Translations under genes and position numbers: made by a program
The notes under the pieces: model-generated
What the model saw: the letters and a program-made list of their open reading frames with translations, nothing else
Databases searched by the model: none
What the model was told of the DNA's origin: nothing
Part shown: positions 1 to 64,000 of the stretch, piece after piece
Layout of the letters: each line of letters starts with the position of its first letter
Position numbering within the stretch: position 1 is the stretch's first letter
DNA from: Flavobacterium sp. TR2
GTDB lineage: Bacteria > Bacteroidota > Bacteroidia > Flavobacteriales > Flavobacteriaceae
DNA: 64,000 bases
Reading direction: 5' to 3'
NCBI RefSeq assembly: GCF_025252405.1
Contig: NZ_CP104307.1
Location: forward strand, 1,488,001-1,552,000

Positions 1-1
1 T

Positions 2-247
2 GGCGGAATTGCGAAAGATTCAGATAAAAAAATAGGACTAGAAAAAGTGGCTGTTCCTAAGTATTTTTATAAAATTGTTTTGGCCAAAAATGGTAAAGAA
101 CACAAAGCAATTGCTTTTTTGGTTCCAAACGAGAAAAGTGACAAATCGATTTATGATTTTGTTGTTCCAATTGAAACTTTAGAAAAAATGACTGGAATTG
201 ATTTCTTCCCAAATCTTAAAAATCTAAAAAGCAGTAAGGATTTTTAA
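2..247 (+). CDS. DNA/RNA non-specific endonuclease, C-terminal end (partial)
   Basis: This is the last 81 codons of a gene whose 5' part lies before the window; the frame is open from base 2 to a TAA at 245-247. The residues around VAVPKYFYKIVL and the terminal TGIDFFPNL match the end of the beta-beta-alpha metal (NucA/EndoG) nuclease domain, where a VP-x-x-(F/Y)-(F/Y)K strand and a G-(I/L)-DFF-P motif close the fold. The catalytic DRGH-type motif would lie upstream and cannot be checked. Such nucleases are usually exported in Flavobacteriia, but no signal peptide is visible here. Family call from C-terminal motifs only. Confidence 0.7.
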   Translation, partial: GGIAKDSDKKIGLEKVAVPKYFYKIVLAKNGKEHKAIAFLVPNEKSDKSIYDFVVPIETLEKMTGIDFFPNLKNLKSSKDF

Positions 248-291
248 GTAAACAATATTTACTCACAAATTAATACAGAATACAAATAAGA

Positions 292-1317
292 ATGCATTTT
301 TTTAGAATGAAGAAGCAAATGATTTTTGTTGGTTTAATGATTGTTTTTGTCATAAACCAAGGCTATAGCCAAACAATACTGAATAAAAAAAATATAGAAA
401 ATACGCTTAACGATGCCTTTAATAAATTTAAAGATTTAAAAGAAGGAAAAAATGCAGACTATATTAAAGAATTAGCCAACGTTGATCCCAATATTTTTGG
501 TATTGCACTTGTTACTGCAGACGGAGCCATATATACAAAAGGCGATATAACCTCAATGGTTTCAATTCAGAGTATATCGAAAGTATTTACGATGGCAAAA
601 GTAATTGAAGAAGAAGGCCCCCAGTTTTTGGAGGACAAAATAGGAGTGAATGCCACAGGGTTGCCATTTAATTCTATTGTTGCAATAGAAATGAATAAAG
701 GAGATAAAATAAATCCTCTTGTGAATCCAGGCGCTATTGCGGCCACAAGCCTTATTCGTGGTAATGATTCTATAGCAAAATGGAAAGAAATTCAGAAAAT
801 TCAAAGTGATTTTGCGGGAAGACAGCTTTCTATAAATCGTCCTGTTTATATAAGTGAGGCTGGTGATAATTTGCGAAATCAGGCCATTGCACATTTGTTA
901 TTGGCTTATAACAGAATATATTTTGATCCAGTACAATCAACAGATCTTTACACGAAACAATGTGCATTGAACGTAAATGTAAAGGATCTTGCTACAATGG
1001 CTGCAACGTTGGCAAACGGAGGCGTTAATCCTGTTACAAAGAATAAAGTTGTCAGTCAGTCGACAGTGATGTATACTTTGCCTGTCATGGCAACTGCAGG
1101 TCTTTATGACAACTCTGGAATTTGGCTGTTTAATTCGGGACTTCCAGCAAAGAGTGGTGTCGGAGGAGGGATATTGGCAGTGTGTCCGGGCAAGTTTGGA
1201 ATTGCTGTCATTTCGCCGCCATTAGATAAGACTGGAAATAGTTTAAAAGCTCAGAAGGTTATCCAATATGTTGTAGAACAGCTTAAAGTTAATCCTTATT
1301 GGATTGAGCCTAAATAG
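292..1317 (+). CDS. glsA: Periplasmic glutaminase (serine-dependent, GlsA family)
   Basis: Hydrolyses L-glutamine to glutamate and ammonia. The protein has the beta-lactamase-like glutaminase fold: the catalytic SxxK motif is SISK (Ser94/Lys97, counted from base 292) in the family context QSISKVF, followed by the conserved NPLVNPGAI and a late KSGVGGGI segment. Unlike the usual cytoplasmic GlsA of about 305 residues, it has a clear signal peptide ending at GYSQ, so it should act in the periplasm. The ATG at 307 starts directly at MKKQ and gives a more normal signal peptide, so it may be the true start. No Shine-Dalgarno is seen at either, as is usual in this phylum. A strong terminator follows. 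Confidence 0.93.
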   Translation: MHFFRMKKQMIFVGLMIVFVINQGYSQTILNKKNIENTLNDAFNKFKDLKEGKNADYIKELANVDPNIFGIALVTADGAIYTKGDITSMVSIQSISKVFTMAKVIEEEGPQFLEDKIGVNATGLPFNSIVAIEMNKGDKINPLVNPGAIAATSLIRGNDSIAKWKEIQKIQSDFAGRQLSINRPVYISEAGDNLRNQAIAHLLLAYNRIYFDPVQSTDLYTKQCALNVNVKDLATMAATLANGGVNPVTKNKVVSQSTVMYTLPVMATAGLYDNSGIWLFNSGLPAKSGVGGGILAVCPGKFGIAVISPPLDKTGNSLKAQKVIQYVVEQLKVNPYWIEPK

Positions 1318-1334
1318 GTTTAGGGTAAAAAAAG

Positions 1335-1367
1335 AAAAGTCCAAAATTATTTTTTGGACTTTTTTTT
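1335..1367. terminator. Rho-independent terminator after glutaminase
   Basis: A perfect 12-bp stem, AAAAGTCCAAAA with TTTTGGACTTTT, and a short loop run into a T tract. It sits between convergent genes (glutaminase and rpe). The A tract on the left lets it serve both directions. Confidence 0.85.
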
Positions 1368-1383
1368 GCTTTTTTTTGAAAAT

Positions 1384-2046
1384 TTAAAATGCAGTAAGGC
1401 TTTTCAAATCTGCTATAGTTTCTGTTGGATTTTCGGCTTTAAAAACGAAGCTTCCAGCCACCAAAACATCTGCACCGGCTTCTGCCAATTGTTTGGCATT
1501 TTTGCTCGTCACACCACCATCAATCTCAATTAATGTTGAAGCATTTTTACGAGTTATCAGTGCTTTTAGTTTTTTTACTTTGTCATAAGTTTTTTCGATG
1601 AATGATTGTCCGCCAAACCCTGGGTTTACACTCATAATGCAGACTACATCAATATCATTAATAACGTCTTCCAGCAAATCAACATTGGTATGCGGATTCA
1701 TGGCAACTCCAGCTTTCATGCCCTCGGTCTTAATAGCCTGCAATGTTCTGTGCAAGTGTGTGCAGGCTTCGTAATGCACGGTTAGTCCATTTGCGCCTAA
1801 ATCTGCAAAAGTTTTAATGTAACGATCTGGATCGATAATCATTAAATGTACATCGATGTATTTTTTGGCGTGTTTTGAAATAGCTTCTAAAACCGGCATC
1901 CCGAATGAGATATTCGGAACAAAGACTCCATCCATAATATCGATATGAAACCAATCAGCTTGACTGTTGTTAATCATTTCGACATCACGCTGTAAATTAC
2001 CAAAATCGGCAGCAAGAACTGAAGGAGCAATAAATGTATTTTTCAT
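1384..2046 (-). CDS. rpe: Ribulose-phosphate 3-epimerase
   Basis: Interconverts ribulose 5-phosphate and xylulose 5-phosphate in the non-oxidative pentose phosphate pathway. The 220-residue protein is a full-length TIM barrel: IAPSVLAADF at the N-terminus, metal-binding HIDIMDG (His34, Asp36), DVHLMI, MSVNPGFGGQSF and the phosphate/metal segment EIDGGV. The start is placed at the ATG at 2044-2046, because the family begins with this M-x-x-x-(F/I)-I-A-P-S segment. The open frame extends 23 codons further upstream, but that part does not look like a family N-terminus. Confidence 0.96.
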   Translation of the reverse strand: MKNTFIAPSVLAADFGNLQRDVEMINNSQADWFHIDIMDGVFVPNISFGMPVLEAISKHAKKYIDVHLMIIDPDRYIKTFADLGANGLTVHYEACTHLHRTLQAIKTEGMKAGVAMNPHTNVDLLEDVINDIDVVCIMSVNPGFGGQSFIEKTYDKVKKLKALITRKNASTLIEIDGGVTSKNAKQLAEAGADVLVAGSFVFKAENPTETIADLKSLTAF

Positions 2047-2157
2047 TGTATTTGTTGTGTGTTGTTTTATTGCAAAGATAAATTTTTTATGATTTGGATT
2101 GAAATTTAACCGCAAAGTGCGCTAAGATTTACGCAAAGTTCTCTATTTATGGAAATG

Positions 2158-2216
2158 CTCGCAAAGTCGCAGAGTCGCAAAGTTTATTATTCTTTGCGAC
2201 TCTGCGACTTTGCGAG
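2158..2216. repeat. 25-bp perfect inverted repeat with 9-nt loop
   Basis: Arms at 2158-2182 and 2192-2216 are exact reverse complements, separated by TTTATTATT. Each arm is built from the words GCAAAGTCGC and AGTCGCAAAG. It is not followed by a T tract, so it is not a classical terminator. Related CGCAAAG/CTTTGCG words recur at about 2108-2142, 22455-22520 and 52399-52427, which suggests a dispersed genomic repeat family. Confidence 0.9.
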
Positions 2217-2261
2217 ATTCTTTAAATTTTTTTTCGGTTAAAGAAACAAAGACAAAATAAA

Positions 2262-2286
2262 AAACTCCGGTAATCAGCCGGAGTTT
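2262..2286 (-). terminator. Probable terminator of rpoD
   Basis: A 9-bp GC-containing stem (AAACTCCGG/CCGGAGTTT) with a 7-nt loop. On the minus strand it is followed by TTTATTTTG, a moderate U tract. It lies about 120 nt beyond the rpoD stop. Confidence 0.6.
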
Positions 2287-2409
2287 CAATCATCAATCAA
2301 AAAACGAACAGTCAATCAAACTGTTGTTTGGGGTAAAATTCCAAGTTATAAATTCCAAATCCCAATTAGATTGGAATTTGGGATTTTAAATATTGAAATT
2401 TAATATTGT

Positions 2410-3273
2410 TTATCCTAAATAAGTTTTAAGGATTTTACTTCTAGAAGTGTGTTTCAATCTGCGGATTGCTTTTTCTTTAATCTGACGAACACGCTCACGA
2501 GTTAAGTCGAAAGTTTCTCCAATTTCTTCAAGAGTCATTGGGTGCTGATCGCCAAGACCAAAATACAAACGCACAACATCTGCCTCTCTTGGAGTTAATG
2601 TTTCTAATGAACGCTCAATTTCAGTACGAAGAGATTCGTGAATTAATTCTCTATCTGGATTTGGAGATTCTCCAGAACGCAATACGTCGTAAAGGTTAGA
2701 ATCTTCTCCTTCAACAAGAGGAGCATCCATTGATAGGTGACGTCCAGAGTTTTTCATAGACTCTTTTACGTCGTTTACAGTCATGTCAAGTTCTTTTGCA
2801 ATTTCCTCAGCAGAAGGCGGACGCTCGTTAGATTGCTCTAATAAAGCATACATTTTGTTGATTTTATTGATAGAACCAATTTTATTTAATGGTAAACGTA
2901 CAATACGAGATTGTTCAGCTAAAGCTTGAAGAATCGATTGACGAATCCACCATACAGCGTAAGAAATGAATTTAAAACCACGAGTTTCATCAAAACGTTG
3001 AGCCGCTTTAATTAAACCTAAGTTTCCTTCATTAATTAAATCCGGAAGAGTTAATCCTTGATTTTGATATTGTTTAGCCACAGATACTACGAAACGTAGG
3101 TTGGCTTTTGTTAGTTTTTCTAAAGCTCTTTGATCACCAGCCTTTATTCTTTGTGCTAATTCTACCTCTTCATCAGCGGTAATTAGGTCAACTTTTCCAA
3201 TTTCTTGTAGATATTTATCTAACGATGCAGTTTCACGATTAGTTACCTGCTTGGTGATTTTAAGTTGTCTCAT
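2410..3273 (-). CDS. rpoD: Primary RNA polymerase sigma factor RpoD/SigA
   Basis: The 287-residue housekeeping sigma factor. Region 1.2 is near the N-terminus ([15 protein letters not shown]). Region 2 carries [28 protein letters not shown] and the -10-recognising [15 protein letters not shown]. Region 3 follows, and region 4 holds the helix-turn-helix [23 protein letters not shown]. Region 1.1 is absent, as is standard in Bacteroidota, whose primary sigma factor recognises TTG/TAnnTTTG promoters; such promoters appear elsewhere in the window. Monocistronic by context, with a terminator-like hairpin downstream. Confidence 0.96.
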
Positions 3274-3391
3274 GTTGTTGTCTCCCTATTTTTAAAGTGT
3301 ACAAATGGTTATACGTATAGAGTATCGAAAAAGTTACAAAAAATTATTTTATTTTTTTTTAGAATTTTCATTTTTAATTGTATAAAATAGC

Positions 3392-3425
3392 AAAAGCCCT
3401 GATTAACAACTCAATCAAGGCTTTT
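3392..3425 (-). terminator. Terminator at the end of module copy 1
   Basis: AAAAGCCCTGATT pairs with AATCAAGGCTTTT (one mismatch) around an 8-nt loop, immediately after the last gene of the first four-gene module. Confidence 0.75.
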
Positions 3426-3447
3426 GTCGGCTTTATTTTTTATGTAA

Positions 3448-5238
3448 TTATTTTACCGTAATATTTTTTGAAACGTATACAGGATGCCCATTTTCAGTAA
3501 AACCTTCTAGGACAACTTCAAAATTTCCTTTGATATCAGAAGTGTAAAAAGATAAATTTTCTTCCTTTGCGTCTAGTTTGATATCTGGTTTCCATAACAA
3601 TTGGTATCTGTAATCAGGAATTCTTTGCAATTTGTTTCCAGCTGAATAATCTGGGTTGTTGTATACTTTTTCAGAATTAGGGCGCTGGATTTCCATTGTT
3701 TGTAGGTACTTCTTCGCATAATTTTCAGAAAACTCATTGTTTTTAGTTTCAAAACTAATTAATCCTCCATACAGATTTGGACCATACACGTAAGGTTCTG
3801 TTATTAAGCTTACCCTGTTAACATTGGCCATGTTGTATTCAAAAAGATCACTTGGATCTTGAATTAGAAGTCCATCAACAATTACCAATGGCGGACCATA
3901 TAATTCTAAATCTTTTTGATTGTTTCTTATATGAAGCTGATATTTGCCGTTGTTCTTTCTGTAATAAAGCTCCACAATGACTTCAACGATATTTTCTTTT
4001 AAAGTTGGGAATCGAGTGTAATCGTCTAAAACGTATGATTTTTCAACCGTAGTAAAAAAAGGATTCATAACAGCTTCTGTTACCAAGCTATCTTTTTTAA
4101 TCTGATAGTAAGCATTTTGAATCTGGCTTGCTGTAGATCTTTCTTCAATATCGTTTTTTAATTCTGGCGATAAATTCAGTTTCGACGTGAATTGCAATGA
4201 AGAAGCGTCAAATTTTGGAAATGGGTCTAAATTGATAGTGTAGTCATTTCGGTTTTCATCAATTACCTGAAGTATTGCATTTGGGAAATTTGGAAATTGA
4301 TCCAATAAAAAGGCAAATTTTCCCTGAGCATTTGTTTTCACAATTTTTAAAACATATTCTTTCCCTGGCAGTGATAATGCAATCGATTTGTTGGCGATGT
4401 CACGATTGTTTTTTGAAGTTAGATTTCCTGTGATTAATTCAGATCTAATTTCTGGAACATAATTTAAACTGTTCGGAGTATTAACGTAGTTCTCAGTAGT
4501 TTTTTTGGCAAACTCTGATGCTGTTAATTGTTTTAGTGTCGGAATCTGATCTGTTTTTCGAATAGAAACAGAATAGTTTCCTTTTTCGATTGTTTCGGTC
4601 AAATACTTTAATTTTAAGTTGACTTTTTCTCTTGTGTAATAACTTTCCTTATCAAATTCAAAATCGATTCTTTTATCATTTGCAGCGTTGTAATTTGAAG
4701 TTTGAATTGCAGTATTCGATTTGGCTGGATTAGTAATATCAAATGTGATATTTTCATTCTGCTCTTGAGTCTGAAATGGGTTGATGATAAAAATATCAAT
4801 TTCATACTTTTGAGAATTGACATTGTTTAGCATCCATTTCGTATACGCTACAATTTTATAATTTCCTGTTTTTAAAGTTGTAGGAATAAAGTAGTCTCCA
4901 TTTCCAATTCCTTTATCCAAGTATATTTTGTTTTTTTGAAGCGATTTTTTTTCGCTGTCAATCAATTCAACGTAAGCAATTTTGCTTATTAAGCTAGTTG
5001 TATTGTTTAACGGATTTAGACAATACAATTTGAAATATAATGTCTCACCAGTCAAAAAAGTTGTTGTATTTGAATGGATAAAAACGGTTTCCTGAGCTGT
5101 AATATTAGGCAATGAATTTTTGTTTTGTAAGCTCTGGGCAAAAGTAAATTCGATTTGAATAAACAAAAACATCAAAAAAAGCAATTGCTTAATTCTAATT
5201 GAAATATTATTCTGGCTATGTATAGAAAGGTGTTTCAT
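3448..5238 (-). CDS. Secreted MG2-like plus receptor-plug-like protein (module copy 1, gene 4)
   Basis: No specific function recognised. From the ATG at 5238 it has 596 residues with a signal peptide ending FTFAQ. The N-terminal third (TTTFLTGETLYFKLYCLN, then GNGDYFIPTTLKTGNYKIVAYT) resembles a macroglobulin MG2-type beta-sandwich of Bacteroidota surface proteins. Towards the C-terminus, LVIVDGLLIQDP followed by VYGPNLYGGLISFETKN resembles a TonB-receptor plug, yet no beta-barrel follows; the end is a short KGNFEVVLEGF beta domain. It is the last gene of the operon, 17 nt after the DUF4249 gene. A TTG at 5266-5268 is an alternative start matching the TTG used by copy 2. Function inferred only: a surface partner of the receptor. 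Confidence 0.72.
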   Translation of the reverse strand: MKHLSIHSQNNISIRIKQLLFLMFLFIQIEFTFAQSLQNKNSLPNITAQETVFIHSNTTTFLTGETLYFKLYCLNPLNNTTSLISKIAYVELIDSEKKSLQKNKIYLDKGIGNGDYFIPTTLKTGNYKIVAYTKWMLNNVNSQKYEIDIFIINPFQTQEQNENITFDITNPAKSNTAIQTSNYNAANDKRIDFEFDKESYYTREKVNLKLKYLTETIEKGNYSVSIRKTDQIPTLKQLTASEFAKKTTENYVNTPNSLNYVPEIRSELITGNLTSKNNRDIANKSIALSLPGKEYVLKIVKTNAQGKFAFLLDQFPNFPNAILQVIDENRNDYTINLDPFPKFDASSLQFTSKLNLSPELKNDIEERSTASQIQNAYYQIKKDSLVTEAVMNPFFTTVEKSYVLDDYTRFPTLKENIVEVIVELYYRKNNGKYQLHIRNNQKDLELYGPPLVIVDGLLIQDPSDLFEYNMANVNRVSLITEPYVYGPNLYGGLISFETKNNEFSENYAKKYLQTMEIQRPNSEKVYNNPDYSAGNKLQRIPDYRYQLLWKPDIKLDAKEENLSFYTSDIKGNFEVVLEGFTENGHPVYVSKNITVK

Positions 5239-5255
5239 GAATTTTTTAAAAAAGA

Positions 5256-6485
5256 TTAATCTACCCAAAAAGGAGGAACAATATTAGAAGAAAATGATGT
5301 GCAATCTCCACAAGCTGGTTTTACCATTCCGTAATTACCATTATAATCAGTTGATACAAAAACCAATTCTTTTGACCTAATTGCTCCGCGCAGCTGTATT
5401 CCGCTGCAAGGAGGAAGACCTTCGCAATCTACAAATTCTTTTACTGTACAGTCACTTTCATAATAAGGAGGTAAAGGCTCTTTTGGAAACAAGTCTGCAT
5501 AATTAAAGAAGATTCTTTCTGAAGAGACAGAAGAAACTTCAAAAAAACCAATAACCTTTTCAGATGGATTTTCTACAGATTTTATGTTTCCGTAAAAGAA
5601 TCCAGGCTGTTTTGGAGATAGAATTCCGCCTGATGTCGATAAATCTTTCAAGGTTTTGTAATAAGTGTATGCGGCTAGATTTTGAACATACTGTTTTACG
5701 AAGATTGAATAGCGATGAGAAATGATATAGTTTTGGTTGCTAATAAAACGTACAGGAAAATGCACGCGATCTTCGCTAAGGCTGTTTGTGTTATGCAAAA
5801 TAATATCGCTTGATTTTTTAGTAGAAAAACAGGTTCTGGTTTCTCGGTTTCTCAGTCTTAGCACGATGTCTTCACGTGCAGGAGAACCTGGAAAATCTTG
5901 ATCTGGGTTTGCAGGAATTGCGGGAATGCTAACCATCACAGTTTCTTGGCTACTCCATACTGGTGCAAGAATTTTGTAAGTTTCGGTGTATTCGTAACGA
6001 TAGTATTTTGAAGTATTAGTTGGCTCAAAACTGTTTACATTAATTTGAACTCCTCTTTGTCCGTTTACAGTTTCGGCTGTAGCAGTTACATTATCAATTT
6101 TCGTTTCAGTTGTCAAAACCTGTTCGTCAGACGTATAGTTTTTGCCTTCTCTTGTCTTAATTTTTAATTGGTACTTTCTTCCAGGTTCTGCTTTAAAAGG
6201 GGTTATAGAAGAGTAGATCGTATCTTTTTCCTCAAATTGGTATTCGTTGCCTTTATCGTCAGTAACAAAGACATTTGCTCCTTTTTCAAGCCTTGGGCCG
6301 CTTTCTTCAAGCTGATAAACTTGCGAAAGTCTTATGGTTTGATTTTTAAGTTCGTTTGTTATAGTTCCCTCAACAACAAGGGCGCTTTCAAAATCGGTAT
6401 TTTGAAAAACATATTGCTCCGTACAGCTGCTAATAGTAGCTGATAGAAGTAATAGTAATGATATTTTATATAGATATTTTTTCAT
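5256..6485 (-). CDS. DUF4249 lipoprotein (module copy 1, gene 3)
   Basis: A 409-residue DUF4249 protein. The start is the ATG at 6485, which gives a lipoprotein signal MKKYLYKISLLLLL with lipobox ATISSC (Cys21), then TEQYVFQNTDFE. The first domain reads as an Ig-like/carboxypeptidase-regulatory sandwich (VVEGTITNELKNQTIRLSQV, GANVFVTDDKGNEY). The C-terminus has the family signature CGDCTSFSSN ending PPFWVD. DUF4249 lipoproteins commonly accompany STN/carboxypeptidase-domain TonB receptors; function is unknown, and a SusD-like substrate-capturing or lid role is an inference. It begins 4 nt after the receptor stop, so it is translationally linked. Confidence 0.88.
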   Translation of the reverse strand: MKKYLYKISLLLLLSATISSCTEQYVFQNTDFESALVVEGTITNELKNQTIRLSQVYQLEESGPRLEKGANVFVTDDKGNEYQFEEKDTIYSSITPFKAEPGRKYQLKIKTREGKNYTSDEQVLTTETKIDNVTATAETVNGQRGVQINVNSFEPTNTSKYYRYEYTETYKILAPVWSSQETVMVSIPAIPANPDQDFPGSPAREDIVLRLRNRETRTCFSTKKSSDIILHNTNSLSEDRVHFPVRFISNQNYIISHRYSIFVKQYVQNLAAYTYYKTLKDLSTSGGILSPKQPGFFYGNIKSVENPSEKVIGFFEVSSVSSERIFFNYADLFPKEPLPPYYESDCTVKEFVDCEGLPPCSGIQLRGAIRSKELVFVSTDYNGNYGMVKPACGDCTSFSSNIVPPFWVD

Positions 6486-6489
6486 GATT

Positions 6490-9273
6490 TTAAAACTTGA
6501 AATTATAGGTAATACTTGGAATTGGAATTGAGAAAATAGATGTTTTGTACGCTTTGATTTGTCCTTCTTTCGTAACAAAGAATACAGAATACGGATTGTT
6601 GCGTCCTAAAACATTATAAACTGAAATATTCCAAAAACTATGAGCTAATTTTTTTATTTTATGATTTCCTTCAATGTTCAAACCAATATCAAGTCTGAAA
6701 TAATCTGGAATTCTAAACTTGTTGCGGTCGCTATATACTGTATACTGTTCGTTTCCGTAGTCATATCTTCCAATCGGATAGGTAATTGGTCTTCCCGTTT
6801 GATAGATAAAGTTACTAGAAAAACTATAACGTTTTGTAATTCTGTAGTTTAAAACAGCACTGAAGTCGTGTGGCTTGTCAAAATTAGAGGCAAAATATTT
6901 TCCGTCATTTACCTTTTCCTGCTGAAATTGGCTGTCAAGTTTTATTAATGATCTTGAATACGTATAGCCAAGCCATCCGTTTAACTTTCCAACCTGTTTT
7001 TTAATTAAAAATTCTACGCCGTACGCTTTTCCTTCTCCTTGTAACAGTTCGGTTTCAATATTCTCATTAAGCAGTAATTCTGCTCCAACTTTGTAATCTA
7101 GAATGTTTTTAGATCTTTTATAATATCCTTCTAAACTAAGTTCAACGTCGCCATTTTTTAAGTTTTTATAGAAGCCTAAAGACACTTGTTGAGCGCTTTC
7201 TGGTTTAACATTCAAATCTGACAGTTTCCAAATATCGGTTGGAGACTGTGTGGTGTTGTTAGATAATAAATGAATGTATTGATATGTTTTGTCATAGCTT
7301 GCGCGTACAGAAAAATCGTCTGTAAGGAAATATCTCGCGGCAAGCCTTGGCTCTAGCCCGCCATATCTTTTAATTACTTCATTATTGCCATACGTTTTTG
7401 TTTCAATTACCGTGGCATCGCTTATAGGCTGATTGTCTTCGTAAATTCGCTGATCAGATTTACCTAAGGCAGCAAAAGTAGAATAGCGCAAACCGAAATC
7501 CAGAAGGAATTTATCACTTATTTTAAAATTGTCGCCAATATATGCGGCAGATTCTAAACCTTTTTCTGTTTCAACATCAATTGGAATCAGTGTAGATTGC
7601 GGATTTTTTGGATTTAAATACCCTGGATCGACAGCATATAATTTTGTTGAAAGACCATAGCTGATTTTGTGTTTATTGCTATACAGGTAATTCATTTTCA
7701 GCATTGCCTGAGTCTCATTGATTTTGTAGCCAAAATCAAAATTATTTACTCCTTCAGACTGGTAATCAATGTTAAATTTGTATTCGCTATTTGTAACAAT
7801 CAGCGAACCTTTGTTTTTTTCATTAAAAGTATGATTCCATTTTAGCGTTGCTAAACGATTGCTGTATTTGTACAAAGAATCTGAAGAGACGCTAAATTTA
7901 TCGTGACTGTAATATAAGGTAGACTCAATATCATTATTAGCGTTTATTTTATGATTGTATTTTAGGATTAAATCATAAAACGAAGCTTGGCTATTTTTTA
8001 AATTTTCGTCATCTAGACTTTTTAAAATATAATCTGAATATGTTGCTCTTCCTCCTGCAATTAAACTAGATTTTCCTTTTACAATTGGAGTTGAGAGCAT
8101 TAAATTGCTGGTAACTGGGCCAATACCGCCTTCGCCTTGAAATTCGTTTACATTTCCGCTTTTTGATGAGATGTCAAAAACAGATGATAATCTTCCTCCA
8201 AATTCGGCAGGAATACTTCCTTTGTAAATGTCTACTTTTTTTGTTGTATAAGGATTTAGTGCTGTAAAAAAACCAAAGAAATGCGACGGATTGTACAAAG
8301 TAGCATGATCTAGCAAAAATAAATTTTGATCCTCTTTACCACCTCTAACGTTAAATCCTGCAGAGCCTTCTCCTGCGCTTTTTATTCCAGGCATAGTGAG
8401 GGCAACTTTAAGGATATCACGTTCTCCCAGAACTAAAGGAACATTTTTAATTCCTTCAGAATCAATAGTTGTTACGCCTGTTATGGCAGATTTTGCACTT
8501 TTGCTTTTATTGGTTTTGATAAGCACTTCATCAAGCTGGTTGATGTTGTCTGTCAACGAAAGATTTAATGCGCCGTCATTATAAACCATTATGTTTTTGG
8601 TTACCTTGTTGTAGGAAAAACTTTCTGTCTCAATAACGTTTAGCCCTCCAGGAACTTGCAGGCTATAGTATCCTTTTTTATCCGTTACGGCTGAGAATTC
8701 AGAATTAGGAATTTTTACAACTATATTGGCAAGGCCAGAATTGTTTTTTCCGCCCTTTATAAATCCAGATAATGTATACGTAGATTTCTTTTTTTGGTTT
8801 TTGACTTCTTTACCAATAAGGACAAGATCTCGAATATTTTTGTTTGGATTTCGAGAGTTTGTCTTTTTTATCGAGTCGTACTGCTGATAAAATATAGGCG
8901 TAATCTGCCCGTTTTCGTCTCTTTCAATCGGGATGCCAAAGTAATCGTCAGCTAATTGATTGTAAATAATGCTGTTATTGGTTACTATAACTTTGTTTTC
9001 AGAAATATAAAAGTTAAAGCTTGTGTTCTGAAAAACGTCTTCAAGAACTTCGCCGATTTTAACTTCTTTAAATTGTTTAGTTATAGAAACGCTATCGTTT
9101 TCAAACCATTTTTCATCAAAATAAAATTTGTAATAGGATACTTTTTCAATGTCCTGTATAGCAGTTTTTATATTTGCATTCTTAAATTCAACCGTTATTT
9201 TGTCGCTAATTACTTGGGAGTATATAATTTGTTGAAAGGATAGTAAAAATAGAATAAGAGTAATTTTTTTCAT
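6490..9273 (-). CDS. TonB-dependent receptor with STN and carboxypeptidase-like domains (module copy 1, gene 2)
   Basis: A 927-residue outer-membrane receptor. Order: signal peptide (1-20, ending IYSQ); STN domain (about 21-105, ITVEFKNANIKTAIQDIEK); linker; carboxypeptidase regulatory-like domain (about 165-250, YTLSGFIKGGKN to LQVPGGLNVIETES); plug (about 262-375, with FNVRGGKEDQNLFLLD and PAEFGGRLSSVFDI); then a 22-strand-type barrel ending in the aromatic TYNFKF. An STN domain usually signals to a FecR-type anti-sigma factor, but no sigma/anti-sigma pair is nearby. The substrate is unknown. Its start abuts the stop of the preceding small gene. Closely related along its length to the receptor at 13158-15920. 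Confidence 0.93.
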   Translation of the reverse strand: MKKITLILFLLSFQQIIYSQVISDKITVEFKNANIKTAIQDIEKVSYYKFYFDEKWFENDSVSITKQFKEVKIGEVLEDVFQNTSFNFYISENKVIVTNNSIIYNQLADDYFGIPIERDENGQITPIFYQQYDSIKKTNSRNPNKNIRDLVLIGKEVKNQKKKSTYTLSGFIKGGKNNSGLANIVVKIPNSEFSAVTDKKGYYSLQVPGGLNVIETESFSYNKVTKNIMVYNDGALNLSLTDNINQLDEVLIKTNKSKSAKSAITGVTTIDSEGIKNVPLVLGERDILKVALTMPGIKSAGEGSAGFNVRGGKEDQNLFLLDHATLYNPSHFFGFFTALNPYTTKKVDIYKGSIPAEFGGRLSSVFDISSKSGNVNEFQGEGGIGPVTSNLMLSTPIVKGKSSLIAGGRATYSDYILKSLDDENLKNSQASFYDLILKYNHKINANNDIESTLYYSHDKFSVSSDSLYKYSNRLATLKWNHTFNEKNKGSLIVTNSEYKFNIDYQSEGVNNFDFGYKINETQAMLKMNYLYSNKHKISYGLSTKLYAVDPGYLNPKNPQSTLIPIDVETEKGLESAAYIGDNFKISDKFLLDFGLRYSTFAALGKSDQRIYEDNQPISDATVIETKTYGNNEVIKRYGGLEPRLAARYFLTDDFSVRASYDKTYQYIHLLSNNTTQSPTDIWKLSDLNVKPESAQQVSLGFYKNLKNGDVELSLEGYYKRSKNILDYKVGAELLLNENIETELLQGEGKAYGVEFLIKKQVGKLNGWLGYTYSRSLIKLDSQFQQEKVNDGKYFASNFDKPHDFSAVLNYRITKRYSFSSNFIYQTGRPITYPIGRYDYGNEQYTVYSDRNKFRIPDYFRLDIGLNIEGNHKIKKLAHSFWNISVYNVLGRNNPYSVFFVTKEGQIKAYKTSIFSIPIPSITYNFKF

Positions 9274-10059
9274 TTAATTAGAACTTTTTTTTAAAAGACC
9301 ATTGATTTGTTTCGTTAGATTTTCCATGAATTGAGGCTTGTTGGAGCGTTCTAATTTTTTATCGGTATTATAAATATTATTTATTTCTTTTTTAATATTT
9401 GGAAAAATTTTCTTGAAATCCTTCTCTGTTTCAACCTTATAGAAGTAGTTGTTGTATTTTAAAACGTAGTCGATTTTATAAATGAAATTATAATAGATTA
9501 CATCTGCCTGAAGGGACTTTACTTTTTCTTTAGTATGTTTGATGTAAAGAGAAACATTGTCTCCAATGTATGTTTCCTCATAAAATCCTTTTATGATAGA
9601 AGGGAATTTTATCGACTCTTCTTTAAGGTTGACAAATTTTTTGTTCTTTATGAAAAAATAATCGACTTTTTCGGTAATTAGGTTTATGGGTAAATTTTCT
9701 GAAGAGCCATTCTGCTTATAAATGACCTGATCAAGAAGAATGTCATATTTAAGATTGACATTAGAATAAATCTGGCCCTCAAAACTGATATCGCCAATAT
9801 TAAACTCTTCTGTGTAATATCTGTTTTTTCCAGCTATCGGACGAAATGGTTCGCTGTGAACGATTCCATTATTGATATTTAAATTGTCTTTTCCGACGGT
9901 TTCGTCGAAGTAATCGTATAGTGAGGATTTTTCAGCAGATTGTGATTGCGCATACGATATGTTTAACAGGCTTGCAAATAGCGATAGGGAAATCGCTTTT
10001 TTTTTGTAATTTTTCAAAGGAAATGTGATTTTTTTTGTTTTTGGATTGATTGGTTCCAA
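9274..10059 (-). CDS. Small secreted protein, first gene of module copy 1
   Basis: Unrecognised family, homologous by eye to the 267-residue protein at 15940-16743: shared DYFDETVGK/NYFDKAIGK, NLNINNG/ILNINNG, an (I/L)YxNVxxKYDI segment, a YFxIxxKKFVN motif, GFxEExY(I/L)G, and a basic C-terminal stretch (KKIFPNIKKEI). It has an exported N-terminus ending SYAQ. The longest frame begins at a TTG (10057-10059), but a promoter-like TACTTTTG overlaps that codon, so the TTG at 10012-10014, giving LKNYKKKAISLSLF, is also plausible. No ATG lies upstream of the hydrophobic segment. It is transcribed first, directly abutting the receptor gene. Role unknown; an accessory periplasmic factor of the receptor is inferred from linkage alone. 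Confidence 0.72.
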   Translation of the reverse strand: MEPINPKTKKITFPLKNYKKKAISLSLFASLLNISYAQSQSAEKSSLYDYFDETVGKDNLNINNGIVHSEPFRPIAGKNRYYTEEFNIGDISFEGQIYSNVNLKYDILLDQVIYKQNGSSENLPINLITEKVDYFFIKNKKFVNLKEESIKFPSIIKGFYEETYIGDNVSLYIKHTKEKVKSLQADVIYYNFIYKIDYVLKYNNYFYKVETEKDFKKIFPNIKKEINNIYNTDKKLERSNKPQFMENLTKQINGLLKKSSN

Positions 10060-10081
10060 AAGTATTAAAAAAATGTTACAA
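10057..10081 (-). promoter_or_regulatory. Possible promoter of module copy 1
   Basis: On the minus strand a perfect -7 element TACTTTTG (10057-10064) is preceded by TTG (10079-10081). The spacer is only 14 nt, shorter than the usual 17-23, so the -33 assignment is doubtful. Confidence 0.35.
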
Positions 10082-10276
10082 AAATCACGTAATATTGTTA
10101 AAATGTAATAAAAATGCTATGGAATTTGTTTTAAAATATATTCATGGTATATTTTTTAACCAAAATTTCGGCTTAAATGACATTTGTAGCCATTTTTTAG
10201 ATTTAACGATTAAATCTTACAAAATAATTTTTCTTTAAATTGAAAAGCCCAATTCGATTAAGTATTGCAGTTTTTT

Positions 10277-10303
10277 ATAAATAAACCTTTAGCAAACTGA
10301 GAT
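10277..10303. repeat. 27-nt boundary repeat, left copy
   Basis: Begins ATAAATAAACCTTTAG and matches 16974-17000 at 25 of 27 positions. It lies 218 nt upstream of module copy 1, just as its partner lies 231 nt upstream of copy 2, so it marks the upstream edge of the duplicated unit. The gap 10060-10302 holds no gene. Confidence 0.8.
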
Positions 10304-11979
10304 TATTCCGTTTTGAATGTTTTATAAAAATGAACATACTTGCCTTCATTAGTAATTCCTTCTAAGATGATCTCATAATCTCCGGAAATATCAGAGGTAT
10401 AAAAAGGGATTTTCATGTCACTATTTTCAAAAATTATATTGGGTTTCCAAAGCAGTTGATATCTATAGTCGGGAATTCTGTTAAGCGTATTGGAGGTTTC
10501 GTATTTTGGTTCAAAATAATCTTTTGCAGGTTCTGGTCTTAAGATAGATGTTTTGAAAATATTTTTATCAGTATAAACAGTGGCAAAATCGTTATTTTTT
10601 GTAATGATACTCACAATTCCGTTAAATATTTTTGGCCCATAGCAGTATGGTCTGTTAACAACGCTAATGCTTTGAATTTGATAGGCATTGTAATTTAACA
10701 AGGCATTAATATCCTGAATTTGTAATCCGTCAACCAAAACCAGACAAGGTTCAGGAGATTGTATGATGTTGTATTTGGAATCGCTTAAGTATAGTGCTGG
10801 AATCTGATTGTAATCTTTAAAATTAAGTTCGATAACAATTTCTATTATTGTTTCTTTAAACGTTCTAAATCTTTCGAAATCATCAAGATTATATTTTTTT
10901 TCGGTAGGCTGAAAAAAGAAATCTGTACGAGCGGCTTCAATAATGCTGTCTTTTTTCTCAGAAAAATAAACGTTTTCTATCTGAGTTGCCAATGAGCGCT
11001 CCTGAATCGCTTTTAAATTTTTACCAGAAATAGATGTCTTATTGGAGAACATTAAATTTGACAAATCAGGACTTGGTGTTTTGTCTATTGCAATAGCGTA
11101 ATTTTCTTTATCAGGTTCTGATAACTGCACATAACAGTCTGATGTACTGGTTTGTTTGTCGATTAGAAAAACGAATTTTCCGCTGTTATCTGTTTTAGTT
11201 GTTTTGAAAATGAAATTTTTTCCCGGAACAGATAATGTAACTATTTTAGAATCTAAATTAGAGTTTGCGGCTTTCGGAGTAATATATCCGGTTATAATTT
11301 CGCCTCTTGTTTCTGGAAGCACTTTTATTTCTTGTTTTAAATTTAAATCAGTGCTAATAGTTTCGCTATTTGTGTTTGTAGACATAAAATCTATTTTTCT
11401 GATATTTAAAAAGTAATTTCCCCTGTCCAGTATTTTTGGTATTACAAGAGTAGCTTTTTCTCTTTTAGAATATTTTTCTTTATTAAGGCTCAAAAGAATG
11501 TTGTTGGATAGGTTTTTATAAACATCAGGTTTTTTAGAAGTCGTGTCAATTGTCATACTAATGCGTTCCTGAAATGGGTTTATGATAGTAAAGTCTTTTT
11601 CGAAAAAGTTATTTTGACTATTGTTTAACATCCAGCTCGTATATGCTATAAGTTTATAGTTTCCGGTTGGCAGTGTCGTTGGGATAAAATAATCGCCAGA
11701 TCCAATTCCGTTTTTCAGACTGATTTTATTTTTAAATACACTTTCTTTTTTATTGTTAATTATTTCTATATAGGCAATTTCACTGATGTCAGAAAACACA
11801 TTCGTTTTATTCAAACAGAATAATTGATAGTATAATGTTTCTCCGGTTAAGACTGTCGAGGTATTAGTTTTAACTAATAATGATTCTGTGCCCAAAACAA
11901 TATTATTTTGAGCACTGCTTTTATAAGCAAAATTTACTAATAGCAGCAGAAAAGCGATTTTGATGTTTAATTTTCCCAA
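10303..11979 (-). CDS. Secreted MG2-like plus receptor-plug-like protein (module copy 2, gene 4)
   Basis: A 558-residue paralogue of the protein at 3448-5238. It shares the macroglobulin-like N-terminus (TSTVLTGETLYYQLFCLN, GSGDYFIPTTLPTGNYKLIAYT), the plug-like LVLVDGLQIQD with YCYGPKIFNGIVSIITKN, and the C-terminal NRIPDYRYQLLWKP and YTSDISGDYEIILEG motifs. The signal peptide ends KSSAQ. The start is a TTG at 11977-11979, since no ATG or GTG lies near the signal peptide. That TTG overlaps the last 13 nt of the DUF4249 gene, implying translational coupling. Function unknown; no barrel is present despite the plug-like segment. Confidence 0.75.
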   Translation of the reverse strand: MGKLNIKIAFLLLLVNFAYKSSAQNNIVLGTESLLVKTNTSTVLTGETLYYQLFCLNKTNVFSDISEIAYIEIINNKKESVFKNKISLKNGIGSGDYFIPTTLPTGNYKLIAYTSWMLNNSQNNFFEKDFTIINPFQERISMTIDTTSKKPDVYKNLSNNILLSLNKEKYSKREKATLVIPKILDRGNYFLNIRKIDFMSTNTNSETISTDLNLKQEIKVLPETRGEIITGYITPKAANSNLDSKIVTLSVPGKNFIFKTTKTDNSGKFVFLIDKQTSTSDCYVQLSEPDKENYAIAIDKTPSPDLSNLMFSNKTSISGKNLKAIQERSLATQIENVYFSEKKDSIIEAARTDFFFQPTEKKYNLDDFERFRTFKETIIEIVIELNFKDYNQIPALYLSDSKYNIIQSPEPCLVLVDGLQIQDINALLNYNAYQIQSISVVNRPYCYGPKIFNGIVSIITKNNDFATVYTDKNIFKTSILRPEPAKDYFEPKYETSNTLNRIPDYRYQLLWKPNIIFENSDMKIPFYTSDISGDYEIILEGITNEGKYVHFYKTFKTE

Positions 11980-13139
11980 AATGAAGGTATTACGTTAGAA
12001 GAAAATGATGTGCAATCTCCGCATACTTTTTCAACCATGTAGAATCCTGTTGGTGTCATTCCGGGACCATCTCCAATATATTCATGTGTTTTAAGTATGT
12101 CATAATTATTACTTTGTATTTCATCAAAGCCATAGAATCTGGCATCGCAAGTTGTGAAATACTCGGTTGGTTTTTCTGAAGGAAAAAAATCTTTGAAACT
12201 AAAAAAGATTCTTTTTTTAGAGACAGATGCAACTTCAAAATAGCCAACAACTTTTTCGCGAAAATCTGTTGTCGATTTTATGTTTCCCACAACATATCCA
12301 GGCTGATTTGGAGATAATAATTCTCCTGAATCAATTATTTTTTTTGATTTATAATAATAATCGTAAGCAGATTGGTTCTGAGTAAATTGAGAAACCAAAA
12401 TGCTGTACCGATTTGTTAGCATATAGTCTGTATCTTTAATGAAACGAACAGCGTAGTTTACACGATCTTCAGCTAAATCGACTGTATTAGTTTGTCTTAT
12501 TCCTGTAGAATGTTTTGTTGTATAGCAAACTTTAATATTTGTTTCAACAGGAACTTTCTGGTAAATGTAGTGGCCGTTTTGTTGCACTAATTTGATGCGT
12601 TCATCGATCGCATATCGAGATATTATTTTATAAGTTTCGTCATATTCATAGCGATAATATTTGGAAGTATTGGTAGGGTCAAAACTTTTCACGTTTACCT
12701 GAACGCCCCTAACTCCATCCTTGTTTGCGATTGCTGTTTCCAGATCAATAGTGTTTTGCGTAGGCAAAGCTTCAGTGGAAGAAATATATGATTTTCCGGA
12801 ACTGGTTGTTATTTTTAATTGATAGGTCTTATTTGGTTCAGCTTTAAATTCATCTGCAGAAACATACTTTCCATCTTTTTCATCAAACGCAAACACATTT
12901 CCATCGCTATCAACAACAGTAACATTAGCTCCAGATTCGATTATTTTTACGGTATCATTAACGGGTCTTGTTCGCGAAATATTTATTTCCTGAAATTTTA
13001 ATTCATTCGTTAATGTGGCTTCAACAGTCAGAGCATCTTCAAAATCTTGATCCTGATATACGTATTGTTCCGTGCAACTTGACAAAACAGCAAATGCAAA
13101 AAAGGTCAACGTCATTTTTTTGATTATGGATAAATTCAT
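11967..13139 (-). CDS. DUF4249 lipoprotein (module copy 2, gene 3)
   Basis: A 390-residue DUF4249 protein and paralogue of the one at 5256-6485. The lipoprotein signal has lipobox AVLSSC (Cys22), and the next residues TEQYVYQDQDFE nearly match copy 1. It keeps the middle motif NTSKYYRYEYDETYKI and the C-terminal CGDCTSFSSN with SFWEN end. It starts 18 nt after the receptor stop and overlaps the next gene. The loop-rich centre differs from copy 1, which may reflect different ligands. Expected to be an outer-membrane lipoprotein; biochemical role not established for the family. Confidence 0.88.
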   Translation of the reverse strand: MNLSIIKKMTLTFFAFAVLSSCTEQYVYQDQDFEDALTVEATLTNELKFQEINISRTRPVNDTVKIIESGANVTVVDSDGNVFAFDEKDGKYVSADEFKAEPNKTYQLKITTSSGKSYISSTEALPTQNTIDLETAIANKDGVRGVQVNVKSFDPTNTSKYYRYEYDETYKIISRYAIDERIKLVQQNGHYIYQKVPVETNIKVCYTTKHSTGIRQTNTVDLAEDRVNYAVRFIKDTDYMLTNRYSILVSQFTQNQSAYDYYYKSKKIIDSGELLSPNQPGYVVGNIKSTTDFREKVVGYFEVASVSKKRIFFSFKDFFPSEKPTEYFTTCDARFYGFDEIQSNNYDILKTHEYIGDGPGMTPTGFYMVEKVCGDCTSFSSNVIPSFWEN

Positions 13140-13157
13140 ATTGATAAGATAAATGAA

Positions 13158-15920
13158 TTAAAATTTGATGTTATATGTTATTGTCGGAATCGGAACAGAA
13201 AAAATAGATGTTTTATAAGCTTTGATTTTTCTGTCTTCAGTAACAAAATAAACATTATAAGGGTTGTTTCTTCCCAGAACATTGTAGACTGAAAGATTCC
13301 AGAAACTATGTGCGAGTTTTTTTATTTTGTGATTTCCTTCAAAATTGAGACCAATATCCAATCTGTAATAATCTGGAATTCTATACTGGTTGCGATTACT
13401 GTATAAGGTAAATTGCTCTCCTGTCAAATCATAAGATCCGATTGGAAAAGTGACGGGCCTGCCGGTTTGGTAAACAAAATTCGTCGACAAACTGTATCTC
13501 TTTGTGAATTTATAGTTCAAAATAGCGCTAAAATCATGTGGCTTGTCATAATTGGTAGGGAAATAATCTCCGTTGTTTATTTTTTCTGCATCAAACCTGC
13601 TGTCAAGTTTTATAAGGGCTCTCGAATACGTATAGCTTAACCATCCATTAAAATTCCCTTTTTCTTTCTTGATTAAAAATTCAACTCCATAAGCTTTTCC
13701 TTCACCTTGAAGAAGCTCGGTTTCTATATTTTGATTCAAGAATAATTCAGCGCCGACTTTATAGTCTAAAATGTTTTTAGAGCGTTTATAATAACCTTCG
13801 ACGCTTAGTTCTAACGATTTGTCAATTATATTTTTGAAAAGCCCCAATGAGAATTGATTGGAAGATTGCGGCTCAGTATTTAAATCTGAAAGTTTCCATA
13901 CATCCATTGGAGATTGCGTGGTATTTGTTGACAGCAAATGCATATATTGATAGGTTCTGTCAAAACTTGCTTTTACGGATAAGTCCGGAAGTATAAAATA
14001 ACGGGCTGAAACTCTAGGTTCAAAACCGCTATAAGTCTTTACGGACTCATTGTTGGTGTAGGTCTTGGCATCGATAACAGTTCTGTCAGATTTAGGACGG
14101 TCATCCTGATAAATGTTTTGCGTAGAAGGGCCAAGTGCAGCATAAAAAGAATAACGTAAACCGATATTAATTAAAAATTGATCATTGACTTTGTAATTTT
14201 CGGTAAAAAATAAAGCCGATTCTAAAGCTTTTTCCTTTTCAAGTGTAATATTTTTAATTAGAGAGTTGTCTCCTGTTGGCTTCAGAAAACCAGGATTAAC
14301 ATTGTATAACTTGCTGCTAATGCCATAATTAAACAAATGCTTTTCATTCAGATTGTACCTCATTTTAAAAACAAACTGAGTTTCATTGATTTTATAGCCG
14401 TAATCAAATGATTTTTCAGGTTGAGAATCATAGTCGATGTTGAACTTATACTGGCTATTCGTAACAATTAATGAAGATTTGTTTTTTGTGCTGAAATCAT
14501 GATCCCATTTTACGGTTGCCAATAAGTTGCTGTATTTGTAGATGGAATCTGAATTGATGCTGTATTTGTCATGACTATAATATACAGAGGTTTCCAATTC
14601 GTCTTTTTGGGTAATTTTGTGATTGTATTTTAAAAGCAAATCATAAAAAGAAGCCTGACTATTGTCTAATTCGGGATCTTTAATAGCTTTCAGAATCCAG
14701 TCAGAATAACTGGCTCTGCCGCCAAATAATAAGCTCGATTTTCCTTTTACGATCGGAATTTCAAGTGTAACATTGCTCATTACAGGGCCAATGCCGGCTT
14801 CCCCAGAAACTTTTTCGGCATTTCCGCTTTTAGATTTAATATCAAAAACAGAAGAAAGGCGCCCTCCAAATTCGGCAGGAATGCTTCCTTTGTAAATATC
14901 GGCTGTTTTAGTAGTAAATGGATTTACCGAAGAAAAGAAGCCCAAAAAGTGAGAAGGATTGTATAAAGAAGCATTGTCTAATAAAAATAAGTTTTGATCG
15001 TCTTTTCCTCCACGCACATTAAAACCGGCAGAGCCTTCTCCTGCTGTTTTTATCCCCGGAAGAGTTGTGGCAACTTTAAAAATATCTCTTTCGCCCAAAA
15101 TCAGAGGCACATTTTTAATGTTTTCGATATCAATGCTTGTGAGGCCAGTAACTGCTGAGGTTACACTTCTAGTTTTTTTGTTTTCGATGACAACTTCTTT
15201 AAGAGCATTTACGTTTTCGTCTAAATTAAAATCAACTTTTCCATTGTTGTAAAGTACAATCTTTTTAGTCTTTGGCTGATGACTGATAGATTGCGTTTCG
15301 ATTATATTAATGCCTGCTGGAACTCTAAAACTGTAATAGCCATTTGCATCAGTGGTTGTGCTTATGTCTTTGTCTTTTACTTTAATGGTGATATTGTATT
15401 CTGGTTTTCCTGAAACCCTGTCTTTAATGTAGCCAGATAGGGTATAGGTCTGAGCCGCATTTATTAAAGATTGTTTTCCAAGAGAAATAATAGAGTCCGA
15501 ATCTTTCTTAGAATCATTTAAATATTGCTTATTATAGATAGGGACAATTTGTGAATTAGCGGCCTTAATACTGCTTTTGTCGTCAGTGTTTTCAAAATAA
15601 CTTTCAGTTATGTTGTTTGAGATTAAAAGACCATCACTTAGAATAATATTGTTGTTATCAATAATATAATTTATGGTTGTGTTAACCAAAATAGCGTCTA
15701 AAACTACTGAAATAGAGGTGTTCTTGAATTCGCCAGAAATAAGCTCATTGTTTGATAGCCATTGGTTCTTAAAATAAAAATGGAAAGAAGTGTTTTTTTC
15801 GAGTATTTCAATAGCTTTTCTTCGCGTTACATTTGAATATTCTATAGAAACATTTTTTTCCTGAGAAAAAAGAAAGATTGGCAGTAACAAAAATAAACAG
15901 AAGATAAATTGTTTTTTCAT
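13158..15920 (-). CDS. TonB-dependent receptor with STN and carboxypeptidase-like domains (module copy 2, gene 2)
   Basis: A 920-residue paralogue of the receptor at 6490-9273 with the same architecture: signal peptide ending FLFSQ, STN domain (about 21-100, VSIEYSNVTRRKAIEILEK), carboxypeptidase-like domain (about 160-245, YTLSGYIKDRVSGKPEYN), plug (about 258-370, FNVRGGKDDQNLFLLDNA and PAEFGGRLSSVFDIKSKSGN) and barrel ending TYNIKF. Plug and C-terminal barrel strands are very close to copy 1, including SFWNLSVYNVLGRNNPY; the STN domain and linker differ most. That is the pattern expected if signalling or ligand specificity diverged after duplication. No FecI/FecR-like genes adjoin it. Confidence 0.93.
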   Translation of the reverse strand: MKKQFIFCLFLLLPIFLFSQEKNVSIEYSNVTRRKAIEILEKNTSFHFYFKNQWLSNNELISGEFKNTSISVVLDAILVNTTINYIIDNNNIILSDGLLISNNITESYFENTDDKSSIKAANSQIVPIYNKQYLNDSKKDSDSIISLGKQSLINAAQTYTLSGYIKDRVSGKPEYNITIKVKDKDISTTTDANGYYSFRVPAGINIIETQSISHQPKTKKIVLYNNGKVDFNLDENVNALKEVVIENKKTRSVTSAVTGLTSIDIENIKNVPLILGERDIFKVATTLPGIKTAGEGSAGFNVRGGKDDQNLFLLDNASLYNPSHFLGFFSSVNPFTTKTADIYKGSIPAEFGGRLSSVFDIKSKSGNAEKVSGEAGIGPVMSNVTLEIPIVKGKSSLLFGGRASYSDWILKAIKDPELDNSQASFYDLLLKYNHKITQKDELETSVYYSHDKYSINSDSIYKYSNLLATVKWDHDFSTKNKSSLIVTNSQYKFNIDYDSQPEKSFDYGYKINETQFVFKMRYNLNEKHLFNYGISSKLYNVNPGFLKPTGDNSLIKNITLEKEKALESALFFTENYKVNDQFLINIGLRYSFYAALGPSTQNIYQDDRPKSDRTVIDAKTYTNNESVKTYSGFEPRVSARYFILPDLSVKASFDRTYQYMHLLSTNTTQSPMDVWKLSDLNTEPQSSNQFSLGLFKNIIDKSLELSVEGYYKRSKNILDYKVGAELFLNQNIETELLQGEGKAYGVEFLIKKEKGNFNGWLSYTYSRALIKLDSRFDAEKINNGDYFPTNYDKPHDFSAILNYKFTKRYSLSTNFVYQTGRPVTFPIGSYDLTGEQFTLYSNRNQYRIPDYYRLDIGLNFEGNHKIKKLAHSFWNLSVYNVLGRNNPYNVYFVTEDRKIKAYKTSIFSVPIPTITYNIKF

Positions 15921-15939
15921 TTAGATTTACGAATAGAGC

Positions 15940-16743
15940 TTATAAATTGTTATCAATAAATTTTATTAAATCTGCTTTGAACTGATACCTGTTTGTTTCT
16001 TCTAGAAGTCTGTTTTTTTTGTAATATTCTTTTATTTCTTTTTTTAGTTCAGGAAATATGTTGAGAATTTCTTTTTGCGTGTTTACAGGTGAAAATTTCG
16101 AATTGTAAAAAAGCTGATAATCACTATATTCTTTGAATTCGGAATATAAAGTATTTTCAATAATGACTTCTTTAGCAGTTTTAAAATACTTAATGTATAA
16201 GGAGATATTTTTGCCTAAGTATTTTTCTTCAAAAAATCCTGTAACGCCTTTAGGATATTTATATTTATTGTCAATATTGACAAATTTTTTATCATCAATT
16301 AAAAAATAATCTGTTCTTTCATTTATGAGAGTTATTCCGAATGCATTATTATTCTCAAATGATTTGACAAGCTCGTCTTTGTATATGTCGTACTTTATTA
16401 AAACATTTTCGTACAATTGATTGTCATAAAAAACAGATCCGTTAACAAAGTTTTTATTTAAATAGTAGTTGTGGCTATTTTTTAAATTGTAAGGATCAAT
16501 ATGGATTTTGCCATTATTGATATTTAAAATTGCTTTGCCAATTGCTTTGTCAAAATAATTGGAAACTTCTTTTTTGGCATTAGTTTGAGAAAAACTGTTA
16601 ATTGAAAGGAGCAGGATGAAAATTACTGTTGAGTAATTTGTATTCTTTAATAATTGATTTTTACAGTTTAGCTTGAATTTAAAAGAGATAATAATAAATA
16701 GTATTGTTTTAATTCTTAACCTTTCAATATCCTTTCTCATCAA
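15940..16743 (-). CDS. Small secreted protein, first gene of module copy 2
   Basis: A 267-residue paralogue of the protein at 9274-10059: NYFDKAIGKAILNINNG, QLYENVLIKYDIYKDE, RTDYFLIDDKKFVN, GFFEEKYLGKNISLYIKY and a C-terminal charged helix (FPELKKEIKEYYKKNRLLEE). The mature part follows INSFSQ. The upstream 35 residues are basic and long for a signal peptide, but no other ATG, GTG or TTG lies between the ATG at 16741-16743 and the hydrophobic core; the ATG at 16738-16740 is an alternative. It leads the operon, 19 nt before the receptor. Family and function not recognised. Confidence 0.7.
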   Translation of the reverse strand: MMRKDIERLRIKTILFIIISFKFKLNCKNQLLKNTNYSTVIFILLLSINSFSQTNAKKEVSNYFDKAIGKAILNINNGKIHIDPYNLKNSHNYYLNKNFVNGSVFYDNQLYENVLIKYDIYKDELVKSFENNNAFGITLINERTDYFLIDDKKFVNIDNKYKYPKGVTGFFEEKYLGKNISLYIKYFKTAKEVIIENTLYSEFKEYSDYQLFYNSKFSPVNTQKEILNIFPELKKEIKEYYKKNRLLEETNRYQFKADLIKFIDNNL

Positions 16744-16811
16744 TATTTTAGTTTTTTATGTGGCTATTTTCCATATAAAACTATGTTAATGAGGTTTTGT
16801 TAAAAAATAAA

Positions 16812-16846
16812 TTAAACCAACAGCATCGATTTTTAAACCAACAGCA
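16812..16846 (-). promoter_or_regulatory. Pair of 14-bp direct repeats, 21-bp period, upstream of module copy 2
   Basis: TTAAACCAACAGCA occurs exactly twice, at 16812-16825 and 16833-16846, 21 bp apart (two helical turns), about 70-100 nt upstream of the first gene of copy 2. Such phased direct repeats suit a dimeric regulator binding one DNA face. They are absent upstream of copy 1. Confidence 0.5.
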
Positions 16847-16937
16847 CTATTTAATCAATAATGTGTTTGCTGAAAACGTTGTAGCTTAATATTTTAACCG
16901 TTTGATTTTTAGAATGGAAAGTAAATGCAAAAATCGA

Positions 16938-16971
16938 AAAACCCCGTTTCATAATCATGAAACGGGGTTTT
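16938..16971. terminator. Strong terminator of pnp
   Basis: A perfect 15-bp stem, AAAACCCCGTTTCAT with ATGAAACGGGGTTTT, around a 4-nt loop AATC. It lies 34 nt beyond the pnp stop and insulates it from module copy 2. Confidence 0.92.
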
Positions 16972-16973
16972 CT

Positions 16974-17000
16974 ATAAATAAACCTTTAGTAAACTAAGAT
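16974..17000. repeat. 27-nt boundary repeat, right copy
   Basis: Begins ATAAATAAACCTTTAG and matches 10277-10303 at 25 of 27 positions. It lies between the pnp stop and the pnp terminator, at the upstream edge of module copy 2. Confidence 0.8.
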
Positions 17001-17004
17001 CTGA

Positions 17005-19149
17005 TTACTCTTTTTTATCCTCACGTGGAGGTCTTGGAACAAGTGCTTTTTTAGACACTTTTTCTTTTTTAGTTTTAGGGTCAACTCCTAGGTATTTCAC
17101 TTGGAAAACGTCTCCCATCTTAACTACGTCAGCAACGTTTTCTGTACGCTCCCAAGCCAGCTCAGATACGTGAAGCAATACTTCGTTTCCTGGTGCAGCA
17201 GTATATTCTACTACAGCTCCAAAATCAAGCATTTTGATTACTTTAACTTCGTAAGCCTCGCCAACTTGTGGTTTGAAAGTCAATGCATCGATTTTAGCCA
17301 ATACAGCTTTAATGCCATCTGGATCAGTTCCTAAGATTTCAACTACACCTTGCTCGTCCACTTCATTGATTACGATAGTAGTTCCAGTAGCTTTTTGTAA
17401 TTCTTGAATTACTTTTCCGCCAGGTCCGATTAACGCTCCAATAAAGTTTCCAGGGATAGTTCTGGTAATGATTTTTGGTGCATGAGCTTTAACTTCTGCT
17501 CTTGGCGCTGCGATAGTTTCAGTTAATTTTCCTAAAATATGCAAACGTCCGTCACGAGCTTGTGCTAAAGCTTGTTCCATAATGTCATAACGCAATCCTT
17601 CGATTTTGATATCCATTTGGCAAGCCGTGATACCATCAGCAGTTCCAGTTACTTTAAAGTCCATATCTCCTAAGTGATCTTCGTCTCCTAAAATATCAGA
17701 CAATACAGCAAATTTCTCACCATCAGTAATTAATCCCATAGCGATACCAGAAACTGGTTTTGTCATTTGCACACCAGCATCCATAAGAGCCATTGTTCCA
17801 GCGCAAACCGTTGCCATAGAAGAAGAACCGTTAGATTCTAGTACCTCAGAAACAACACGAATTGTGTAAGGGCAATCTGCAGGAATCATATTTTTAAGAG
17901 CTCTTTGAGCTAAGTTACCGTGACCAACTTCTCTTCTTGAAGTTCCTCTTAATGGTTTTGCTTCACCAGTAGAGAAAGGAGGGAAGTTATAGTGTAAGTA
18001 GAATTTTTCTTCACCTTGCTCAGATGGAGAATCGATTTGGTTAGCTTCTTTAGAAGTTCCTAAAGTTACAGTAGCCAAAGCTTGAGTTTCTCCACGAGTA
18101 AATAAAGAAGATCCGTGTACAGATGGCAAGTAATCAGTTTCGCACCAGATAGGTCTAATTTCTGTAGTTTTTCTACCGTCTAGACGGATTCCTTTTTCAA
18201 GAATTACGTTACGAACTGCTTCTTTGTTTGTTTTGTAGAAGTATTTTCCAACTAAACCTGCAAGGTCTGCATTTTCAGCATATTCTTCTTCAGTAAATAA
18301 AGCTTTTGCTTCTTCTTTTACTGCTGCAAATTTTTCGCCTCTTTCTGCTTTTCCAGAAGCTTCTTGAGCAATTGCGTAGCATTTGTCGTAAGCGGCAGTC
18401 TTTACTTTAGCGTAAACAGCCTCGTCTTCAACTTCACCTTCGTATGTTCTGTATTCTTGAGAGCTTAATTTTGCTCTTAATTTTTGCTGTGCAACAATTT
18501 GAACTTTAATAGCTTCGTGAGCAAATTTAATCGCTTCAACCATTTCGGCTTCAGAGATTTCTTTCATCTCACCTTCAACCATGGCAACAGAATCCATAGA
18601 AGCTCCAATCATCATATCGATATCAGATTTTTCTAATTCTTCTCTGCTTGGATTGATTACCAATTTCCCGTCGATACGCGCAACACGCACTTCAGAAATC
18701 AAGTTGTAAAATGGAATGTCAGAAACAGCTAATGCTGCAGATGCTGCTAAACCAGCTAATGCGTCTGGCATAACATTGTCATCGTGAGACATTAATTGAA
18801 TCATAACCTGAGTTTCAGCATGGTAATCGTCTGGGAAAAGCGGACGCAATACACGGTCTACTAATCTCATTGTTAATACTTCGCTGTCGCTAGGTCTAGC
18901 TTCTCTTTTGAAAAATCCTCCTGGGAAACGTCCTGCAGCAGCAAATTTTTCGCGGTAATCTACCGTTAATGGTAAAAAGTCAACACCTGGGTTAGATGTT
19001 CTTGCAGAAACTGCTGTTGCCAAAAGCATACAGTTTCCTAAACGTACAACAACTGAACCATCGGCTTGTTTTGCTAATTTACCAGTTTCGATTGAGATGC
19101 TTCTTCCATCTCCTAAATCGATAATTTCTTGTGAAACTTGTGGAATCAT
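17005..19149 (-). CDS. pnp: Polyribonucleotide nucleotidyltransferase (PNPase)
   Basis: Phosphorolytic 3'-5' exoribonuclease of RNA decay; 714 residues, normal for the family. Order: RNase PH domain 1 (from about residue 10, with [20 protein letters not shown]), alpha-helical linker, RNase PH domain 2 (about 310-540, with [16 protein letters not shown] and the active-site stretch [15 protein letters not shown]), KH domain with the GPGGK loop (about 560-620), and C-terminal S1 domain (about 630-700, ending [14 protein letters not shown]). Downstream of rpsO with a 179-nt leader, the same rpsO-pnp order as in many bacteria. The leader contains an unusual CA-rich looped hairpin. Confidence 0.97.
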
Positions 19150-19175
19150 AAATTTTTCCTTTTTGATTATACAAT

Positions 19176-19230
19176 GGGTTTTAGTTGTGTTGTAGTTGTT
19201 GTTGTGTGTAGTTGTTGTTATCTAAAACCC
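19176..19230 (-). promoter_or_regulatory. Long-loop hairpin in the pnp leader
   Basis: GGGTTTTAG (19176-19184) and CTAAAACCC (19222-19230) form a 9-bp stem closing a 37-nt loop that, on the minus strand, is almost only A and C (ACAACAACTACAC-type). It sits 27-81 nt before the pnp start. Enterobacterial pnp leaders carry an autoregulatory stem; equivalence here is only an inference. Confidence 0.45.
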
Positions 19231-19293
19231 AATGAAAAACCAAACTTTTTTTCTTGTAATATGCTTATTATAAATAGCTATGATGTAAAAACA

Positions 19294-19319
19294 AAAAGAG
19301 GCACTCTCGCACCTCTTTT
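19294..19319 (-). terminator. Terminator of rpsO
   Basis: An 8-bp stem AAAAGAGG/CCTCTTTT with a 10-nt loop, just past the rpsO stop. The minus strand continues TTTTGTTTTTAC. Confidence 0.75.
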
Positions 19320-19328
19320 CTATATTGA

Positions 19329-19595
19329 TTATTTTCTGATATTCAATACTTTGATAATCTCACGATATCTGTTGATATCTTTCTTTTTCAAGTAGTCCAA
19401 CAAAGCTCTTCTTTTACCTACTAATAGTACAAGAGAACGCTCAGTGTTGTAATCGTGACGATTTTTTTTCAAGTGTTCAGTTAAGTGAGAAATTCTGTAA
19501 GTGAACAACGCGATTTGACCTTCAGCTTTTCCAGTGTTTTTTGCATCACCGTGTTGTGCGAAGATTTCTTCTTTCTTTTCTTTAGTTAAATACAT
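19329..19595 (-). CDS. rpsO: 30S ribosomal protein S15
   Basis: Primary 16S rRNA-binding protein of the small-subunit platform; 88 residues as usual. It shows the family core: TGKAEGQIALFTYRISHLTEHLK, HDYNTERSLVLLVGKRRALLDYL (read in parts) and the terminal RYREIIKVLNIRK. The ATG start at 19593-19595 is normal for the family. A good promoter lies about 57 nt upstream and a terminator directly downstream, so it is probably transcribed alone or with read-through into pnp. Confidence 0.97.
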   Translation of the reverse strand: MYLTKEKKEEIFAQHGDAKNTGKAEGQIALFTYRISHLTEHLKKNRHDYNTERSLVLLVGKRRALLDYLKKKDINRYREIIKVLNIRK

Positions 19596-19651
19596 TCCAA
19601 TATTGTTTTAATGATTTTTATGTATGTCATACAACTTTTGTAAGACGGGTG

Positions 19652-19682
19652 CAAAATTAGATTAAAAAAACAGAAAAATCAA
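19652..19682 (-). promoter_or_regulatory. Bacteroidota-type promoter of rpsO
   Basis: Minus strand: TTG (19680-19682), 20-nt spacer, then TAATTTTG (19652-19659), a full match to TTG-N17..23-TAnnTTTG. About 57 nt before the rpsO start. Confidence 0.7.
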
Positions 19683-19771
19683 AAAAAAATAAAAGAATCT
19701 AAAAATTACGCCTAAGAAATTTGTTTTTAAAGATTTACGACCATTTTTTTTGGCTTAATTTAATACGATTT

Positions 19772-20467
19772 CTACTTTAGCTTCTGATTTTTTTTGCCAG
19801 TTTGTTTTTCGCTTAAAGAAGAATAAGAAAATTTGACATTCTCTGCATCGGTGCTCACCCCCGAAATTAAAACCCCTTTATCATAATGGTCAACAAACGT
19901 AATTTTTCGCGAACTGTCGTTTCCTTCCCAGACGCCTTGCTTTAATCCGTCTTTCAGAGTTCCTTTCTGCATTACAAATAGATCTGTTTCTTTATAATCT
20001 CCGTTTCCGTCTGTTACCGTTTGATTTTTATTCTCATCCCAATAATTAAGGATCAGAATCTGAAGTTTTTTTGCCTTCGGATCCCAGACATTCTGTTTTT
20101 CACATTTTTTACTCTGATTCTCGTACCAGCAAATCTCTTTGCCCGTTTTATGATCTTCCGAATAATTTATAACAGATTCTTTCGCGCCATTTTTATAGTA
20201 GTAAATAAACTCTCCGTCTTTTTTTAGAACATCGCGATCTAAGGTTGATCCTGTCATTTTTTTTCTTCCGTTTTTGTAGAAATCAGTTACCACATAACGG
20301 GTGCTTTTCTGAGAATAATTGGTAATTACCCTTGTGTAAGCATAATTTTCAGGCGTGCATTCATGATTTAGGGAGTCTAAAAAGATTTTTTTGGAGACCA
20401 TGCTAATTTGTGCAGAAAGGTTGACTGAAATTATCAGAAGCAGTAAGAGTAAAACGTTCCTTTTCAT
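19772..20467 (-). CDS. Secreted MORN/YwqK-type repeat protein
   Basis: A 231-residue exported protein (signal peptide ending NLSAQ) with MORN-variant repeats of the YwqK antitoxin-like type: TDFYKNGRKKMTGS, GEFIYYYKNGAKES, GKEICWYENQSKK, GTLKDGLKQGVWEGN. In flavobacteria such proteins often carry a C-terminal TonB-like domain, which this one lacks. Its real partner is unknown, and the YwqK 'antitoxin' label of this family should not be taken as a function. The last nine codons may be the product of a frameshift near an eight-A run (see findings): the neighbouring frame ends in a more natural beta strand, KVEIVLN. Confidence 0.7.
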   Translation of the reverse strand: MKRNVLLLLLLIISVNLSAQISMVSKKIFLDSLNHECTPENYAYTRVITNYSQKSTRYVVTDFYKNGRKKMTGSTLDRDVLKKDGEFIYYYKNGAKESVINYSEDHKTGKEICWYENQSKKCEKQNVWDPKAKKLQILILNYWDENKNQTVTDGNGDYKETDLFVMQKGTLKDGLKQGVWEGNDSSRKITFVDHYDKGVLISGVSTDAENVKFSYSSLSEKQTGKKNQKLK

Positions 20468-20500
20468 TCAGTTCTATTTTTTATCTTAAAAATAGCGCTT

Positions 20501-20956
20501 CTAGAATAATTTAGCAACTTCTTGATTTACAAATTCTAAAAATCTTTCGTCAGCTTCTGTGAAGGGATCAATAACGTGGCTGTCAATATCGATTTGACCT
20601 ATATTTACGCCATTAACAAAAAGCGGCACTACAATTTCTGATTTAACAGTCAAACTGCAAGCAATATAATTATCCTGTGCTTTAACATCTGGCACTACAA
20701 AATTAGCATTGCTTTCGGCAACTTGACCGCAGATTCCTTTTCCAAACGGAATAACGGTGTGGTCTGTTTCTGCACCAATATAAGGTCCCAAGTGTAAAGT
20801 TTTAGTGTCATGATTGGCAAAATAAAAGCCAACCCAATTGTAGTACTCTATATTTTCGTTTAAAAGCTTGCAGATTGCTAATAATTTTTCGTCTCTATTT
20901 TTTTGATTGTCAGTAATAATACTGCTTATTTGCGGTTGTAATTCTTGAAATGTCAT
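20501..20956 (-). CDS. msrC: Free methionine-(R)-sulfoxide reductase (GAF domain)
   Basis: A single GAF-domain protein of 151 residues that reduces free L-methionine-(R)-sulfoxide. The signature is complete: GKGICGQVA (Cys76), VVPDV, YIAC (Cys100) and SEIVVPLFVNG, then IGQIDIDS. The 24-residue spacing of the two cysteines matches the catalytic pair of E. coli YebR; the third YebR cysteine has no counterpart, as in some family members. The start is the ATG at 20954-20956; the frame runs 40 codons further, but that stretch is Phe/Lys-rich and unlike the family. Divergent from exosortase F, with TACTTTTG at 20973-20980 as a possible -7 box. Confidence 0.92.
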   Translation of the reverse strand: MTFQELQPQISSIITDNQKNRDEKLLAICKLLNENIEYYNWVGFYFANHDTKTLHLGPYIGAETDHTVIPFGKGICGQVAESNANFVVPDVKAQDNYIACSLTVKSEIVVPLFVNGVNIGQIDIDSHVIDPFTEADERFLEFVNQEVAKLF

Positions 20957-21026
20957 GATATTTAATTTTATACAAAAGTATTTAAAGCTGAACTCAAAAA
21001 ATATATAAATTTGAAAAAAAAATCTC

Positions 21027-21563
21027 TTGAAAAAATATTTAGTCCAGTTTAAGCCATTCCTGATTTTTATAAGCATCTTTTTTCTGACCTACATTGTCTT
21101 TACGCTGCTTTATAAGTTTTATTTAAATAGCTATCAGGCAGAAGATCTTGATGGTGTAACAATGATGGCAGGCAGAAATTCTGAACAATTGCTAAAGCTT
21201 TTAAATTACGATGTAATCATTCAGAAAAGTTCTCAAAATCCGTGGCAGGAAATTATTTTAAATGGGAGATTTATAGCGCTCATTACCGAAGGTTGCAATG
21301 CCGTAAGCGTTATGATACTTTTTGTCTCTTTTGTAGCTGCTTTTTCAGGAAACTTTAAAAAGACATTGCTGTTTATAGTGTTTGGGCTTATATCGATTTA
21401 TATTTTGAATGTCATTAGGATTTCGCTTTTGATTTTGCTTGTATATCACTTTCCGCAATACACCCATTTTCTGCATGGAACTTTTTTTCCATTGATGATT
21501 TACGGATATGTTTTTATTTTATGGATTTTCTGGGTCAATAGATTTTCAAAATATGCTAAATAA
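21027..21563 (+). CDS. xrtF: Exosortase F (XrtF)
   Basis: Membrane cysteine protease/transpeptidase of the exosortase/archaeosortase superfamily, thought to sort proteins bearing a C-terminal signal. 178 residues with several membrane spans. The catalytic triad is visible: Cys90 in TEGCNAVSVMILF, Arg131 in LNVIRISLL and a His in FLHGTFFPL. Exosortase F is the Flavobacteriia-specific type. The start is a TTG at 21027 (then AAA AAA TAT); no ATG or GTG lies upstream in frame. It overlaps its partner gene by 11 nt. Cognate sorted substrates were not found in this window. Confidence 0.92.
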   Translation: MKKYLVQFKPFLIFISIFFLTYIVFTLLYKFYLNSYQAEDLDGVTMMAGRNSEQLLKLLNYDVIIQKSSQNPWQEIILNGRFIALITEGCNAVSVMILFVSFVAAFSGNFKKTLLFIVFGLISIYILNVIRISLLILLVYHFPQYTHFLHGTFFPLMIYGYVFILWIFWVNRFSKYAK

Positions 21564-21999
21564 ATTAAAAGAGAATAAATTTAAAATCTTTACTGCAATT
21601 GTTGTGGTAATAGGTTTGGCCTTAATTAGAACATTTGAAAAGAAATTGTTTTATGATCCTTTTCTGGTGTATTTTAATGCCGATTTCCAATCCATCCCAT
21701 ACCCGCCAGTAGAAAACCTGAAACTTTTTGCAGGGCTATTTTTTCGCTATTCTTTAAATTCAGCTTTATGCCTTTGGCTAATTTATGCTTTGTTTGAGGA
21801 TCGTGATATTTTTAAATTCAGCCTTCTGGTTTACAGCGTGTTTTTAGTGATTTTTCTAATAGCATTTTATATCATTTTGGAATGTTTTCCAGATGGCAGC
21901 TGGCTTCTTTTTTATGTGCGCAGATTTTTAATTCAGCCCATTTTAGCCCTTTTGTTTATTCCAGGATTCTACTATCAGCTTCAAAAAACTAAAAAATAA
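21553..21999 (+). CDS. Exosortase F system-associated membrane protein
   Basis: A 148-residue, multi-pass membrane protein that always pairs with exosortase F in this class. It has an N-terminal span, the signature stretch LFYDPFLVYFNADF followed by PYPPVENLKLFAG, and further spans with FLIQPILALLFIPGFYYQ near the end. The ATG at 21553 lies inside the end of xrtF (ATGCTAAATAA), so the two are translationally coupled. Its exact role, perhaps substrate presentation or stability of the exosortase, is not known. Confidence 0.9.
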   Translation: MLNKLKENKFKIFTAIVVVIGLALIRTFEKKLFYDPFLVYFNADFQSIPYPPVENLKLFAGLFFRYSLNSALCLWLIYALFEDRDIFKFSLLVYSVFLVIFLIAFYIILECFPDGSWLLFYVRRFLIQPILALLFIPGFYYQLQKTKK

Positions 22000-22045
22000 C
22001 ATTTGTTTTAGTTTTTTATCGGCAGTTTTTAAATAGCTTTGCAGT

Positions 22046-22444
22046 ATGAATTTGAAAAAGTGCACAGGTTTATTTTTAGCGCTCCTTTTATTGGTTTCCA
22101 ATATAGGGTTTGCTTTTGATGTGCATTATTGTGGCGGAGAAATTGCTTCAGTTTCTTTAAAAACGACAGCAGAACCTGTTGTTGAAAAGAAATGTTGCGG
22201 TTCTAAAGAGAAAAAGAACTCTTGCTGCAAAGACAAAGTTGTTCATTTCGAAAAGAAATCAGACAATGCAACAATCAAATTCTTCTTTTTCCAATTTGCT
22301 TTCCCAGCAGTTATACAAGATTATAAACCTTTAGTCTTTTTAGAAGTTCCAAATTTTAAAAAGAAAGAAGTTCTTTCGTATTACGCTGATGCGAATGCGC
22401 CCCCCTTATTTAAATTATACCATCAGTATATTTTCTATTCCTGA
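22046..22444 (+). CDS. HYC_CC_PP family metal-associated protein
   Basis: A 132-residue exported protein with the three signatures naming the family: HYC (27-29), paired cysteines CC at 50-51 and 60-61 within a Lys-rich stretch, and a PP near the C-terminus (NAPPLFKLYHQ). The signal peptide or single span is residues 5-24. The dense Cys/His content suggests metal handling, probably copper or a similar soft metal. It leads the cluster with the TonB receptor at 22565 and the HMA-domain protein at 24602, a grouping that supports metal import or homeostasis. Biochemical function of the family is not established to my knowledge. Confidence 0.85.
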   Translation: MNLKKCTGLFLALLLLVSNIGFAFDVHYCGGEIASVSLKTTAEPVVEKKCCGSKEKKNSCCKDKVVHFEKKSDNATIKFFFFQFAFPAVIQDYKPLVFLEVPNFKKKEVLSYYADANAPPLFKLYHQYIFYS

Positions 22445-22564
22445 TTTTAATGTTAAGATGCACCGCAAGTCTTGATTAAGGCTTTGCGCTTACATTTTTG
22501 ATGTCTTTCGCTTTGCGAGGAAAACAGAAATGTAATTCTATTTCAACATTAAAATCAATTTTAT
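22445..22564. repeat. Spacer with degenerate CGCAAAG/CTTTGCG repeats
   Basis: A 120-bp gap holding words such as CACCGCAAG, GGCTTTGCGC and CTTTGCGAGG, a degenerate form of the inverted repeat seen at 2158-2216. No gene. Confidence 0.55.
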
Positions 22565-24571
22565 ATGCAAAAAAATATAATGCTTTTTGCAATGGTTTTG
22601 CTTTCTTTTTCTGCCTTTTCGCAAGAAGATCTGCAAGAAGTAAAAATCACGAAAAAGCAAAAGGGAATTAAAAAATCCTTTTCCGTAACAGCCAATACAT
22701 CTGTAATCACCAGTAAAGAACTGCTTAAAGCGGCTTGCTGTAATCTGGCCGAAAGTTTTGAAACCAATCCATCAATCGATGTCAATTTTTCTGATGCCTT
22801 GACAGGAACTAAGCAGATTAAAATGCTAGGTCTGACGAGTCCATATTTAATGATTACAGAAGAAAATATTCCTTCTGTTCGAGGAGCGTCTCAAGCTTAT
22901 GGATTGTCATTTACGCCAGGAACTTGGATCGAAAGTGTTCAGATTACAAAAGGCGCAGGGAGTGTTGTAAACGGCTACGAAAGTATTTCGGGCCAGATTA
23001 ACACAGAACTTTTAAAACCGTTAAGCGATATTCCTTTCTTTTTGAATGCTTACGGATCGACAGATTCTCGTTTTGAGTTAAATACTCATTTCAATAAAAA
23101 ACTATCAGATAAATGGGTGACCAGCTTATTTGTTCACGGAAATGCGCGTGTAGCAAAAAACGATATGAATAAAGATGGTTTTCTGGATAATCCGTTAGGG
23201 AAACAAATCAATGTTTTAAATCGTTATCAGTATTATAATCCAGAAAGCGGTTTGGTGAGTTTTATCAATTTCAGGTATATGAATGATAAAAAACAAACTG
23301 GAGAATTAGATTTTGATAAAGATCGTGATCGCGGAACTACCAATCATTGGGGGTCAGAAATCAATACTGAACGTTTTGATGTTTCAACAAAAATTGGATA
23401 TGTATTCAAAGATATGCCATATCAGAGCATTGGTTTTCAAAATGCTTTTAATAGCCATAAGCAAGACTCTTATTATGGTTTAAATCAGTATGATATTAAG
23501 CAAAATAGCTTTTATTCTAATTTGATCTTCAATTCCATCATCAATAATACGATGCATAAATTTTCAACGGGTCTGAATTTTACGTACGATCAATATCAGG
23601 AGTTTGTAAATCTGGCAGACGTTAGCAGAATTGATAATTCGGTAGGAGCTTTCTTTGAATATACTTATGATAATACAGACAATTTTAGTTTAATTCTAGG
23701 AGGAAGGGTTGATAACCATAACCGATTAGGGCTTTTTGTTACGCCAAGACTACACATGAGATATAATCCTTGGAAGAATGGAGTAGTTCGTTTTTCTGCA
23801 GGAAGAGGAAAGCGTTCTGCAAATATTTTTGCCGAGAATCAGCAGCTTTTTGCCAGTTCAAGAACTTTTTCGGTTTTAGATTCTAGCGGAAAAGTATACG
23901 GTTTGAATCCTGAAATTGCATGGAATTATGGCGTGAGTTTTTCTCAAAAATTCCGTCTTTTCAATAGAAATGCCGATGCAGGTTTTGATCTGTACCGAAC
24001 AGATTTCCAAAATCAGGCTATTGTAGATGTGATGCAGAGCCCGCAGCAAGTTTTGTTTTACGATTTGAAAGGAAGTTCTTTTGCAAACAGTCTTCAAGTT
24101 GAGTTTAATTACGAATTGATCCATAATTTGAATTTAAGAACAGCTTATAAATATTACGACATTCAAACCGATTATTTAAGAGGAGCATTCCAACGTCCGC
24201 TTCAAGCAAAACATCGTTTCTTAGGAAATTTAGAATATGAAACACCTTTGAACAACGACAAACAATGGAAGTTTGATTTTACTTATAATTGGTCAGGAAA
24301 ACAGCAGCTTCCTTACACGGCATCAAATCCTGCTGAAGATCAGTTTCCGGATTTTTCGCCTTCGTATGCGGTGATGAATGCTCAGGTGACTCGAGTTTTT
24401 TCATCGGTTTTTGAAGTGTATGTGGGAGGAGAAAATATTGGAAATTATAAACAGCAAAAAGCAATTTTAGGAGCAAATGATCCTTTTGGACCTAATTTTG
24501 ATGCATCAATCGCATACGCTCCTATTTTTGGGCAGATGTATTATGCAGGACTTAGATTTAAAATTAAATAA
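22565..24571 (+). CDS. TonB-dependent receptor, probably metal-specific
   Basis: A 668-residue outer-membrane receptor. Signal peptide (ending AFSQ), short N-terminus with TonB-box-like DLQEVKITK, plug with ELLKAACCNLAESFETNPSIDV and ITKGAGSVVNGYESISGQINTEL, then a barrel ending YAGLRFKIK. There is no carboxypeptidase-like or STN domain. The plug's CC pair (about residues 57-58) is a mark of the receptor subfamily that travels with HYC_CC_PP and HMA proteins. Downstream HMA and upstream Cys-rich neighbours make copper or a comparable transition metal the likely ligand; this is context inference, not shown by the sequence. Confidence 0.9.
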   Translation: MQKNIMLFAMVLLSFSAFSQEDLQEVKITKKQKGIKKSFSVTANTSVITSKELLKAACCNLAESFETNPSIDVNFSDALTGTKQIKMLGLTSPYLMITEENIPSVRGASQAYGLSFTPGTWIESVQITKGAGSVVNGYESISGQINTELLKPLSDIPFFLNAYGSTDSRFELNTHFNKKLSDKWVTSLFVHGNARVAKNDMNKDGFLDNPLGKQINVLNRYQYYNPESGLVSFINFRYMNDKKQTGELDFDKDRDRGTTNHWGSEINTERFDVSTKIGYVFKDMPYQSIGFQNAFNSHKQDSYYGLNQYDIKQNSFYSNLIFNSIINNTMHKFSTGLNFTYDQYQEFVNLADVSRIDNSVGAFFEYTYDNTDNFSLILGGRVDNHNRLGLFVTPRLHMRYNPWKNGVVRFSAGRGKRSANIFAENQQLFASSRTFSVLDSSGKVYGLNPEIAWNYGVSFSQKFRLFNRNADAGFDLYRTDFQNQAIVDVMQSPQQVLFYDLKGSSFANSLQVEFNYELIHNLNLRTAYKYYDIQTDYLRGAFQRPLQAKHRFLGNLEYETPLNNDKQWKFDFTYNWSGKQQLPYTASNPAEDQFPDFSPSYAVMNAQVTRVFSSVFEVYVGGENIGNYKQQKAILGANDPFGPNFDASIAYAPIFGQMYYAGLRFKIK

Positions 24572-24601
24572 AAATTTCAACAACAATAAAAATTAAATAC
24601 A

Positions 24602-24943
24602 ATGAACAAAATAGTTTTAATCGCAATGATGGTTTTTTTAGGTTTTTCGGCTCAGGCTCAAACTAAAAAAAATAAGAATTTAAAATACACAACAGAGGTA
24701 AACGGTAACTGCGAACAATGCAAGAAACGAATAGAAAAAGCGGCTTATGCTGTTCCGGGCGTAAAAACGGCAACCTGGGATGTAGGTTCGCATCAGCTTT
24801 CGGTTATTTTAAACGAAGAGAAATGTTCTCCTTCAGATTTAAACAAAGCAATTGCAAAGGCAGGTCATGATACTAAGGAAGTTAAAGCGACAACTGAAGA
24901 TTATGACAACCTTCACAGCTGTTGCAAGTATGTAAGAGAATAG
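24602..24943 (+). CDS. Periplasmic heavy-metal-associated (HMA) domain protein
   Basis: A 113-residue exported metal chaperone-like protein: signal peptide ending AQAQ, then a ferredoxin-like HMA domain with metal-binding NCEQC (Cys37, Cys40) and conserved VPGVKTATWD and AIAKAGHDT. A further HSCCKY near the C-terminus adds two cysteines. It follows the TonB receptor by 30 nt and is closed by a strong terminator, so the three metal genes probably form one operon. A role passing metal from the receptor to an inner-membrane transporter is inferred; no P-type ATPase lies in the window. Confidence 0.9.
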   Translation: MNKIVLIAMMVFLGFSAQAQTKKNKNLKYTTEVNGNCEQCKKRIEKAAYAVPGVKTATWDVGSHQLSVILNEEKCSPSDLNKAIAKAGHDTKEVKATTEDYDNLHSCCKYVRE

Positions 24944-24953
24944 TGTAAAAAGT

Positions 24954-24983
24954 AGCCCAGACAAATAAGTCTGGGCTTTTTTT
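24954..24983 (+). terminator. Terminator of the metal-uptake cluster
   Basis: A perfect 9-bp stem AGCCCAGAC/GTCTGGGCT, 6-nt loop, followed by TTTTTT. Confidence 0.92.
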
Positions 24984-25077
24984 AATAGTTAATTTATGTT
25001 TAAAATCCCGCATTTTATTGTGGTTAAAGTAAATTATTGTTACTTTCACGAACTATAAAGATAACCAATCTCGTTTT

Positions 25078-25758
25078 ATGAATAATTTTGAATGGACCCA
25101 GTTACTAAACCCTGAATTTTATATTACTTTAAGTGTCGGCGGTTTTCAAATTGGGTTGTTTATTGTTCTGTTTATAGTTTTTGCTGAGACAGGACTTTTT
25201 GCAGGTTTTTTTCTGCCTGGAGATAGTTTGCTTTTTTTAGCAGGTATTTACAGTCGTGATCTAATTGAAAATGTTGCTTATATTCCAAATGATTTTGTAA
25301 ATGTGTTTCTGCTTGCTACAGCAGTTGCTATAATGGGAGTTTTGGGTAATATGACTGGTTATTGGTTTGGAGCAAAAAGCGGTTATTATCTGTTTAAAAA
25401 AGAGGATACATTCTGGTTTAAGAAAAAATACCTGCTTCAATCAAAAGATTTTTTTGAAAAATACGGAGGAAAGGCAATCATATATGCGCGCTTCCTGCCA
25501 ATTTTCAGAACGTTCGCACCTATTGTTGCCGGGATCGTTTCGATGGACAGAAAGAAGTTTATGTTTTATAATGTTTTGAGTTCTTTTCTTTGGTCATTTA
25601 TATTAATTTTCGCAGGACATTACTTATATGGCGTTTTCTTGAAACAAGGAATAGATTTAAAGAAACATATTGAATATATCATCATTATTATCATTATAAT
25701 CTCAACTTTCCCAGTTATATTGAAGCTTTTGAAAAAGAGACCAAGTGAAGAAATTTAA
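25078..25758 (+). CDS. DedA/VTT-family membrane protein
   Basis: A 226-residue DedA protein, a family of polyprenyl-phosphate or lipid flippase-like transporters. Signature features: FAETGLFAGFFLPGDSLLF in the first re-entrant region, GNMTGYWFGAKSGY, then FFEKYGGKAIIYARFLPIFRTFAP with the key Arg, GIVSMDRKKF, and a C-terminal run of isoleucines (YIIIIIIII) forming the last span. The ATG start gives the usual length. Flanked by terminators, so monocistronic. Precise substrate not predictable. Confidence 0.92.
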   Translation: MNNFEWTQLLNPEFYITLSVGGFQIGLFIVLFIVFAETGLFAGFFLPGDSLLFLAGIYSRDLIENVAYIPNDFVNVFLLATAVAIMGVLGNMTGYWFGAKSGYYLFKKEDTFWFKKKYLLQSKDFFEKYGGKAIIYARFLPIFRTFAPIVAGIVSMDRKKFMFYNVLSSFLWSFILIFAGHYLYGVFLKQGIDLKKHIEYIIIIIIIISTFPVILKLLKKRPSEEI

Positions 25759-25777
25759 TTAAAGAATATAATTAAGA

Positions 25778-25807
25778 AATCCGAAGTTTTACCTTCGGAT
25801 TTTTTTA
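25778..25807 (+). terminator. Terminator of the DedA gene
   Basis: Stem AATCCGAAG/CTTCGGATT with a 6-nt loop, followed by a T run. Confidence 0.88.
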
Positions 25808-25888
25808 TGCTTGTTATTAAAGCTGAGTGTAACCATTTCCATTAATACTATAGTTTTTCTTAGCAGATAAATCATAATAGAAACCAAA

Positions 25889-25928
25889 AAAAGCTGTAAT
25901 CAGTTTTTAAAACGTAATTACAGCTTTT
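25889..25928 (-). terminator. Terminator of the mre-rodA operon
   Basis: A 12-bp perfect stem AAAAGCTGTAAT/ATTACAGCTTTT with a 16-nt loop, about 90 nt beyond the rodA stop. The rest of the gap 25759-26019 holds nothing recognisable. Confidence 0.75.
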
Positions 25929-26019
25929 AGGTTAAATTATTTTAGTTGTTGACACAAAGTAATTTCTATTTGGAATTTATTCCGAGGCTTCGGGATAAAA
26001 ATTGGATATTTATAAGCCA

Positions 26020-27255
26020 TTACCATTCATTCACTTTATTGGCATCCATTTTAAGGAAAATAAACAGCAAAATGGTGAATCCCCAGAGTCCAGAGCCTCC
26101 ATACGAAAAGAAGGGTAGAGGAACCCCGATTGTTGGGAAAATTCCAATTACCATGGCAATGTTTACAAAGAAATGGATAAAGAGAATTGCGGCTACGCAA
26201 TATCCGTAAACCCGGCTGAATTTTGTTTTCTGTCTTTCTGCCAAATAAATAACTCTAAGCAGCAGGCCAGTAAAAAGTAAAATTACTACCAGTGATCCTG
26301 CAAAACCCCATTCTTCACCAACAGTAGTAAAGATATAATCGGTGTGCTGTTCAGGTACGAATCCTCCTTTGGTTTGTGTTCCTTCAAGAAAACCTTTTCC
26401 AATCCATCCGCCAGAACCAATTGCAATTTCAGATTGGTTGGTATTGTATCCAATACCTTTCATATCTACGGTTTTACCAAGTAAAATATTAAAACGGTCT
26501 CTGTGGTGCTGTTTAAAAACGTTGTCAAATACATAATCTACAGAGAAAACGAATCCAGAGATTAGGACTAATAAAATTCCGCTTAAAATGATATTTCTGT
26601 CAACAACTCTGCCTTTGAAGTGTATAATGGCTAATACGATAAAAGCCATTCCAATCACGGCATATGGTTCTAGAACTAAAGTAAGAACGAAAAGAACAAT
26701 GGTTATAAATGCTGTCCACACATACCAAGAAGGCAAACCTTCTCTGTAAAGAACAAGGATGAACGCGCTGTAGATTAAGGCACTTCCAGGGTCTGGCTGC
26801 GGTAAAATCAATATTACAGGCAAAAGCATAATAGCCAGAGCTTGAATTTGTCTATTGGTTTCTTTTAAGTTGATTTGCGTGTCGCTCAAATATTTGGCCA
26901 ATGCAAGAGAAGTTGCGGCTTTTGCAAACTCAGATGGCTGTAAAGTGAAACTTCCTATGGCGTACCAGCATCGCTGTCCTGCGATGGTTTTTCCAAAAAG
27001 AAATAATCCGGCAAGAGATAATAGGGAAACTCCAAATATGATACTGGCATATTTTTCGTAAAATTTACCATCAACAAAAAGCACTACAAATATCAACGGA
27101 ATAGTACAGCAGATAAAAATAAGCTGTTTTTGATACGTTCCATCAGTTGATAACAAAGAAGACGAGTAAATATTAAGCCAACCCAAAGTTACCAGCGCAA
27201 TGTAGATAAAGACACTTATCCAATCAATATTATTTTTTACACTTTGATTTTTCAT
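26020..27255 (-). CDS. rodA: Rod shape-determining protein RodA (SEDS glycosyltransferase)
   Basis: SEDS-family peptidoglycan glycosyltransferase that polymerises glycan during elongation with its partner PBP2. 411 residues, polytopic. Seen: GWLNIYSSSL in the first span, LQPSEFAKAATSLALAKYL in the family position, LPQPDPGSALIYSAF, the long extracytoplasmic loop with GWIGKGFLEGTQTKGGFVPEQHTDYIF (read in parts), and the C-terminal PLPFFSYGGSG signature. Last gene of the purH/mre cluster, 15 nt after mrdA. Confidence 0.96.
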   Translation of the reverse strand: MKNQSVKNNIDWISVFIYIALVTLGWLNIYSSSLLSTDGTYQKQLIFICCTIPLIFVVLFVDGKFYEKYASIIFGVSLLSLAGLFLFGKTIAGQRCWYAIGSFTLQPSEFAKAATSLALAKYLSDTQINLKETNRQIQALAIMLLPVILILPQPDPGSALIYSAFILVLYREGLPSWYVWTAFITIVLFVLTLVLEPYAVIGMAFIVLAIIHFKGRVVDRNIILSGILLVLISGFVFSVDYVFDNVFKQHHRDRFNILLGKTVDMKGIGYNTNQSEIAIGSGGWIGKGFLEGTQTKGGFVPEQHTDYIFTTVGEEWGFAGSLVVILLFTGLLLRVIYLAERQKTKFSRVYGYCVAAILFIHFFVNIAMVIGIFPTIGVPLPFFSYGGSGLWGFTILLFIFLKMDANKVNEW

Positions 27256-27270
27256 TTGAAATACTCTTTC

Positions 27271-29247
27271 TTAGTTTTTCTTAGTTGTGTCTACTGCTGT
27301 TTTTTTAACTTCCGCTTTAGTTGCTGTTACGGCTGCTGGTGCTTTTGGTTTTATAATTTTTGCTTGCAAGACAGAATCTTTTGGCACAGATTCGATTTTA
27401 AGAGCATCGCTTATTCCGCCAACTTTAGCATATTCTGAAAGTAAGCTTTTGTTTAATACTCTTACTTCTAAGTCTGTTCTTGTAATTTTCTTTCTTAGAT
27501 ATTTTTCAATCATTAAACTCGCAATCGGACCCGCAACGGTTGCTCCAAAACCTCCATTTTCAATCATAACCGCAATAGCGATTTTTGGATTGTCTTTTGG
27601 AGCAAAGGCCACAAATATAGAGTGGTCTTTAAGCTGTGTTCTTTTACCGTTTATTTTGGCAAAGTTCTCAGCAGTACCTGTTTTTCCGCAAATATCGATT
27701 CCTTCTACCCTAAGGGCATAAGCAGTACCTTTGTTATATACATCAAACAATCCGCTGATAACTGGCGGGAAATATTTTTGATCGATCGTAGTCACGTGTT
27801 TTGTAGTGAACTTTTCGTCTATTTTTTCTCCCTCAATTTTTTTAATGATGTGAGGCGTATAATAATAACCCTGATTTGCTACAGTCGCCATCATGTTGGC
27901 CAATTGAATAGGTGTCATTAAAACCTCTCCTTGTCCAATAGCATTCGATACGATGGTTGAGCTTCTCCATCCTCCGTTAGGATAAATTCTTTTATACGTT
28001 TTTGAAGTTGGGATATTTCCTCGTTTTCCAATAGGTAAGTCATATCCCATAAATTGTCCTAAACCAAAACTTTTTATATGACTGCTCCAAACGTCGACAG
28101 CGTGGCCAGGGTCTTTGTACTTATTGATTGTAAGCATATAGGCTTGACCAAAATAAGTGTTGCAAGAGTTGTAAATTCCATTATGCAATTGATGCGGACC
28201 AAAACCGTGGCATTTCATAAATCGGCCTCCACCATAACTAAATCCGTGATGACACATAAATGTCGTCTGCTCATTTACCACGCCCTCTTGAAGCGCAACC
28301 AAACCAGTCAGGATTTTGAATGGAGAACCAGGAGGATATTCTGCTAAAAGTCCTCTGTCGTATAAAGGCTTTGCAATAGAATCGTGATATAAAAGTGTAT
28401 AATTTTTAGATCTTTGACGTCCTACTAAAATACCTGGATCATAAGAAGGAGCTGTAACCAATGCTAGAATTTCTCCAGATTTAGGTTCAATAGCAACGAT
28501 TCCTCCGCGCTTATTAATCATTAATTCCTCGCCATATTTTTGAAGTTCGGCATCAATAGTTAAATTGATATCTTCTCCAGCTACGGCGATAGTATCGTAT
28601 TTTCCTTCTTTATAAGGGCCAATTTCTCGATTGTATTTATCTTTTTGAATGTATTTTACCCCTTTTATTCCGCGTAAGATTTCTTCGTAGCTTTGTTCTA
28701 CACCTTGCTTACCAATTAAATCTCCACTGTTATAGTACGGATTCTTCTCAATTTGTTTTTCATTTACCTGAGTAATAAAACCAAATATATTGGCGCCGTA
28801 ATCTACTTCGTAATCGCGAAGTGATCTTTTTTGGAAATAAAAACCATCATATTTTCTGATTTTTTCCTGAAAAGCGGCAAATTCGTTTTTATTCAGCTGC
28901 GATAAAAACACAGATGGAAGTCGCGGACTATAAACCTTTGCTTTTTCAATACGCTTATGGTATTCTTCTTCAGTAATATTTAGAAGAGCACAGAACTCAG
29001 GGATATTAAGATCCTTTTTTATATCTCTCGGAATAACCATGATATCATAAGAAGCCTGATTCGCAACAAGAAGTTTTCCGTTACGATCATAGATGTAACC
29101 TCTTTCAGGATAGTCATATACTTTTTTTATCGCATTATTTTCCGATTTCAATTTAAAAGAATCATCAATAATCTGCAGGTAAAAAATCCTAATCAGTAGC
29201 AAAGACGCTGCAATAATAATTATAGTGGGCAGCAAGACTTTTCTCAT
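27271..29247 (-). CDS. mrdA: Penicillin-binding protein 2, elongation transpeptidase
   Basis: Class B PBP crosslinking lateral-wall peptidoglycan. 658 residues: one N-terminal span, dimerisation/pedestal domain, and a transpeptidase domain with all three motifs, SPFK (catalytic Ser in PPGSPFKILTGL), SCN (in YNSCNTYFGQ) and KTG (CGKTGTAENF). The tail after about residue 620 is Lys/Ala-rich and low complexity (KPKAPAAVTATKAEVKKTA). Overlaps mreD by ATGA (4 nt) and precedes rodA, the usual PBP2-RodA pairing. Confidence 0.96.
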   Translation of the reverse strand: MRKVLLPTIIIIAASLLLIRIFYLQIIDDSFKLKSENNAIKKVYDYPERGYIYDRNGKLLVANQASYDIMVIPRDIKKDLNIPEFCALLNITEEEYHKRIEKAKVYSPRLPSVFLSQLNKNEFAAFQEKIRKYDGFYFQKRSLRDYEVDYGANIFGFITQVNEKQIEKNPYYNSGDLIGKQGVEQSYEEILRGIKGVKYIQKDKYNREIGPYKEGKYDTIAVAGEDINLTIDAELQKYGEELMINKRGGIVAIEPKSGEILALVTAPSYDPGILVGRQRSKNYTLLYHDSIAKPLYDRGLLAEYPPGSPFKILTGLVALQEGVVNEQTTFMCHHGFSYGGGRFMKCHGFGPHQLHNGIYNSCNTYFGQAYMLTINKYKDPGHAVDVWSSHIKSFGLGQFMGYDLPIGKRGNIPTSKTYKRIYPNGGWRSSTIVSNAIGQGEVLMTPIQLANMMATVANQGYYYTPHIIKKIEGEKIDEKFTTKHVTTIDQKYFPPVISGLFDVYNKGTAYALRVEGIDICGKTGTAENFAKINGKRTQLKDHSIFVAFAPKDNPKIAIAVMIENGGFGATVAGPIASLMIEKYLRKKITRTDLEVRVLNKSLLSEYAKVGGISDALKIESVPKDSVLQAKIIKPKAPAAVTATKAEVKKTAVDTTKKN

Positions 29248-29750
29248 CGTTTATTGGGCTTAATAAGATAAATTATTATTATTGAAGTGATTATAGTAAA
29301 GATAGAACTAAATAAGGTTCGGAGCAAAATGTCCCAGATAAATTTGAATTGAAATGCTTCTAAAACAAATAATACAATATGGTGCATTAGAACCGAAACT
29401 AGTATGAATGAAAAACGTTCTGGTGTTAAAGATTCGTTTAGTTTAATGGTTTGGTATTCGTAGCTTAAACCAAAAGAAAATTTAAAAATGTAAGGCCTGT
29501 AATACGCTAAAATAACACAAGCAGTTGCGTGTATTCCTCCCGAATTGCAAAACATATCCATTATTAATCCAAGGAAAAAGCTAGAAGCGATTAATCCTGC
29601 TTTATTGCTATTTACTGGGTATAGAATGATATACAAGATGTACGGAAAAGGACTTATATATCCTAAGAAATTCATATTGTTGAAAATAACAATCTGAATT
29701 GCCAGCAACATAATAAATCGAAAAATATTGACTAACAGAGCGCTATTCAT
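29244..29750 (-). CDS. mreD: Rod shape-determining protein MreD
   Basis: A 168-residue membrane protein with about five or six spans, the MreD size and hydrophobicity pattern, including the family-like FPYILYIILYPVN and FFLGLIMDMFCNSGGIHATACV. Identification rests strongly on position: it overlaps mreC by 8 nt and mrdA by 4 nt in the canonical mreB-mreC-mreD-mrdA-rodA order. Acts with MreC in the elongasome. Confidence 0.93.
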   Translation of the reverse strand: MNSALLVNIFRFIMLLAIQIVIFNNMNFLGYISPFPYILYIILYPVNSNKAGLIASSFFLGLIMDMFCNSGGIHATACVILAYYRPYIFKFSFGLSYEYQTIKLNESLTPERFSFILVSVLMHHIVLFVLEAFQFKFIWDILLRTLFSSIFTIITSIIIIYLIKPNKR

Positions 29751-30567
29751 TTTTTTCTTTGTTTTCTAAATTAATAAGTTCCTCTCTGTCCTTGCTTTTG
29801 ATGATATAAACGTGCCCTAAGTTTGTCATGTCATTAAATAGCTTAACTTTTATAACATAAAAACTTGTTTGAGTCTCTTTATAAATTGTTTCAACGGTTC
29901 CGATATTAATTCCTTCTGGGAAAATTACAGATTGACCTCCCGTTACAATTGTGTCTCCTTTTCTAACCGAAGCTAATCTTGGCACATCTCGCAATTGTAC
30001 AAAACCTGTGCTTTTTCCGTCCCATGTTAATGAACCAAAGTGGTTTGATTTTTTTAGCTTGGCATTTATCTGAGATTTCATGTTCAAAATACTCACAACT
30101 GTAGAATATCTTGGTGATGTATCGTCTACAATACCAACAATTCCTAAACTGTTTATTACTCCCATATCTGGTTTTACGCCTTCATTGGATCCAGAGTTCA
30201 AAGTAAGAAAGTTTTCGTGTGTGCTGTAAGTGTTATGAATTACTTTTGATACAATTATATCAGCAGGTTTTACTCCTTTAATAGTATCTGGCAAAGGTAA
30301 TTTTGATGTGTCTTCTTTATTGAATAAAAGACTTTTTAATCTTGCGTTCTCAAGTACAAGTTCGTCGTTTTCAGCTCTTAAATTCAAATACTCATTAACA
30401 CGATTGATTTTTTCATAAACACCTCCGCTTAAAAAATTGGCAGAGCTGATTATTTTGCTTCTGTGGTAAGAATGAGATTGAATAGTGAGTCCTAACGAAA
30501 TACCTAAAAGCAGCAAAAACAGCAATCGATTACTGTTTCTTATAAGGAAATTAAATATTTGCTGCAT
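29743..30567 (-). CDS. mreC: Rod shape-determining protein MreC
   Basis: A 274-residue bitopic protein: cytoplasmic tail, a membrane span (LLFLLLLGISLGLTI), a coiled coil (about 50-95, NRVNEYLNLRAENDELVLEN), then the double beta-barrel MreC domain with LNSGSNEGVKPDMGVI, GIVGIVDDTSPRYSTVVSI and the C-terminal VRKGDTIVTGGQSVIFPEGI. Organises PBP2/RodA around MreB filaments. 108 nt separate it from mreB, so it may have partly independent expression. Confidence 0.96.
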   Translation of the reverse strand: MQQIFNFLIRNSNRLLFLLLLGISLGLTIQSHSYHRSKIISSANFLSGGVYEKINRVNEYLNLRAENDELVLENARLKSLLFNKEDTSKLPLPDTIKGVKPADIIVSKVIHNTYSTHENFLTLNSGSNEGVKPDMGVINSLGIVGIVDDTSPRYSTVVSILNMKSQINAKLKKSNHFGSLTWDGKSTGFVQLRDVPRLASVRKGDTIVTGGQSVIFPEGINIGTVETIYKETQTSFYVIKVKLFNDMTNLGHVYIIKSKDREELINLENKEKNE

Positions 30568-30675
30568 TTCTTGTCTGGTTATTTTGTTTCAGGATATGCT
30601 TAAAGGTTTCAGTTTTTACAAGGGTCAAATAGAAGAAATTCGACCCTTATAAAAGTAAATTGATTATAATGAATC

Positions 30676-31704
30676 TTATTTGATTAAGATGCTTTTAAAT
30701 TTAGCAATGTTTTTAAGAGCCATTCCTGTACCGCGAACAACAGCTCTTAACGGATCTTCAGCAATATAAACTGGCAGATCTGTTTTTTGAGAGATACGTT
30801 TGTCAAGACCTCTTAACATAGATCCTCCACCAGCTAAATAGATACCAGTGTTGTAGATATCTGCTGCTAACTCAGGAGGAGTTTGAGATAATGTTTCCAT
30901 TACCGCATCTTCAATACGCTGAATAGATTTGTCTAATGCTTTTGCAATTTCACGGTAAGAAACATCTACTTGTTTTGGTTTACCTGTAAGCAAATCTCTA
31001 CCTTGAACAGACATATCTTCTGGCGGACCATCTAAATCTTCGATAGCCGCACCGATTTGAATTTTAATTTTTTCAGCAGTACTTTCTCCAACAAATAAGT
31101 TGTGCTGTGTACGCATATAATACACGATATCGTTTGTGAAAACGTCACCTGCAATTTTTACAGATTTGTCACATACAATTCCGCCCAAAGCGATAACAGC
31201 AATTTCTGTTGTACCACCTCCAATATCTACAATCATGTTTCCTTTTGGTTGCATAATGTCAATACCAATACCAATTGCCGCTGCCATTGGCTCATGAATC
31301 AAGTAAACTTCTTTTCCGTTTACTCTCTCACAAGATTCCTTCACCGCTCTCATCTCCACTTCAGTAATACCAGAAGGAATACATACAACCATACGTAAAG
31401 CTGGAGTAAACATTCTTTTTTTCAATGCAGGAATACTTTTAATGAACATATTGATCATTTTTTCCGAAGCATCAAAATCAGCGATTACACCATCTTTCAA
31501 AGGCCTTATAGTTTTGATGTTTTCATGTGTTTTACCTTGCATCATGTTGGCTTCTTTACCAACAGCAATGATTTTGCCTGATACTCTATCACGTGCAACG
31601 ATAGACGGACTATCAATGACAACTTTATCATTATGAATGATTAAAGTGTTTGCGGTTCCAAGGTCTATCGCAATATCCTCGGTCATGAAATCAAAAAATC
31701 CCAT
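30676..31704 (-). CDS. mreB: Actin-like cell-shape protein MreB
   Basis: A 342-residue bacterial actin that guides lateral wall synthesis. Phosphate-1 motif IAIDLGTANTLI, then VVCIPSGITEVEMRAV, EPMAAAIGIGID, phosphate-2 MIVDIGGGTTEIAVIALGG and the adenosine-binding IYLAGGGSMLRGLD. Full length for the family. The start codon has no visible Shine-Dalgarno. TAACTTTG at 31747-31754 on the minus strand fits a -7 box 43 nt upstream, although no well-spaced TTG accompanies it, so mreB may be driven from here or from purH. Confidence 0.97.
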   Translation of the reverse strand: MGFFDFMTEDIAIDLGTANTLIIHNDKVVIDSPSIVARDRVSGKIIAVGKEANMMQGKTHENIKTIRPLKDGVIADFDASEKMINMFIKSIPALKKRMFTPALRMVVCIPSGITEVEMRAVKESCERVNGKEVYLIHEPMAAAIGIGIDIMQPKGNMIVDIGGGTTEIAVIALGGIVCDKSVKIAGDVFTNDIVYYMRTQHNLFVGESTAEKIKIQIGAAIEDLDGPPEDMSVQGRDLLTGKPKQVDVSYREIAKALDKSIQRIEDAVMETLSQTPPELAADIYNTGIYLAGGGSMLRGLDKRISQKTDLPVYIAEDPLRAVVRGTGMALKNIAKFKSILIK

Positions 31705-31760
31705 AAGTTTTTTAGGGGTTTAAAATGTTATAAATTATTTATCGAACAAAGTTAAACAAA

Positions 31761-33287
31761 TTAATGTTTAAAATGACGCGTTCCTGTAAATACCATTGCA
31801 AGATTATTTTCATTGCAATAATTTATACTTAATTCGTCTTTTATCGAACCTCCTGGCTGAATTACAGCAGTTATTCCTGCTTTTTTAGCTAATTCTACAC
31901 AATCCGGAAATGGGAAAAATGCATCACTTGCCATCGAAGCTCCATTTAAATCAAATCCAAAAGCTTTTGCTTTGTCAACTGCTTGAATTAAAGCGTCAAC
32001 TCTTGAAGTCTGACCTGTACCTGATGAAATCAATGTTCCGTTTTTAGCAAATACAATAGTGTTTGATTTTGTATTCTTGCAGATTTTAGAAGCAAAGATC
32101 AAATCTTCGATCTCTTGAGCAGTAGGTTCTGTAATGGTAACGGTTTTTAAATGCTCTTTATTATCCGTAATATTATTTCTATCCTGAATTAACAATCCGT
32201 TAAGACAAGTTCTTACTTGACGAGCTGGCAATTCAACATCGTTTTGCACTAATATGATTCTGTTTTTCTTCTCTTGTAAAACTGTAACAGCCTCATCATC
32301 ATAAGCAGGAGCGATTACTACTTCGCAGAATAGTTTGTTGATTTCCTGTGCAGTTTCTAAATCAATTTTAGTATTAGCAATTAACACTCCTCCAAAAGCT
32401 GAAGTCGGATCGCAAGCTAAAGCAGCCAAATAAGCTTCGCTGATTGTTTTTCTTGAAGCCAAACCGCAAGCATTATTGTGTTTTAAAATCGCGAACGTTG
32501 GTCCGTCAGTTTTAAATTCTGCAATCAAATTGACCGCTGCATCAACATCTAATAAGTTGTTGTATGATAATTCTTTTCCGTGAAGTTTATTGAACATCGC
32601 GTCAAAATCTCCAAAGAAAAACCCTTTTTGATGTGGGTTTTCACCATATCTTAAAACTTGACCATTTGCAATGCTTTCTTTGTAAATAGTTTCGTCTGTA
32701 TTGAAATAATTAAAAATAGCTCCATCATAGTGAGATGAAACGTGGAATGCTTTAGTAGCAAACAATCTTCTGTTCTCCAAAGTTGTTGCTCCGTCTTGCT
32801 CTGTAATCAAATCTAAAAGTAAGCTGTACTCGTTAACAGAAGCTACAATTACAGTGTCTTTGAAATTTTTTGCACCAGCACGAATTAATGAAATACCGCC
32901 GATATCAATTTTTTCAATAATATCTTGCTCACTTGCTCCAGAAGCAACTGTTTTTTCAAAAGGATACAAATCAACAATTACCAAATCGATTTGAGGAATG
33001 TCAAATTCCTTCATTTGCTGAACATCGCTTTCGTTGTCTTGACGATTCAAGATACCTCCAAAAATTTTTGGGTGTAAAGTTTTTACTCTTCCGCCAAGAA
33101 TTTCTGGGAAAGAAGTAATATCTTCAACAGGAACTACTGGAATGCCAAGGTTTTTGATGAAATCCTCAGTTCCGCCAGTTGAATAAAGTGTTACATTTTG
33201 TTCGTGTAATTTTCTAACAATTGGTTCTAATCCATCTTTAGAAAAAACAGAAATTAATGCCGATTGTATTTTTTTAGTTGTGCTCAT
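31761..33287 (-). CDS. purH: Bifunctional AICAR transformylase/IMP cyclohydrolase
   Basis: Catalyses the last two steps of IMP synthesis. The N-terminal IMP cyclohydrolase domain starts with SALISVFSKDGLEPIV and YSTGGTEDF; the C-terminal transformylase carries LKHNNACGLA (the KH-N catalytic region) and DAFFPFPDCVELA, ending TGTRHFKH. The start is the ATG at 33285-33287 (508 residues); the frame opens nine codons earlier, but those are not family-like. TACTTTTG at 33312-33319 on the minus strand is a possible -7 element. The neighbouring mre genes lie downstream on the same strand, a common flavobacterial order. Confidence 0.96.
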   Translation of the reverse strand: MSTTKKIQSALISVFSKDGLEPIVRKLHEQNVTLYSTGGTEDFIKNLGIPVVPVEDITSFPEILGGRVKTLHPKIFGGILNRQDNESDVQQMKEFDIPQIDLVIVDLYPFEKTVASGASEQDIIEKIDIGGISLIRAGAKNFKDTVIVASVNEYSLLLDLITEQDGATTLENRRLFATKAFHVSSHYDGAIFNYFNTDETIYKESIANGQVLRYGENPHQKGFFFGDFDAMFNKLHGKELSYNNLLDVDAAVNLIAEFKTDGPTFAILKHNNACGLASRKTISEAYLAALACDPTSAFGGVLIANTKIDLETAQEINKLFCEVVIAPAYDDEAVTVLQEKKNRIILVQNDVELPARQVRTCLNGLLIQDRNNITDNKEHLKTVTITEPTAQEIEDLIFASKICKNTKSNTIVFAKNGTLISSGTGQTSRVDALIQAVDKAKAFGFDLNGASMASDAFFPFPDCVELAKKAGITAVIQPGGSIKDELSINYCNENNLAMVFTGTRHFKH

Positions 33288-33452
33288 TGTGTAGTTATGA
33301 TTTTGAGACTGCAAAAGTAGTTTTTTTATATATTATATTAAAAAAAATTAGTGTAACAAAATGCTAAAAAAATCTACTGATGAGTAAGTTAACTTTTATT
33401 AGGTTTTTGAATTTAAATTATTGAATTTTACTTTATTGAAAAACACAAAAAT

Positions 33453-34700
33453 ATGATCGTTTATCTAAGATTATTGAAAGAAAGTCTAAGCTTTGCCATC
33501 AATGCTTTGCGAAATAATAAATTGCGCACTTTGTTGTCGCTTTTAGGCGTGACGATTGGTATTTTTTCGATTATTGCTGTTTTGGCTGCCGTTGATTCTT
33601 TAGACAAAAAAATTTCTAAGGATTTGAGCAGTTTAGATAAAAATACAATTTATTTAATGAAATATTGCTTTGGGCCGTCTGAAATTCCGCAATGGAAGAG
33701 AGAACAGTTTCCAAATGTAAAATACGACGAATATGTTGGGCTGAAAAACTCAATGAATAATACCGATCAAGTGGCATATCAGCTTTTTGTAAATAGAGAA
33801 AGTTTAAAATACGATTCTAAAACAGTTAGCGATGTAAATATTATTCCGTCGTCAAGCGAAATGGTCGATATTGACGGATTGAGTTTTGATAAAGGGAGGT
33901 TTTACAATGAGTCTGAATCTAATTCAGGAACTCCTGTTATTGTCCTTGGTTACGATATTGCTGACGGGCTTTTTGGCACAAGCGACCCAATCGGGAAAAA
34001 TATTCGCTTGTACGGACAGCGTTTTACGGTTATCGGCGTAATGGCAAAACAAGGAGCTGGTTTTTTTGGAGATAGCAATGATACTTCAGTTTATCTTCCT
34101 GCTAATTTTTTAAGAAGAATGTACGGAGATAGCGATGCTATGACGCCAGTAATTGTTTTAAAACCTGAAAAAGGGGTTGACATGGACGCGTACAAAGCTG
34201 AAATCGCTCAGAAGCTTCGAGCAATCCGCGGAATGAAAGCAGGCGAAATGGACAATTTTTTTATTAATGTCCTTTCTGGTTTTACTGATTTTATCGATGG
34301 AATTTTAGGCCAGATGAATTTTGTAGGCTGGATTATCAGTGGGTTTTCTCTATTAGTTGGAGGTTTCGGAATTGCAAATATTATGTTTGTTTCGGTTAAA
34401 GAAAGAACAAATCTTATCGGAATTCAGAAATCACTGGGAGCTAAAAATAAATTTATCTTATTCCAATTTTTGTTTGAAGCCATTATTTTATCAGTTATTG
34501 GCGGAATCATCGGTCTTTTGATGGTTTGGGGTATTGCCCTTGTTTTGACAAAAATGCTGGATTTTGAATTTGTTTTAAGTTTTGGAAATATCGTTTTAGG
34601 AACAAGTTTAGCAGCTTTCATTGGTTTGGTTTCGGGTATTCTGCCAGCGGTTTCGGCAGCAAATTTAGATCCTGTAGAAGCCATTCGAACAGGAATGTAA
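33453..34700 (+). CDS. MacB/FtsX-like ABC transporter permease
   Basis: A 415-residue inner-membrane permease. N-terminal span in LRTLLSLLGVTIGIFSIIAVLA, a periplasmic MacB-type core domain (about 45-280, including VSDVNIIPSSSEMV and PIGKNIRLYGQRFTVIGV), then the FtsX domain with three spans (GFSLLVGGFGIANIMFVSVKERT; IIGLLMVWGIALVL) and the C-terminal coupling segment AANLDPVEAIRTGM. No ATPase or adaptor gene adjoins it, so its partners must be encoded elsewhere. Substrate unknown. Confidence 0.92.
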   Translation: MIVYLRLLKESLSFAINALRNNKLRTLLSLLGVTIGIFSIIAVLAAVDSLDKKISKDLSSLDKNTIYLMKYCFGPSEIPQWKREQFPNVKYDEYVGLKNSMNNTDQVAYQLFVNRESLKYDSKTVSDVNIIPSSSEMVDIDGLSFDKGRFYNESESNSGTPVIVLGYDIADGLFGTSDPIGKNIRLYGQRFTVIGVMAKQGAGFFGDSNDTSVYLPANFLRRMYGDSDAMTPVIVLKPEKGVDMDAYKAEIAQKLRAIRGMKAGEMDNFFINVLSGFTDFIDGILGQMNFVGWIISGFSLLVGGFGIANIMFVSVKERTNLIGIQKSLGAKNKFILFQFLFEAIILSVIGGIIGLLMVWGIALVLTKMLDFEFVLSFGNIVLGTSLAAFIGLVSGILPAVSAANLDPVEAIRTGM

Positions 34701-34730
34701 TATTGCTTTTGTGTTATTTTACTGTAAATT

Positions 34731-34760
34731 TTGATGGCTCGAAATAATTAGATATTTTTG
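34731..34760 (+). promoter_or_regulatory. Promoter of the cupin/JmjC gene
   Basis: TTG (34731-34733), exactly 19 nt, then TATTTTTG (34753-34760): a full match to the Bacteroidota housekeeping promoter. It lies 28 nt before the start at 34789. Confidence 0.75.
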
Positions 34761-34788
34761 ATAGGCCAAGAACTAAAACCTTAACACA

Positions 34789-35676
34789 ATGAGCTTTAAC
34801 CTTAGATCTGTCGATATTGTTGAGTCTATTTCTAGAGAAGATTTCAAAAAGAATTATTTAGATAAAAAAAAGCCTTTGATTATAAAGGGGCTCACAAATG
34901 ATTGGCCTGCAAAGGATAAATGGTCGACGGAATATTTTAAGGAAATTGCGGGAGATATTGAGGTTAAATTAGTTGATAATTCTAAAGCAGATCCGTCAAA
35001 AGTAATTAATGCTTCTATCGCTAGCATGAAGTTTGGCGAATATCTGGATTTGATAAAACGCGAGCCAACACAACTGCGTATTTTTTTCTTTAATCTTTTT
35101 AAGCACAGGCCAGAATTGGTTCATGATGTGAAAGTCCCAAAAGAATTAATGGGAGGTTTTATAGAAAGTATGCCAGCCATGTTTTTTGGAGGTTCAAAAG
35201 CGGTTACGTTTTTACATTATGATATCGATTTGCCTCATTTGTTTCATACGCATTTTGGAGGAAGGAAACATATTATATTATTTGACTACAAATGGAAGAA
35301 AAGGCTTTATTGCATTCCGAATACCACGTATGCATTGGAAGATTATGATGTAGCCAATCCTGATTTTGAAAAATTTCCAGCTCTAAAAGGAGTAGAAGGC
35401 TATGAGGTTTTCTTAGAACACGGAGACACATTATTTATGCCAACAGGAATGTGGCATTGGATGCGCTACGTTGATGGTTCTTTTTCTCTCACACTTCGCG
35501 CATGGGACGCATCATGGTCACGAAAAATAGCCAGTGTTTGGAGTTTATTTATGCACGGTGCAGTAGACAGCGGTATAAAAGTGATTTTTAGAGAGCGTTA
35601 TGCTATATGGCGCGAGAAACTGGCTTTTAAAATTGCTGAAAAAGAATTAAAGAAGGATTTAAGGAAGGCGAGTTGA
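34789..35676 (+). CDS. Cupin-like (JmjC-type) protein
   Basis: A 295-residue cytosolic protein of the cupin_8/JmjC superfamily of Fe(II)/2-oxoglutarate oxygenases. N-terminal KKPLIIKGLTNDWPA is typical. The metal facial triad appears as His143 and Asp145 in FLHYDIDLPH with a distal His in MPTGMWHWMRY. HFGGRKHIILFDYKW is the expected co-substrate strand. Homologues hydroxylate proteins, but the substrate cannot be read here. The last 60 residues form a basic helix not typical of the core domain. Own promoter and downstream terminator, so it is a single-gene unit. Confidence 0.88.
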   Translation: MSFNLRSVDIVESISREDFKKNYLDKKKPLIIKGLTNDWPAKDKWSTEYFKEIAGDIEVKLVDNSKADPSKVINASIASMKFGEYLDLIKREPTQLRIFFFNLFKHRPELVHDVKVPKELMGGFIESMPAMFFGGSKAVTFLHYDIDLPHLFHTHFGGRKHIILFDYKWKKRLYCIPNTTYALEDYDVANPDFEKFPALKGVEGYEVFLEHGDTLFMPTGMWHWMRYVDGSFSLTLRAWDASWSRKIASVWSLFMHGAVDSGIKVIFRERYAIWREKLAFKIAEKELKKDLRKAS

Positions 35677-35702
35677 GAATAGAATTTTCATATGTGTTCC
35701 TA

Positions 35703-35721
35703 CAAGGTTTAGAAAACCTTG
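35703..35721. repeat. Short palindrome CAAGGTTT-AGA-AAACCTTG
   Basis: An 8-bp stem with a 3-nt loop, of the same style as the AACAGGTTT palindromes at 56461-56487 and 56536-56562. No T tract follows, so it is unlikely to be a terminator. Confidence 0.55.
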
Positions 35722-35769
35722 CGCGAGAGGTTTAATTATACTTATATAACTTATATGGTTTAAACAAAA

Positions 35770-35798
35770 AAATCCCAAGAAGCAATTTCTTGGGATTT
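35770..35798. terminator. Bidirectional terminator between cupin gene and accD
   Basis: A 12-bp stem AAATCCCAAGAA/TTCTTGGGATTT with a 5-nt loop, between convergent genes. Confidence 0.88.
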
Positions 35799-35819
35799 CT
35801 ATTTTAAATAGTTTAAAAA

Positions 35820-36674
35820 CTATCGAATATCATTGTTTTGAATCAAATCGATATATAAGTTGATCTTATCTTTCAATTCTTTTCTTGGCGTGATAAAGTC
35901 TAAGAAACCGTGCTCTAATAAGAACTCAGCAGTTTGGAAACCTTCTGGCAAATCTTTTCCTGTAGTGTCGCGTACAACACGCGGACCAGCAAAACCAATC
36001 AAAGCGCCTGGTTCAGAGATATTGATGTCTCCTAACATTGCGTAAGATGCAGTTGTTCCTCCTGTTGTTGGGTCTGTACAAAGAGAGATGTAAGGTAGTT
36101 TAGCTTCAGCTAATTGAGCTAATTTTACAGAAGTTTTTGCTAATTGCATTAAAGAATAAGCAGCTTCCATCATACGAGCACCACCAGATTTAGAAATCAT
36201 TACAAATGGAAGTTTGTTTTTAATAGCGTGATCAATACCTCTTGCGATTTTCTCACCTACAACAGCTCCCATAGATCCGCCGATGAATGCAAAATCCATA
36301 CAGCAGATTACAAGTTCTCTTCCTTTAGATTTTCCAACTCCCGTACGTACAGCGTCTTTAAGATGAGTTTTTTCCATTACATCTTTCAATCTGTCTGCAT
36401 ATTTTTTTGTATCCACAAAATGCAGAGGGTCTTTAGAAGTCATGTTTTTATCTAACTCAACAAATTCGTTGTTGTCGAATAAAATTTCAAAATAGGTTGC
36501 GCTTCCAATTCGAACGTGAAAATCATCTTCAGGGCTAACGAATAAATTTCTCGCCAATTCGTCAGCATCAATAATTTTTCCAGTAGGAGATTTGTACCAC
36601 AATCCTTTCGGAACGTCCATCTTGTCTTCTGTCGCGGTCGTAATCCCTTTTTCTTGTCTTTTAAACCAAGCCAT
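35820..36674 (-). CDS. accD: Acetyl-CoA carboxylase carboxyltransferase beta subunit, zinc ribbon lost
   Basis: Transfers carboxyl from biotin to acetyl-CoA in fatty acid synthesis. The 284-residue protein has the crotonase-type core: [57 protein letters not shown] and [14 protein letters not shown]. Odd: the N-terminal zinc ribbon has no cysteine. Where other AccD proteins have CxxC...CPxC, this one reads YKSPTGK and [10 protein letters not shown] (Ser29 and Ser47 in place of the first cysteine of each pair). Spacing of the remnant is kept, so the fold may persist without zinc. The alpha subunit is not in the window. Confidence 0.94.
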
Positions 36675-36697
36675 TTTTTTAATTTTAGAATGTAGAT

Positions 36698-36790
36698 TTT
36701 AAATTTTAGATTTTTCAATCTGAATTCAAAATTTAAATTTCAGGCTTCATTAGAAATCTGAAATCTAAATTCAAAAATCTAAAATTTAAA
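36698..36790. repeat. 18-bp inverted repeat spanning the fbaA-accD spacer
   Basis: TTTAAATTTTAGATTTTT (36698-36715) and its exact reverse complement (36773-36790) bracket 57 nt that include a second, shorter pair (AATTTCAG/CTGAAAT). Made of the TAGATTTTAGATTT-like words common between genes here (compare 47424-47568). The right arm covers the fbaA stop codon. Confidence 0.7.
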
Positions 36791-37853
36791 GTGTGTTTAC
36801 GTTATTTAAATCAGCGAAAGCTTGTTCAAGTCTTGCATTGAATGTCACTTCACTTTCACGAACCCATTTTCTTGGATCGTAGTATTTTTTGTTTGGAGCA
36901 TCTGGACCTTCTGGGTTACCAATTTGAGTTTTTAAGTACTCAATATTGTTTACCATATAGTCACGGATTCCTTCAGTGTATGCAAATTGTAAATCTGTAT
37001 CAATATTCATTTTGATAACTCCGTAACCGATAGCTTCTCTAATTTCTTCAAGTGTAGAACCTGAACCTCCGTGGAAAACGAAATCAACTGGGTTGTGGCC
37101 AGTGTTGAATTTGCTTTGTACGAAATCTTGAGAATTTTTTAAGATTTTTGGAGTTAATTTTACGTTTCCTGGTTTGTAAACACCGTGAACGTTTCCGAAA
37201 GCAGCGGCAATTGTAAATTTAGGGCTTACTTTAGATAATTCTTCGTAAGCGTAAGCTACTTCTTCTGGTTGAGTATATAATTTTGAGCTGTCTACATCTG
37301 AGTTGTCAACGCCATCTTCTTCTCCACCTGTAATACCAAGTTCGATTTCTAATGTCATTCCCATTTTGCTCATTCTAGCTAAATATTCTTTGCAGATTTC
37401 GATGTTCTCTTCGATTGGCTCCTCAGACAAATCGATCATGTGAGAACTGAATAATGGTTTTCCTGTTTCTGCGAAGTGTTTTTCAGAAGCATCTAATAAA
37501 CCATCAATCCAAGGTAAAAGTTTTTTTGCACAGTGGTCAGTGTGTAAGATTACAGTTGCACCATAAGCTTCTGCCAAAGTATGAATGTGTTTTGCTCCTG
37601 CGATTCCTCCTGCGATTGCTGCTTTTTCACCTGCATTTGATAATCCTTTTCCAGCGTTGAATTGTGCTCCACCGTTAGAAAATTGAATGATAACTGGCGC
37701 GTTTAGTTTTGCTGCAGTTTCAAGAACTCCGTTAATTGTGCTTGATCCAGTAACGTTTACTGCTGGAAGAGCAAAACCCTTCTCTTTCGCATAATTAAAG
37801 ATCTCTTGAACTTGATCTCCTGTAGCTACTCCTGGTTTAATGTTGTGTGCCAT
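36786..37853 (-). CDS. fbaA: Class II fructose-bisphosphate aldolase
   Basis: Zinc-dependent aldolase of glycolysis and gluconeogenesis, 355 residues, the long (FbaA, E. coli-like) type. Motifs: FALPAVNVTGSSTING, ILHTDHCAKKLLPWIDG (catalytic Asp and first zinc His), FSSHMIDLSEEP, LEIELGITGGEEDGVDN, AAAFGNVHGVYKPGN and FVFHGGSGSTLEEI with the last zinc His. TATTTTTG at 37893-37900 on the minus strand could be the -7 box, but a well-spaced TTG is not visible. Confidence 0.97.
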   Translation of the reverse strand: MAHNIKPGVATGDQVQEIFNYAKEKGFALPAVNVTGSSTINGVLETAAKLNAPVIIQFSNGGAQFNAGKGLSNAGEKAAIAGGIAGAKHIHTLAEAYGATVILHTDHCAKKLLPWIDGLLDASEKHFAETGKPLFSSHMIDLSEEPIEENIEICKEYLARMSKMGMTLEIELGITGGEEDGVDNSDVDSSKLYTQPEEVAYAYEELSKVSPKFTIAAAFGNVHGVYKPGNVKLTPKILKNSQDFVQSKFNTGHNPVDFVFHGGSGSTLEEIREAIGYGVIKMNIDTDLQFAYTEGIRDYMVNNIEYLKTQIGNPEGPDAPNKKYYDPRKWVRESEVTFNARLEQAFADLNNVNTL

Positions 37854-37914
37854 TTTAATTTTTTTTTATAGTTGTTTTTAGTTTTTAGGTTGCAAAAATA
37901 AGAATTAATTAGCA

Positions 37915-40488
37915 TTAGAATGGATAATTTATACCAAAATTTAAAACCGAGTGTCCAAAATTGTATTCTTTAAACCATCGATCCCCCTTGTCATGTGCTG
38001 GATTATAAGTCTTAAAGCCTAAATCTAAACGAATCACAAAAAAGCTTAAATCGTATCTTAAACCGAATCCTGTGCCCAAAGCAATTTCTTCTAAATCGTT
38101 TAAGTTGTCAAATCTTGCTTTCGGATCTATAACATTATCGAGCACATTCCAGATATTTCCGGCATCTGCAAAGAGAGCTCCCTTAACATCTCCAAAAATT
38201 TTGAAACGGTATTCGATACTGGCAGCGATTTTCATATTTGCCTCATTAAAGTCGTTTACAGCATTGGTGCTTCCCGGTCCTAAAGCGTAAGGTTGCCAAG
38301 CACGGTTGTCATTGGAACCTCCGCCATAATAACTTCGTGAAAACGGAATATAGTTTGAGTTTCCGAACGGTATTGCAATTCCGAAGAAACTTCTAACAGC
38401 AAGAACCTTTTCTTTTCCAAAATCCCAGTGTTTAATATAGTCAAATTCAGTCTTTATGTATTCTGAATACTCCAGATTAAAGATTTCGTAATTGCCTTTT
38501 GTGTTTTTTTGAAGATTTCCAATTTCTGAAATTAGCGAAAGCAATGTTCCGGCAGACTCAATTTTGGTTCTGAATTGATAGAAATTATTGTCGGCTAGAT
38601 CTTTTTTGGTGGTTTTGGTAAAAGAAAAACTTGTTGCCAGAATGAAATCATTTTCAGTCAAACGAACCCTTCTTTCCTCAATACTTTCAACTTCCTGATA
38701 TTGTGAACTCCCTGGAGTCAAGGCTGTTTTTCCAGTCAACACGTCATTTGTAAATCCTGTGGTTCCTTTCGGTATGGTAAGATCTTTTCTTGCCTGTTCC
38801 TCTGTTGTATTTCCCCAGTTGAGAGGGTCAACATTGTAATCTTTTCCGATAAAATTCAAATCATCATAAGAAGAGGTGTATACATTAAAGTAATTATCTG
38901 GATTTAGGTTACGCACGAACTGAGCATTTAGCAATTCGAATTTTGCTGTATTATGACGTTTTGGTGTCCAGTTGTACGAAATACCTCCTGTAAAGTTTTC
39001 TTTGTCCAAACCAATATTTCGCTGTTTCGAAAAACCAGAAGTAATAGAGGTATAGGGGATCATACTTTTTGGAATAATCTTTTCAGTTCCAAATGGGAGG
39101 AGGATTCTCGGAAAGTTCAATTTCATATCCAAACCATATTCCGAAACATTAAAGAAATTATCGTTCGGATTGGCCATATCTCTAGAAGATCCAACATTTA
39201 AACGAGCCGAAATTTCAAGGGTTTCTGCACGGTTAAACACATTTCGGATAGTTTCTGAAATGCTGGCTCCAATTCCGAAATCTTGTATGTTAGAATGCGT
39301 TACGTCAAGAGTGGCTCCAAAACTGTATTTTTTTCTCGGAGTCAAATAAACATTGGCAATAAGAGATTGAGCAGTAGAATCTCTTTTATCTACTTCATAT
39401 TGGATTGACGGATAATTGAAAATCCTTAAATTATTTAAATATCGAGAAGAAAGAGTTGTTCTAAAATCAGCAAAAGTGCTTCCTTTTGTAATAAAAATAG
39501 CATCAGTGATGGCACGTGGCTTGTATTTTAATGTCTTGTAGCTGTATAGATTAAAGTTGTTGTACGTTACACTGTCTGTTGGTTTTTTCTTAGCATTTGC
39601 AGCAGAATAATCGGTATAAATATTTACATCGCTAATTTTATACAGCTTAAAAGGTTCTGTACGGCTAGAATCTCTTTCTTGTATTGTATTGTTGTTTATT
39701 ATCAGCGTTACATCGGCTTTGGCTTTTTTGCCAATAGTATCGATGTCGAAAGTCACGTAAGTAGGTTGAAAATAGTAAGCTCCGTGATTTCTAAAATAAG
39801 TTGTTATACGGTTTTTTTCCTCTTCAAAATCGGTAGTTTTGTATTGGTTTCCAGATTTTAATAAAGAAGCTTCAGTATTGGTTCTGTATAAGGAGTCTAA
39901 CGCAGGAGTTAATATTTTGGTTTTGATAGTGTCCAATTTGTAAGCTGGTCCTGTCGTGATATTGTAATTAATTGCTGCTCTCTTTTTTCCGACCGTATCA
40001 ATAGTATAATCGGTTTGAACATTAAAAAAACCATTATTGAAATAATAGTATTTTAATCGAAGCAATGATTTTTTAGTTTTAGAAGTGTCAATTATTACTG
40101 GAGGTTCACCGGTGTTTTTTAGAAATTCATGAATTCCTTTATAATAAAAAGATTGTCCAAGACGGTCTACCTGTTTTGCAGAGAATATCTTAGACATGCG
40201 CTCATACTTTCCAGGATTATTTTTAAATTTAGCCTGATAAGTAGAATCTGGATCTAAATTGGCTAAATTGTATAGATTTAATCGAAGCTTATAGCCTAAT
40301 AATTTACCATTTGGTTTTTGGTACATCTGGTTAGAAGCCGTTTCATCGTTTGTCGATTTTCCGTTAACTATAATATTATTTTTTACAAGAAGGCTTTTTC
40401 CATCGGGAACTCTTTTTACGGCATTACAAGCACAAATTAATGTTGCAATTAGAAGAAATGCTGTTATTTTTGTAGAATTCTTTTTCAA
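37915..40488 (-). CDS. tamL: TamL-type BamA-superfamily outer-membrane lipoprotein
   Basis: An 857-residue Omp85-family protein with a lipoprotein signal (LLIATLICAC, Cys21) rather than a plain signal peptide, the mark of TamL in Bacteroidota, the presumed outer-membrane partner of a TamB-like protein. POTRA-like domains occupy about 25-430 (KSLLRLKYYYFNNGFFNVQ, EEEKNRITTYFRNHGAYYF, then a KYKPRAITDAIFITKG stretch). The barrel follows with SRSYYGGGSNDNRAWQPYALGPG and GLRYDLSFFVIRLDLGFK before the terminal NFGINYPF. No tamB is in the window. TACTTTTG at 40509-40516 is a possible -7 box in the divergent gap. Confidence 0.88.
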   Translation of the reverse strand: MKKNSTKITAFLLIATLICACNAVKRVPDGKSLLVKNNIIVNGKSTNDETASNQMYQKPNGKLLGYKLRLNLYNLANLDPDSTYQAKFKNNPGKYERMSKIFSAKQVDRLGQSFYYKGIHEFLKNTGEPPVIIDTSKTKKSLLRLKYYYFNNGFFNVQTDYTIDTVGKKRAAINYNITTGPAYKLDTIKTKILTPALDSLYRTNTEASLLKSGNQYKTTDFEEEKNRITTYFRNHGAYYFQPTYVTFDIDTIGKKAKADVTLIINNNTIQERDSSRTEPFKLYKISDVNIYTDYSAANAKKKPTDSVTYNNFNLYSYKTLKYKPRAITDAIFITKGSTFADFRTTLSSRYLNNLRIFNYPSIQYEVDKRDSTAQSLIANVYLTPRKKYSFGATLDVTHSNIQDFGIGASISETIRNVFNRAETLEISARLNVGSSRDMANPNDNFFNVSEYGLDMKLNFPRILLPFGTEKIIPKSMIPYTSITSGFSKQRNIGLDKENFTGGISYNWTPKRHNTAKFELLNAQFVRNLNPDNYFNVYTSSYDDLNFIGKDYNVDPLNWGNTTEEQARKDLTIPKGTTGFTNDVLTGKTALTPGSSQYQEVESIEERRVRLTENDFILATSFSFTKTTKKDLADNNFYQFRTKIESAGTLLSLISEIGNLQKNTKGNYEIFNLEYSEYIKTEFDYIKHWDFGKEKVLAVRSFFGIAIPFGNSNYIPFSRSYYGGGSNDNRAWQPYALGPGSTNAVNDFNEANMKIAASIEYRFKIFGDVKGALFADAGNIWNVLDNVIDPKARFDNLNDLEEIALGTGFGLRYDLSFFVIRLDLGFKTYNPAHDKGDRWFKEYNFGHSVLNFGINYPF

Positions 40489-40525
40489 GTGTTTTTTAAT
40501 ATTTAATTCAAAAGTACATTATTTT

Positions 40526-41254
40526 ATGGTTAGTAAAAACCAAATAAAACTAATATCAGGCTTGCATCAAAAAAAGCAGCGTTTCGCCAATCAATTATTC
40601 TTTGCTGAAGGAGTAAAAGTAATTCAAGAATTGCTGCAATCCAATTTTGAATTAGAACATTTATACACCACATTGAATGATTTTGAAACGGTTGATGCTT
40701 CAAAACGAACGCCTATTAATGACCAAGAACTGAAAAAAATAAGTGCTTTGTCGACTCCAAATTCTTGCTTGGCGGTTTTTAAAATTCCAGCCGAAAAGAA
40801 AATAATCGATTCGGATTTAATTTTAGTCTTAGACGATATTAGAGACCCAGGAAATCTAGGCACTATTTTGCGTCTATGCGATTGGTTTGGCATTAAGCAG
40901 ATTGTCTGTTCTAAAGAAACAGTGGATATTTATAATCCGAAAGTGGTACAGGCTACAATGGGTTCTATTACCAGAGTAAATGTAAGTTATGTTGATTTAA
41001 AACTTTTTCTTGCTCAAACTAAACTGCCAATTTTTGGAACCTTTATGGACGGAAAAAATATTTATCAATCAAAATTACCTCAGAGCGGCATCATTATTAT
41101 GGGTAATGAAGCCAACGGGATTTCAGAAGAGATTGAAAAAATGGTAACCAGCCGTCTCACAATTCCTAGATTTGGAGAACTACAAAAAACAGAAAGTTTA
41201 AATGTAGCTACTGCAACAGCAATTATTCTTAGTGAATTTAAACGAAATAGTTGA
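40526..41254 (+). CDS. TrmH/SpoU-family RNA 2'-O-methyltransferase
   Basis: A 242-residue SPOUT methyltransferase with an N-terminal substrate-binding domain (KQRFANQLFFAEGVKVIQEL) and the trefoil-knot catalytic domain: LVLDDIRDPGNLGTILRLCDWFG (motif 1), IIIMGNEANGISEEI (motif 2) and IPRFGELQKTESLNVATATAII (motif 3), all intact. Likely methylates ribose in rRNA or tRNA; the exact target (for example the 23S site of RlmB) cannot be told from sequence. Divergent from tamL with only 37 nt between them. Confidence 0.93.
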   Translation: MVSKNQIKLISGLHQKKQRFANQLFFAEGVKVIQELLQSNFELEHLYTTLNDFETVDASKRTPINDQELKKISALSTPNSCLAVFKIPAEKKIIDSDLILVLDDIRDPGNLGTILRLCDWFGIKQIVCSKETVDIYNPKVVQATMGSITRVNVSYVDLKLFLAQTKLPIFGTFMDGKNIYQSKLPQSGIIIMGNEANGISEEIEKMVTSRLTIPRFGELQKTESLNVATATAIILSEFKRNS

Positions 41255-41263
41255 TGTTTTGTT

Positions 41264-41974
41264 TTAATGGAATGTGAAATTTATTAAAAGCGCTCTAGAT
41301 TTCATCGAATCAATATTTCCTGTCCACGGGCTGTCTGGAGTTTTATCCCTAATAAGTTCGTCGGTTATGCCAAACATTCCTCTGACAGAAGGAGAAAAAA
41401 TAAAGTATTCGGTAAAAATATCAATTCCTAAACCTAATTCGTAGGCAGCCGTCCATTGTTTTACTCTAAATTTCTGCTCAAAGTTATCATCTTTAGATTT
41501 TGCATTACTCGATAGATTTAAAGTTGTAGACATACCTCCAACCAGATATGGGCGTATGTTTCCTGTACGCTTAGCAGAAAATTTAAGCAATAAAGGGAAG
41601 TGAATGTAAGTACTGTTTACTTCTCTCAGATAATCGCTTTCTTTATTGCTTATGCCTGGAAAATAAAGATCACGTTTAGTATAATACAAACCTGGTTCAA
41701 AACGCAGGTTGATATATTCCTGAAGCCTTAAATCGGCAACGACCCCCACATTAAAACCAGTTGTTTTTTTTACCTGAATATCTTCCTGTACAGGGGTTTT
41801 ATAATCAAATTTAAAGTCAAAACTGTTAAAACCTAAATAATAGCCAAAGTAAACGCGCTGTTTTTGCCAGTTTTCAAGATTAATGATAGGATCTTTGCTA
41901 AACATATTTTTAGCAAATTGAGAATGTCCTTTTGTCGTTAAGACCAATAAAAATAAGATTACAATTTTTTTCAT
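41264..41974 (-). CDS. porT: PorT/SprT-family outer-membrane beta-barrel protein (type IX secretion/gliding)
   Basis: A 236-residue exported beta-barrel: signal peptide ending KGHSQ, then NLENWQKQRVYFGYYLGFNSFDF, LRFEPGLYYTKRDL, YIHFPLLLKFSAKR and a short barrel ending RALLINFTFH. Size, strand pattern and position directly after ubiE match PorT/SprT, needed for type IX protein secretion and gliding in Flavobacteriia. The start is the ATG at 41972-41974; the longer open frame runs back into ubiE. One base separates it from the ubiE stop, so the two are coupled. Confidence 0.82.
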   Translation of the reverse strand: MKKIVILFLLVLTTKGHSQFAKNMFSKDPIINLENWQKQRVYFGYYLGFNSFDFKFDYKTPVQEDIQVKKTTGFNVGVVADLRLQEYINLRFEPGLYYTKRDLYFPGISNKESDYLREVNSTYIHFPLLLKFSAKRTGNIRPYLVGGMSTTLNLSSNAKSKDDNFEQKFRVKQWTAAYELGLGIDIFTEYFIFSPSVRGMFGITDELIRDKTPDSPWTGNIDSMKSRALLINFTFH

Positions 41975-41975
41975 A

Positions 41976-42707
41976 CTATTTTTTAGATGCAGAATAAATT
42001 GTTGCGACGCCAAAAGTTTGAGGCATTGCCACAACATCTATAAACCCAGTTTTTCTCAAAATATTGTTTAAGGCCTCTCCATAAGGAAAAGCAGCGGCCG
42101 ATTCAGATAGGTAGCCATAGGCATCATTGTCTTTAGAAAACAATTTTCCGATTAGCGGAAGTATGTTTTTGCTATAGAAATTGTAGCCTTGTTTATAAGG
42201 AAATTTATCTGGAACAGAAGTTTCTAATATAACAAAAACTCCATTTGGTTTTAAGACTCTTAAGATTTCTGCAAAACCTTTTTCTAAGTTTTCAAAATTT
42301 CTTACCCCAAAACCAACTGTGATAGCATCAAAATAGTTGTCCTCAAACGGCATATTTTCAGAATCGCCTAAAACCAGTTCAATAACATTTGAAAGTTTTT
42401 TTTCTTCCACCTTCTTTTTCCCTACTTCTAGCATTCCGGCCGAAATGTCTAATCCAATAATTTTTTCAGCATTGGTTTGTGCAAGCAAAATGGCTAAATC
42501 GCCAGTTCCGGTTGCTATATCAAGAATAACTTTTGGTTTTTTGTCTGATACTATTTTTAATACTTTTTTACGCCATTTAACGTCGATTCCAAATGAAATT
42601 ACACGATTCAAATTATCGTAATTACCAGAAATGGTATCGAACATTTGGGTTACTTGCTCTTTTTTACCTAAAGAAGAGTCTTTATACGGAGTTATTTTTT
42701 CAGACAT
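41976..42707 (-). CDS. ubiE: Demethylmenaquinone methyltransferase
   Basis: SAM-dependent C-methyltransferase of the last menaquinone step (also called menG). 243 residues: motif [53 protein letters not shown] and the late family motif [11 protein letters not shown]. The N-terminal [19 protein letters not shown] is the conserved UbiE start region. CAAATATA at 42722-42729 reads as TATATTTG on the minus strand, a possible -7 box, though no spaced TTG is clear. Confidence 0.96.
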
Positions 42708-42822
42708 TTTTTTTATTTAGGCAAATATAAACAATCTAGTTTAACTGTAATTGAGTTTTTTAATTTGTAAAATAAATGTTTTGAAGGATTTATTTCGAAA
42801 CAGGTTATAGAGGTGTTTTGCC

Positions 42823-42897
42823 ATCCCTAAATCTAGGTATTTTGACAAAATCCCCAAATCTTGGTATTGTCTAATAGCGCTATTATGAGCAACTTTG
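42823..42897 (+). promoter_or_regulatory. Tandem 19-nt motif overlapping a promoter-like site
   Basis: ATCCCTAAATCTAGGTATT (42823-42841) and ATCCCCAAATCTTGGTATT (42850-42868) have 17 of 19 bases in common and a 27-bp period. Each contains a dyad CC-N-AAATCT-N-GG. The second runs into TTG (42867-42869), followed after 20 nt by CAACTTTG (one mismatch to TAnnTTTG). This is the layout of an activator site just upstream of a -33 box. Confidence 0.5.
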
Positions 42898-43254
42898 TTC
42901 AAGTAAAAATGATTAAAGTTTAATGATTGATAATGTCGCTATGACTTAAACAGATGATTACTTTTTTTGTGCGGGTAATTCATTTATTCTTGAAAAAGTT
43001 TTGAAAGTATTGTTCTTGGGGGGAAATACTATATTTAAGCGCAAAGTACGTTCTTAGGATTAAATTTGTTTTTGGAAATTTTAATTTTCTGCCTTTAATA
43101 TCTTAGTGGTATTTGTTATTAAAGGCGTTTGAGATTTAGGTCTCAAATAACATTAGATGTTATTCAATTTTGCGGATGTTTCTCGACATTTGTATTTTTT
43201 TTAAAACAAAACTTTTTCTTGAGCAAGTTAGGCTTCAAAAATCAATTATTTAAA

Positions 43255-43284
43255 AACATCCTCCCTGAAAAGAGGATGTTTTTT
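43255..43284. terminator. Terminator between the 42.7-kb gap and folA
   Basis: A 9-bp stem AACATCCTC/GAGGATGTT with an 8-nt loop, then TTTT on the plus strand and an A/T-rich stretch on the minus. It can end folA transcription and any plus-strand transcript from the gap. Confidence 0.82.
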
Positions 43285-43286
43285 AT

Positions 43287-43769
43287 TTATTTTCTAATGT
43301 AAGTTTCATAAGTATAATCATAAAGATGTTTTTCGTCTTTATAATTTTCTTCAGATTCTACCAAAACCCATTCGCTTTTATTGATTTTAGGGAAAAAAGC
43401 ATCTGCATCAAAAGAATGATGAACTTTGGTCAATTCAATGATGTCAGTATATGGAAGGGCAAGACTGTAAATTTCTCCGCCACCTATAATATAACTGTCG
43501 TCATTTTCAGGGCATAATGCAATAGCTTTTTCAATGCTGTCGACTACAATGCATCCTTCTGGTTTATAATTTTCTTGACGAGAAATTACTATATGAACGC
43601 GGTTTGGCAATGGTTTTGGGAAGCTCTCAAAAGTTTTTCTTCCCATAATAATATGATGACCAGTCGTAAGCGATTTAAATCTTTTGAAATCATTTGGCAG
43701 ATGCCATACTAATTCGTTGTTTTTTCCAAGCGCATTATTTTCGGCAGCCGCCGCTATCATTATAATCAT
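43287..43769 (-). CDS. folA: Dihydrofolate reductase
   Basis: Reduces dihydrofolate with NADPH. 160 residues: IMIAAAAENNALGKNNELVWHLPNDFKRFK (read in parts; substrate-binding Asp in LPNDF), HHIIMGRKTFESFPKPLPNR for the NADPH phosphate, and SYIIGGGEIYSLALPYTDII. Serves the thymidylate cycle with thyA, which lies 0.9 kb away on the same strand but behind a separate terminator and two other genes. It precedes the end of a gene block with the 2TM protein 11 nt upstream. Confidence 0.97.
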   Translation of the reverse strand: MIIMIAAAAENNALGKNNELVWHLPNDFKRFKSLTTGHHIIMGRKTFESFPKPLPNRVHIVISRQENYKPEGCIVVDSIEKAIALCPENDDSYIIGGGEIYSLALPYTDIIELTKVHHSFDADAFFPKINKSEWVLVESEENYKDEKHLYDYTYETYIRK

Positions 43770-43780
43770 GGTATGCTTAA

Positions 43781-44125
43781 CTAAATTTTATTTTCATTCT
43801 CTTCGTTAATAGAAGATTCAAGCTGACTGATTCTTTTTTGCTGTAAAGCAACTAATCGGTCAATTTGTTCTCTTTCCCATTTCTTATTCATAAAACGGTC
43901 AGTTATATACACTTTTATAAAATGCAGAATAAAAAGAAAAAGCCAAATTGTAATTCCCCAGATGCACCAATTTTGAGTTGTGCCGTCTCCAAATCCAAAA
44001 AATTTATTGGCAATGAATAGAAATAAACTTCCAAGCAGGAAAAGTACAAAATGAAAATATAAGACTTTTTTTTGTCTTAATCGGCGTCTGGCGTATTCGT
44101 ATTGTTCGTGCACTTCTTTTTCCAT
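43781..44125 (-). CDS. 2TM-domain membrane protein
   Basis: A 114-residue protein with the 2TM domain: a basic N-terminal helix (YEYARRRLRQKKVLYFH), two membrane spans (FVLFLLGSLFLFIANKFF and WGITIWLFLFILHFIKV), and a charged C-terminal helix (RFMNKKWEREQIDRLV). The same fold often anchors LytTR regulators or histidine kinases, but here it stands alone. It starts 11 nt upstream of folA, so they are co-transcribed. Function unknown. Confidence 0.85.
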   Translation of the reverse strand: MEKEVHEQYEYARRRLRQKKVLYFHFVLFLLGSLFLFIANKFFGFGDGTTQNWCIWGITIWLFLFILHFIKVYITDRFMNKKWEREQIDRLVALQQKRISQLESSINEENENKI

Positions 44126-44364
44126 AAGATAAAAATGAGATCATAAAGTTAAAATTTATTTTCGAAAGACAATATTTTGGGTGTAGAATATTTGCTTTTG
44201 AATGACTCAATAATTTGAAAAACAAAATTTTAACTGCTTTAAATTACCAATAAAGCGAAAAAAATATACTGTTTTTGGTATTATCATAAATCGGTTCCGG
44301 AGGTAGTTAGTGTTTCGTTGAATTTAATTAATTTTAGATGTATAAATCTAAAAACGAAATAGTT

Positions 44365-44661
44365 ATGTCTTTAAAGAAACAATTTGTGAAAACGAAGCCG
44401 GTATGTAAAGTTACGTTTTCAATAGACGCTAAAGATGCAAATACAGCTGCTGTTGTTGGAGATTTCAATAATTGGAATGCCGAAGAAGGGGCTTTGAGTA
44501 AATTGAAAAATGGTACTTTCAAAGCAACTTATGACTTGGTTAAAGATGCTATTTACGAATTTAAGTATCTAATTGACGGAAATTATGTAAATGATCCGGA
44601 AGCCGATTCTTATAAATGGAATGATTTTGCTGGAAGTGAAAACAGTGTTTTAATTGTATAA
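44365..44661 (+). CDS. Standalone isoamylase-N/CBM48-type glycogen-binding domain
   Basis: A 98-residue protein that is only one early-set beta-sandwich: CKVTFSIDAKDANTAAVVGDFNNWN is the AMPK/CBM48 strand pair with the carbohydrate-contacting Trp, then AIYEFKYLIDGNYVNDPEAD closes the fold. No catalytic domain, signal peptide or partner gene is present. The start is the ATG at 44365-44367 (MSLKKQF); the frame also opens at 44338, but those nine codons look untranslated. Binding to glycogen or a similar alpha-glucan is a family inference. Confidence 0.87.
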   Translation: MSLKKQFVKTKPVCKVTFSIDAKDANTAAVVGDFNNWNAEEGALSKLKNGTFKATYDLVKDAIYEFKYLIDGNYVNDPEADSYKWNDFAGSENSVLIV

Positions 44662-44662
44662 A

Positions 44663-44690
44663 AAAAATCCGCTTGAAAAAGCGGATTTTT
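44663..44690. terminator. Bidirectional terminator between the CBM48 gene and thyA
   Basis: A 12-bp stem AAAAATCCGCTT/AAGCGGATTTTT with GAAA tetraloop, between convergent genes. Confidence 0.93.
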
Positions 44691-44697
44691 TTTATTT

Positions 44698-45549
44698 CTA
44701 TACAGCAACACTCCCTTTAATGGCAGGATGCGGATCGTAATCTACAAGTGTGAAATCATTATAATCAAAATCAAAAATGTTTTTAATCTCTGGATTTAAA
44801 ATCATTTTTGGCAATGGTTTCGGTTCACGCGTTAATTGCAGTTCCAATTGCTCAAAATGATTGTTATAAATATGCGCGTCGCCAAAAGTGTGAATAAATT
44901 CTCCAGGTTCTAAGTCGCATACTTGGGCAATCATCATGGTCAATAGTGCATAAGAAGCAATGTTGAAAGGTACTCCTAAAAAGATATCGGCGCTTCGCTG
45001 GTATAATTGGCAGGAAAGCTTTCCTTTTGTTTCACCTTTTTCAGGATCTGGGCTTGCTACATAAAATTGAAAAAAGGCATGGCAAGGAGGTAAAGCGGCT
45101 TTGTTATTGGCTACATTTTCCTCAAAAGATTTTTTAGTATCTGGCAGAACCGAAGGGTTCCATGCAGAAACCAGCATTCTTCTGCTGTTTGGATTTGTTT
45201 TTAATTCGGCAATTAATTCAGAAATCTGATCAATCTCTTCGCTGTTCCAGTTGCGCCATTGGTGTCCGTAAACAGGCCCCAAATCGCCATTGGAATCTGC
45301 CCATTCATCCCAGATTTTAACTCCGTTTTCTTGAAGGTATTTGATGTTTGTATCGCCTTTTAAAAACCAAAGCAATTCGTAAATGATGGATTTTAAATGT
45401 AATTTTTTGGTCGTAACCATTGGGAAACCTTCACTTAAATCAAAACGCATCTGGTAGCCAAAAACGCTTTTAGTTCCTGTTCCGGTACGGTCTCCTTTTT
45501 GATTGCCGTTTTCTAAAACGTGTTTTACTAAATCTAAGTATTGTTTCAT
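44698..45549 (-). CDS. thyA: Thymidylate synthase
   Basis: Makes dTMP from dUMP using methylenetetrahydrofolate. 283 residues: [13 protein letters not shown] (phosphate Arg), [38 protein letters not shown] (read in parts), active-site Cys in [12 protein letters not shown], and [20 protein letters not shown] typical insertion between these follows [11 protein letters not shown]. The C-terminal AIKGSVAV is normal. The upstream spacer is packed with GCTTTAGGC words. Confidence 0.97.
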
Positions 45550-45553
45550 TATT

Positions 45554-45644
45554 GCTTTAGGCTTTAAGCTTTAGGCTTTAGGCTTTTTCCTAAATACTTC
45601 AAGCTGGTTTTTATGTTTTGCGCTTTAAGTTTATAGCCTAAAGC
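45554..45644. repeat. GCTTTAGGC repeats in the thyA upstream spacer
   Basis: GCTTTAGGC occurs at 45554-45562, 45568-45576 and 45575-45583, and its reverse complement GCCTAAAGC at 45636-45644, so the spacer can fold into one long hairpin. Resembles other repeat-rich spacers of this genome. Confidence 0.65.
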
Positions 45645-45665
45645 TTATGGCTTACAGCCTTAAAA

Positions 45666-46289
45666 TTATCTTCTAGAGATTTCGTCTCTAATTTTTGCTG
45701 CTTTTTCGTAATCTTCTTGAGAAACGGCTTGATCCAAAAGCTCGTTTAGCTCTTGTAAAGAATGTTTTGCATACACATCTCCAGATTGGTTGCTTTCTTC
45801 TTCGTGTCCAAAAGTTTCAGGATTCGAAAGAACATCATCTATTTCTTGAGCACCAGAATCTGTTTCAGCAGTATTGGATTTTAAATAAATTCCAGCTTTA
45901 TCCAAAATGTTTTTATAAGTAAAAATAGGAGCATTGAAACGCAGCGCCAAAGCAATAGCGTCAGAAGTTCTTGCGTCGATAATTTCTTCGATTTTATCTC
46001 TTTCGCAGATTAAGCTTGAATAAAAAACGCCGTCAACTAATTTGTGAATGATAACTTGTTTTACGACAATATCAAATCTTTCAGCAAAATTTTTAAATAA
46101 ATCGTGTGTTAAGGGACGAGGCGGTTTTATTTCTTTCTCTAAAGCAATAGCGATCGACTGGGCTTCAAAAGCGCCAATAACTATAGGTAATTTTCTTTCG
46201 CCATCGACTTCATTCAAAATTAAGGCATAAGCGCCATTTTGAGTTTGACTGTATGAAATTCCTTTTATGGATAATTTTACTAGACTCAT
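45666..46289 (-). CDS. Bifunctional nuclease (DUF151) with UvrB/UvrC motif
   Basis: A 207-residue protein: DUF151/bifunctional nuclease domain (about 1-135) with LPIVIGAFEAQSIAIALE, LTHDLFKNF and ARTSDAIALALRFNAPIF, then an acidic linker and a C-terminal UVR motif (LNELLDQAVSQEDYEKAAKIRDEI). The ATG at 46287-46289 is chosen because MSLVKLSIKGIS is the family start. Homologues have RNase/DNase activity; the UVR helix suggests protein-protein contact. Exact role unknown. Confidence 0.9.
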   Translation of the reverse strand: MSLVKLSIKGISYSQTQNGAYALILNEVDGERKLPIVIGAFEAQSIAIALEKEIKPPRPLTHDLFKNFAERFDIVVKQVIIHKLVDGVFYSSLICERDKIEEIIDARTSDAIALALRFNAPIFTYKNILDKAGIYLKSNTAETDSGAQEIDDVLSNPETFGHEEESNQSGDVYAKHSLQELNELLDQAVSQEDYEKAAKIRDEISRR

Positions 46290-46386
46290 ATATGTTTGTA
46301 AAAAAGGCACTTAGCGCCTTATTTTAATACTATTTTGGTTTAAAAAATAAAGCTGCAATTTTAATCAAAAAATATGGAACAAAAAA

Positions 46387-46428
46387 GCTGCCTATAAACA
46401 AAGATACAACATCTTGTTTTTAGGCAGC
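46387..46428 (-). terminator. Terminator of the etf operon
   Basis: GCTGCCTA pairs with TAGGCAGC, enclosing a second paired segment (AAACAAAGAT/ATCTTGTTT). The minus strand continues with TTTTTTG. Confidence 0.78.
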
Positions 46429-46454
46429 AATATTTTTAAAGAGAATTCTCTGTA

Positions 46455-47423
46455 TTAAGAATGCTGAGCTTTAAAAGCTTTTAATTTCTCTGTTAATTGT
46501 GGTACAATTTCAAAAGCATCTCCAACTACACCGTAGTCAGCAACTTTAAAGAAAGGAGCTTCTGGATCGTTATTGATAACTACTTTTACTTTAGAAGAGT
46601 TGATACCTGCAATGTGCTGAATTGCTCCAGAAATACCTATGGCAATATATAAGTTTGTTGCAACCGGTTTTCCTGTTTGTCCAACGTGCTCGCTGTGAGG
46701 TCTCCATCCTAAATCTGAAACTGGTTTAGAACAAGCAGTTGCAGCACCAAGAACAGCAGCAAGGTCTTCTACCAATCCCCAGTTTTCTGGTCCTTTTAAT
46801 CCGCGTCCGCCAGAAACTACGATATCTGCGTCAGCGATAGAAACTTTTCCAGATACTTTTTCTACAGATTCTACTTTTACTCCAAAGTCATTGTCGCCAA
46901 CAGTTGGGTTAAAATCTTCTGCAGCAGCAGCTCCTGTGCTTTCAAAAAGCCCGTAAGAGTTTTTGGCTAAACCAAGAACTTTTACATCTGTATCGATTTG
47001 TGTAATGTTGAAGGCTTTGTTTGAGAAAGCATTTCTTTTTACTTGAAATGGAGAAGTGCTAACTGGCAATCCAACCACGTTTGAAGCAAAACCTGCGTTT
47101 AAAGCCACGGCAACTAGTGGTGAAAGATAAATGCTGTCTGTTGTAGAAGAAAGCAATACTACTTTTGTACCTTCTTTTTCAGCAGCTTGTTTGATGACAT
47201 CAGCGTAAGCTTTTGCGTTGAAACCAGCTAATTTATCATTGCTTACTTTTAAAACTTTATCAACTCCGTATTTGCCTAATTCGCTTACATCGCTGATGTT
47301 TACTGTTAAAGCTGTAACAGTTGTTCCTAATGATTCGGCCACTTTTTTAGCGTAAGAAGCTAATTCGAAAGCAACTTTTTTAAATTTTCCTTCTGCAGAT
47401 TCTGCATATATTAATATTGACAT
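46455..47423 (-). CDS. etfA: Electron transfer flavoprotein alpha subunit
   Basis: FAD-binding subunit that passes electrons from acyl-CoA dehydrogenases to the quinone pool. 322 residues. N-terminal ETF domain (LIYAESAEGKFKKVAFELASYA), then the C-terminal FAD-binding domain: IVVSGGRGLKGPENWGLVEDLA, HSEHVGQTGKPV, YIAIGISGAIQHIAGI and VVINNDPEAPFFKVADYGVVGD. Downstream of etfB with a repeat-rich 145-nt spacer between them. Confidence 0.96.
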   Translation of the reverse strand: MSILIYAESAEGKFKKVAFELASYAKKVAESLGTTVTALTVNISDVSELGKYGVDKVLKVSNDKLAGFNAKAYADVIKQAAEKEGTKVVLLSSTTDSIYLSPLVAVALNAGFASNVVGLPVSTSPFQVKRNAFSNKAFNITQIDTDVKVLGLAKNSYGLFESTGAAAAEDFNPTVGDNDFGVKVESVEKVSGKVSIADADIVVSGGRGLKGPENWGLVEDLAAVLGAATACSKPVSDLGWRPHSEHVGQTGKPVATNLYIAIGISGAIQHIAGINSSKVKVVINNDPEAPFFKVADYGVVGDAFEIVPQLTEKLKAFKAQHS

Positions 47424-47568
47424 AACAATTTTAGATTTTAGATTTTAGATTTCAGATTCTTGAAAATGAAACCTAAAATGATTATTGATTTTAGATTTTG
47501 AAGTGAATCAAATGTTGGTTTTAGATTTAGTATTGCGTTCTGCAATCTATAATCTAAACTCTACAATC
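47424..47568. repeat. TAGATTTTAGATTT repeats between etfB and etfA
   Basis: The spacer is made of near-copies of TTTTAGATTTTAGATTT, TTTAGATTTAG and CAATCTATAATCTAAA in both orientations, the same class of words as in the accD-fbaA spacer. No gene. Confidence 0.65.
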
Positions 47569-48315
47569 TTAAATCACCTTTGCTTCGTTGTGTAATAAAT
47601 TGATTAACTCATCTAAATTATCTGCAGAAACTAGTTTTACTGCTGATTTTGGAGCTGGTTTTTCAAATTTCACCGCTTTTGTATTTACAGCTGCATCAAC
47701 TGGCTCAAGAATAGTAAGCGCTTTTGTTCTTGCAGTCATAATTCCTCTCATGTTCGGGATACGTAAATCTTTTTCCTCAACAAGACCTTTCTGACCTCCA
47801 ATAATTAAAGGAAGAGTAGTGCTTACCGTTTCTTTTCCGCCGTCGATTTCACGAACCGCTTTCACATTGTTTCCGTCAACAGTTAAAGCTGTACAAGAGT
47901 TTAAGAAGTTGTATCCTAAAATTCCAGCAATCATTCCTGGAACCATTCCTCCGTTATAATCTAAAGATTCTTTACCGGCAATTACTAAATCATAACCGCC
48001 ATTTTTAATTACTTCTGCCAATTGTTTTGCAACGAAAAAGCCATCTGTAGGATTTGCGTTAACACGAATCGCTTCGTTTGCTCCAATAGCCAAAGCTTTA
48101 CGTAAAGTTGGTTCAGTATCAGGACCTCCGACGTTTACAACTGTTACATTCGCACCTTGTTGTTCTTGGAACCATATAGCGCGTGTAAGACCAAATTCGT
48201 CATTAGGGTTAATTACATATTGTACACCATTAGTGTCAAATTCTGAGTCACCGTTGGTAAAGTTGATTTTTGAAGTAGTATCAGGAACATGGCTGATGCA
48301 AACTAGTATTTTCAT
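47569..48315 (-). CDS. etfB: Electron transfer flavoprotein beta subunit
   Basis: AMP-binding partner of EtfA. 248 residues: KILVCISHVPDTTSKI at the N-terminus, VQYVINPNDEFGLTRAI, VVNVGGPDTEPTLRKALAIGANEAIRV, DLVIAGKESLDYNGGMVPGMIAG and the C-terminal recognition loop region (LRIPNMRGIMTARTKAL). Transcribed first, before etfA. Upstream is a 502-bp gap shared with the divergent pdhB. Confidence 0.96.
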   Translation of the reverse strand: MKILVCISHVPDTTSKINFTNGDSEFDTNGVQYVINPNDEFGLTRAIWFQEQQGANVTVVNVGGPDTEPTLRKALAIGANEAIRVNANPTDGFFVAKQLAEVIKNGGYDLVIAGKESLDYNGGMVPGMIAGILGYNFLNSCTALTVDGNNVKAVREIDGGKETVSTTLPLIIGGQKGLVEEKDLRIPNMRGIMTARTKALTILEPVDAAVNTKAVKFEKPAPKSAVKLVSADNLDELINLLHNEAKVI

Positions 48316-48817
48316 AAGTATATATTTTGAATTTATAATATGCTTTTACAAATTTAGAATTTAATTTGGAATAATTATACTATGCACGCATAATATTTTT
48401 TAAAACTATTACGATTTCGCTGATTATGCAGTTTTGAATGAATTTCATCGAAATATAAAAATAAAAAAGCATTGATTTTGTTTGATTGTTAGGAATTTTG
48501 TAATAATAGATGCTCCCTGTGAAGATTATGGTTTGTCTCAGAAATACTAATTTTTGTTTTTTTGCGTTTACATGAATGAATTTTGGAGAGAAGAATTAAA
48601 CAAATAACTACAAGTTTGTCTAAAAAATGTTTTAAAGAAGGATTAAGTGTGGATTGTACGTTATTATATCGATTTCGTTACCTATCGCAATAAAGTTTAA
48701 AAAGTTAAAACCTGAGGACGGATAGAAGTTGATGCGATTTTAAATTCAATTTTTGCCTTTAAGTTATTTAAAATATTTATTTTTGCTCTTCAGAAAATTC
48801 AACATACAATAAAAAAT
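48316..48817. other. 502-bp divergent gap between etfB and pdhB
   Basis: AT-rich with no gene-like frame and no strong hairpin. The pdhB promoter is at its right end; I see nothing else that can be supported. Confidence 0.7.
48753..48785 (+). promoter_or_regulatory. Promoter of pdhB
   Basis: TTG (48753-48755), 22-nt spacer, TATTTTTG (48778-48785); 32 nt before the start. Matches TTG-N17..23-TAnnTTTG at the long end of spacing. Confidence 0.62.
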
Positions 48818-49795
48818 ATGAGAACAATACAATTTAGAGAGGCCATTTGTGAAGCAATGAGCGAAGAAATGCGTCGCGATGAATCCATATATTTAATGGG
48901 AGAAGAGGTTGCAGAATACAATGGAGCTTACAAAGCTTCTAAAGGAATGCTAGCTGAGTTTGGTGAAAAAAGAGTAATTGATACTCCGATTGCTGAACTT
49001 GGATTTTCAGGAATTGCAGTAGGTTCTGCAATGAATGGAAACCGTCCTATTGTAGAATATATGACATTCAACTTCTGTTTAGTTGGTATTGATCAAATTA
49101 TAAATAACGCTGCTAAAATGCGTCAAATGACAGGAGGACAGTTTAATGTGCCTATCGTTTTCCGCGGACCGACAGCTTCTGCTGGTCAATTAGGAGCTAC
49201 TCACTCTCAAGCTTTAGAAAACTGGTTTGCAAACACTCCAGGTCTTAAAGTTGTTGTTCCTTCAACTCCTTATGATGCAAAAGGATTATTGAAATCTGCT
49301 ATTCGTGATAACGATCCAGTTATTTTCATGGAATCTGAGCAAATGTACGGAGACAAAGGTGAAGTGCCAGACGGAGAATACACAATTCCTCTAGGTGTTG
49401 CTGATGTTAAACGTGAAGGAACAGATGTAACAATCGTTTCATTCGGAAAAATCATCAAAGAAGCTTTTATCGCTGCTGATGAATTAGCAAAAGAAGGAAT
49501 CTCTTGTGAGATTATCGATTTAAGAACAGTTCGTCCAATGGACAAAGATGCCATCTTAAAATCGGTTAAAAAAACAAACCGTTTAGTAATTTTAGAAGAA
49601 GCATGGCCAGTTGCCAGCCTTTCTTCTGAAATCTCTTATATCGTTCAAGAGCAAGCATTTGACTTCCTTGATGCGCCAATTCAACGTATTACAACTGCAG
49701 ATACTCCTGCACCGTATTCTCCAGTACTGCTAAAAGACTGGTTGCCAAATGCAGGTGATGTAGTAAAAGCAGTTAAAAAAGTATTATACAAATAA
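48818..49795 (+). CDS. pdhB: Pyruvate dehydrogenase E1 component, beta subunit
   Basis: Half of the thiamine-diphosphate E1 enzyme of the pyruvate dehydrogenase complex. 325 residues: REAICEAMSEEMRRDESIYLMGEEVAEYNG (read in parts), RVIDTPIAELGFSGIAVGSA, EYMTFNFCLVGIDQIINNAAK, RGPTASAGQLGATHSQALENWF and a transketolase C-terminal domain (CEIIDLRTVRPMDKDAI). The alpha subunit and the E2 gene are not here, so the complex is split over the chromosome. Ends before a terminator. Confidence 0.95.
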   Translation: MRTIQFREAICEAMSEEMRRDESIYLMGEEVAEYNGAYKASKGMLAEFGEKRVIDTPIAELGFSGIAVGSAMNGNRPIVEYMTFNFCLVGIDQIINNAAKMRQMTGGQFNVPIVFRGPTASAGQLGATHSQALENWFANTPGLKVVVPSTPYDAKGLLKSAIRDNDPVIFMESEQMYGDKGEVPDGEYTIPLGVADVKREGTDVTIVSFGKIIKEAFIAADELAKEGISCEIIDLRTVRPMDKDAILKSVKKTNRLVILEEAWPVASLSSEISYIVQEQAFDFLDAPIQRITTADTPAPYSPVLLKDWLPNAGDVVKAVKKVLYK

Positions 49796-49816
49796 TACAA
49801 ATTTAAAATACTCATA

Positions 49817-49856
49817 AAACTTCATCAGACAGAATGGATTGGTGAAGTTTTTTTTT
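49817..49856 (+). terminator. Terminator of pdhB
   Basis: AAACTTCA (49817-49824) pairs with TGAAGTTT (49843-49850), then a T run. The next gene starts only 9 nt later. Confidence 0.75.
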
Positions 49857-49864
49857 ACTTTATA

Positions 49865-52366
49865 ATGAACAAATTAACTCGACTTCTCTTATATATTGTA
49901 TTTGCATTTGCAAATTTTGTTGCTGCACAAACTAAAGTGAGTGGGGTTGTTTTGGACAAAGCCAATCAGCCGATACCTTTTGCAAATGTGGTTTTTAAAG
50001 GTTCTAATATTGGAATCGTTTCTAATGAAGACGGTCGTTTTTATTTAGAATCGCCAAATACCTATACCGCGCTTTTGGTTAGTTCTGCAGGATTTTCAGA
50101 CAAGGAAGTTCCTTTAGATAAAGCAGTTAATTATAATTTCAAAATTGTTTTGTTCGAAGAACAAGTGCTTAACGAAGTTGTAATTTATACGGGTAAAACT
50201 TCTAAAAAGAATAACCCCGCATTGGATATTTTGAGAAAAATCTGGGCAAGAAAACGTAAAAACGGATTGTACCAGTTTAATCAATACCAGATGCAGAAGT
50301 ACGAAAAGGTTGAGTTTGACATGAATACGATTGATAGTGCATTCATGAAAAACAAACTTTTTAAAGGAATGGAATTTGTCTTTAATCATGTTGACACTTC
50401 TGAAGTTACAGGAAAAACCTATCTGCCAATTTTTATTAACGAGTCGGTTTATGATGTTTACGGAGACAACAGATTGAAGAAAGTAAAAGAAAACCTTACG
50501 GGAAATAAAATGTCTGGTTTTAATGGAAACCAGCAGATTTTATCTTTCGTGAAAGATCTTTATTCGGATTATAATATTTATGACAATCACCTGAAATTTT
50601 TTGATAAGAGTTTTACAAGTCCGCTTTCAAGAACAGGAATCGATGTTTACAATTATGTCTTAAAAGACAGTGCTTATATCGATAAGAAATGGTGCTACAA
50701 TATTGTTTTTTATCCGAGACGTAAAAACGAATTGACTTTTAAAGGAGATTTTTGGGTAAACGATACCACTTTTGCGATCAAAAAAATTAATATGGGCGTA
50801 ACGAAAAGCGCCAATATTAACTGGGTAAAAGATATTTATATCGAACAGGAATTTGAAGTGGAAAATGATTCTGTTTTCCTTTTGACACGTGATTATATGA
50901 TGTCTGATTTTGCTTTAAATAAAAAAGAAAAATCAAAAGGGGTTTATGGTAAAAGAACAACTTTGTACCGAAATCATAAATTCAATATTCAGAAACCAGA
51001 GAAATTTTATAAAGAAGAAGTCAATTTTATCGATAATGCCGTTTACGATAGACCGCCTGAGTTTTGGGAAGAAAATCGTTTTGAGAAACTAAATAAAGAT
51101 GAACAGGGAATTTATAAAATGCTTGACACGCTGCAAACTGTCAAACGATTTAAGCAGCTGTACAATCTGGTCTCTATTTTAGGAAGCGGTTACATCGAAT
51201 TTAAGAATTTTGATTATGGGCCAATCTTCTCAACCTTTGGATATAATGAAGTCGAAGGCATAAGGTTAAGAGTGGGTGGTAGAACGTATTTTGGGCCAAA
51301 CGACCCATGGCGTATTCAAGCTTATACGGCTTACGGATTTGATGATAATAAATTCAAATACGGTGTTTCTGGAAAATGGATGCTTGACAAGAAAAACCGA
51401 CTGATTATCTCTGGTGGGAATAGGCGCGATATTGAGCAGATTGGTGCGAGTCTAACGACTACAAATGACGTTTTAGGACGAAGTTTTGCATCTTCAGCGT
51501 TGTTTACGACTGGAAGCAATGGAAAACTGACCAATATTAATTTGAGTAACGTTTCTATAGAAATGGAGCCTAAAAAGAATTTTATTGTTCAGGCAGGGCT
51601 TTCGTATCGAACACTTGAATCGGCTTCCAAAACATTTAGTTTAGATTATTATACTACTTTGCCAACTCCCGAAAATCCAGCAGGTGTTGTTGAAAGCATG
51701 GTAAAACAATCAGAAGCCAATATTCAGTTTGAGTTTATGCCAAACAGAAAAACAATTGGCTATGGAGTGGAAAGAGATTTGGTAGACAGTCCGTACAGTC
51801 ATTTCTTTGTCAATTTCAGTTATGGATTAAAAGGCGTTTTTGACAGTGATTTTGCTTATGAAAAGATACAGATTTTCTATAGGCAGCCTATCATTATTGG
51901 GCCTTTAGGAAGAACAAATATTACAGTTGAAACAGGAAAAACATTTGGAACAATTCCGTTAGGTTTAATGAGTGTAATTCCGGGTAACCAGACTTATTTT
52001 ACAATAGAGAATACATTCAGTAACCTAAATTTTTATGAATTTGTTACAGATCAGTATACAACCTTGCAGTGGAATCATGATTTTGGAGGAAGATTGTTTG
52101 CTAGAATCCCATTCATGAGAAAATTAAATTGGAGAGAGTTTATAGGAATTAGAGCGGTTCATGGAACTATTTCTGATGCAAACCGTGCCATTAATGCTTC
52201 GGGATTACCGTATAATGCTCCTGAAAAAGTATACTGGGAATATAATGCAGGAATTGGAAACATCTTTAAAGTTTTCCGTCTCGATTTTTCTTGGAGAGGA
52301 AATTATCTAGATATGCCAGACGCGCATAAATTTGCAATTAAAGGATCTTTTGGGTTTTATTTCTAG
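49865..52366 (+). CDS. DUF5686 outer-membrane protein with carboxypeptidase-like domain
   Basis: An 833-residue exported protein. Signal peptide ending FVAAQ; carboxypeptidase regulatory-like domain (about 22-105, VSGVVLDKANQPIPFANVVFKG); then DUF5686 (about 120-833) starting with NPALDILRKIWARKRKNGLYQF, with repeated barrel-like strands and the end FAIKGSFGFYF. Present across Bacteroidota envelope proteomes; function unknown. It lies directly after the pdhB terminator and may depend on read-through or on a promoter inside that hairpin region. No plug or TonB box is seen, so it is not a receptor. Confidence 0.88.
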   Translation: MNKLTRLLLYIVFAFANFVAAQTKVSGVVLDKANQPIPFANVVFKGSNIGIVSNEDGRFYLESPNTYTALLVSSAGFSDKEVPLDKAVNYNFKIVLFEEQVLNEVVIYTGKTSKKNNPALDILRKIWARKRKNGLYQFNQYQMQKYEKVEFDMNTIDSAFMKNKLFKGMEFVFNHVDTSEVTGKTYLPIFINESVYDVYGDNRLKKVKENLTGNKMSGFNGNQQILSFVKDLYSDYNIYDNHLKFFDKSFTSPLSRTGIDVYNYVLKDSAYIDKKWCYNIVFYPRRKNELTFKGDFWVNDTTFAIKKINMGVTKSANINWVKDIYIEQEFEVENDSVFLLTRDYMMSDFALNKKEKSKGVYGKRTTLYRNHKFNIQKPEKFYKEEVNFIDNAVYDRPPEFWEENRFEKLNKDEQGIYKMLDTLQTVKRFKQLYNLVSILGSGYIEFKNFDYGPIFSTFGYNEVEGIRLRVGGRTYFGPNDPWRIQAYTAYGFDDNKFKYGVSGKWMLDKKNRLIISGGNRRDIEQIGASLTTTNDVLGRSFASSALFTTGSNGKLTNINLSNVSIEMEPKKNFIVQAGLSYRTLESASKTFSLDYYTTLPTPENPAGVVESMVKQSEANIQFEFMPNRKTIGYGVERDLVDSPYSHFFVNFSYGLKGVFDSDFAYEKIQIFYRQPIIIGPLGRTNITVETGKTFGTIPLGLMSVIPGNQTYFTIENTFSNLNFYEFVTDQYTTLQWNHDFGGRLFARIPFMRKLNWREFIGIRAVHGTISDANRAINASGLPYNAPEKVYWEYNAGIGNIFKVFRLDFSWRGNYLDMPDAHKFAIKGSFGFYF

Positions 52367-52574
52367 TTTTAAAAAGTTACAAAGGTTCAAAGTTACAGAG
52401 TCGCAGAGGTTTAAAATCTTTGCGACTTTTTTGTTTCACGCAGATTTTGCCGATCGAGCAGATTTTTTATCCCCTTAATCTGCAAAATCTGTGAGAGAAA
52501 GAAAACTTAGCAACTTGGCGTTTTCGCGAGATTATTTTTTACTTATTTTTGAGATTAGACATAAAAGAATCATC
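52367..52574. repeat. Spacer with two dispersed-repeat hairpins
   Basis: Two imperfect hairpins: AGTCGCAGAG (52399-52408) with CTTTGCGACT (52418-52427), of the same family as 2158-2216, and CAGATTTTGC (52441-52450) with GCAAAATCTG (52482-52491). The second belongs to the CGCAGATTTTGC-type repeat frequent in flavobacteria. No T tract follows either. Confidence 0.65.
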
Positions 52575-53174
52575 ATGCAAGAAGCCATCGATTTTCTAAC
52601 CAATAAAAATCCAATATTTCAAGAAATCATTGAAAAGTACGGATTGCCGCCCATTCCAAGGCGCCCGCCTGGATTTGAAACTTTGGTTTTATTAATACTC
52701 GAACAGCAAGTTTCTATCGATTCGGCGAAAGCCACATTTTTTAAAATTAAATCTTTTACAACTTGTAATCCTGAAAACATGGCGATTTTGTCAGACGAAG
52801 AATTTAGAAGTTTGGGAGTAAGCCGTCAGAAAACAAAATACATTAAGATTTTAGCGGAAGCAGTTTTAAACAAAGAATTGGATATCGAAAGTTTGGGTTC
52901 AAAATCTGCGAAACAAGTTCGGGAAGAGCTTATTAAATTAAAAGGAATCGGAAATTGGACAATAGATATTTATCTGATGTTCTGTCTAGAAGAACCCGAT
53001 TTGATTCCGCTCGGGGATATTGCTGTCATAAATACGATCAAAGAATTATTGAATATTCATGACAGAGAAGAAATGGAAATTCATGCAGAACAATGGAGTC
53101 CTTACCGATCTTATGCGACTTATCTGCTGTGGCATTATTACCTAAAGAAAAGAAACAGGAATATTAGCTATTAA
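52575..53174 (+). CDS. DNA-3-methyladenine glycosylase (HhH-GPD, AlkA-like)
   Basis: Excises alkylated bases. A 199-residue compact HhH-GPD protein: LILEQQVSIDSAKATFFK, the helix-hairpin-helix ELIKLKGIGNWTIDIYLMF, and catalytic Asp in LIPLGDIAV, with SPYRSYATYLLWHYY at the end. The start is the ATG at 52575-52577; the frame opens 28 codons earlier inside repeat sequence, which is unlikely to be translated. No C-terminal iron-sulfur cluster motif, so AlkA-like rather than MutY/Nth. Confidence 0.92.
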   Translation: MQEAIDFLTNKNPIFQEIIEKYGLPPIPRRPPGFETLVLLILEQQVSIDSAKATFFKIKSFTTCNPENMAILSDEEFRSLGVSRQKTKYIKILAEAVLNKELDIESLGSKSAKQVREELIKLKGIGNWTIDIYLMFCLEEPDLIPLGDIAVINTIKELLNIHDREEMEIHAEQWSPYRSYATYLLWHYYLKKRNRNISY

Positions 53175-53222
53175 ATGCTTGTATTTTAAACTCTAATGAA
53201 GATAATTTAACCTTGTTTTTTA

Positions 53223-53252
53223 TTGTAAAACTAGATTCTTTAGTTATTTTTG
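53223..53252 (+). promoter_or_regulatory. Promoter of ppa
   Basis: TTG (53223-53225), exactly 19 nt, TATTTTTG (53245-53252); 33 nt before the start. Full consensus. Confidence 0.78.
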
Positions 53253-53285
53253 CAATCGAAATTTTAGAAACAATAAAAAACGAAA

Positions 53286-53816
53286 ATGACCGCAGACAAA
53301 TTAACGACTTTCGATGTATTGATCGAAATACCAAGAGGAAGCAGAAATAAATACGAGTACGATTTTGAAATTAAAAGAATGCGTTTCGACAGAATGTTAT
53401 TCTCTTCAATGATGTACCCAGCAGATTACGGATTTATTCCAGAAACTTTAGCTTTAGACGGTGATCCTCTTGACGTATTGGTTTTAGTAAACGAGCCAAC
53501 TTTTCCTGGATGTGTTATGGAAGTTAAACCAATCGGTGTATTCCACATGGCAGATGACAAAGGACCAGACGAGAAAATTATTTGTGTACCAGTTTCAGAT
53601 CCAATCTGGAATTCATTAAATGATCTTTCTGATATTAACCCTCACTTAGTAAAAGAAATCGAGCACTTTTTCCAAGTTTATAAAGATCTTGAAAACAAAA
53701 AGGTAGATGTAGAAGGATGGGGAGACGTTAAAGAAGCTTATGACATTATCGCAGAGTGTACAAAACGTTTTGATGACATTGAAAATAAACCGGCTGGATT
53801 ATTTAGCATTAAATAA
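53286..53816 (+). CDS. ppa: Soluble inorganic pyrophosphatase (family I)
   Basis: Hydrolyses pyrophosphate to drive biosynthesis. 176 residues: IEIPRGSRNKYEYDFE, MMYPADYGFIPETLALDGDPLDVLVL with the metal-binding Asp triad, then KPIGVFHMADDKGPDEKIICVP and HLVKEIEHFFQVYKDLE. Cytosolic. Immediately upstream of hppA but behind its own terminator, so the two pyrophosphatases are neighbours without being co-transcribed. Confidence 0.97.
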   Translation: MTADKLTTFDVLIEIPRGSRNKYEYDFEIKRMRFDRMLFSSMMYPADYGFIPETLALDGDPLDVLVLVNEPTFPGCVMEVKPIGVFHMADDKGPDEKIICVPVSDPIWNSLNDLSDINPHLVKEIEHFFQVYKDLENKKVDVEGWGDVKEAYDIIAECTKRFDDIENKPAGLFSIK

Positions 53817-53837
53817 TTTTAACCGCATTCTAATATA

Positions 53838-53874
53838 AAAAAAGCAATACTGCCGTCAGGAGTATTGCTTTTTT
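53838..53874 (+). terminator. Terminator of ppa
   Basis: A perfect 14-bp stem AAAAAAGCAATACT/AGTATTGCTTTTTT with a 9-nt loop. Confidence 0.93.
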
Positions 53875-53929
53875 GTTTAAATTCGTTTTAGTTAGATTGT
53901 TGACTATTAACCAAAACCATTAAAATATT

Positions 53930-56449
53930 ATGAATGCATTTATGATTTACCTGCCTATTATAATGGCAGTTTTAGGATTACTTTTCATGGGAATAAAAAG
54001 GACTTGGGTTTTAAAACAAGATGCGGGAGACGGTAAGATGAAAGAGATTTCAGATTACATCTACGAAGGAGCCTTAGCCTTTCTAAAAGCCGAATACAAA
54101 CTATTAACCATATTTGTAATTATTGCCAGTTTAGCTTTGGCAGGAATTACTTTTATTCCAGGAGTAAAAACACATTTATTAATCGTAATAGCATTTATTT
54201 TTGGAGCTTTATTTTCTGCTTATGCTGGAAATATCGGAATGAAAATAGCAACTAAAACAAACGTAAGAACCACTCAAGCTGCACGTACAAGTTTGCCGCA
54301 AGCATTAAAAGTTTCTTTTGGAGGCGGAACCGTAATGGGACTGGGTGTAGCGGGTTTGGCTGTTTTAGGTTTAACGTCTTTTTTTATCATTTTCTTTAAT
54401 CTTTTTTCTGGCGGAGTTTGGAAAGATACCGATACAATGACGGTTGTTTTAGAAACTCTTGCAGGGTTTTCTCTTGGAGCAGAATCGATCGCTTTATTTG
54501 CCAGAGTTGGTGGCGGAATCTACACAAAAGCAGCCGATGTTGGAGCAGATTTAGTTGGTAAAGTCGAAGCAGGAATTCCAGAAGATGATCCTCGTAACCC
54601 GGCAACAATTGCAGACAACGTGGGAGATAATGTGGGAGACGTTGCGGGTATGGGAGCCGATTTATTTGGATCGTATGTAGCAACAGTTCTTGCCGCAATG
54701 GTTCTTGGGAATTATGTAATAAAAGATATGGGAGGAAGCATTAATGATGCTTTCGGCGGAATTGGGCCAATTTTGCTTCCAATGGCAATTGCCGGTTTCG
54801 GAATTTTATTTTCTATTATTGGAACGACGTTAGTAAAAATATCAGACGACAATGCTAAAGAAGCTCAAGTGCAAAAAGCATTAAATATAGGAAACTGGGT
54901 TTCTATTGTTTTAACAGCTGTAGCTTGTTTCTTTTTGGTACAGCATATGCTGCCAGAAACCATGCAAATGACTTTCTTTGGTGAAGGATCAAAAGCCATT
55001 TCATCAATGCGTGTTTTCTACGCAACTTTAGTCGGATTAGTGGTTGGAGGAGCTATTTCTTCAGTAACAGAATATTATACAGGATTAGGAACAAAACCAG
55101 TTTTGGCAATCGTTCAAAAATCTTCTACAGGAGCAGGAACAAACGTAATTGCAGGTCTAGCAACGGGAATGATTTCTACTTTTCCAACCGTATTATTATT
55201 TGCCATCGCAATTTGGATTTCTTATGTTTTGGCTGGATTTTATGGAGTGGCGCTAGCCGCTTCGGCAATGATGGCAACAACAGCAATGCAATTGGCTATC
55301 GATGCTTTCGGACCAATTTCTGATAACGCTGGTGGTATCGCAGAAATGAGCGAATTGCCAAAAGAAGTCCGTACTAGAACAGACATTTTAGACTCAGTAG
55401 GAAACACAACAGCAGCAACAGGAAAAGGATTTGCTATTGCTTCCGCGGCCTTGACTTCATTGGCTTTGTTTGCTGCGTATGTAACCTTTACAGGAATAGA
55501 CGGAATTAATATTTTTAAAGCGCCAGTTTTGGCCATGTTATTTGTCGGAGGCATGATTCCAGTTGTTTTCTCTGCTTTAGCAATGAATTCAGTTGGAAAA
55601 GCTGCGATGGATATGGTATACGAGGTTCGTCGCCAGTTCAAAGAAATTGCTGGAATTATGGAAGGAACAGGAAAACCAGAATACGGAAAATGCGTTGAAA
55701 TTTCTACAAAAGCCGCTTTACGCGAAATGATGCTCCCTGGAATCTTAACAATTGGTTTCCCTATTTTAATTGTTCTTTTAGGAAAATTGGTTTACTCAGA
55801 CAACAACCAGTTAATTGCTGAAATGTTAGGAGGATATATGGCAGGAGTTACAGTTTCAGGTGTGCTTTGGGCCGTTTTCCAGAACAATGCTGGAGGTGCT
55901 TGGGATAATGCAAAAAAATCTTTTGAAGCTGGAGTTATGATCAACGGAGAAATGACTTATAAAGGTTCTGATGCGCACAAAGCGGCAGTTACTGGAGATA
56001 CAGTTGGAGATCCGTTTAAAGACACTTCTGGACCTTCAATGAACATCTTGATCAAATTAACTTGTCTGATAGGATTGGTAATTGCTCCAATTTTAGGCGA
56101 AGGCCATGCTCCGTCAGATATGGCTGGTAAAGCTTCTTGCTGTGCTAAAACAGAAATGCACGCAAGGATGTCAAAATGCGGCGATATGTCTGGAATGACA
56201 AAAGAAGAATGCATTAAAATGTGTAAAGAAAAAGGCTGCTCTGAGGAGGAAACTGCAAAATGTCTGGCTCATTTTGATGCAAACGGAAAATACGCTCACA
56301 CAGAAAGCCAATCGGTTCGTGTTGAGGTTAAAAATATTAACGGAAAAACTACAGGAACCGTTACCAAAACAGTAGACGGAAAAACAACAACCGAAGTTTT
56401 TGAAGGAACTGAAGAAGAAGTTTTGGCAAAAGTTGAAGCTGCGAAATAA
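53930..56449 (+). CDS. hppA: Membrane ion-pumping pyrophosphatase with Cys-rich C-terminal tail
   Basis: Couples pyrophosphate hydrolysis to sodium or proton export. 839 residues. The core (about 1-722) is multi-spanning with DVGADLVGKVEAGIPEDDPRN, ADNVGDNVGDVAGMGADLF, and GNTTAATGKGFAIASAAL, where Ala marks the potassium-dependent class, typically sodium-pumping in Bacteroidota. The core ends with LIGLVIAPIL. It is followed by an extra 117 residues: SCCAKTEMHARMSKCGDMSG and MCKEKGCSEEETAKC carry seven Cys plus Met/His, then a soluble stretch (VKNINGKTTGTVTKTVDG) and acidic end. Families usually stop near residue 720-750. Base usage stays in line with the core, so it looks native. Confidence 0.95.
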   Translation: MNAFMIYLPIIMAVLGLLFMGIKRTWVLKQDAGDGKMKEISDYIYEGALAFLKAEYKLLTIFVIIASLALAGITFIPGVKTHLLIVIAFIFGALFSAYAGNIGMKIATKTNVRTTQAARTSLPQALKVSFGGGTVMGLGVAGLAVLGLTSFFIIFFNLFSGGVWKDTDTMTVVLETLAGFSLGAESIALFARVGGGIYTKAADVGADLVGKVEAGIPEDDPRNPATIADNVGDNVGDVAGMGADLFGSYVATVLAAMVLGNYVIKDMGGSINDAFGGIGPILLPMAIAGFGILFSIIGTTLVKISDDNAKEAQVQKALNIGNWVSIVLTAVACFFLVQHMLPETMQMTFFGEGSKAISSMRVFYATLVGLVVGGAISSVTEYYTGLGTKPVLAIVQKSSTGAGTNVIAGLATGMISTFPTVLLFAIAIWISYVLAGFYGVALAASAMMATTAMQLAIDAFGPISDNAGGIAEMSELPKEVRTRTDILDSVGNTTAATGKGFAIASAALTSLALFAAYVTFTGIDGINIFKAPVLAMLFVGGMIPVVFSALAMNSVGKAAMDMVYEVRRQFKEIAGIMEGTGKPEYGKCVEISTKAALREMMLPGILTIGFPILIVLLGKLVYSDNNQLIAEMLGGYMAGVTVSGVLWAVFQNNAGGAWDNAKKSFEAGVMINGEMTYKGSDAHKAAVTGDTVGDPFKDTSGPSMNILIKLTCLIGLVIAPILGEGHAPSDMAGKASCCAKTEMHARMSKCGDMSGMTKEECIKMCKEKGCSEEETAKCLAHFDANGKYAHTESQSVRVEVKNINGKTTGTVTKTVDGKTTTEVFEGTEEEVLAKVEAAK

Positions 56450-56460
56450 TTACGATCTAT

Positions 56461-56562
56461 CCTAGCAGGTTTTCAAAACCTGTTAGGTATCTAGTTGAAA
56501 TTAGAAAGTAAAAATACTCTAGAGTAAAAAAAACACCTAACAGGTTTTGGAAACCTGTTAGG
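56461..56562. repeat. Two palindromes of the AACAGGTTT-AAACCTGTT family
   Basis: 27-nt units at 56461-56487 (CCTAGCAGGTTTT core) and 56536-56562 (CCTAACAGGTTTT core), alike at nearly every base and each almost fully self-complementary. They lie 48 nt apart between hppA and the next terminator. A relative occurs at 35703-35721. Confidence 0.8.
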
Positions 56563-56572
56563 ATAATAAAAG

Positions 56573-56605
56573 AAAAAGCCTCTAAATGAATTTTAGAGGC
56601 TTTTT
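56573..56605. terminator. Bidirectional terminator between hppA and the deoxynucleoside kinase
   Basis: AAAAAGCCTCTAAA pairs with TTTAGAGGCTTTTT around a short TGAA-type loop, between convergent genes. Confidence 0.92.
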
Positions 56606-56633
56606 TTATTTCGTATAAATCGAGATTCTAATC

Positions 56634-57248
56634 TTAGAATAATCCGTTTAATTCAGCATCAATTTTATTAATGATGTTTCCTAAATCTTCAGGATTGTCA
56701 ACAAAATTGATGTTGTCAACGTCAATGATTAGAAGTTTTCCTTTAGTATAAGTCTGAATCCAAGCTTCATATCTTTCATTCAAACGGCTTAAATAATCGA
56801 TCGAAATAGAGTTTTCATATTCGCGCCCGCGTTTGTGAATCTGTCCTACTAAGTTCGGAATCGAGCTTCTTAAATAAATCAATAAATCTGGAGCTTTAAC
56901 CAAAGATTCCATTAATTCAAACAAAGACGTGTAATTTTCAAAATCACGGCTCGTCATTAATCCCATTGCATATAAGTTAGGAGCAAAAATATGGGCATCT
57001 TCATAAATCGTTCTGTCCTGAATGATTTTCTTTCCGCTTTCGCGAATTTGCTGCACTTGACGAAAACGGCTATTAAGGAAATAAATCTGAAGATTAAAGG
57101 ACCAGCGCTCCATCTGATGGTAGAAATCATCCAAATACGGATTATCAACTACATCTTCATAATGAGGTTCCCATTTGAAATGTTTCGCCAATAATTTGGT
57201 CAGAGTTGTTTTTCCTGCGCCTATGTTTCCTGCTATTGCTATGTGCAT
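56634..57248 (-). CDS. Deoxynucleoside kinase
   Basis: Salvage kinase phosphorylating deoxynucleosides (dGK/dAK-like family). 204 residues: P-loop IAGNIGAGKTTLTKLLAKHF, EDVVDNPYLDDFY, FLNSRFRQVQQI, the QDRTIYEDAHIFA substrate/DRS-like motif, and lid region IHKRGREYENSI. The ATG overlaps the stop of the upstream gene as TAATG (1 shared base), so it is translationally coupled to a secreted protein of unrelated type. Which deoxynucleosides it prefers cannot be read. Confidence 0.93.
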   Translation of the reverse strand: MHIAIAGNIGAGKTTLTKLLAKHFKWEPHYEDVVDNPYLDDFYHQMERWSFNLQIYFLNSRFRQVQQIRESGKKIIQDRTIYEDAHIFAPNLYAMGLMTSRDFENYTSLFELMESLVKAPDLLIYLRSSIPNLVGQIHKRGREYENSISIDYLSRLNERYEAWIQTYTKGKLLIIDVDNINFVDNPEDLGNIINKIDAELNGLF

Positions 57249-58063
57249 TACGGTGTTACGATTTTATAATTTGATATATCTGTAGTTGTAAAAATAGATA
57301 AAATTTGGTCTTTGTAATAAAAATTGTCAAAGGTTTTTCCCAAAATTTTGATCTCAGAAATTACCTCAGGATTCTGCTTATTCATTCCTTTAAAATACAA
57401 TAAATTATCCTTGCTGAAAAGATATTGCGAAGAATTAATTATAGCGATTCTGTCAAAAGCACCAATTTTTCCCAGCGAAGTTATCTTTCCAAAAATGTCA
57501 CAAGAAAACCAGTTGCTTTTTTTGTCAATCCAATAGAAAGCATTAAAGTCTGTTTGATAATATTGAATTGGCTCAGTCAGCGGAATTGAAATTGTTTTAT
57601 ATTCATTTTTTAAATAATCAAAAAGACCAATCTGCTGATTTAACGCATTGTAAATCCATAGTTGGTTTTGTGTCGACATTCCGATTGCAGTTACTACAAT
57701 TGGCGTTGCATTTTGCGAAAAATTAATTTCTGTTATTTTATTTAATTGGTTGTCCAATAAAACAGCGCTATTAAAGTTTTCGTAAAACAAAACAATCTTT
57801 AACGGATTCTGAAGATCGACTTTTGTAATTTTTCCCAAAGAAACATTCTTGTATTCGAAGATTTCTTTTCCTTTAATTTTACTGAAAACATTATTGGTTA
57901 TCTGATACGAATATCCAAACGCATCATATCCTAAAAAAGTATCAGAAGTATTTTTATATTGTGAAATTAAAGTCGGACTGATGCTCAAATCTTGAGCTGA
58001 AAGCGCATGAAAAGTGCAGAAAAGAAATAGAGAAAATATAATTTTTTGCACCATTTTACGCAT
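57248..58063 (-). CDS. Secreted beta-propeller-like protein of unknown function
   Basis: Not recognised as a named family. 271 residues with a signal peptide (LFCTFHALSAQ). The mature part has repeated strand-turn units of the type LDNQLNKITEINF, NQLWIYNALNQQIGLFDY, NAFYWIDKKSNWFSCDIFGKI, compatible with a beta-propeller. It is coupled by TAATG to the deoxynucleoside kinase downstream, an order often kept in flavobacteria, but no functional link is evident. The ATG at 58063 and the in-frame one three codons later are both possible starts. Confidence 0.72.
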   Translation of the reverse strand: MRKMVQKIIFSLFLFCTFHALSAQDLSISPTLISQYKNTSDTFLGYDAFGYSYQITNNVFSKIKGKEIFEYKNVSLGKITKVDLQNPLKIVLFYENFNSAVLLDNQLNKITEINFSQNATPIVVTAIGMSTQNQLWIYNALNQQIGLFDYLKNEYKTISIPLTEPIQYYQTDFNAFYWIDKKSNWFSCDIFGKITSLGKIGAFDRIAIINSSQYLFSKDNLLYFKGMNKQNPEVISEIKILGKTFDNFYYKDQILSIFTTTDISNYKIVTP

Positions 58064-58275
58064 TAGAAGTTATTTTACAAGAGTACCAAATTACAAAAAA
58101 CTCTCTTTTAAATTTCAATTTTAAGACTTAAACCTTTTTTTAATCTAATAGTCTAAAAAATAAGGGGTTCTATCTATGTCATAATGCCGTTAATATATTT
58201 AGTTTTCTGAATTTTAAAATTAATAATACATTTGAATGTAAGTTTTGTCGGATTTACTCACTAAAAGAAAATAAA

Positions 58276-59166
58276 ATGAAAAAGATATTTTTTTATATGG
58301 CTTTATTGCTTGTTTCTAGTCAAATTCAAGCTCAAAAAGATTTTCAAGGAATGGCCGTTTACGAGTCCAAAACACAGGCTCCAAAATTTGAAGGAATGCG
58401 CGGAAATAGAGATATTACGCCAGAAATGCAGAAAAATATGGAAGAGCGTATGAAAAAAATGCTCGAAAAAACATTTATTTTAAATTTCGATAAAGCAGCT
58501 TCAATTTATAAAGAAGAAGAAAAACTGGAAGCACCAGGCCAGCAGCAGGGCGGTTTTCGAGTAATGTTTAGCTCTTTGACAGGAGGCGGAGGCACTTTTT
58601 ATAAAGATGTAAAAACAAAGACATATACCGTAGATAAAGAATTTATGGGCAAGGAGTTTCTTGTTGTCGATTCGCTGCCAAAATTAAACTGGAAATTAGA
58701 ACAGGAAACCAAACAAATTGGAGGTTATAACTGCTACAAAGCGACAGCCGTAAAACAGACGAGTAAAACCGATTTTAGGAATTTCAGACCTAAAAACAAT
58801 GATGATAAAAAAGACGAAGCAAAAAAAACTTCGGGAGATACAAAAACCAATTTTGCCGATAATTTTGAAATGCCAAAAGAAATTGTCGTGACGGCTTGGT
58901 ATACGCCAGAAATTCCGATCAATCAAGGACCAGAAAATTATTGGGGACTTCCGGGATTAATCTTAGAAATCAACGATGGAACAACTACAATTTTGTGTTC
59001 AAAAATTGTTTTGAATGCCAAAGATAAAGTGGAAATAAAACCTTCTAAAAAAGGAAAAGTAATTTCTCAAAAAGAATATGACGAAACGGTGATTAAAAAG
59101 ATGGAAGAATTTAGAGAGATGAACCGCGGCAGAGCTGGCGGACCTCCACCTCCAATGGGAAGATAA
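58276..59166 (+). CDS. GLPGLI family secreted protein
   Basis: A 296-residue exported protein (signal peptide ending IQAQ) with the family-naming motif, here WGLPGLILEINDG, preceded by ITAWYTPEIP-like sequence and the earlier DSLPKLNWKLEQETKQIGGY. The C-terminus is a charged helix ending in Gly/Pro-rich AGGPPPPMGR. GLPGLI proteins are Bacteroidota-specific and usually encoded beside a TonB-type outer-membrane protein, as here (49 nt upstream of the next gene). Molecular role unknown; a periplasmic or surface partner of the receptor is inferred. Confidence 0.9.
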   Translation: MKKIFFYMALLLVSSQIQAQKDFQGMAVYESKTQAPKFEGMRGNRDITPEMQKNMEERMKKMLEKTFILNFDKAASIYKEEEKLEAPGQQQGGFRVMFSSLTGGGGTFYKDVKTKTYTVDKEFMGKEFLVVDSLPKLNWKLEQETKQIGGYNCYKATAVKQTSKTDFRNFRPKNNDDKKDEAKKTSGDTKTNFADNFEMPKEIVVTAWYTPEIPINQGPENYWGLPGLILEINDGTTTILCSKIVLNAKDKVEIKPSKKGKVISQKEYDETVIKKMEEFREMNRGRAGGPPPPMGR

Positions 59167-59215
59167 AATTTATAACATTTCGAATCTTAAATTCCGAACT
59201 TTCAATATCCTTATA

Positions 59216-61903
59216 ATGAATAAGACACTCCTTCTATTTGCCTTACTTTTTACTTCTATATGCTTTTCTCAAAGTGTCCGTTTTGATGGTGTTATTCAGG
59301 ATGAACAGAAAAACCCGTTGGAAATGGCCAATATTATGGCTATTAACAATGGCACAAAGGCAATGGATTCTTACGGGATAACCAATGACAAAGGAAAGTT
59401 TCAGCTGACTTTAAAGCCAAATACGGCTTATACCATTAAAATAAGCTATTTAGGAATGAAATCTAAAGAGATTGCAGTCTCTACCAAGTCTGAAAACATG
59501 AACCAGAATATTGTTTTGGATGGCGCTGGAATAGAGTTGGAGGGAGTTGAAATTGTTCGTGAAATGCCTGTTTCGATAAAAGGAGACACAATTGTTTACA
59601 ATGCAGATTCTTTTAAATCTGGCACCGAAAAAAAGCTGGAAGACGTCTTGAAGAAACTTCCGGGTGTTGAGGTAAATGCTGATGGAGAAATTGAAGTAGA
59701 AGGAAAAAAAGTGAGCAAACTGATGGTAGAGGGAAAAGATTTTTTTGACGGAGATACAAAATTGGGCGTCAAAAATATTCCAGCCGATGCTATTGATAAA
59801 GTTCAGGTTTTGCGAAATTATAATGAAATAAGTCAATTAAAAGGTTTGGAAAACGATCAGGAAAATGTGGCAATGAATATCAAACTGAAAGAAGGAAAAA
59901 AGAACTTTTGGTTTGGAGATGTGACCGCTGGAATTGGAGTTGCTGAGCTTGACAGCCGCTATATTATTAATCCAAAACTTTTCTATTACAGTCCGAAATA
60001 CAGCATTAATTTGATTACCAATTTTAATAATATTGGCGAATTGCCTTTAACGGCACAAGATTACTTTAAGTTTACGGGCGGATTCAAAAACATGATGAAA
60101 AAAGGAGGAAGCAGTTTTAATGTTTCTTCCAATGATTTGGGAATTTCACTTTTAAGAAATAACAGAGCTAAAGAAATTGAAACCAAATTTGGCGCAACAA
60201 ATTTTGCTTACTCAGCGACAAAATCATGGAATATAAGCGGTTTCGGAATTCTTTCGACTTCAAAAACAGAATTAGAAACCAAATCGCAGACAACGATTTT
60301 AGATTCTGGAGATCAGGAGAAACGGGATGAAAATACTAATCAGAAGAATAATTTGGGGCTCTTTAAATTAAGTTCGACTTATAAACCAAATGATAAATTT
60401 CAGTTTGATTATGATATCTTAACCAAGCTTACTAAACAAGAAGAATACTCAGATTTGTTTAGAGAACAAATCGTTCAAAACGTTCCAACTTCAGAAGATA
60501 TTTTTACAACAAAAAAACAAGATCCAACTTCGATTAATCAGAATTTGAGTTTGTATTATACGCAAAGTGCCAAAAATATTTTTGCTTTTGAAATGCAGCA
60601 TTTATATCAAGACGAAAATCCGTTTTATAATGCCAATTTACAAACGCTTCCTTTTGCTTTGTCAGGATATGATGCTACGCAATCAAGAAATGATTACAAT
60701 CAGAATCGTTTCGTGAAAACAAATAAGTTGGATGCCAAATTGGATTACTATTATATGGTAACGCCAAAAAGCAATATCAATATTACATTAGGAAATACGT
60801 ATTCGTATCAAAACTTCAACTCTCACATTTTTCAAATGCTGGATAATGGGACCAAAAACGATCTTAATGATCCCGAAAATAATAACGACGTAGATTATAG
60901 TTTTAATGATGTTTTTTTAGGGTTTCATTATAAAATTCTAACAGGTAAGTTTACGTTTACACCGGGAGTAAGCGTGCACACGTATCAAATGACAAATGGC
61001 CAATTGGGAACCGATTATTCTCAGAATTTTGTGAAAGTGCTTCCAGATTTCTTCGCTTTATATCAGATCAAAAAATCTGAAACGCTGACTTATAATTTCT
61101 CGCTCACAAATGATTTTACAGATATTAATCAATTAGCGCAAGGTTATGTTTTGTCTAATTACAGCAGCTTGTTCCGCGGAAATCGTTTTTTAGAAAATGC
61201 CACTTCGCAAGTGCACTCGCTTCGTTATTTTAAGTACAATATGTTCAATTTTGAGAACATTTTTGCCAATGCAACATACACCAGAAAAGTAGATGCTATT
61301 AAAACCAAAGCCAATTTTGACGGAATTAACCAGTCCTCGGTTCCTTATAACTCCAATTTAGCCGATGAAACTTTTACAGGAATGGGAAATTACGGACGTT
61401 CGTTTTTAAAGAATTATAAGGCCTCGGCAAATGCTACATTTAACTGGTCAAAATTCAATAATATTCAAAACAATCAATTGTCAACTACAGAAAGTTTCAG
61501 TCAAAGTTATACTGTTCGAGCTTCAACAAATTATAAAAATCTCCCAAATATTGAATTTGGCTATAATCTTTTGGTGAATAAATACAGCGGTTCAACCTTT
61601 TACACCGATAAACCGTTTGCAAGATTAGATTACTATTTCTTAGACAGCTTTTCTTTTGTTTCGGAGTATGAATTTTACCATTACTACAATGGAGATAAAA
61701 CGGTTGACAACGAATACGATTTTTTAAGCGCCAGTTTGATTTACCAAAAAAAGAACAGCAAATGGGAGTATAAAATCTCGGCAACCAATTTATTGAATAC
61801 AAAATATCTTAACGACGACAGCTTCTCGCAATTCTCGACAAGAGTTTCTCAATACACTGTGCAGCCACGTTACATCATATTTTCAATGAAATATAATTTG
61901 TAG
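59216..61903 (+). CDS. TonB-receptor-like outer-membrane protein, GLPGLI-associated
   Basis: An 895-residue protein: signal peptide (ending CFSQ), carboxypeptidase-like domain (about 22-105, DGVIQDEQKNPLEMANIMAI), a plug-like segment (about 120-210, KLEDVLKKLPGVEVNADGEI and DAIDKVQVLRNYNEI), and a large beta-barrel to the end YIIFSMKYNL. The plug is of the outer-membrane-beta-barrel (OMP) receptor type rather than SusC. Pairs with the GLPGLI gene at 58276 in a two-gene unit. Ligand unknown. Confidence 0.88.
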   Translation: MNKTLLLFALLFTSICFSQSVRFDGVIQDEQKNPLEMANIMAINNGTKAMDSYGITNDKGKFQLTLKPNTAYTIKISYLGMKSKEIAVSTKSENMNQNIVLDGAGIELEGVEIVREMPVSIKGDTIVYNADSFKSGTEKKLEDVLKKLPGVEVNADGEIEVEGKKVSKLMVEGKDFFDGDTKLGVKNIPADAIDKVQVLRNYNEISQLKGLENDQENVAMNIKLKEGKKNFWFGDVTAGIGVAELDSRYIINPKLFYYSPKYSINLITNFNNIGELPLTAQDYFKFTGGFKNMMKKGGSSFNVSSNDLGISLLRNNRAKEIETKFGATNFAYSATKSWNISGFGILSTSKTELETKSQTTILDSGDQEKRDENTNQKNNLGLFKLSSTYKPNDKFQFDYDILTKLTKQEEYSDLFREQIVQNVPTSEDIFTTKKQDPTSINQNLSLYYTQSAKNIFAFEMQHLYQDENPFYNANLQTLPFALSGYDATQSRNDYNQNRFVKTNKLDAKLDYYYMVTPKSNINITLGNTYSYQNFNSHIFQMLDNGTKNDLNDPENNNDVDYSFNDVFLGFHYKILTGKFTFTPGVSVHTYQMTNGQLGTDYSQNFVKVLPDFFALYQIKKSETLTYNFSLTNDFTDINQLAQGYVLSNYSSLFRGNRFLENATSQVHSLRYFKYNMFNFENIFANATYTRKVDAIKTKANFDGINQSSVPYNSNLADETFTGMGNYGRSFLKNYKASANATFNWSKFNNIQNNQLSTTESFSQSYTVRASTNYKNLPNIEFGYNLLVNKYSGSTFYTDKPFARLDYYFLDSFSFVSEYEFYHYYNGDKTVDNEYDFLSASLIYQKKNSKWEYKISATNLLNTKYLNDDSFSQFSTRVSQYTVQPRYIIFSMKYNL

Positions 61904-61917
61904 TATTTTAATTGTAA

Positions 61918-61939
61918 AAATCACGATTTTTTGTGATTT
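61918..61939 (+). other. Small dyad AAATCAC/GTGATTT
   Basis: A 7-bp inverted repeat with an 8-nt loop lies 15 nt past the receptor stop and touches the -33 TTG of the next promoter. It could be a weak terminator or an operator; the sequence does not decide. Confidence 0.35.
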
Positions 61940-61966
61940 GTTTAAAGGCAGAATCAGATATCTTTG
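61938..61966 (+). promoter_or_regulatory. Promoter of the terminal secreted-protein gene
   Basis: TTG (61938-61940), 18-nt spacer, TATCTTTG (61959-61966); 31 nt before the ATG at 61998. Full match to the Bacteroidota consensus. Confidence 0.68.
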
Positions 61967-61997
61967 CGCTATATTATTAACAACAAAATATGTAGTT

Positions 61998-64000
61998 ATG
62001 CGCAATTTTATTTGGAGTTTATCGCTCCTGTTTGCTGGAATTTCCATCTCTTCTGCCCAAACCAATGGAATAGAAAAAGGAACTTATTTGTCTACAAATA
62101 AAGGAGGGAAAATCAAATTAAATTTATTGGATGATAATAAGTATGAATTGGTTTTTTATTCTGGAGGTTACGAAATTAAAGGCGATTCGCTGGTTTTCTT
62201 AAAAAGTAAAAACACCGTTAATAGATTTGATCTTTCTTTTGTCAAGGATAAAAAAGCAAAAAAAATTAAGATTAAGTTTTTGAATCCGTCTTACTATTCT
62301 TTTTACATAGGAACTCAAAAAGGAACAGAAACAGTACAATACCAAAAAGTTTCAGATATTAAAACAAAAGAAGATCCTGAATGGGTTAAAACCGATTTGG
62401 AGTTTGAAATAGACAAGACCGATTTTCTTTATTTGGTGTACGAAGATTATAACGGAAAAAGTGATGTTAATAAATATGCATTGCCAAAAGATGTTTCAGA
62501 AGTAACGATCAATTATGATTTGGCAGTTTTAAGCGATTTAAACCTTGTCGGATTTTTTGATAAGAATACAAAAGAGTTGAAAGTTTCTGATGAACATGGA
62601 AAGGATCCTTTGGTATTTGTAAACGAAAAAGACGAGAAACCTGCAAAGATTCCAACAGTGGTTCCAGTAGAAACTCAAAGCATAACAAACTGGACTTATC
62701 CAGGTAAAGAACCCGATTATGGAGATGCTTATGGCGCTGCCGTAGATAGTGTAATAGTAGATACTGCTGCTGTAGCTGGAACGGCATATCCTATTGATCC
62801 TCCAACGGCTTATACCAAATATGATTTTAAACTAAAAATAGAAGACAATCTAAAAAAAGCAATAGAATCTACCAAAACAGCCGCTAGCAATAAATTTTTG
62901 GTCGTTGTGGTTGACAGCAAAAATAAAGCGGCAAAGGAAAATTTTGATGCTTTTGTAAAAGAACAAGAAACGCAGACCGGATACAATATGTATGATTCGT
63001 ATAATGCTCTATATGATACATACAACTTTTATTTGGCTGGTGCCGATGATAAAAAATGGCTGAAAAATAATAAAATTACGAATGATCCAAGCCTATTGGT
63101 TTTAAACGGAAACGGCGATCTGCTAGCGATTGCAAAATCAGATTTGACAACGCAGCAATATCAGTTTAGCTATTATGGTGATCTTAACAGAAAACTTCAA
63201 AAAGCAAATGCTTTTTTGGCCATAGATAAAGTATTAAAGAACAAAAAAGCTTCAGATGCAGATCTAATTGCAGCTTTTAATAAAGTGGCCTCATTAGAAC
63301 CTTCTTACGATTATGATTCAGAATATACAGTAAGCGATCCTAATTCTACTGATTTTGTACTTACAAAAACGGTCTTAGACCAAAAAGCAGTAGCTCAAAC
63401 ATGGAAAAAATTGATTGAAGCACACCAAAAAGATAAAGCCGTAAATATGTATTTGGCTGAGACCATTATAAAAGAAATTAAAAATCAAGGTTTTACAAAA
63501 CAGCTTTTTAATCAAGAAAAAATTCTTAATGATACTGATTTTCTAGCAATAGATTATTTGTTAAAACATTCTGACGATATTGAGAACAATAAAGCTGCAT
63601 TCAATAGCAGTGCGCCAGAAATTCATAATGTAGGAAATGCTGTTTCTGAAGTTTCTAACGCATTGCAGCAAAACCTATATGCTTCTCAGGACGGACTTAC
63701 AGGTGAAATGAATAAAGAGAAAATCAATTCTGTTTACAAAGAGATCATCGCATCTGGAAAAGGAAATTTTGATGCCTACAGAAATTATTTTTACTATTTA
63801 AGCCAGCTTGAAGATCAGGACGGTTCTAATGCGACTTATTTGAAAGAATTCAGCACTTATTTTGATAATACATTAGCAGGAGCAAGCCCGATAGAAAAAC
63901 TAGATGCTATTTTTGGAGGTTTAGATTCCAGCTCAAGCTATTCTTATGACGGATGGAGTTCATTTAAACTTTACCATTCAGATATTTGCAACAATGCAGC
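61998..64000 (+). CDS. Large secreted protein with thioredoxin-like region (3' end outside the window)
   Basis: The frame stays open from the ATG at 61998 to the window end (at least 667 residues). It has a signal peptide (ending SISSAQ), an N-terminal beta domain (GTYLSTNKGGKIKLNLLDD), a low-complexity linker rich in Val/Ala/Asp (about 240-275), and a thioredoxin-fold-like part (about 295-390: NKFLVVVVDSKNKAAKENF, then DPSLLVLNGNGDLLAIAK) that lacks a CxxC pair. Beyond this is alpha-helical (VASLEPSYDYDSEY, GNFDAYRNYFYYLSQLEDQ). Family not recognised; a redox activity is unlikely without the cysteines. It has its own promoter. Confidence 0.75.
   Translation, partial: MRNFIWSLSLLFAGISISSAQTNGIEKGTYLSTNKGGKIKLNLLDDNKYELVFYSGGYEIKGDSLVFLKSKNTVNRFDLSFVKDKKAKKIKIKFLNPSYYSFYIGTQKGTETVQYQKVSDIKTKEDPEWVKTDLEFEIDKTDFLYLVYEDYNGKSDVNKYALPKDVSEVTINYDLAVLSDLNLVGFFDKNTKELKVSDEHGKDPLVFVNEKDEKPAKIPTVVPVETQSITNWTYPGKEPDYGDAYGAAVDSVIVDTAAVAGTAYPIDPPTAYTKYDFKLKIEDNLKKAIESTKTAASNKFLVVVVDSKNKAAKENFDAFVKEQETQTGYNMYDSYNALYDTYNFYLAGADDKKWLKNNKITNDPSLLVLNGNGDLLAIAKSDLTTQQYQFSYYGDLNRKLQKANAFLAIDKVLKNKKASDADLIAAFNKVASLEPSYDYDSEYTVSDPNSTDFVLTKTVLDQKAVAQTWKKLIEAHQKDKAVNMYLAETIIKEIKNQGFTKQLFNQEKILNDTDFLAIDYLLKHSDDIENNKAAFNSSAPEIHNVGNAVSEVSNALQQNLYASQDGLTGEMNKEKINSVYKEIIASGKGNFDAYRNYFYYLSQLEDQDGSNATYLKEFSTYFDNTLAGASPIEKLDAIFGGLDSSSSYSYDGWSSFKLYHSDICNNA

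Follow-up and report, generated by a model that had tools for sequence, protein, structure and literature searches.

Between pnp (17005-19149) and rpoD (2410-3273), the window (the whole 64-kb stretch of DNA analysed here) carries two four-gene modules on the minus strand. Each consists of genes for a small secreted protein (G1), a TonB-dependent receptor (T), a DUF4249 lipoprotein (D) and an MG2/plug-like protein (M). The arrangement raises the questions whether these four genes form one conserved unit, how the two copies arose and what a machine built from them could do.

The two modules and the history of their copies

The eight module genes were found as open minus-strand frames in an ORF check (Table 1), and the two copies are alike in strand, gene order and tight spacing, as the initial annotation had stated.

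Table 1. Features of the pnp-rpoD region of the window
Feature	Position	Strand	Basis or remark
Strong terminator-like hairpin 3' of pnp	16937..16972	-	terminator scan
pnp 3' flank sequence, original position	16967..16993	-	repeat search
G1, pnp-side copy	15940..16743	-	longest frame; type I signal pattern; no Pfam family
TonB-dependent receptor, pnp-side copy	13158..15920	-	STN-like, CarboxypepD_reg, plug, barrel
DUF4249 lipoprotein, pnp-side copy	11967..13139	-	Pfam profile
M, pnp-side copy	10303..11979	-	MG2/alpha-2-macroglobulin-like with plug-like segment
Second copy of pnp 3' flank and apparent decayed pnp terminator, module junction	10247..10296	-	repeat search, alignment
G1, rpoD-side copy	9274..10059	-	AlphaFold2 mean pLDDT 87, no confident fold match
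TonB-dependent receptor, rpoD-side copy	6490..9273	-	Pfam profiles
DUF4249 lipoprotein, rpoD-side copy	5256..6485	-	frame opens at 6578; ATG at 6485 likely
M, rpoD-side copy	3448..5268	-	TTG start overlapping DUF4249 by 13 nt, or ATG at 5238
Strong terminator-like hairpin after last M, before rpoD	3391..3426	-	terminator scan

The true start of the pnp-side G1 is probably internal to its longest frame. In the rpoD-side copy the ATG of the receptor directly follows the stop codon of G1, and in both copies the M frame may overlap the DUF4249 frame by 13 nt if TTG starts are used. For the stretch separating the two modules, no terminator on the minus strand was listed by the scan, so that both may be read as one transcript. 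An Rfam S15-Flavobacteria ribosomal protein leader is located at 19593-19659 on the minus strand, upstream of rpsO.

The domains scoring over the Pfam cut-offs are barrel (PF00593), plug (PF07715) and CarbopepD_reg_2 in both receptors and DUF4249 (PF14054) in both lipoproteins (E 5.7e-44 and 3.6e-36; 151.1 and 125.6 bits, cut-off 28.5). STN (18.7 and 12.6 bits in the receptors, cut-off 28.4) and MG2 (23.1 and 14.1 bits in M, cut-off 32.8) are seen only below them. One copy also gave a FecR_C match of 17.7 bits in Pfam. The SusD family is absent from the Pfam matches (up to E 1) of the module lipoprotein, and G1 matches nothing in Pfam below E 0.29. For the G1 and M proteins of the window no T9SS C-terminal sorting domain was matched in NCBIfam up to E 0.1; the library used presumably includes models of this domain.

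The four genes are paralogous pair by pair, as had been proposed, with copy-versus-copy identities of 41% for M, 44% for DUF4249, 60% for the receptor and 39% for G1. Within the receptor the plug (78%) and the barrel (67%) are well preserved, in contrast to the STN-like (29%) and carboxypeptidase-like (43%) parts.

Phylogenies of all four proteins place the pnp-side module nearest to the first modules of other species and not to its rpoD-side neighbour. Its D and M cluster with L006, L007, L022, L035, L070, L076 and L079, and its T and G1 with L079 and L070 (support 1.0 throughout), the other loci being cut by the end of the stretch. Judging by these sequences, the two copies are old paralogues. 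The window has two occurrences of a 27-base segment from the pnp 3' flank, one following pnp and one at the module junction (0 of 100 shuffles). Allowing up to 3 mismatches, the 17-base core of this segment was located behind pnp in 41 of 51 cases, but behind M only once in 95, namely in the window itself. Upstream of the rpoD-side module, the sequence can be aligned with that separating pnp from the module in the single-module loci L009, L020 and L045, including what resembles a decayed pnp terminator; L006 and L007 have the same arrangement in a more decayed form. Most simply, an ancestor of these strains would have acquired a divergent module immediately behind pnp, perhaps through recombination involving pnp. 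Alternatively, the module may have been duplicated in place long ago, with the pnp flank kept in the window only. The tandem duplication named by the initial annotation is not supported as a recent local event, the pnp-side copy belonging to an old separate module lineage and apparently having been added behind pnp.

Conservation of the four-gene unit

Genome contigs were scanned with an M alignment, and the best 80 of 351 confirmed relatives gave a close set of 75 loci, 72 of them labelled Flavobacterium; Flavobacterium johnsoniae strain CI04 (L017), of a species used in the laboratory, has the module. Together with the window these loci hold 93 modules with full-length M, of which 77 were testable, each having at least 1.5 kb upstream. 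In all 77 the gene order is G1, T, D (one to three genes), M. In L019 and L034 the receptor gene is in two frames and the modules are otherwise complete; one such module is among the 77.

The family set comprised 199 genomes of 198 genera with 38 full-length M genes besides those of the window's genome. All 38 have D next to the M-T unit; T is present at 36, and the remaining two stretches begin at a contig end. Where there was room upstream, G1 was found in 21 of 31 modules. Gene content thus points to receptor-DUF4249-M as the core of the module, since G1 is missing in 10 of these 31 modules from other genera of the family. Strong G1 matches (at least 182 bits, n=26) in the family genomes share a contig with a module M in 24 cases, compared by eye, and in the other two the contig has no M and DUF4249 is the neighbour. 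A further 27 family matches scored 25 to 54 bits; such weak G1-like matches occur away from M, some in clusters of two or three (e.g. G198, G078, G073), and G1 may be part of a larger unnamed family.

Outside the family, 12 loci chosen by M match (11 genomes of seven other families) all carry the four genes, with M preceding D in one of them and G1 scores of 61 to 119 bits. The closest named relatives of one, L183, belong to Spirosoma, order Cytophagales. The number of DUF4249 genes per module is one in 107, two in 30, three in 8, four in 6 and five in 1 (n=152, cut modules and two double counts included).

Gene content and order, domain content and the co-inheritance of the genes are direct observations, and the proposal that the four genes make a conserved unit is borne out by the close and the other-family loci. 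A rare co-occurrence of G1 and M with the receptor and DUF4249, which would have spoken against it, was not found: in the family survey M was accompanied by DUF4249 without exception and by G1 in about two thirds of the testable modules. Because it recurs in several other Bacteroidota families, the set appears to be a genuine elaboration of a known type of nutrient importer and not a chance grouping. It is extremely improbable that the genes are neighbours without joint function, held by linkage at one chromosomal spot. It is true that pnp and/or rpoD lie in the fetched stretch of 74 of the 75 close loci (both in 47) and that the site also holds unrelated cassettes. Outside Flavobacterium, however, the genes keep together, and neither pnp nor rpoD was found in the stretch at any of 40 family loci or at any of the 13 loci L177-L189; lateral spread of one fixed block would have to account for every case.

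At a threshold of 1e-40 most genomes sampled across the order and the phylum gave no M: matches were obtained in 14 of 196 order-wide and 21 of 296 phylum-wide genomes, in overlapping samples where no more than 4 to 6 candidates were scored for each genome. The genus of the window reached 10 of 18 within these samples. DUF4249 is commoner than the module, occurring in 154 of the 199 family genomes versus 34 with full-length M (by eye). The window's genome has three further DUF4249 genes beside receptors; neither G1 nor M was found in the stretch at these three loci or at eight hand-picked DUF4249 loci of other genera. Proteins related to M, 800 to 900 residues long, are also encoded at loci that lack T and D (L154-L156). 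In a metagenomic protein, P0039, the receptor N-terminus is joined straight to the second half of M, a fusion due to a deletion or an assembly artefact.

Predicted function of the module

Lid-type importers are a main uptake route for large nutrients in Bacteroidota. In SusCD, BtuBG and XusAB a barrel is combined with a surface lipoprotein lid (PMC13142918, PMC7618045, PMC10404256), and the module shares this design as far as it can be predicted and as far as these sources describe it; it differs in its lid family, DUF4249, and in the extra genes M and G1. The nearest precedent is BT2172-BT2173 of Bacteroides thetaiotaomicron, a TonB-dependent transporter and a DUF4249 protein proposed to act jointly, whose disruption has similar consequences for either gene (PMC11003636). 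As in both modules of the window, the receptor gene adjoins the DUF4249 gene; in contrast to it, both M and G1 are present here and DUF4249 can be repeated in tandem 2-5 times, and the accessible text of that source mentions no such partners. As the initial annotation had supposed, the pair is therefore known; the four-gene set was not found described in the literature searched, from which subscription journals were mostly missing. It adds two uncharacterised partners, one of them (G1) having no Pfam family, to a little-studied lid family; a single paper in the literature searched names DUF4249.

Our preferred reading, to which we give a probability of about one half, is that each module would encode a single importer in the outer membrane, powered by TonB and built from a barrel and a lid. 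The lid over the receptor barrel would be the surface lipoprotein DUF4249, and extra tandem DUF4249 genes would provide alternative lids. M would be a truncated scaffold resembling alpha-2-macroglobulin, with a carboxypeptidase-plug-like segment and no barrel, and together with G1 would form a periplasmic subassembly docking on the STN-like and carboxypeptidase-like domains of the receptor. There the two may either take over the cargo or gate or read the receptor in place of FecR. We infer the position of the lid, the periplasmic site of M and G1, the contacts between the partners and the direction of import.

The opposite direction, with the receptor working outward and M and G1 handling an outgoing protein, has an analogy in Oar, a TonB-dependent transporter reported to be required for secretion of the PopC protease (PMC6434023). 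Such export is improbable here: the receptor and DUF4249 belong to a pair that has been proposed as transporter plus lid, and no recurring neighbour was recognised as cargo, although a penicillin-acylase-like gene occurs in 6 of 40 family loci.

The STN-like N-terminal domain, here below the Pfam cut-off, is shared with the receptors of FecA/FecR/FecI systems; the difference is that FecR is missing beside the modules of the window. No FecR lies in the 64-kb window, and the nearest of the five FecR genes of its genome is ~0.76 Mb from the module, in agreement with the initial annotation. This is general for the group: with a single FecR of the window's genome as query (E 1e-4), the fetched stretches gave no FecR at the 75 close loci or at the 40 family loci, three of which hold no module. 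Of 20 further module loci one had it, L177, on the opposite strand just past M. Since FecR is found beside almost none of these modules, the STN-like domains appear, as far as one query can show, to be kept largely without it, and the set is a concrete candidate for the role of this domain where FecR is lacking. Simple receptor-DUF4249 pairs have FecR in 2 of 11 cases; one, in the window's genome (L209:2952-8147), lies directly behind an ECF-sigma-like gene and FecR.

Another signalling route, suggested by the initial annotation, fits the missing FecR and the co-variation of M with the receptor STN region in close relatives, which together are not proof. The module might then be a sensor, in which ligand at DUF4249 and the barrel acts through the STN-like domain on M and G1 replacing FecR/FecI, with transport secondary; that the simple pair has ECF sigma and FecR upstream, yet the modules almost never FecR, would suit it. 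We consider this unlikely. The module has no inner-membrane protein, so a signal would have no visible path to the cytoplasm, and the ECF sigma genes in 24 of 75 close loci mostly belong to a separate cassette missing from the window.

By prediction, M is a short scaffold of alpha-2-macroglobulin-like type that lacks the thioester motif. The AlphaFold2 model of the rpoD-side M (mean pLDDT 88) contains an MG-domain fold matching alpha-2-macroglobulins; only parts of the protein match, because whole-chain TM-scores reach only ~0.24 of the query. M also resembles, weakly, the carboxypeptidase-plug part of the receptor itself. Unlike the alpha-2-macroglobulins of E. coli and Salmonella, M is short, has no thioester motif and carries a carboxypeptidase-plug-like middle part seemingly outside the fold match; no M-like protein with plug, MG2 and macroglobulin features was found among the titles listed in the literature searched. 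The fold match might suggest a protease or bacteriocin trap guarding the receptor. This is very improbable, as the CxEQ motif occurs in 0 of 152 M proteins and the structural match stops before what we take to be the thioester domain. Some bacterial alpha-2-macroglobulins lack CxEQ. The signal patterns are crude: 13 M and 7 G1 proteins were called lipoproteins, and 60 of 220 DUF4249 proteins were missed.

Co-divergence supports the lid-type importer in close relatives, where M co-varies with the STN region and DUF4249 divergence is coupled to the receptor barrel, and less clearly in distant ones: across 33 modules from further away the M-STN coupling falls to 0.16, and its interval spans 0. 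Co-variation is to be expected among genes inherited as one block, since block inheritance suffices for it, and the coupling of G1 with the control Pnp is 0.25. The coupling of DUF4249 with M, which is 0.22-0.27 among close relatives and 0.11 with an interval spanning 0 among distant ones, is not predicted by a lid outside and M inside, though the DUF4249 and M genes adjoin. The importer reading is further weakened by the absence of G1 from part of the family modules, the weak plug resemblance of M and the drop of M-STN coupling with distance. A more specific version is possible, with the odds against it: M as a barrel-less receptor mimic would sit with G1 under the receptor, bind the STN-like domain instead of FecR and couple interchangeable DUF4249 lids to one conserved pore.

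Variable content of the pnp-rpoD site

The fixed chromosomal site in Flavobacterium gathers divergent modules, and copy number and partner specificity can therefore be compared between strains; more than one M is found in 16 of the 75 close loci. Among eight genomes of the genus lacking M at 1e-40 and viewed beside rpoD, L200 has pnp directly next to rpoD. The gap is a variable site (window 2410-19149, L006-L080) in which, besides the module, one may meet an apparent XRE-type regulator in 19 loci, a kinase/LytTR pair accompanied by a small gene in 15, or a cassette of ECF-sigma and anti-sigma-like genes, all named from reading the sequences. L201 and L205 (G374) have two complete tandem rpoD genes, 99 and 93% identical to that of the window. 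In other genera the recurring module neighbours are genes which we take to be penicillin-acylase-like, lying 43-222 bp off the module (L140, L149, L136 and L123 among the recurrent-neighbour loci), and YifB/ComM-like, beside the module in 9 loci.
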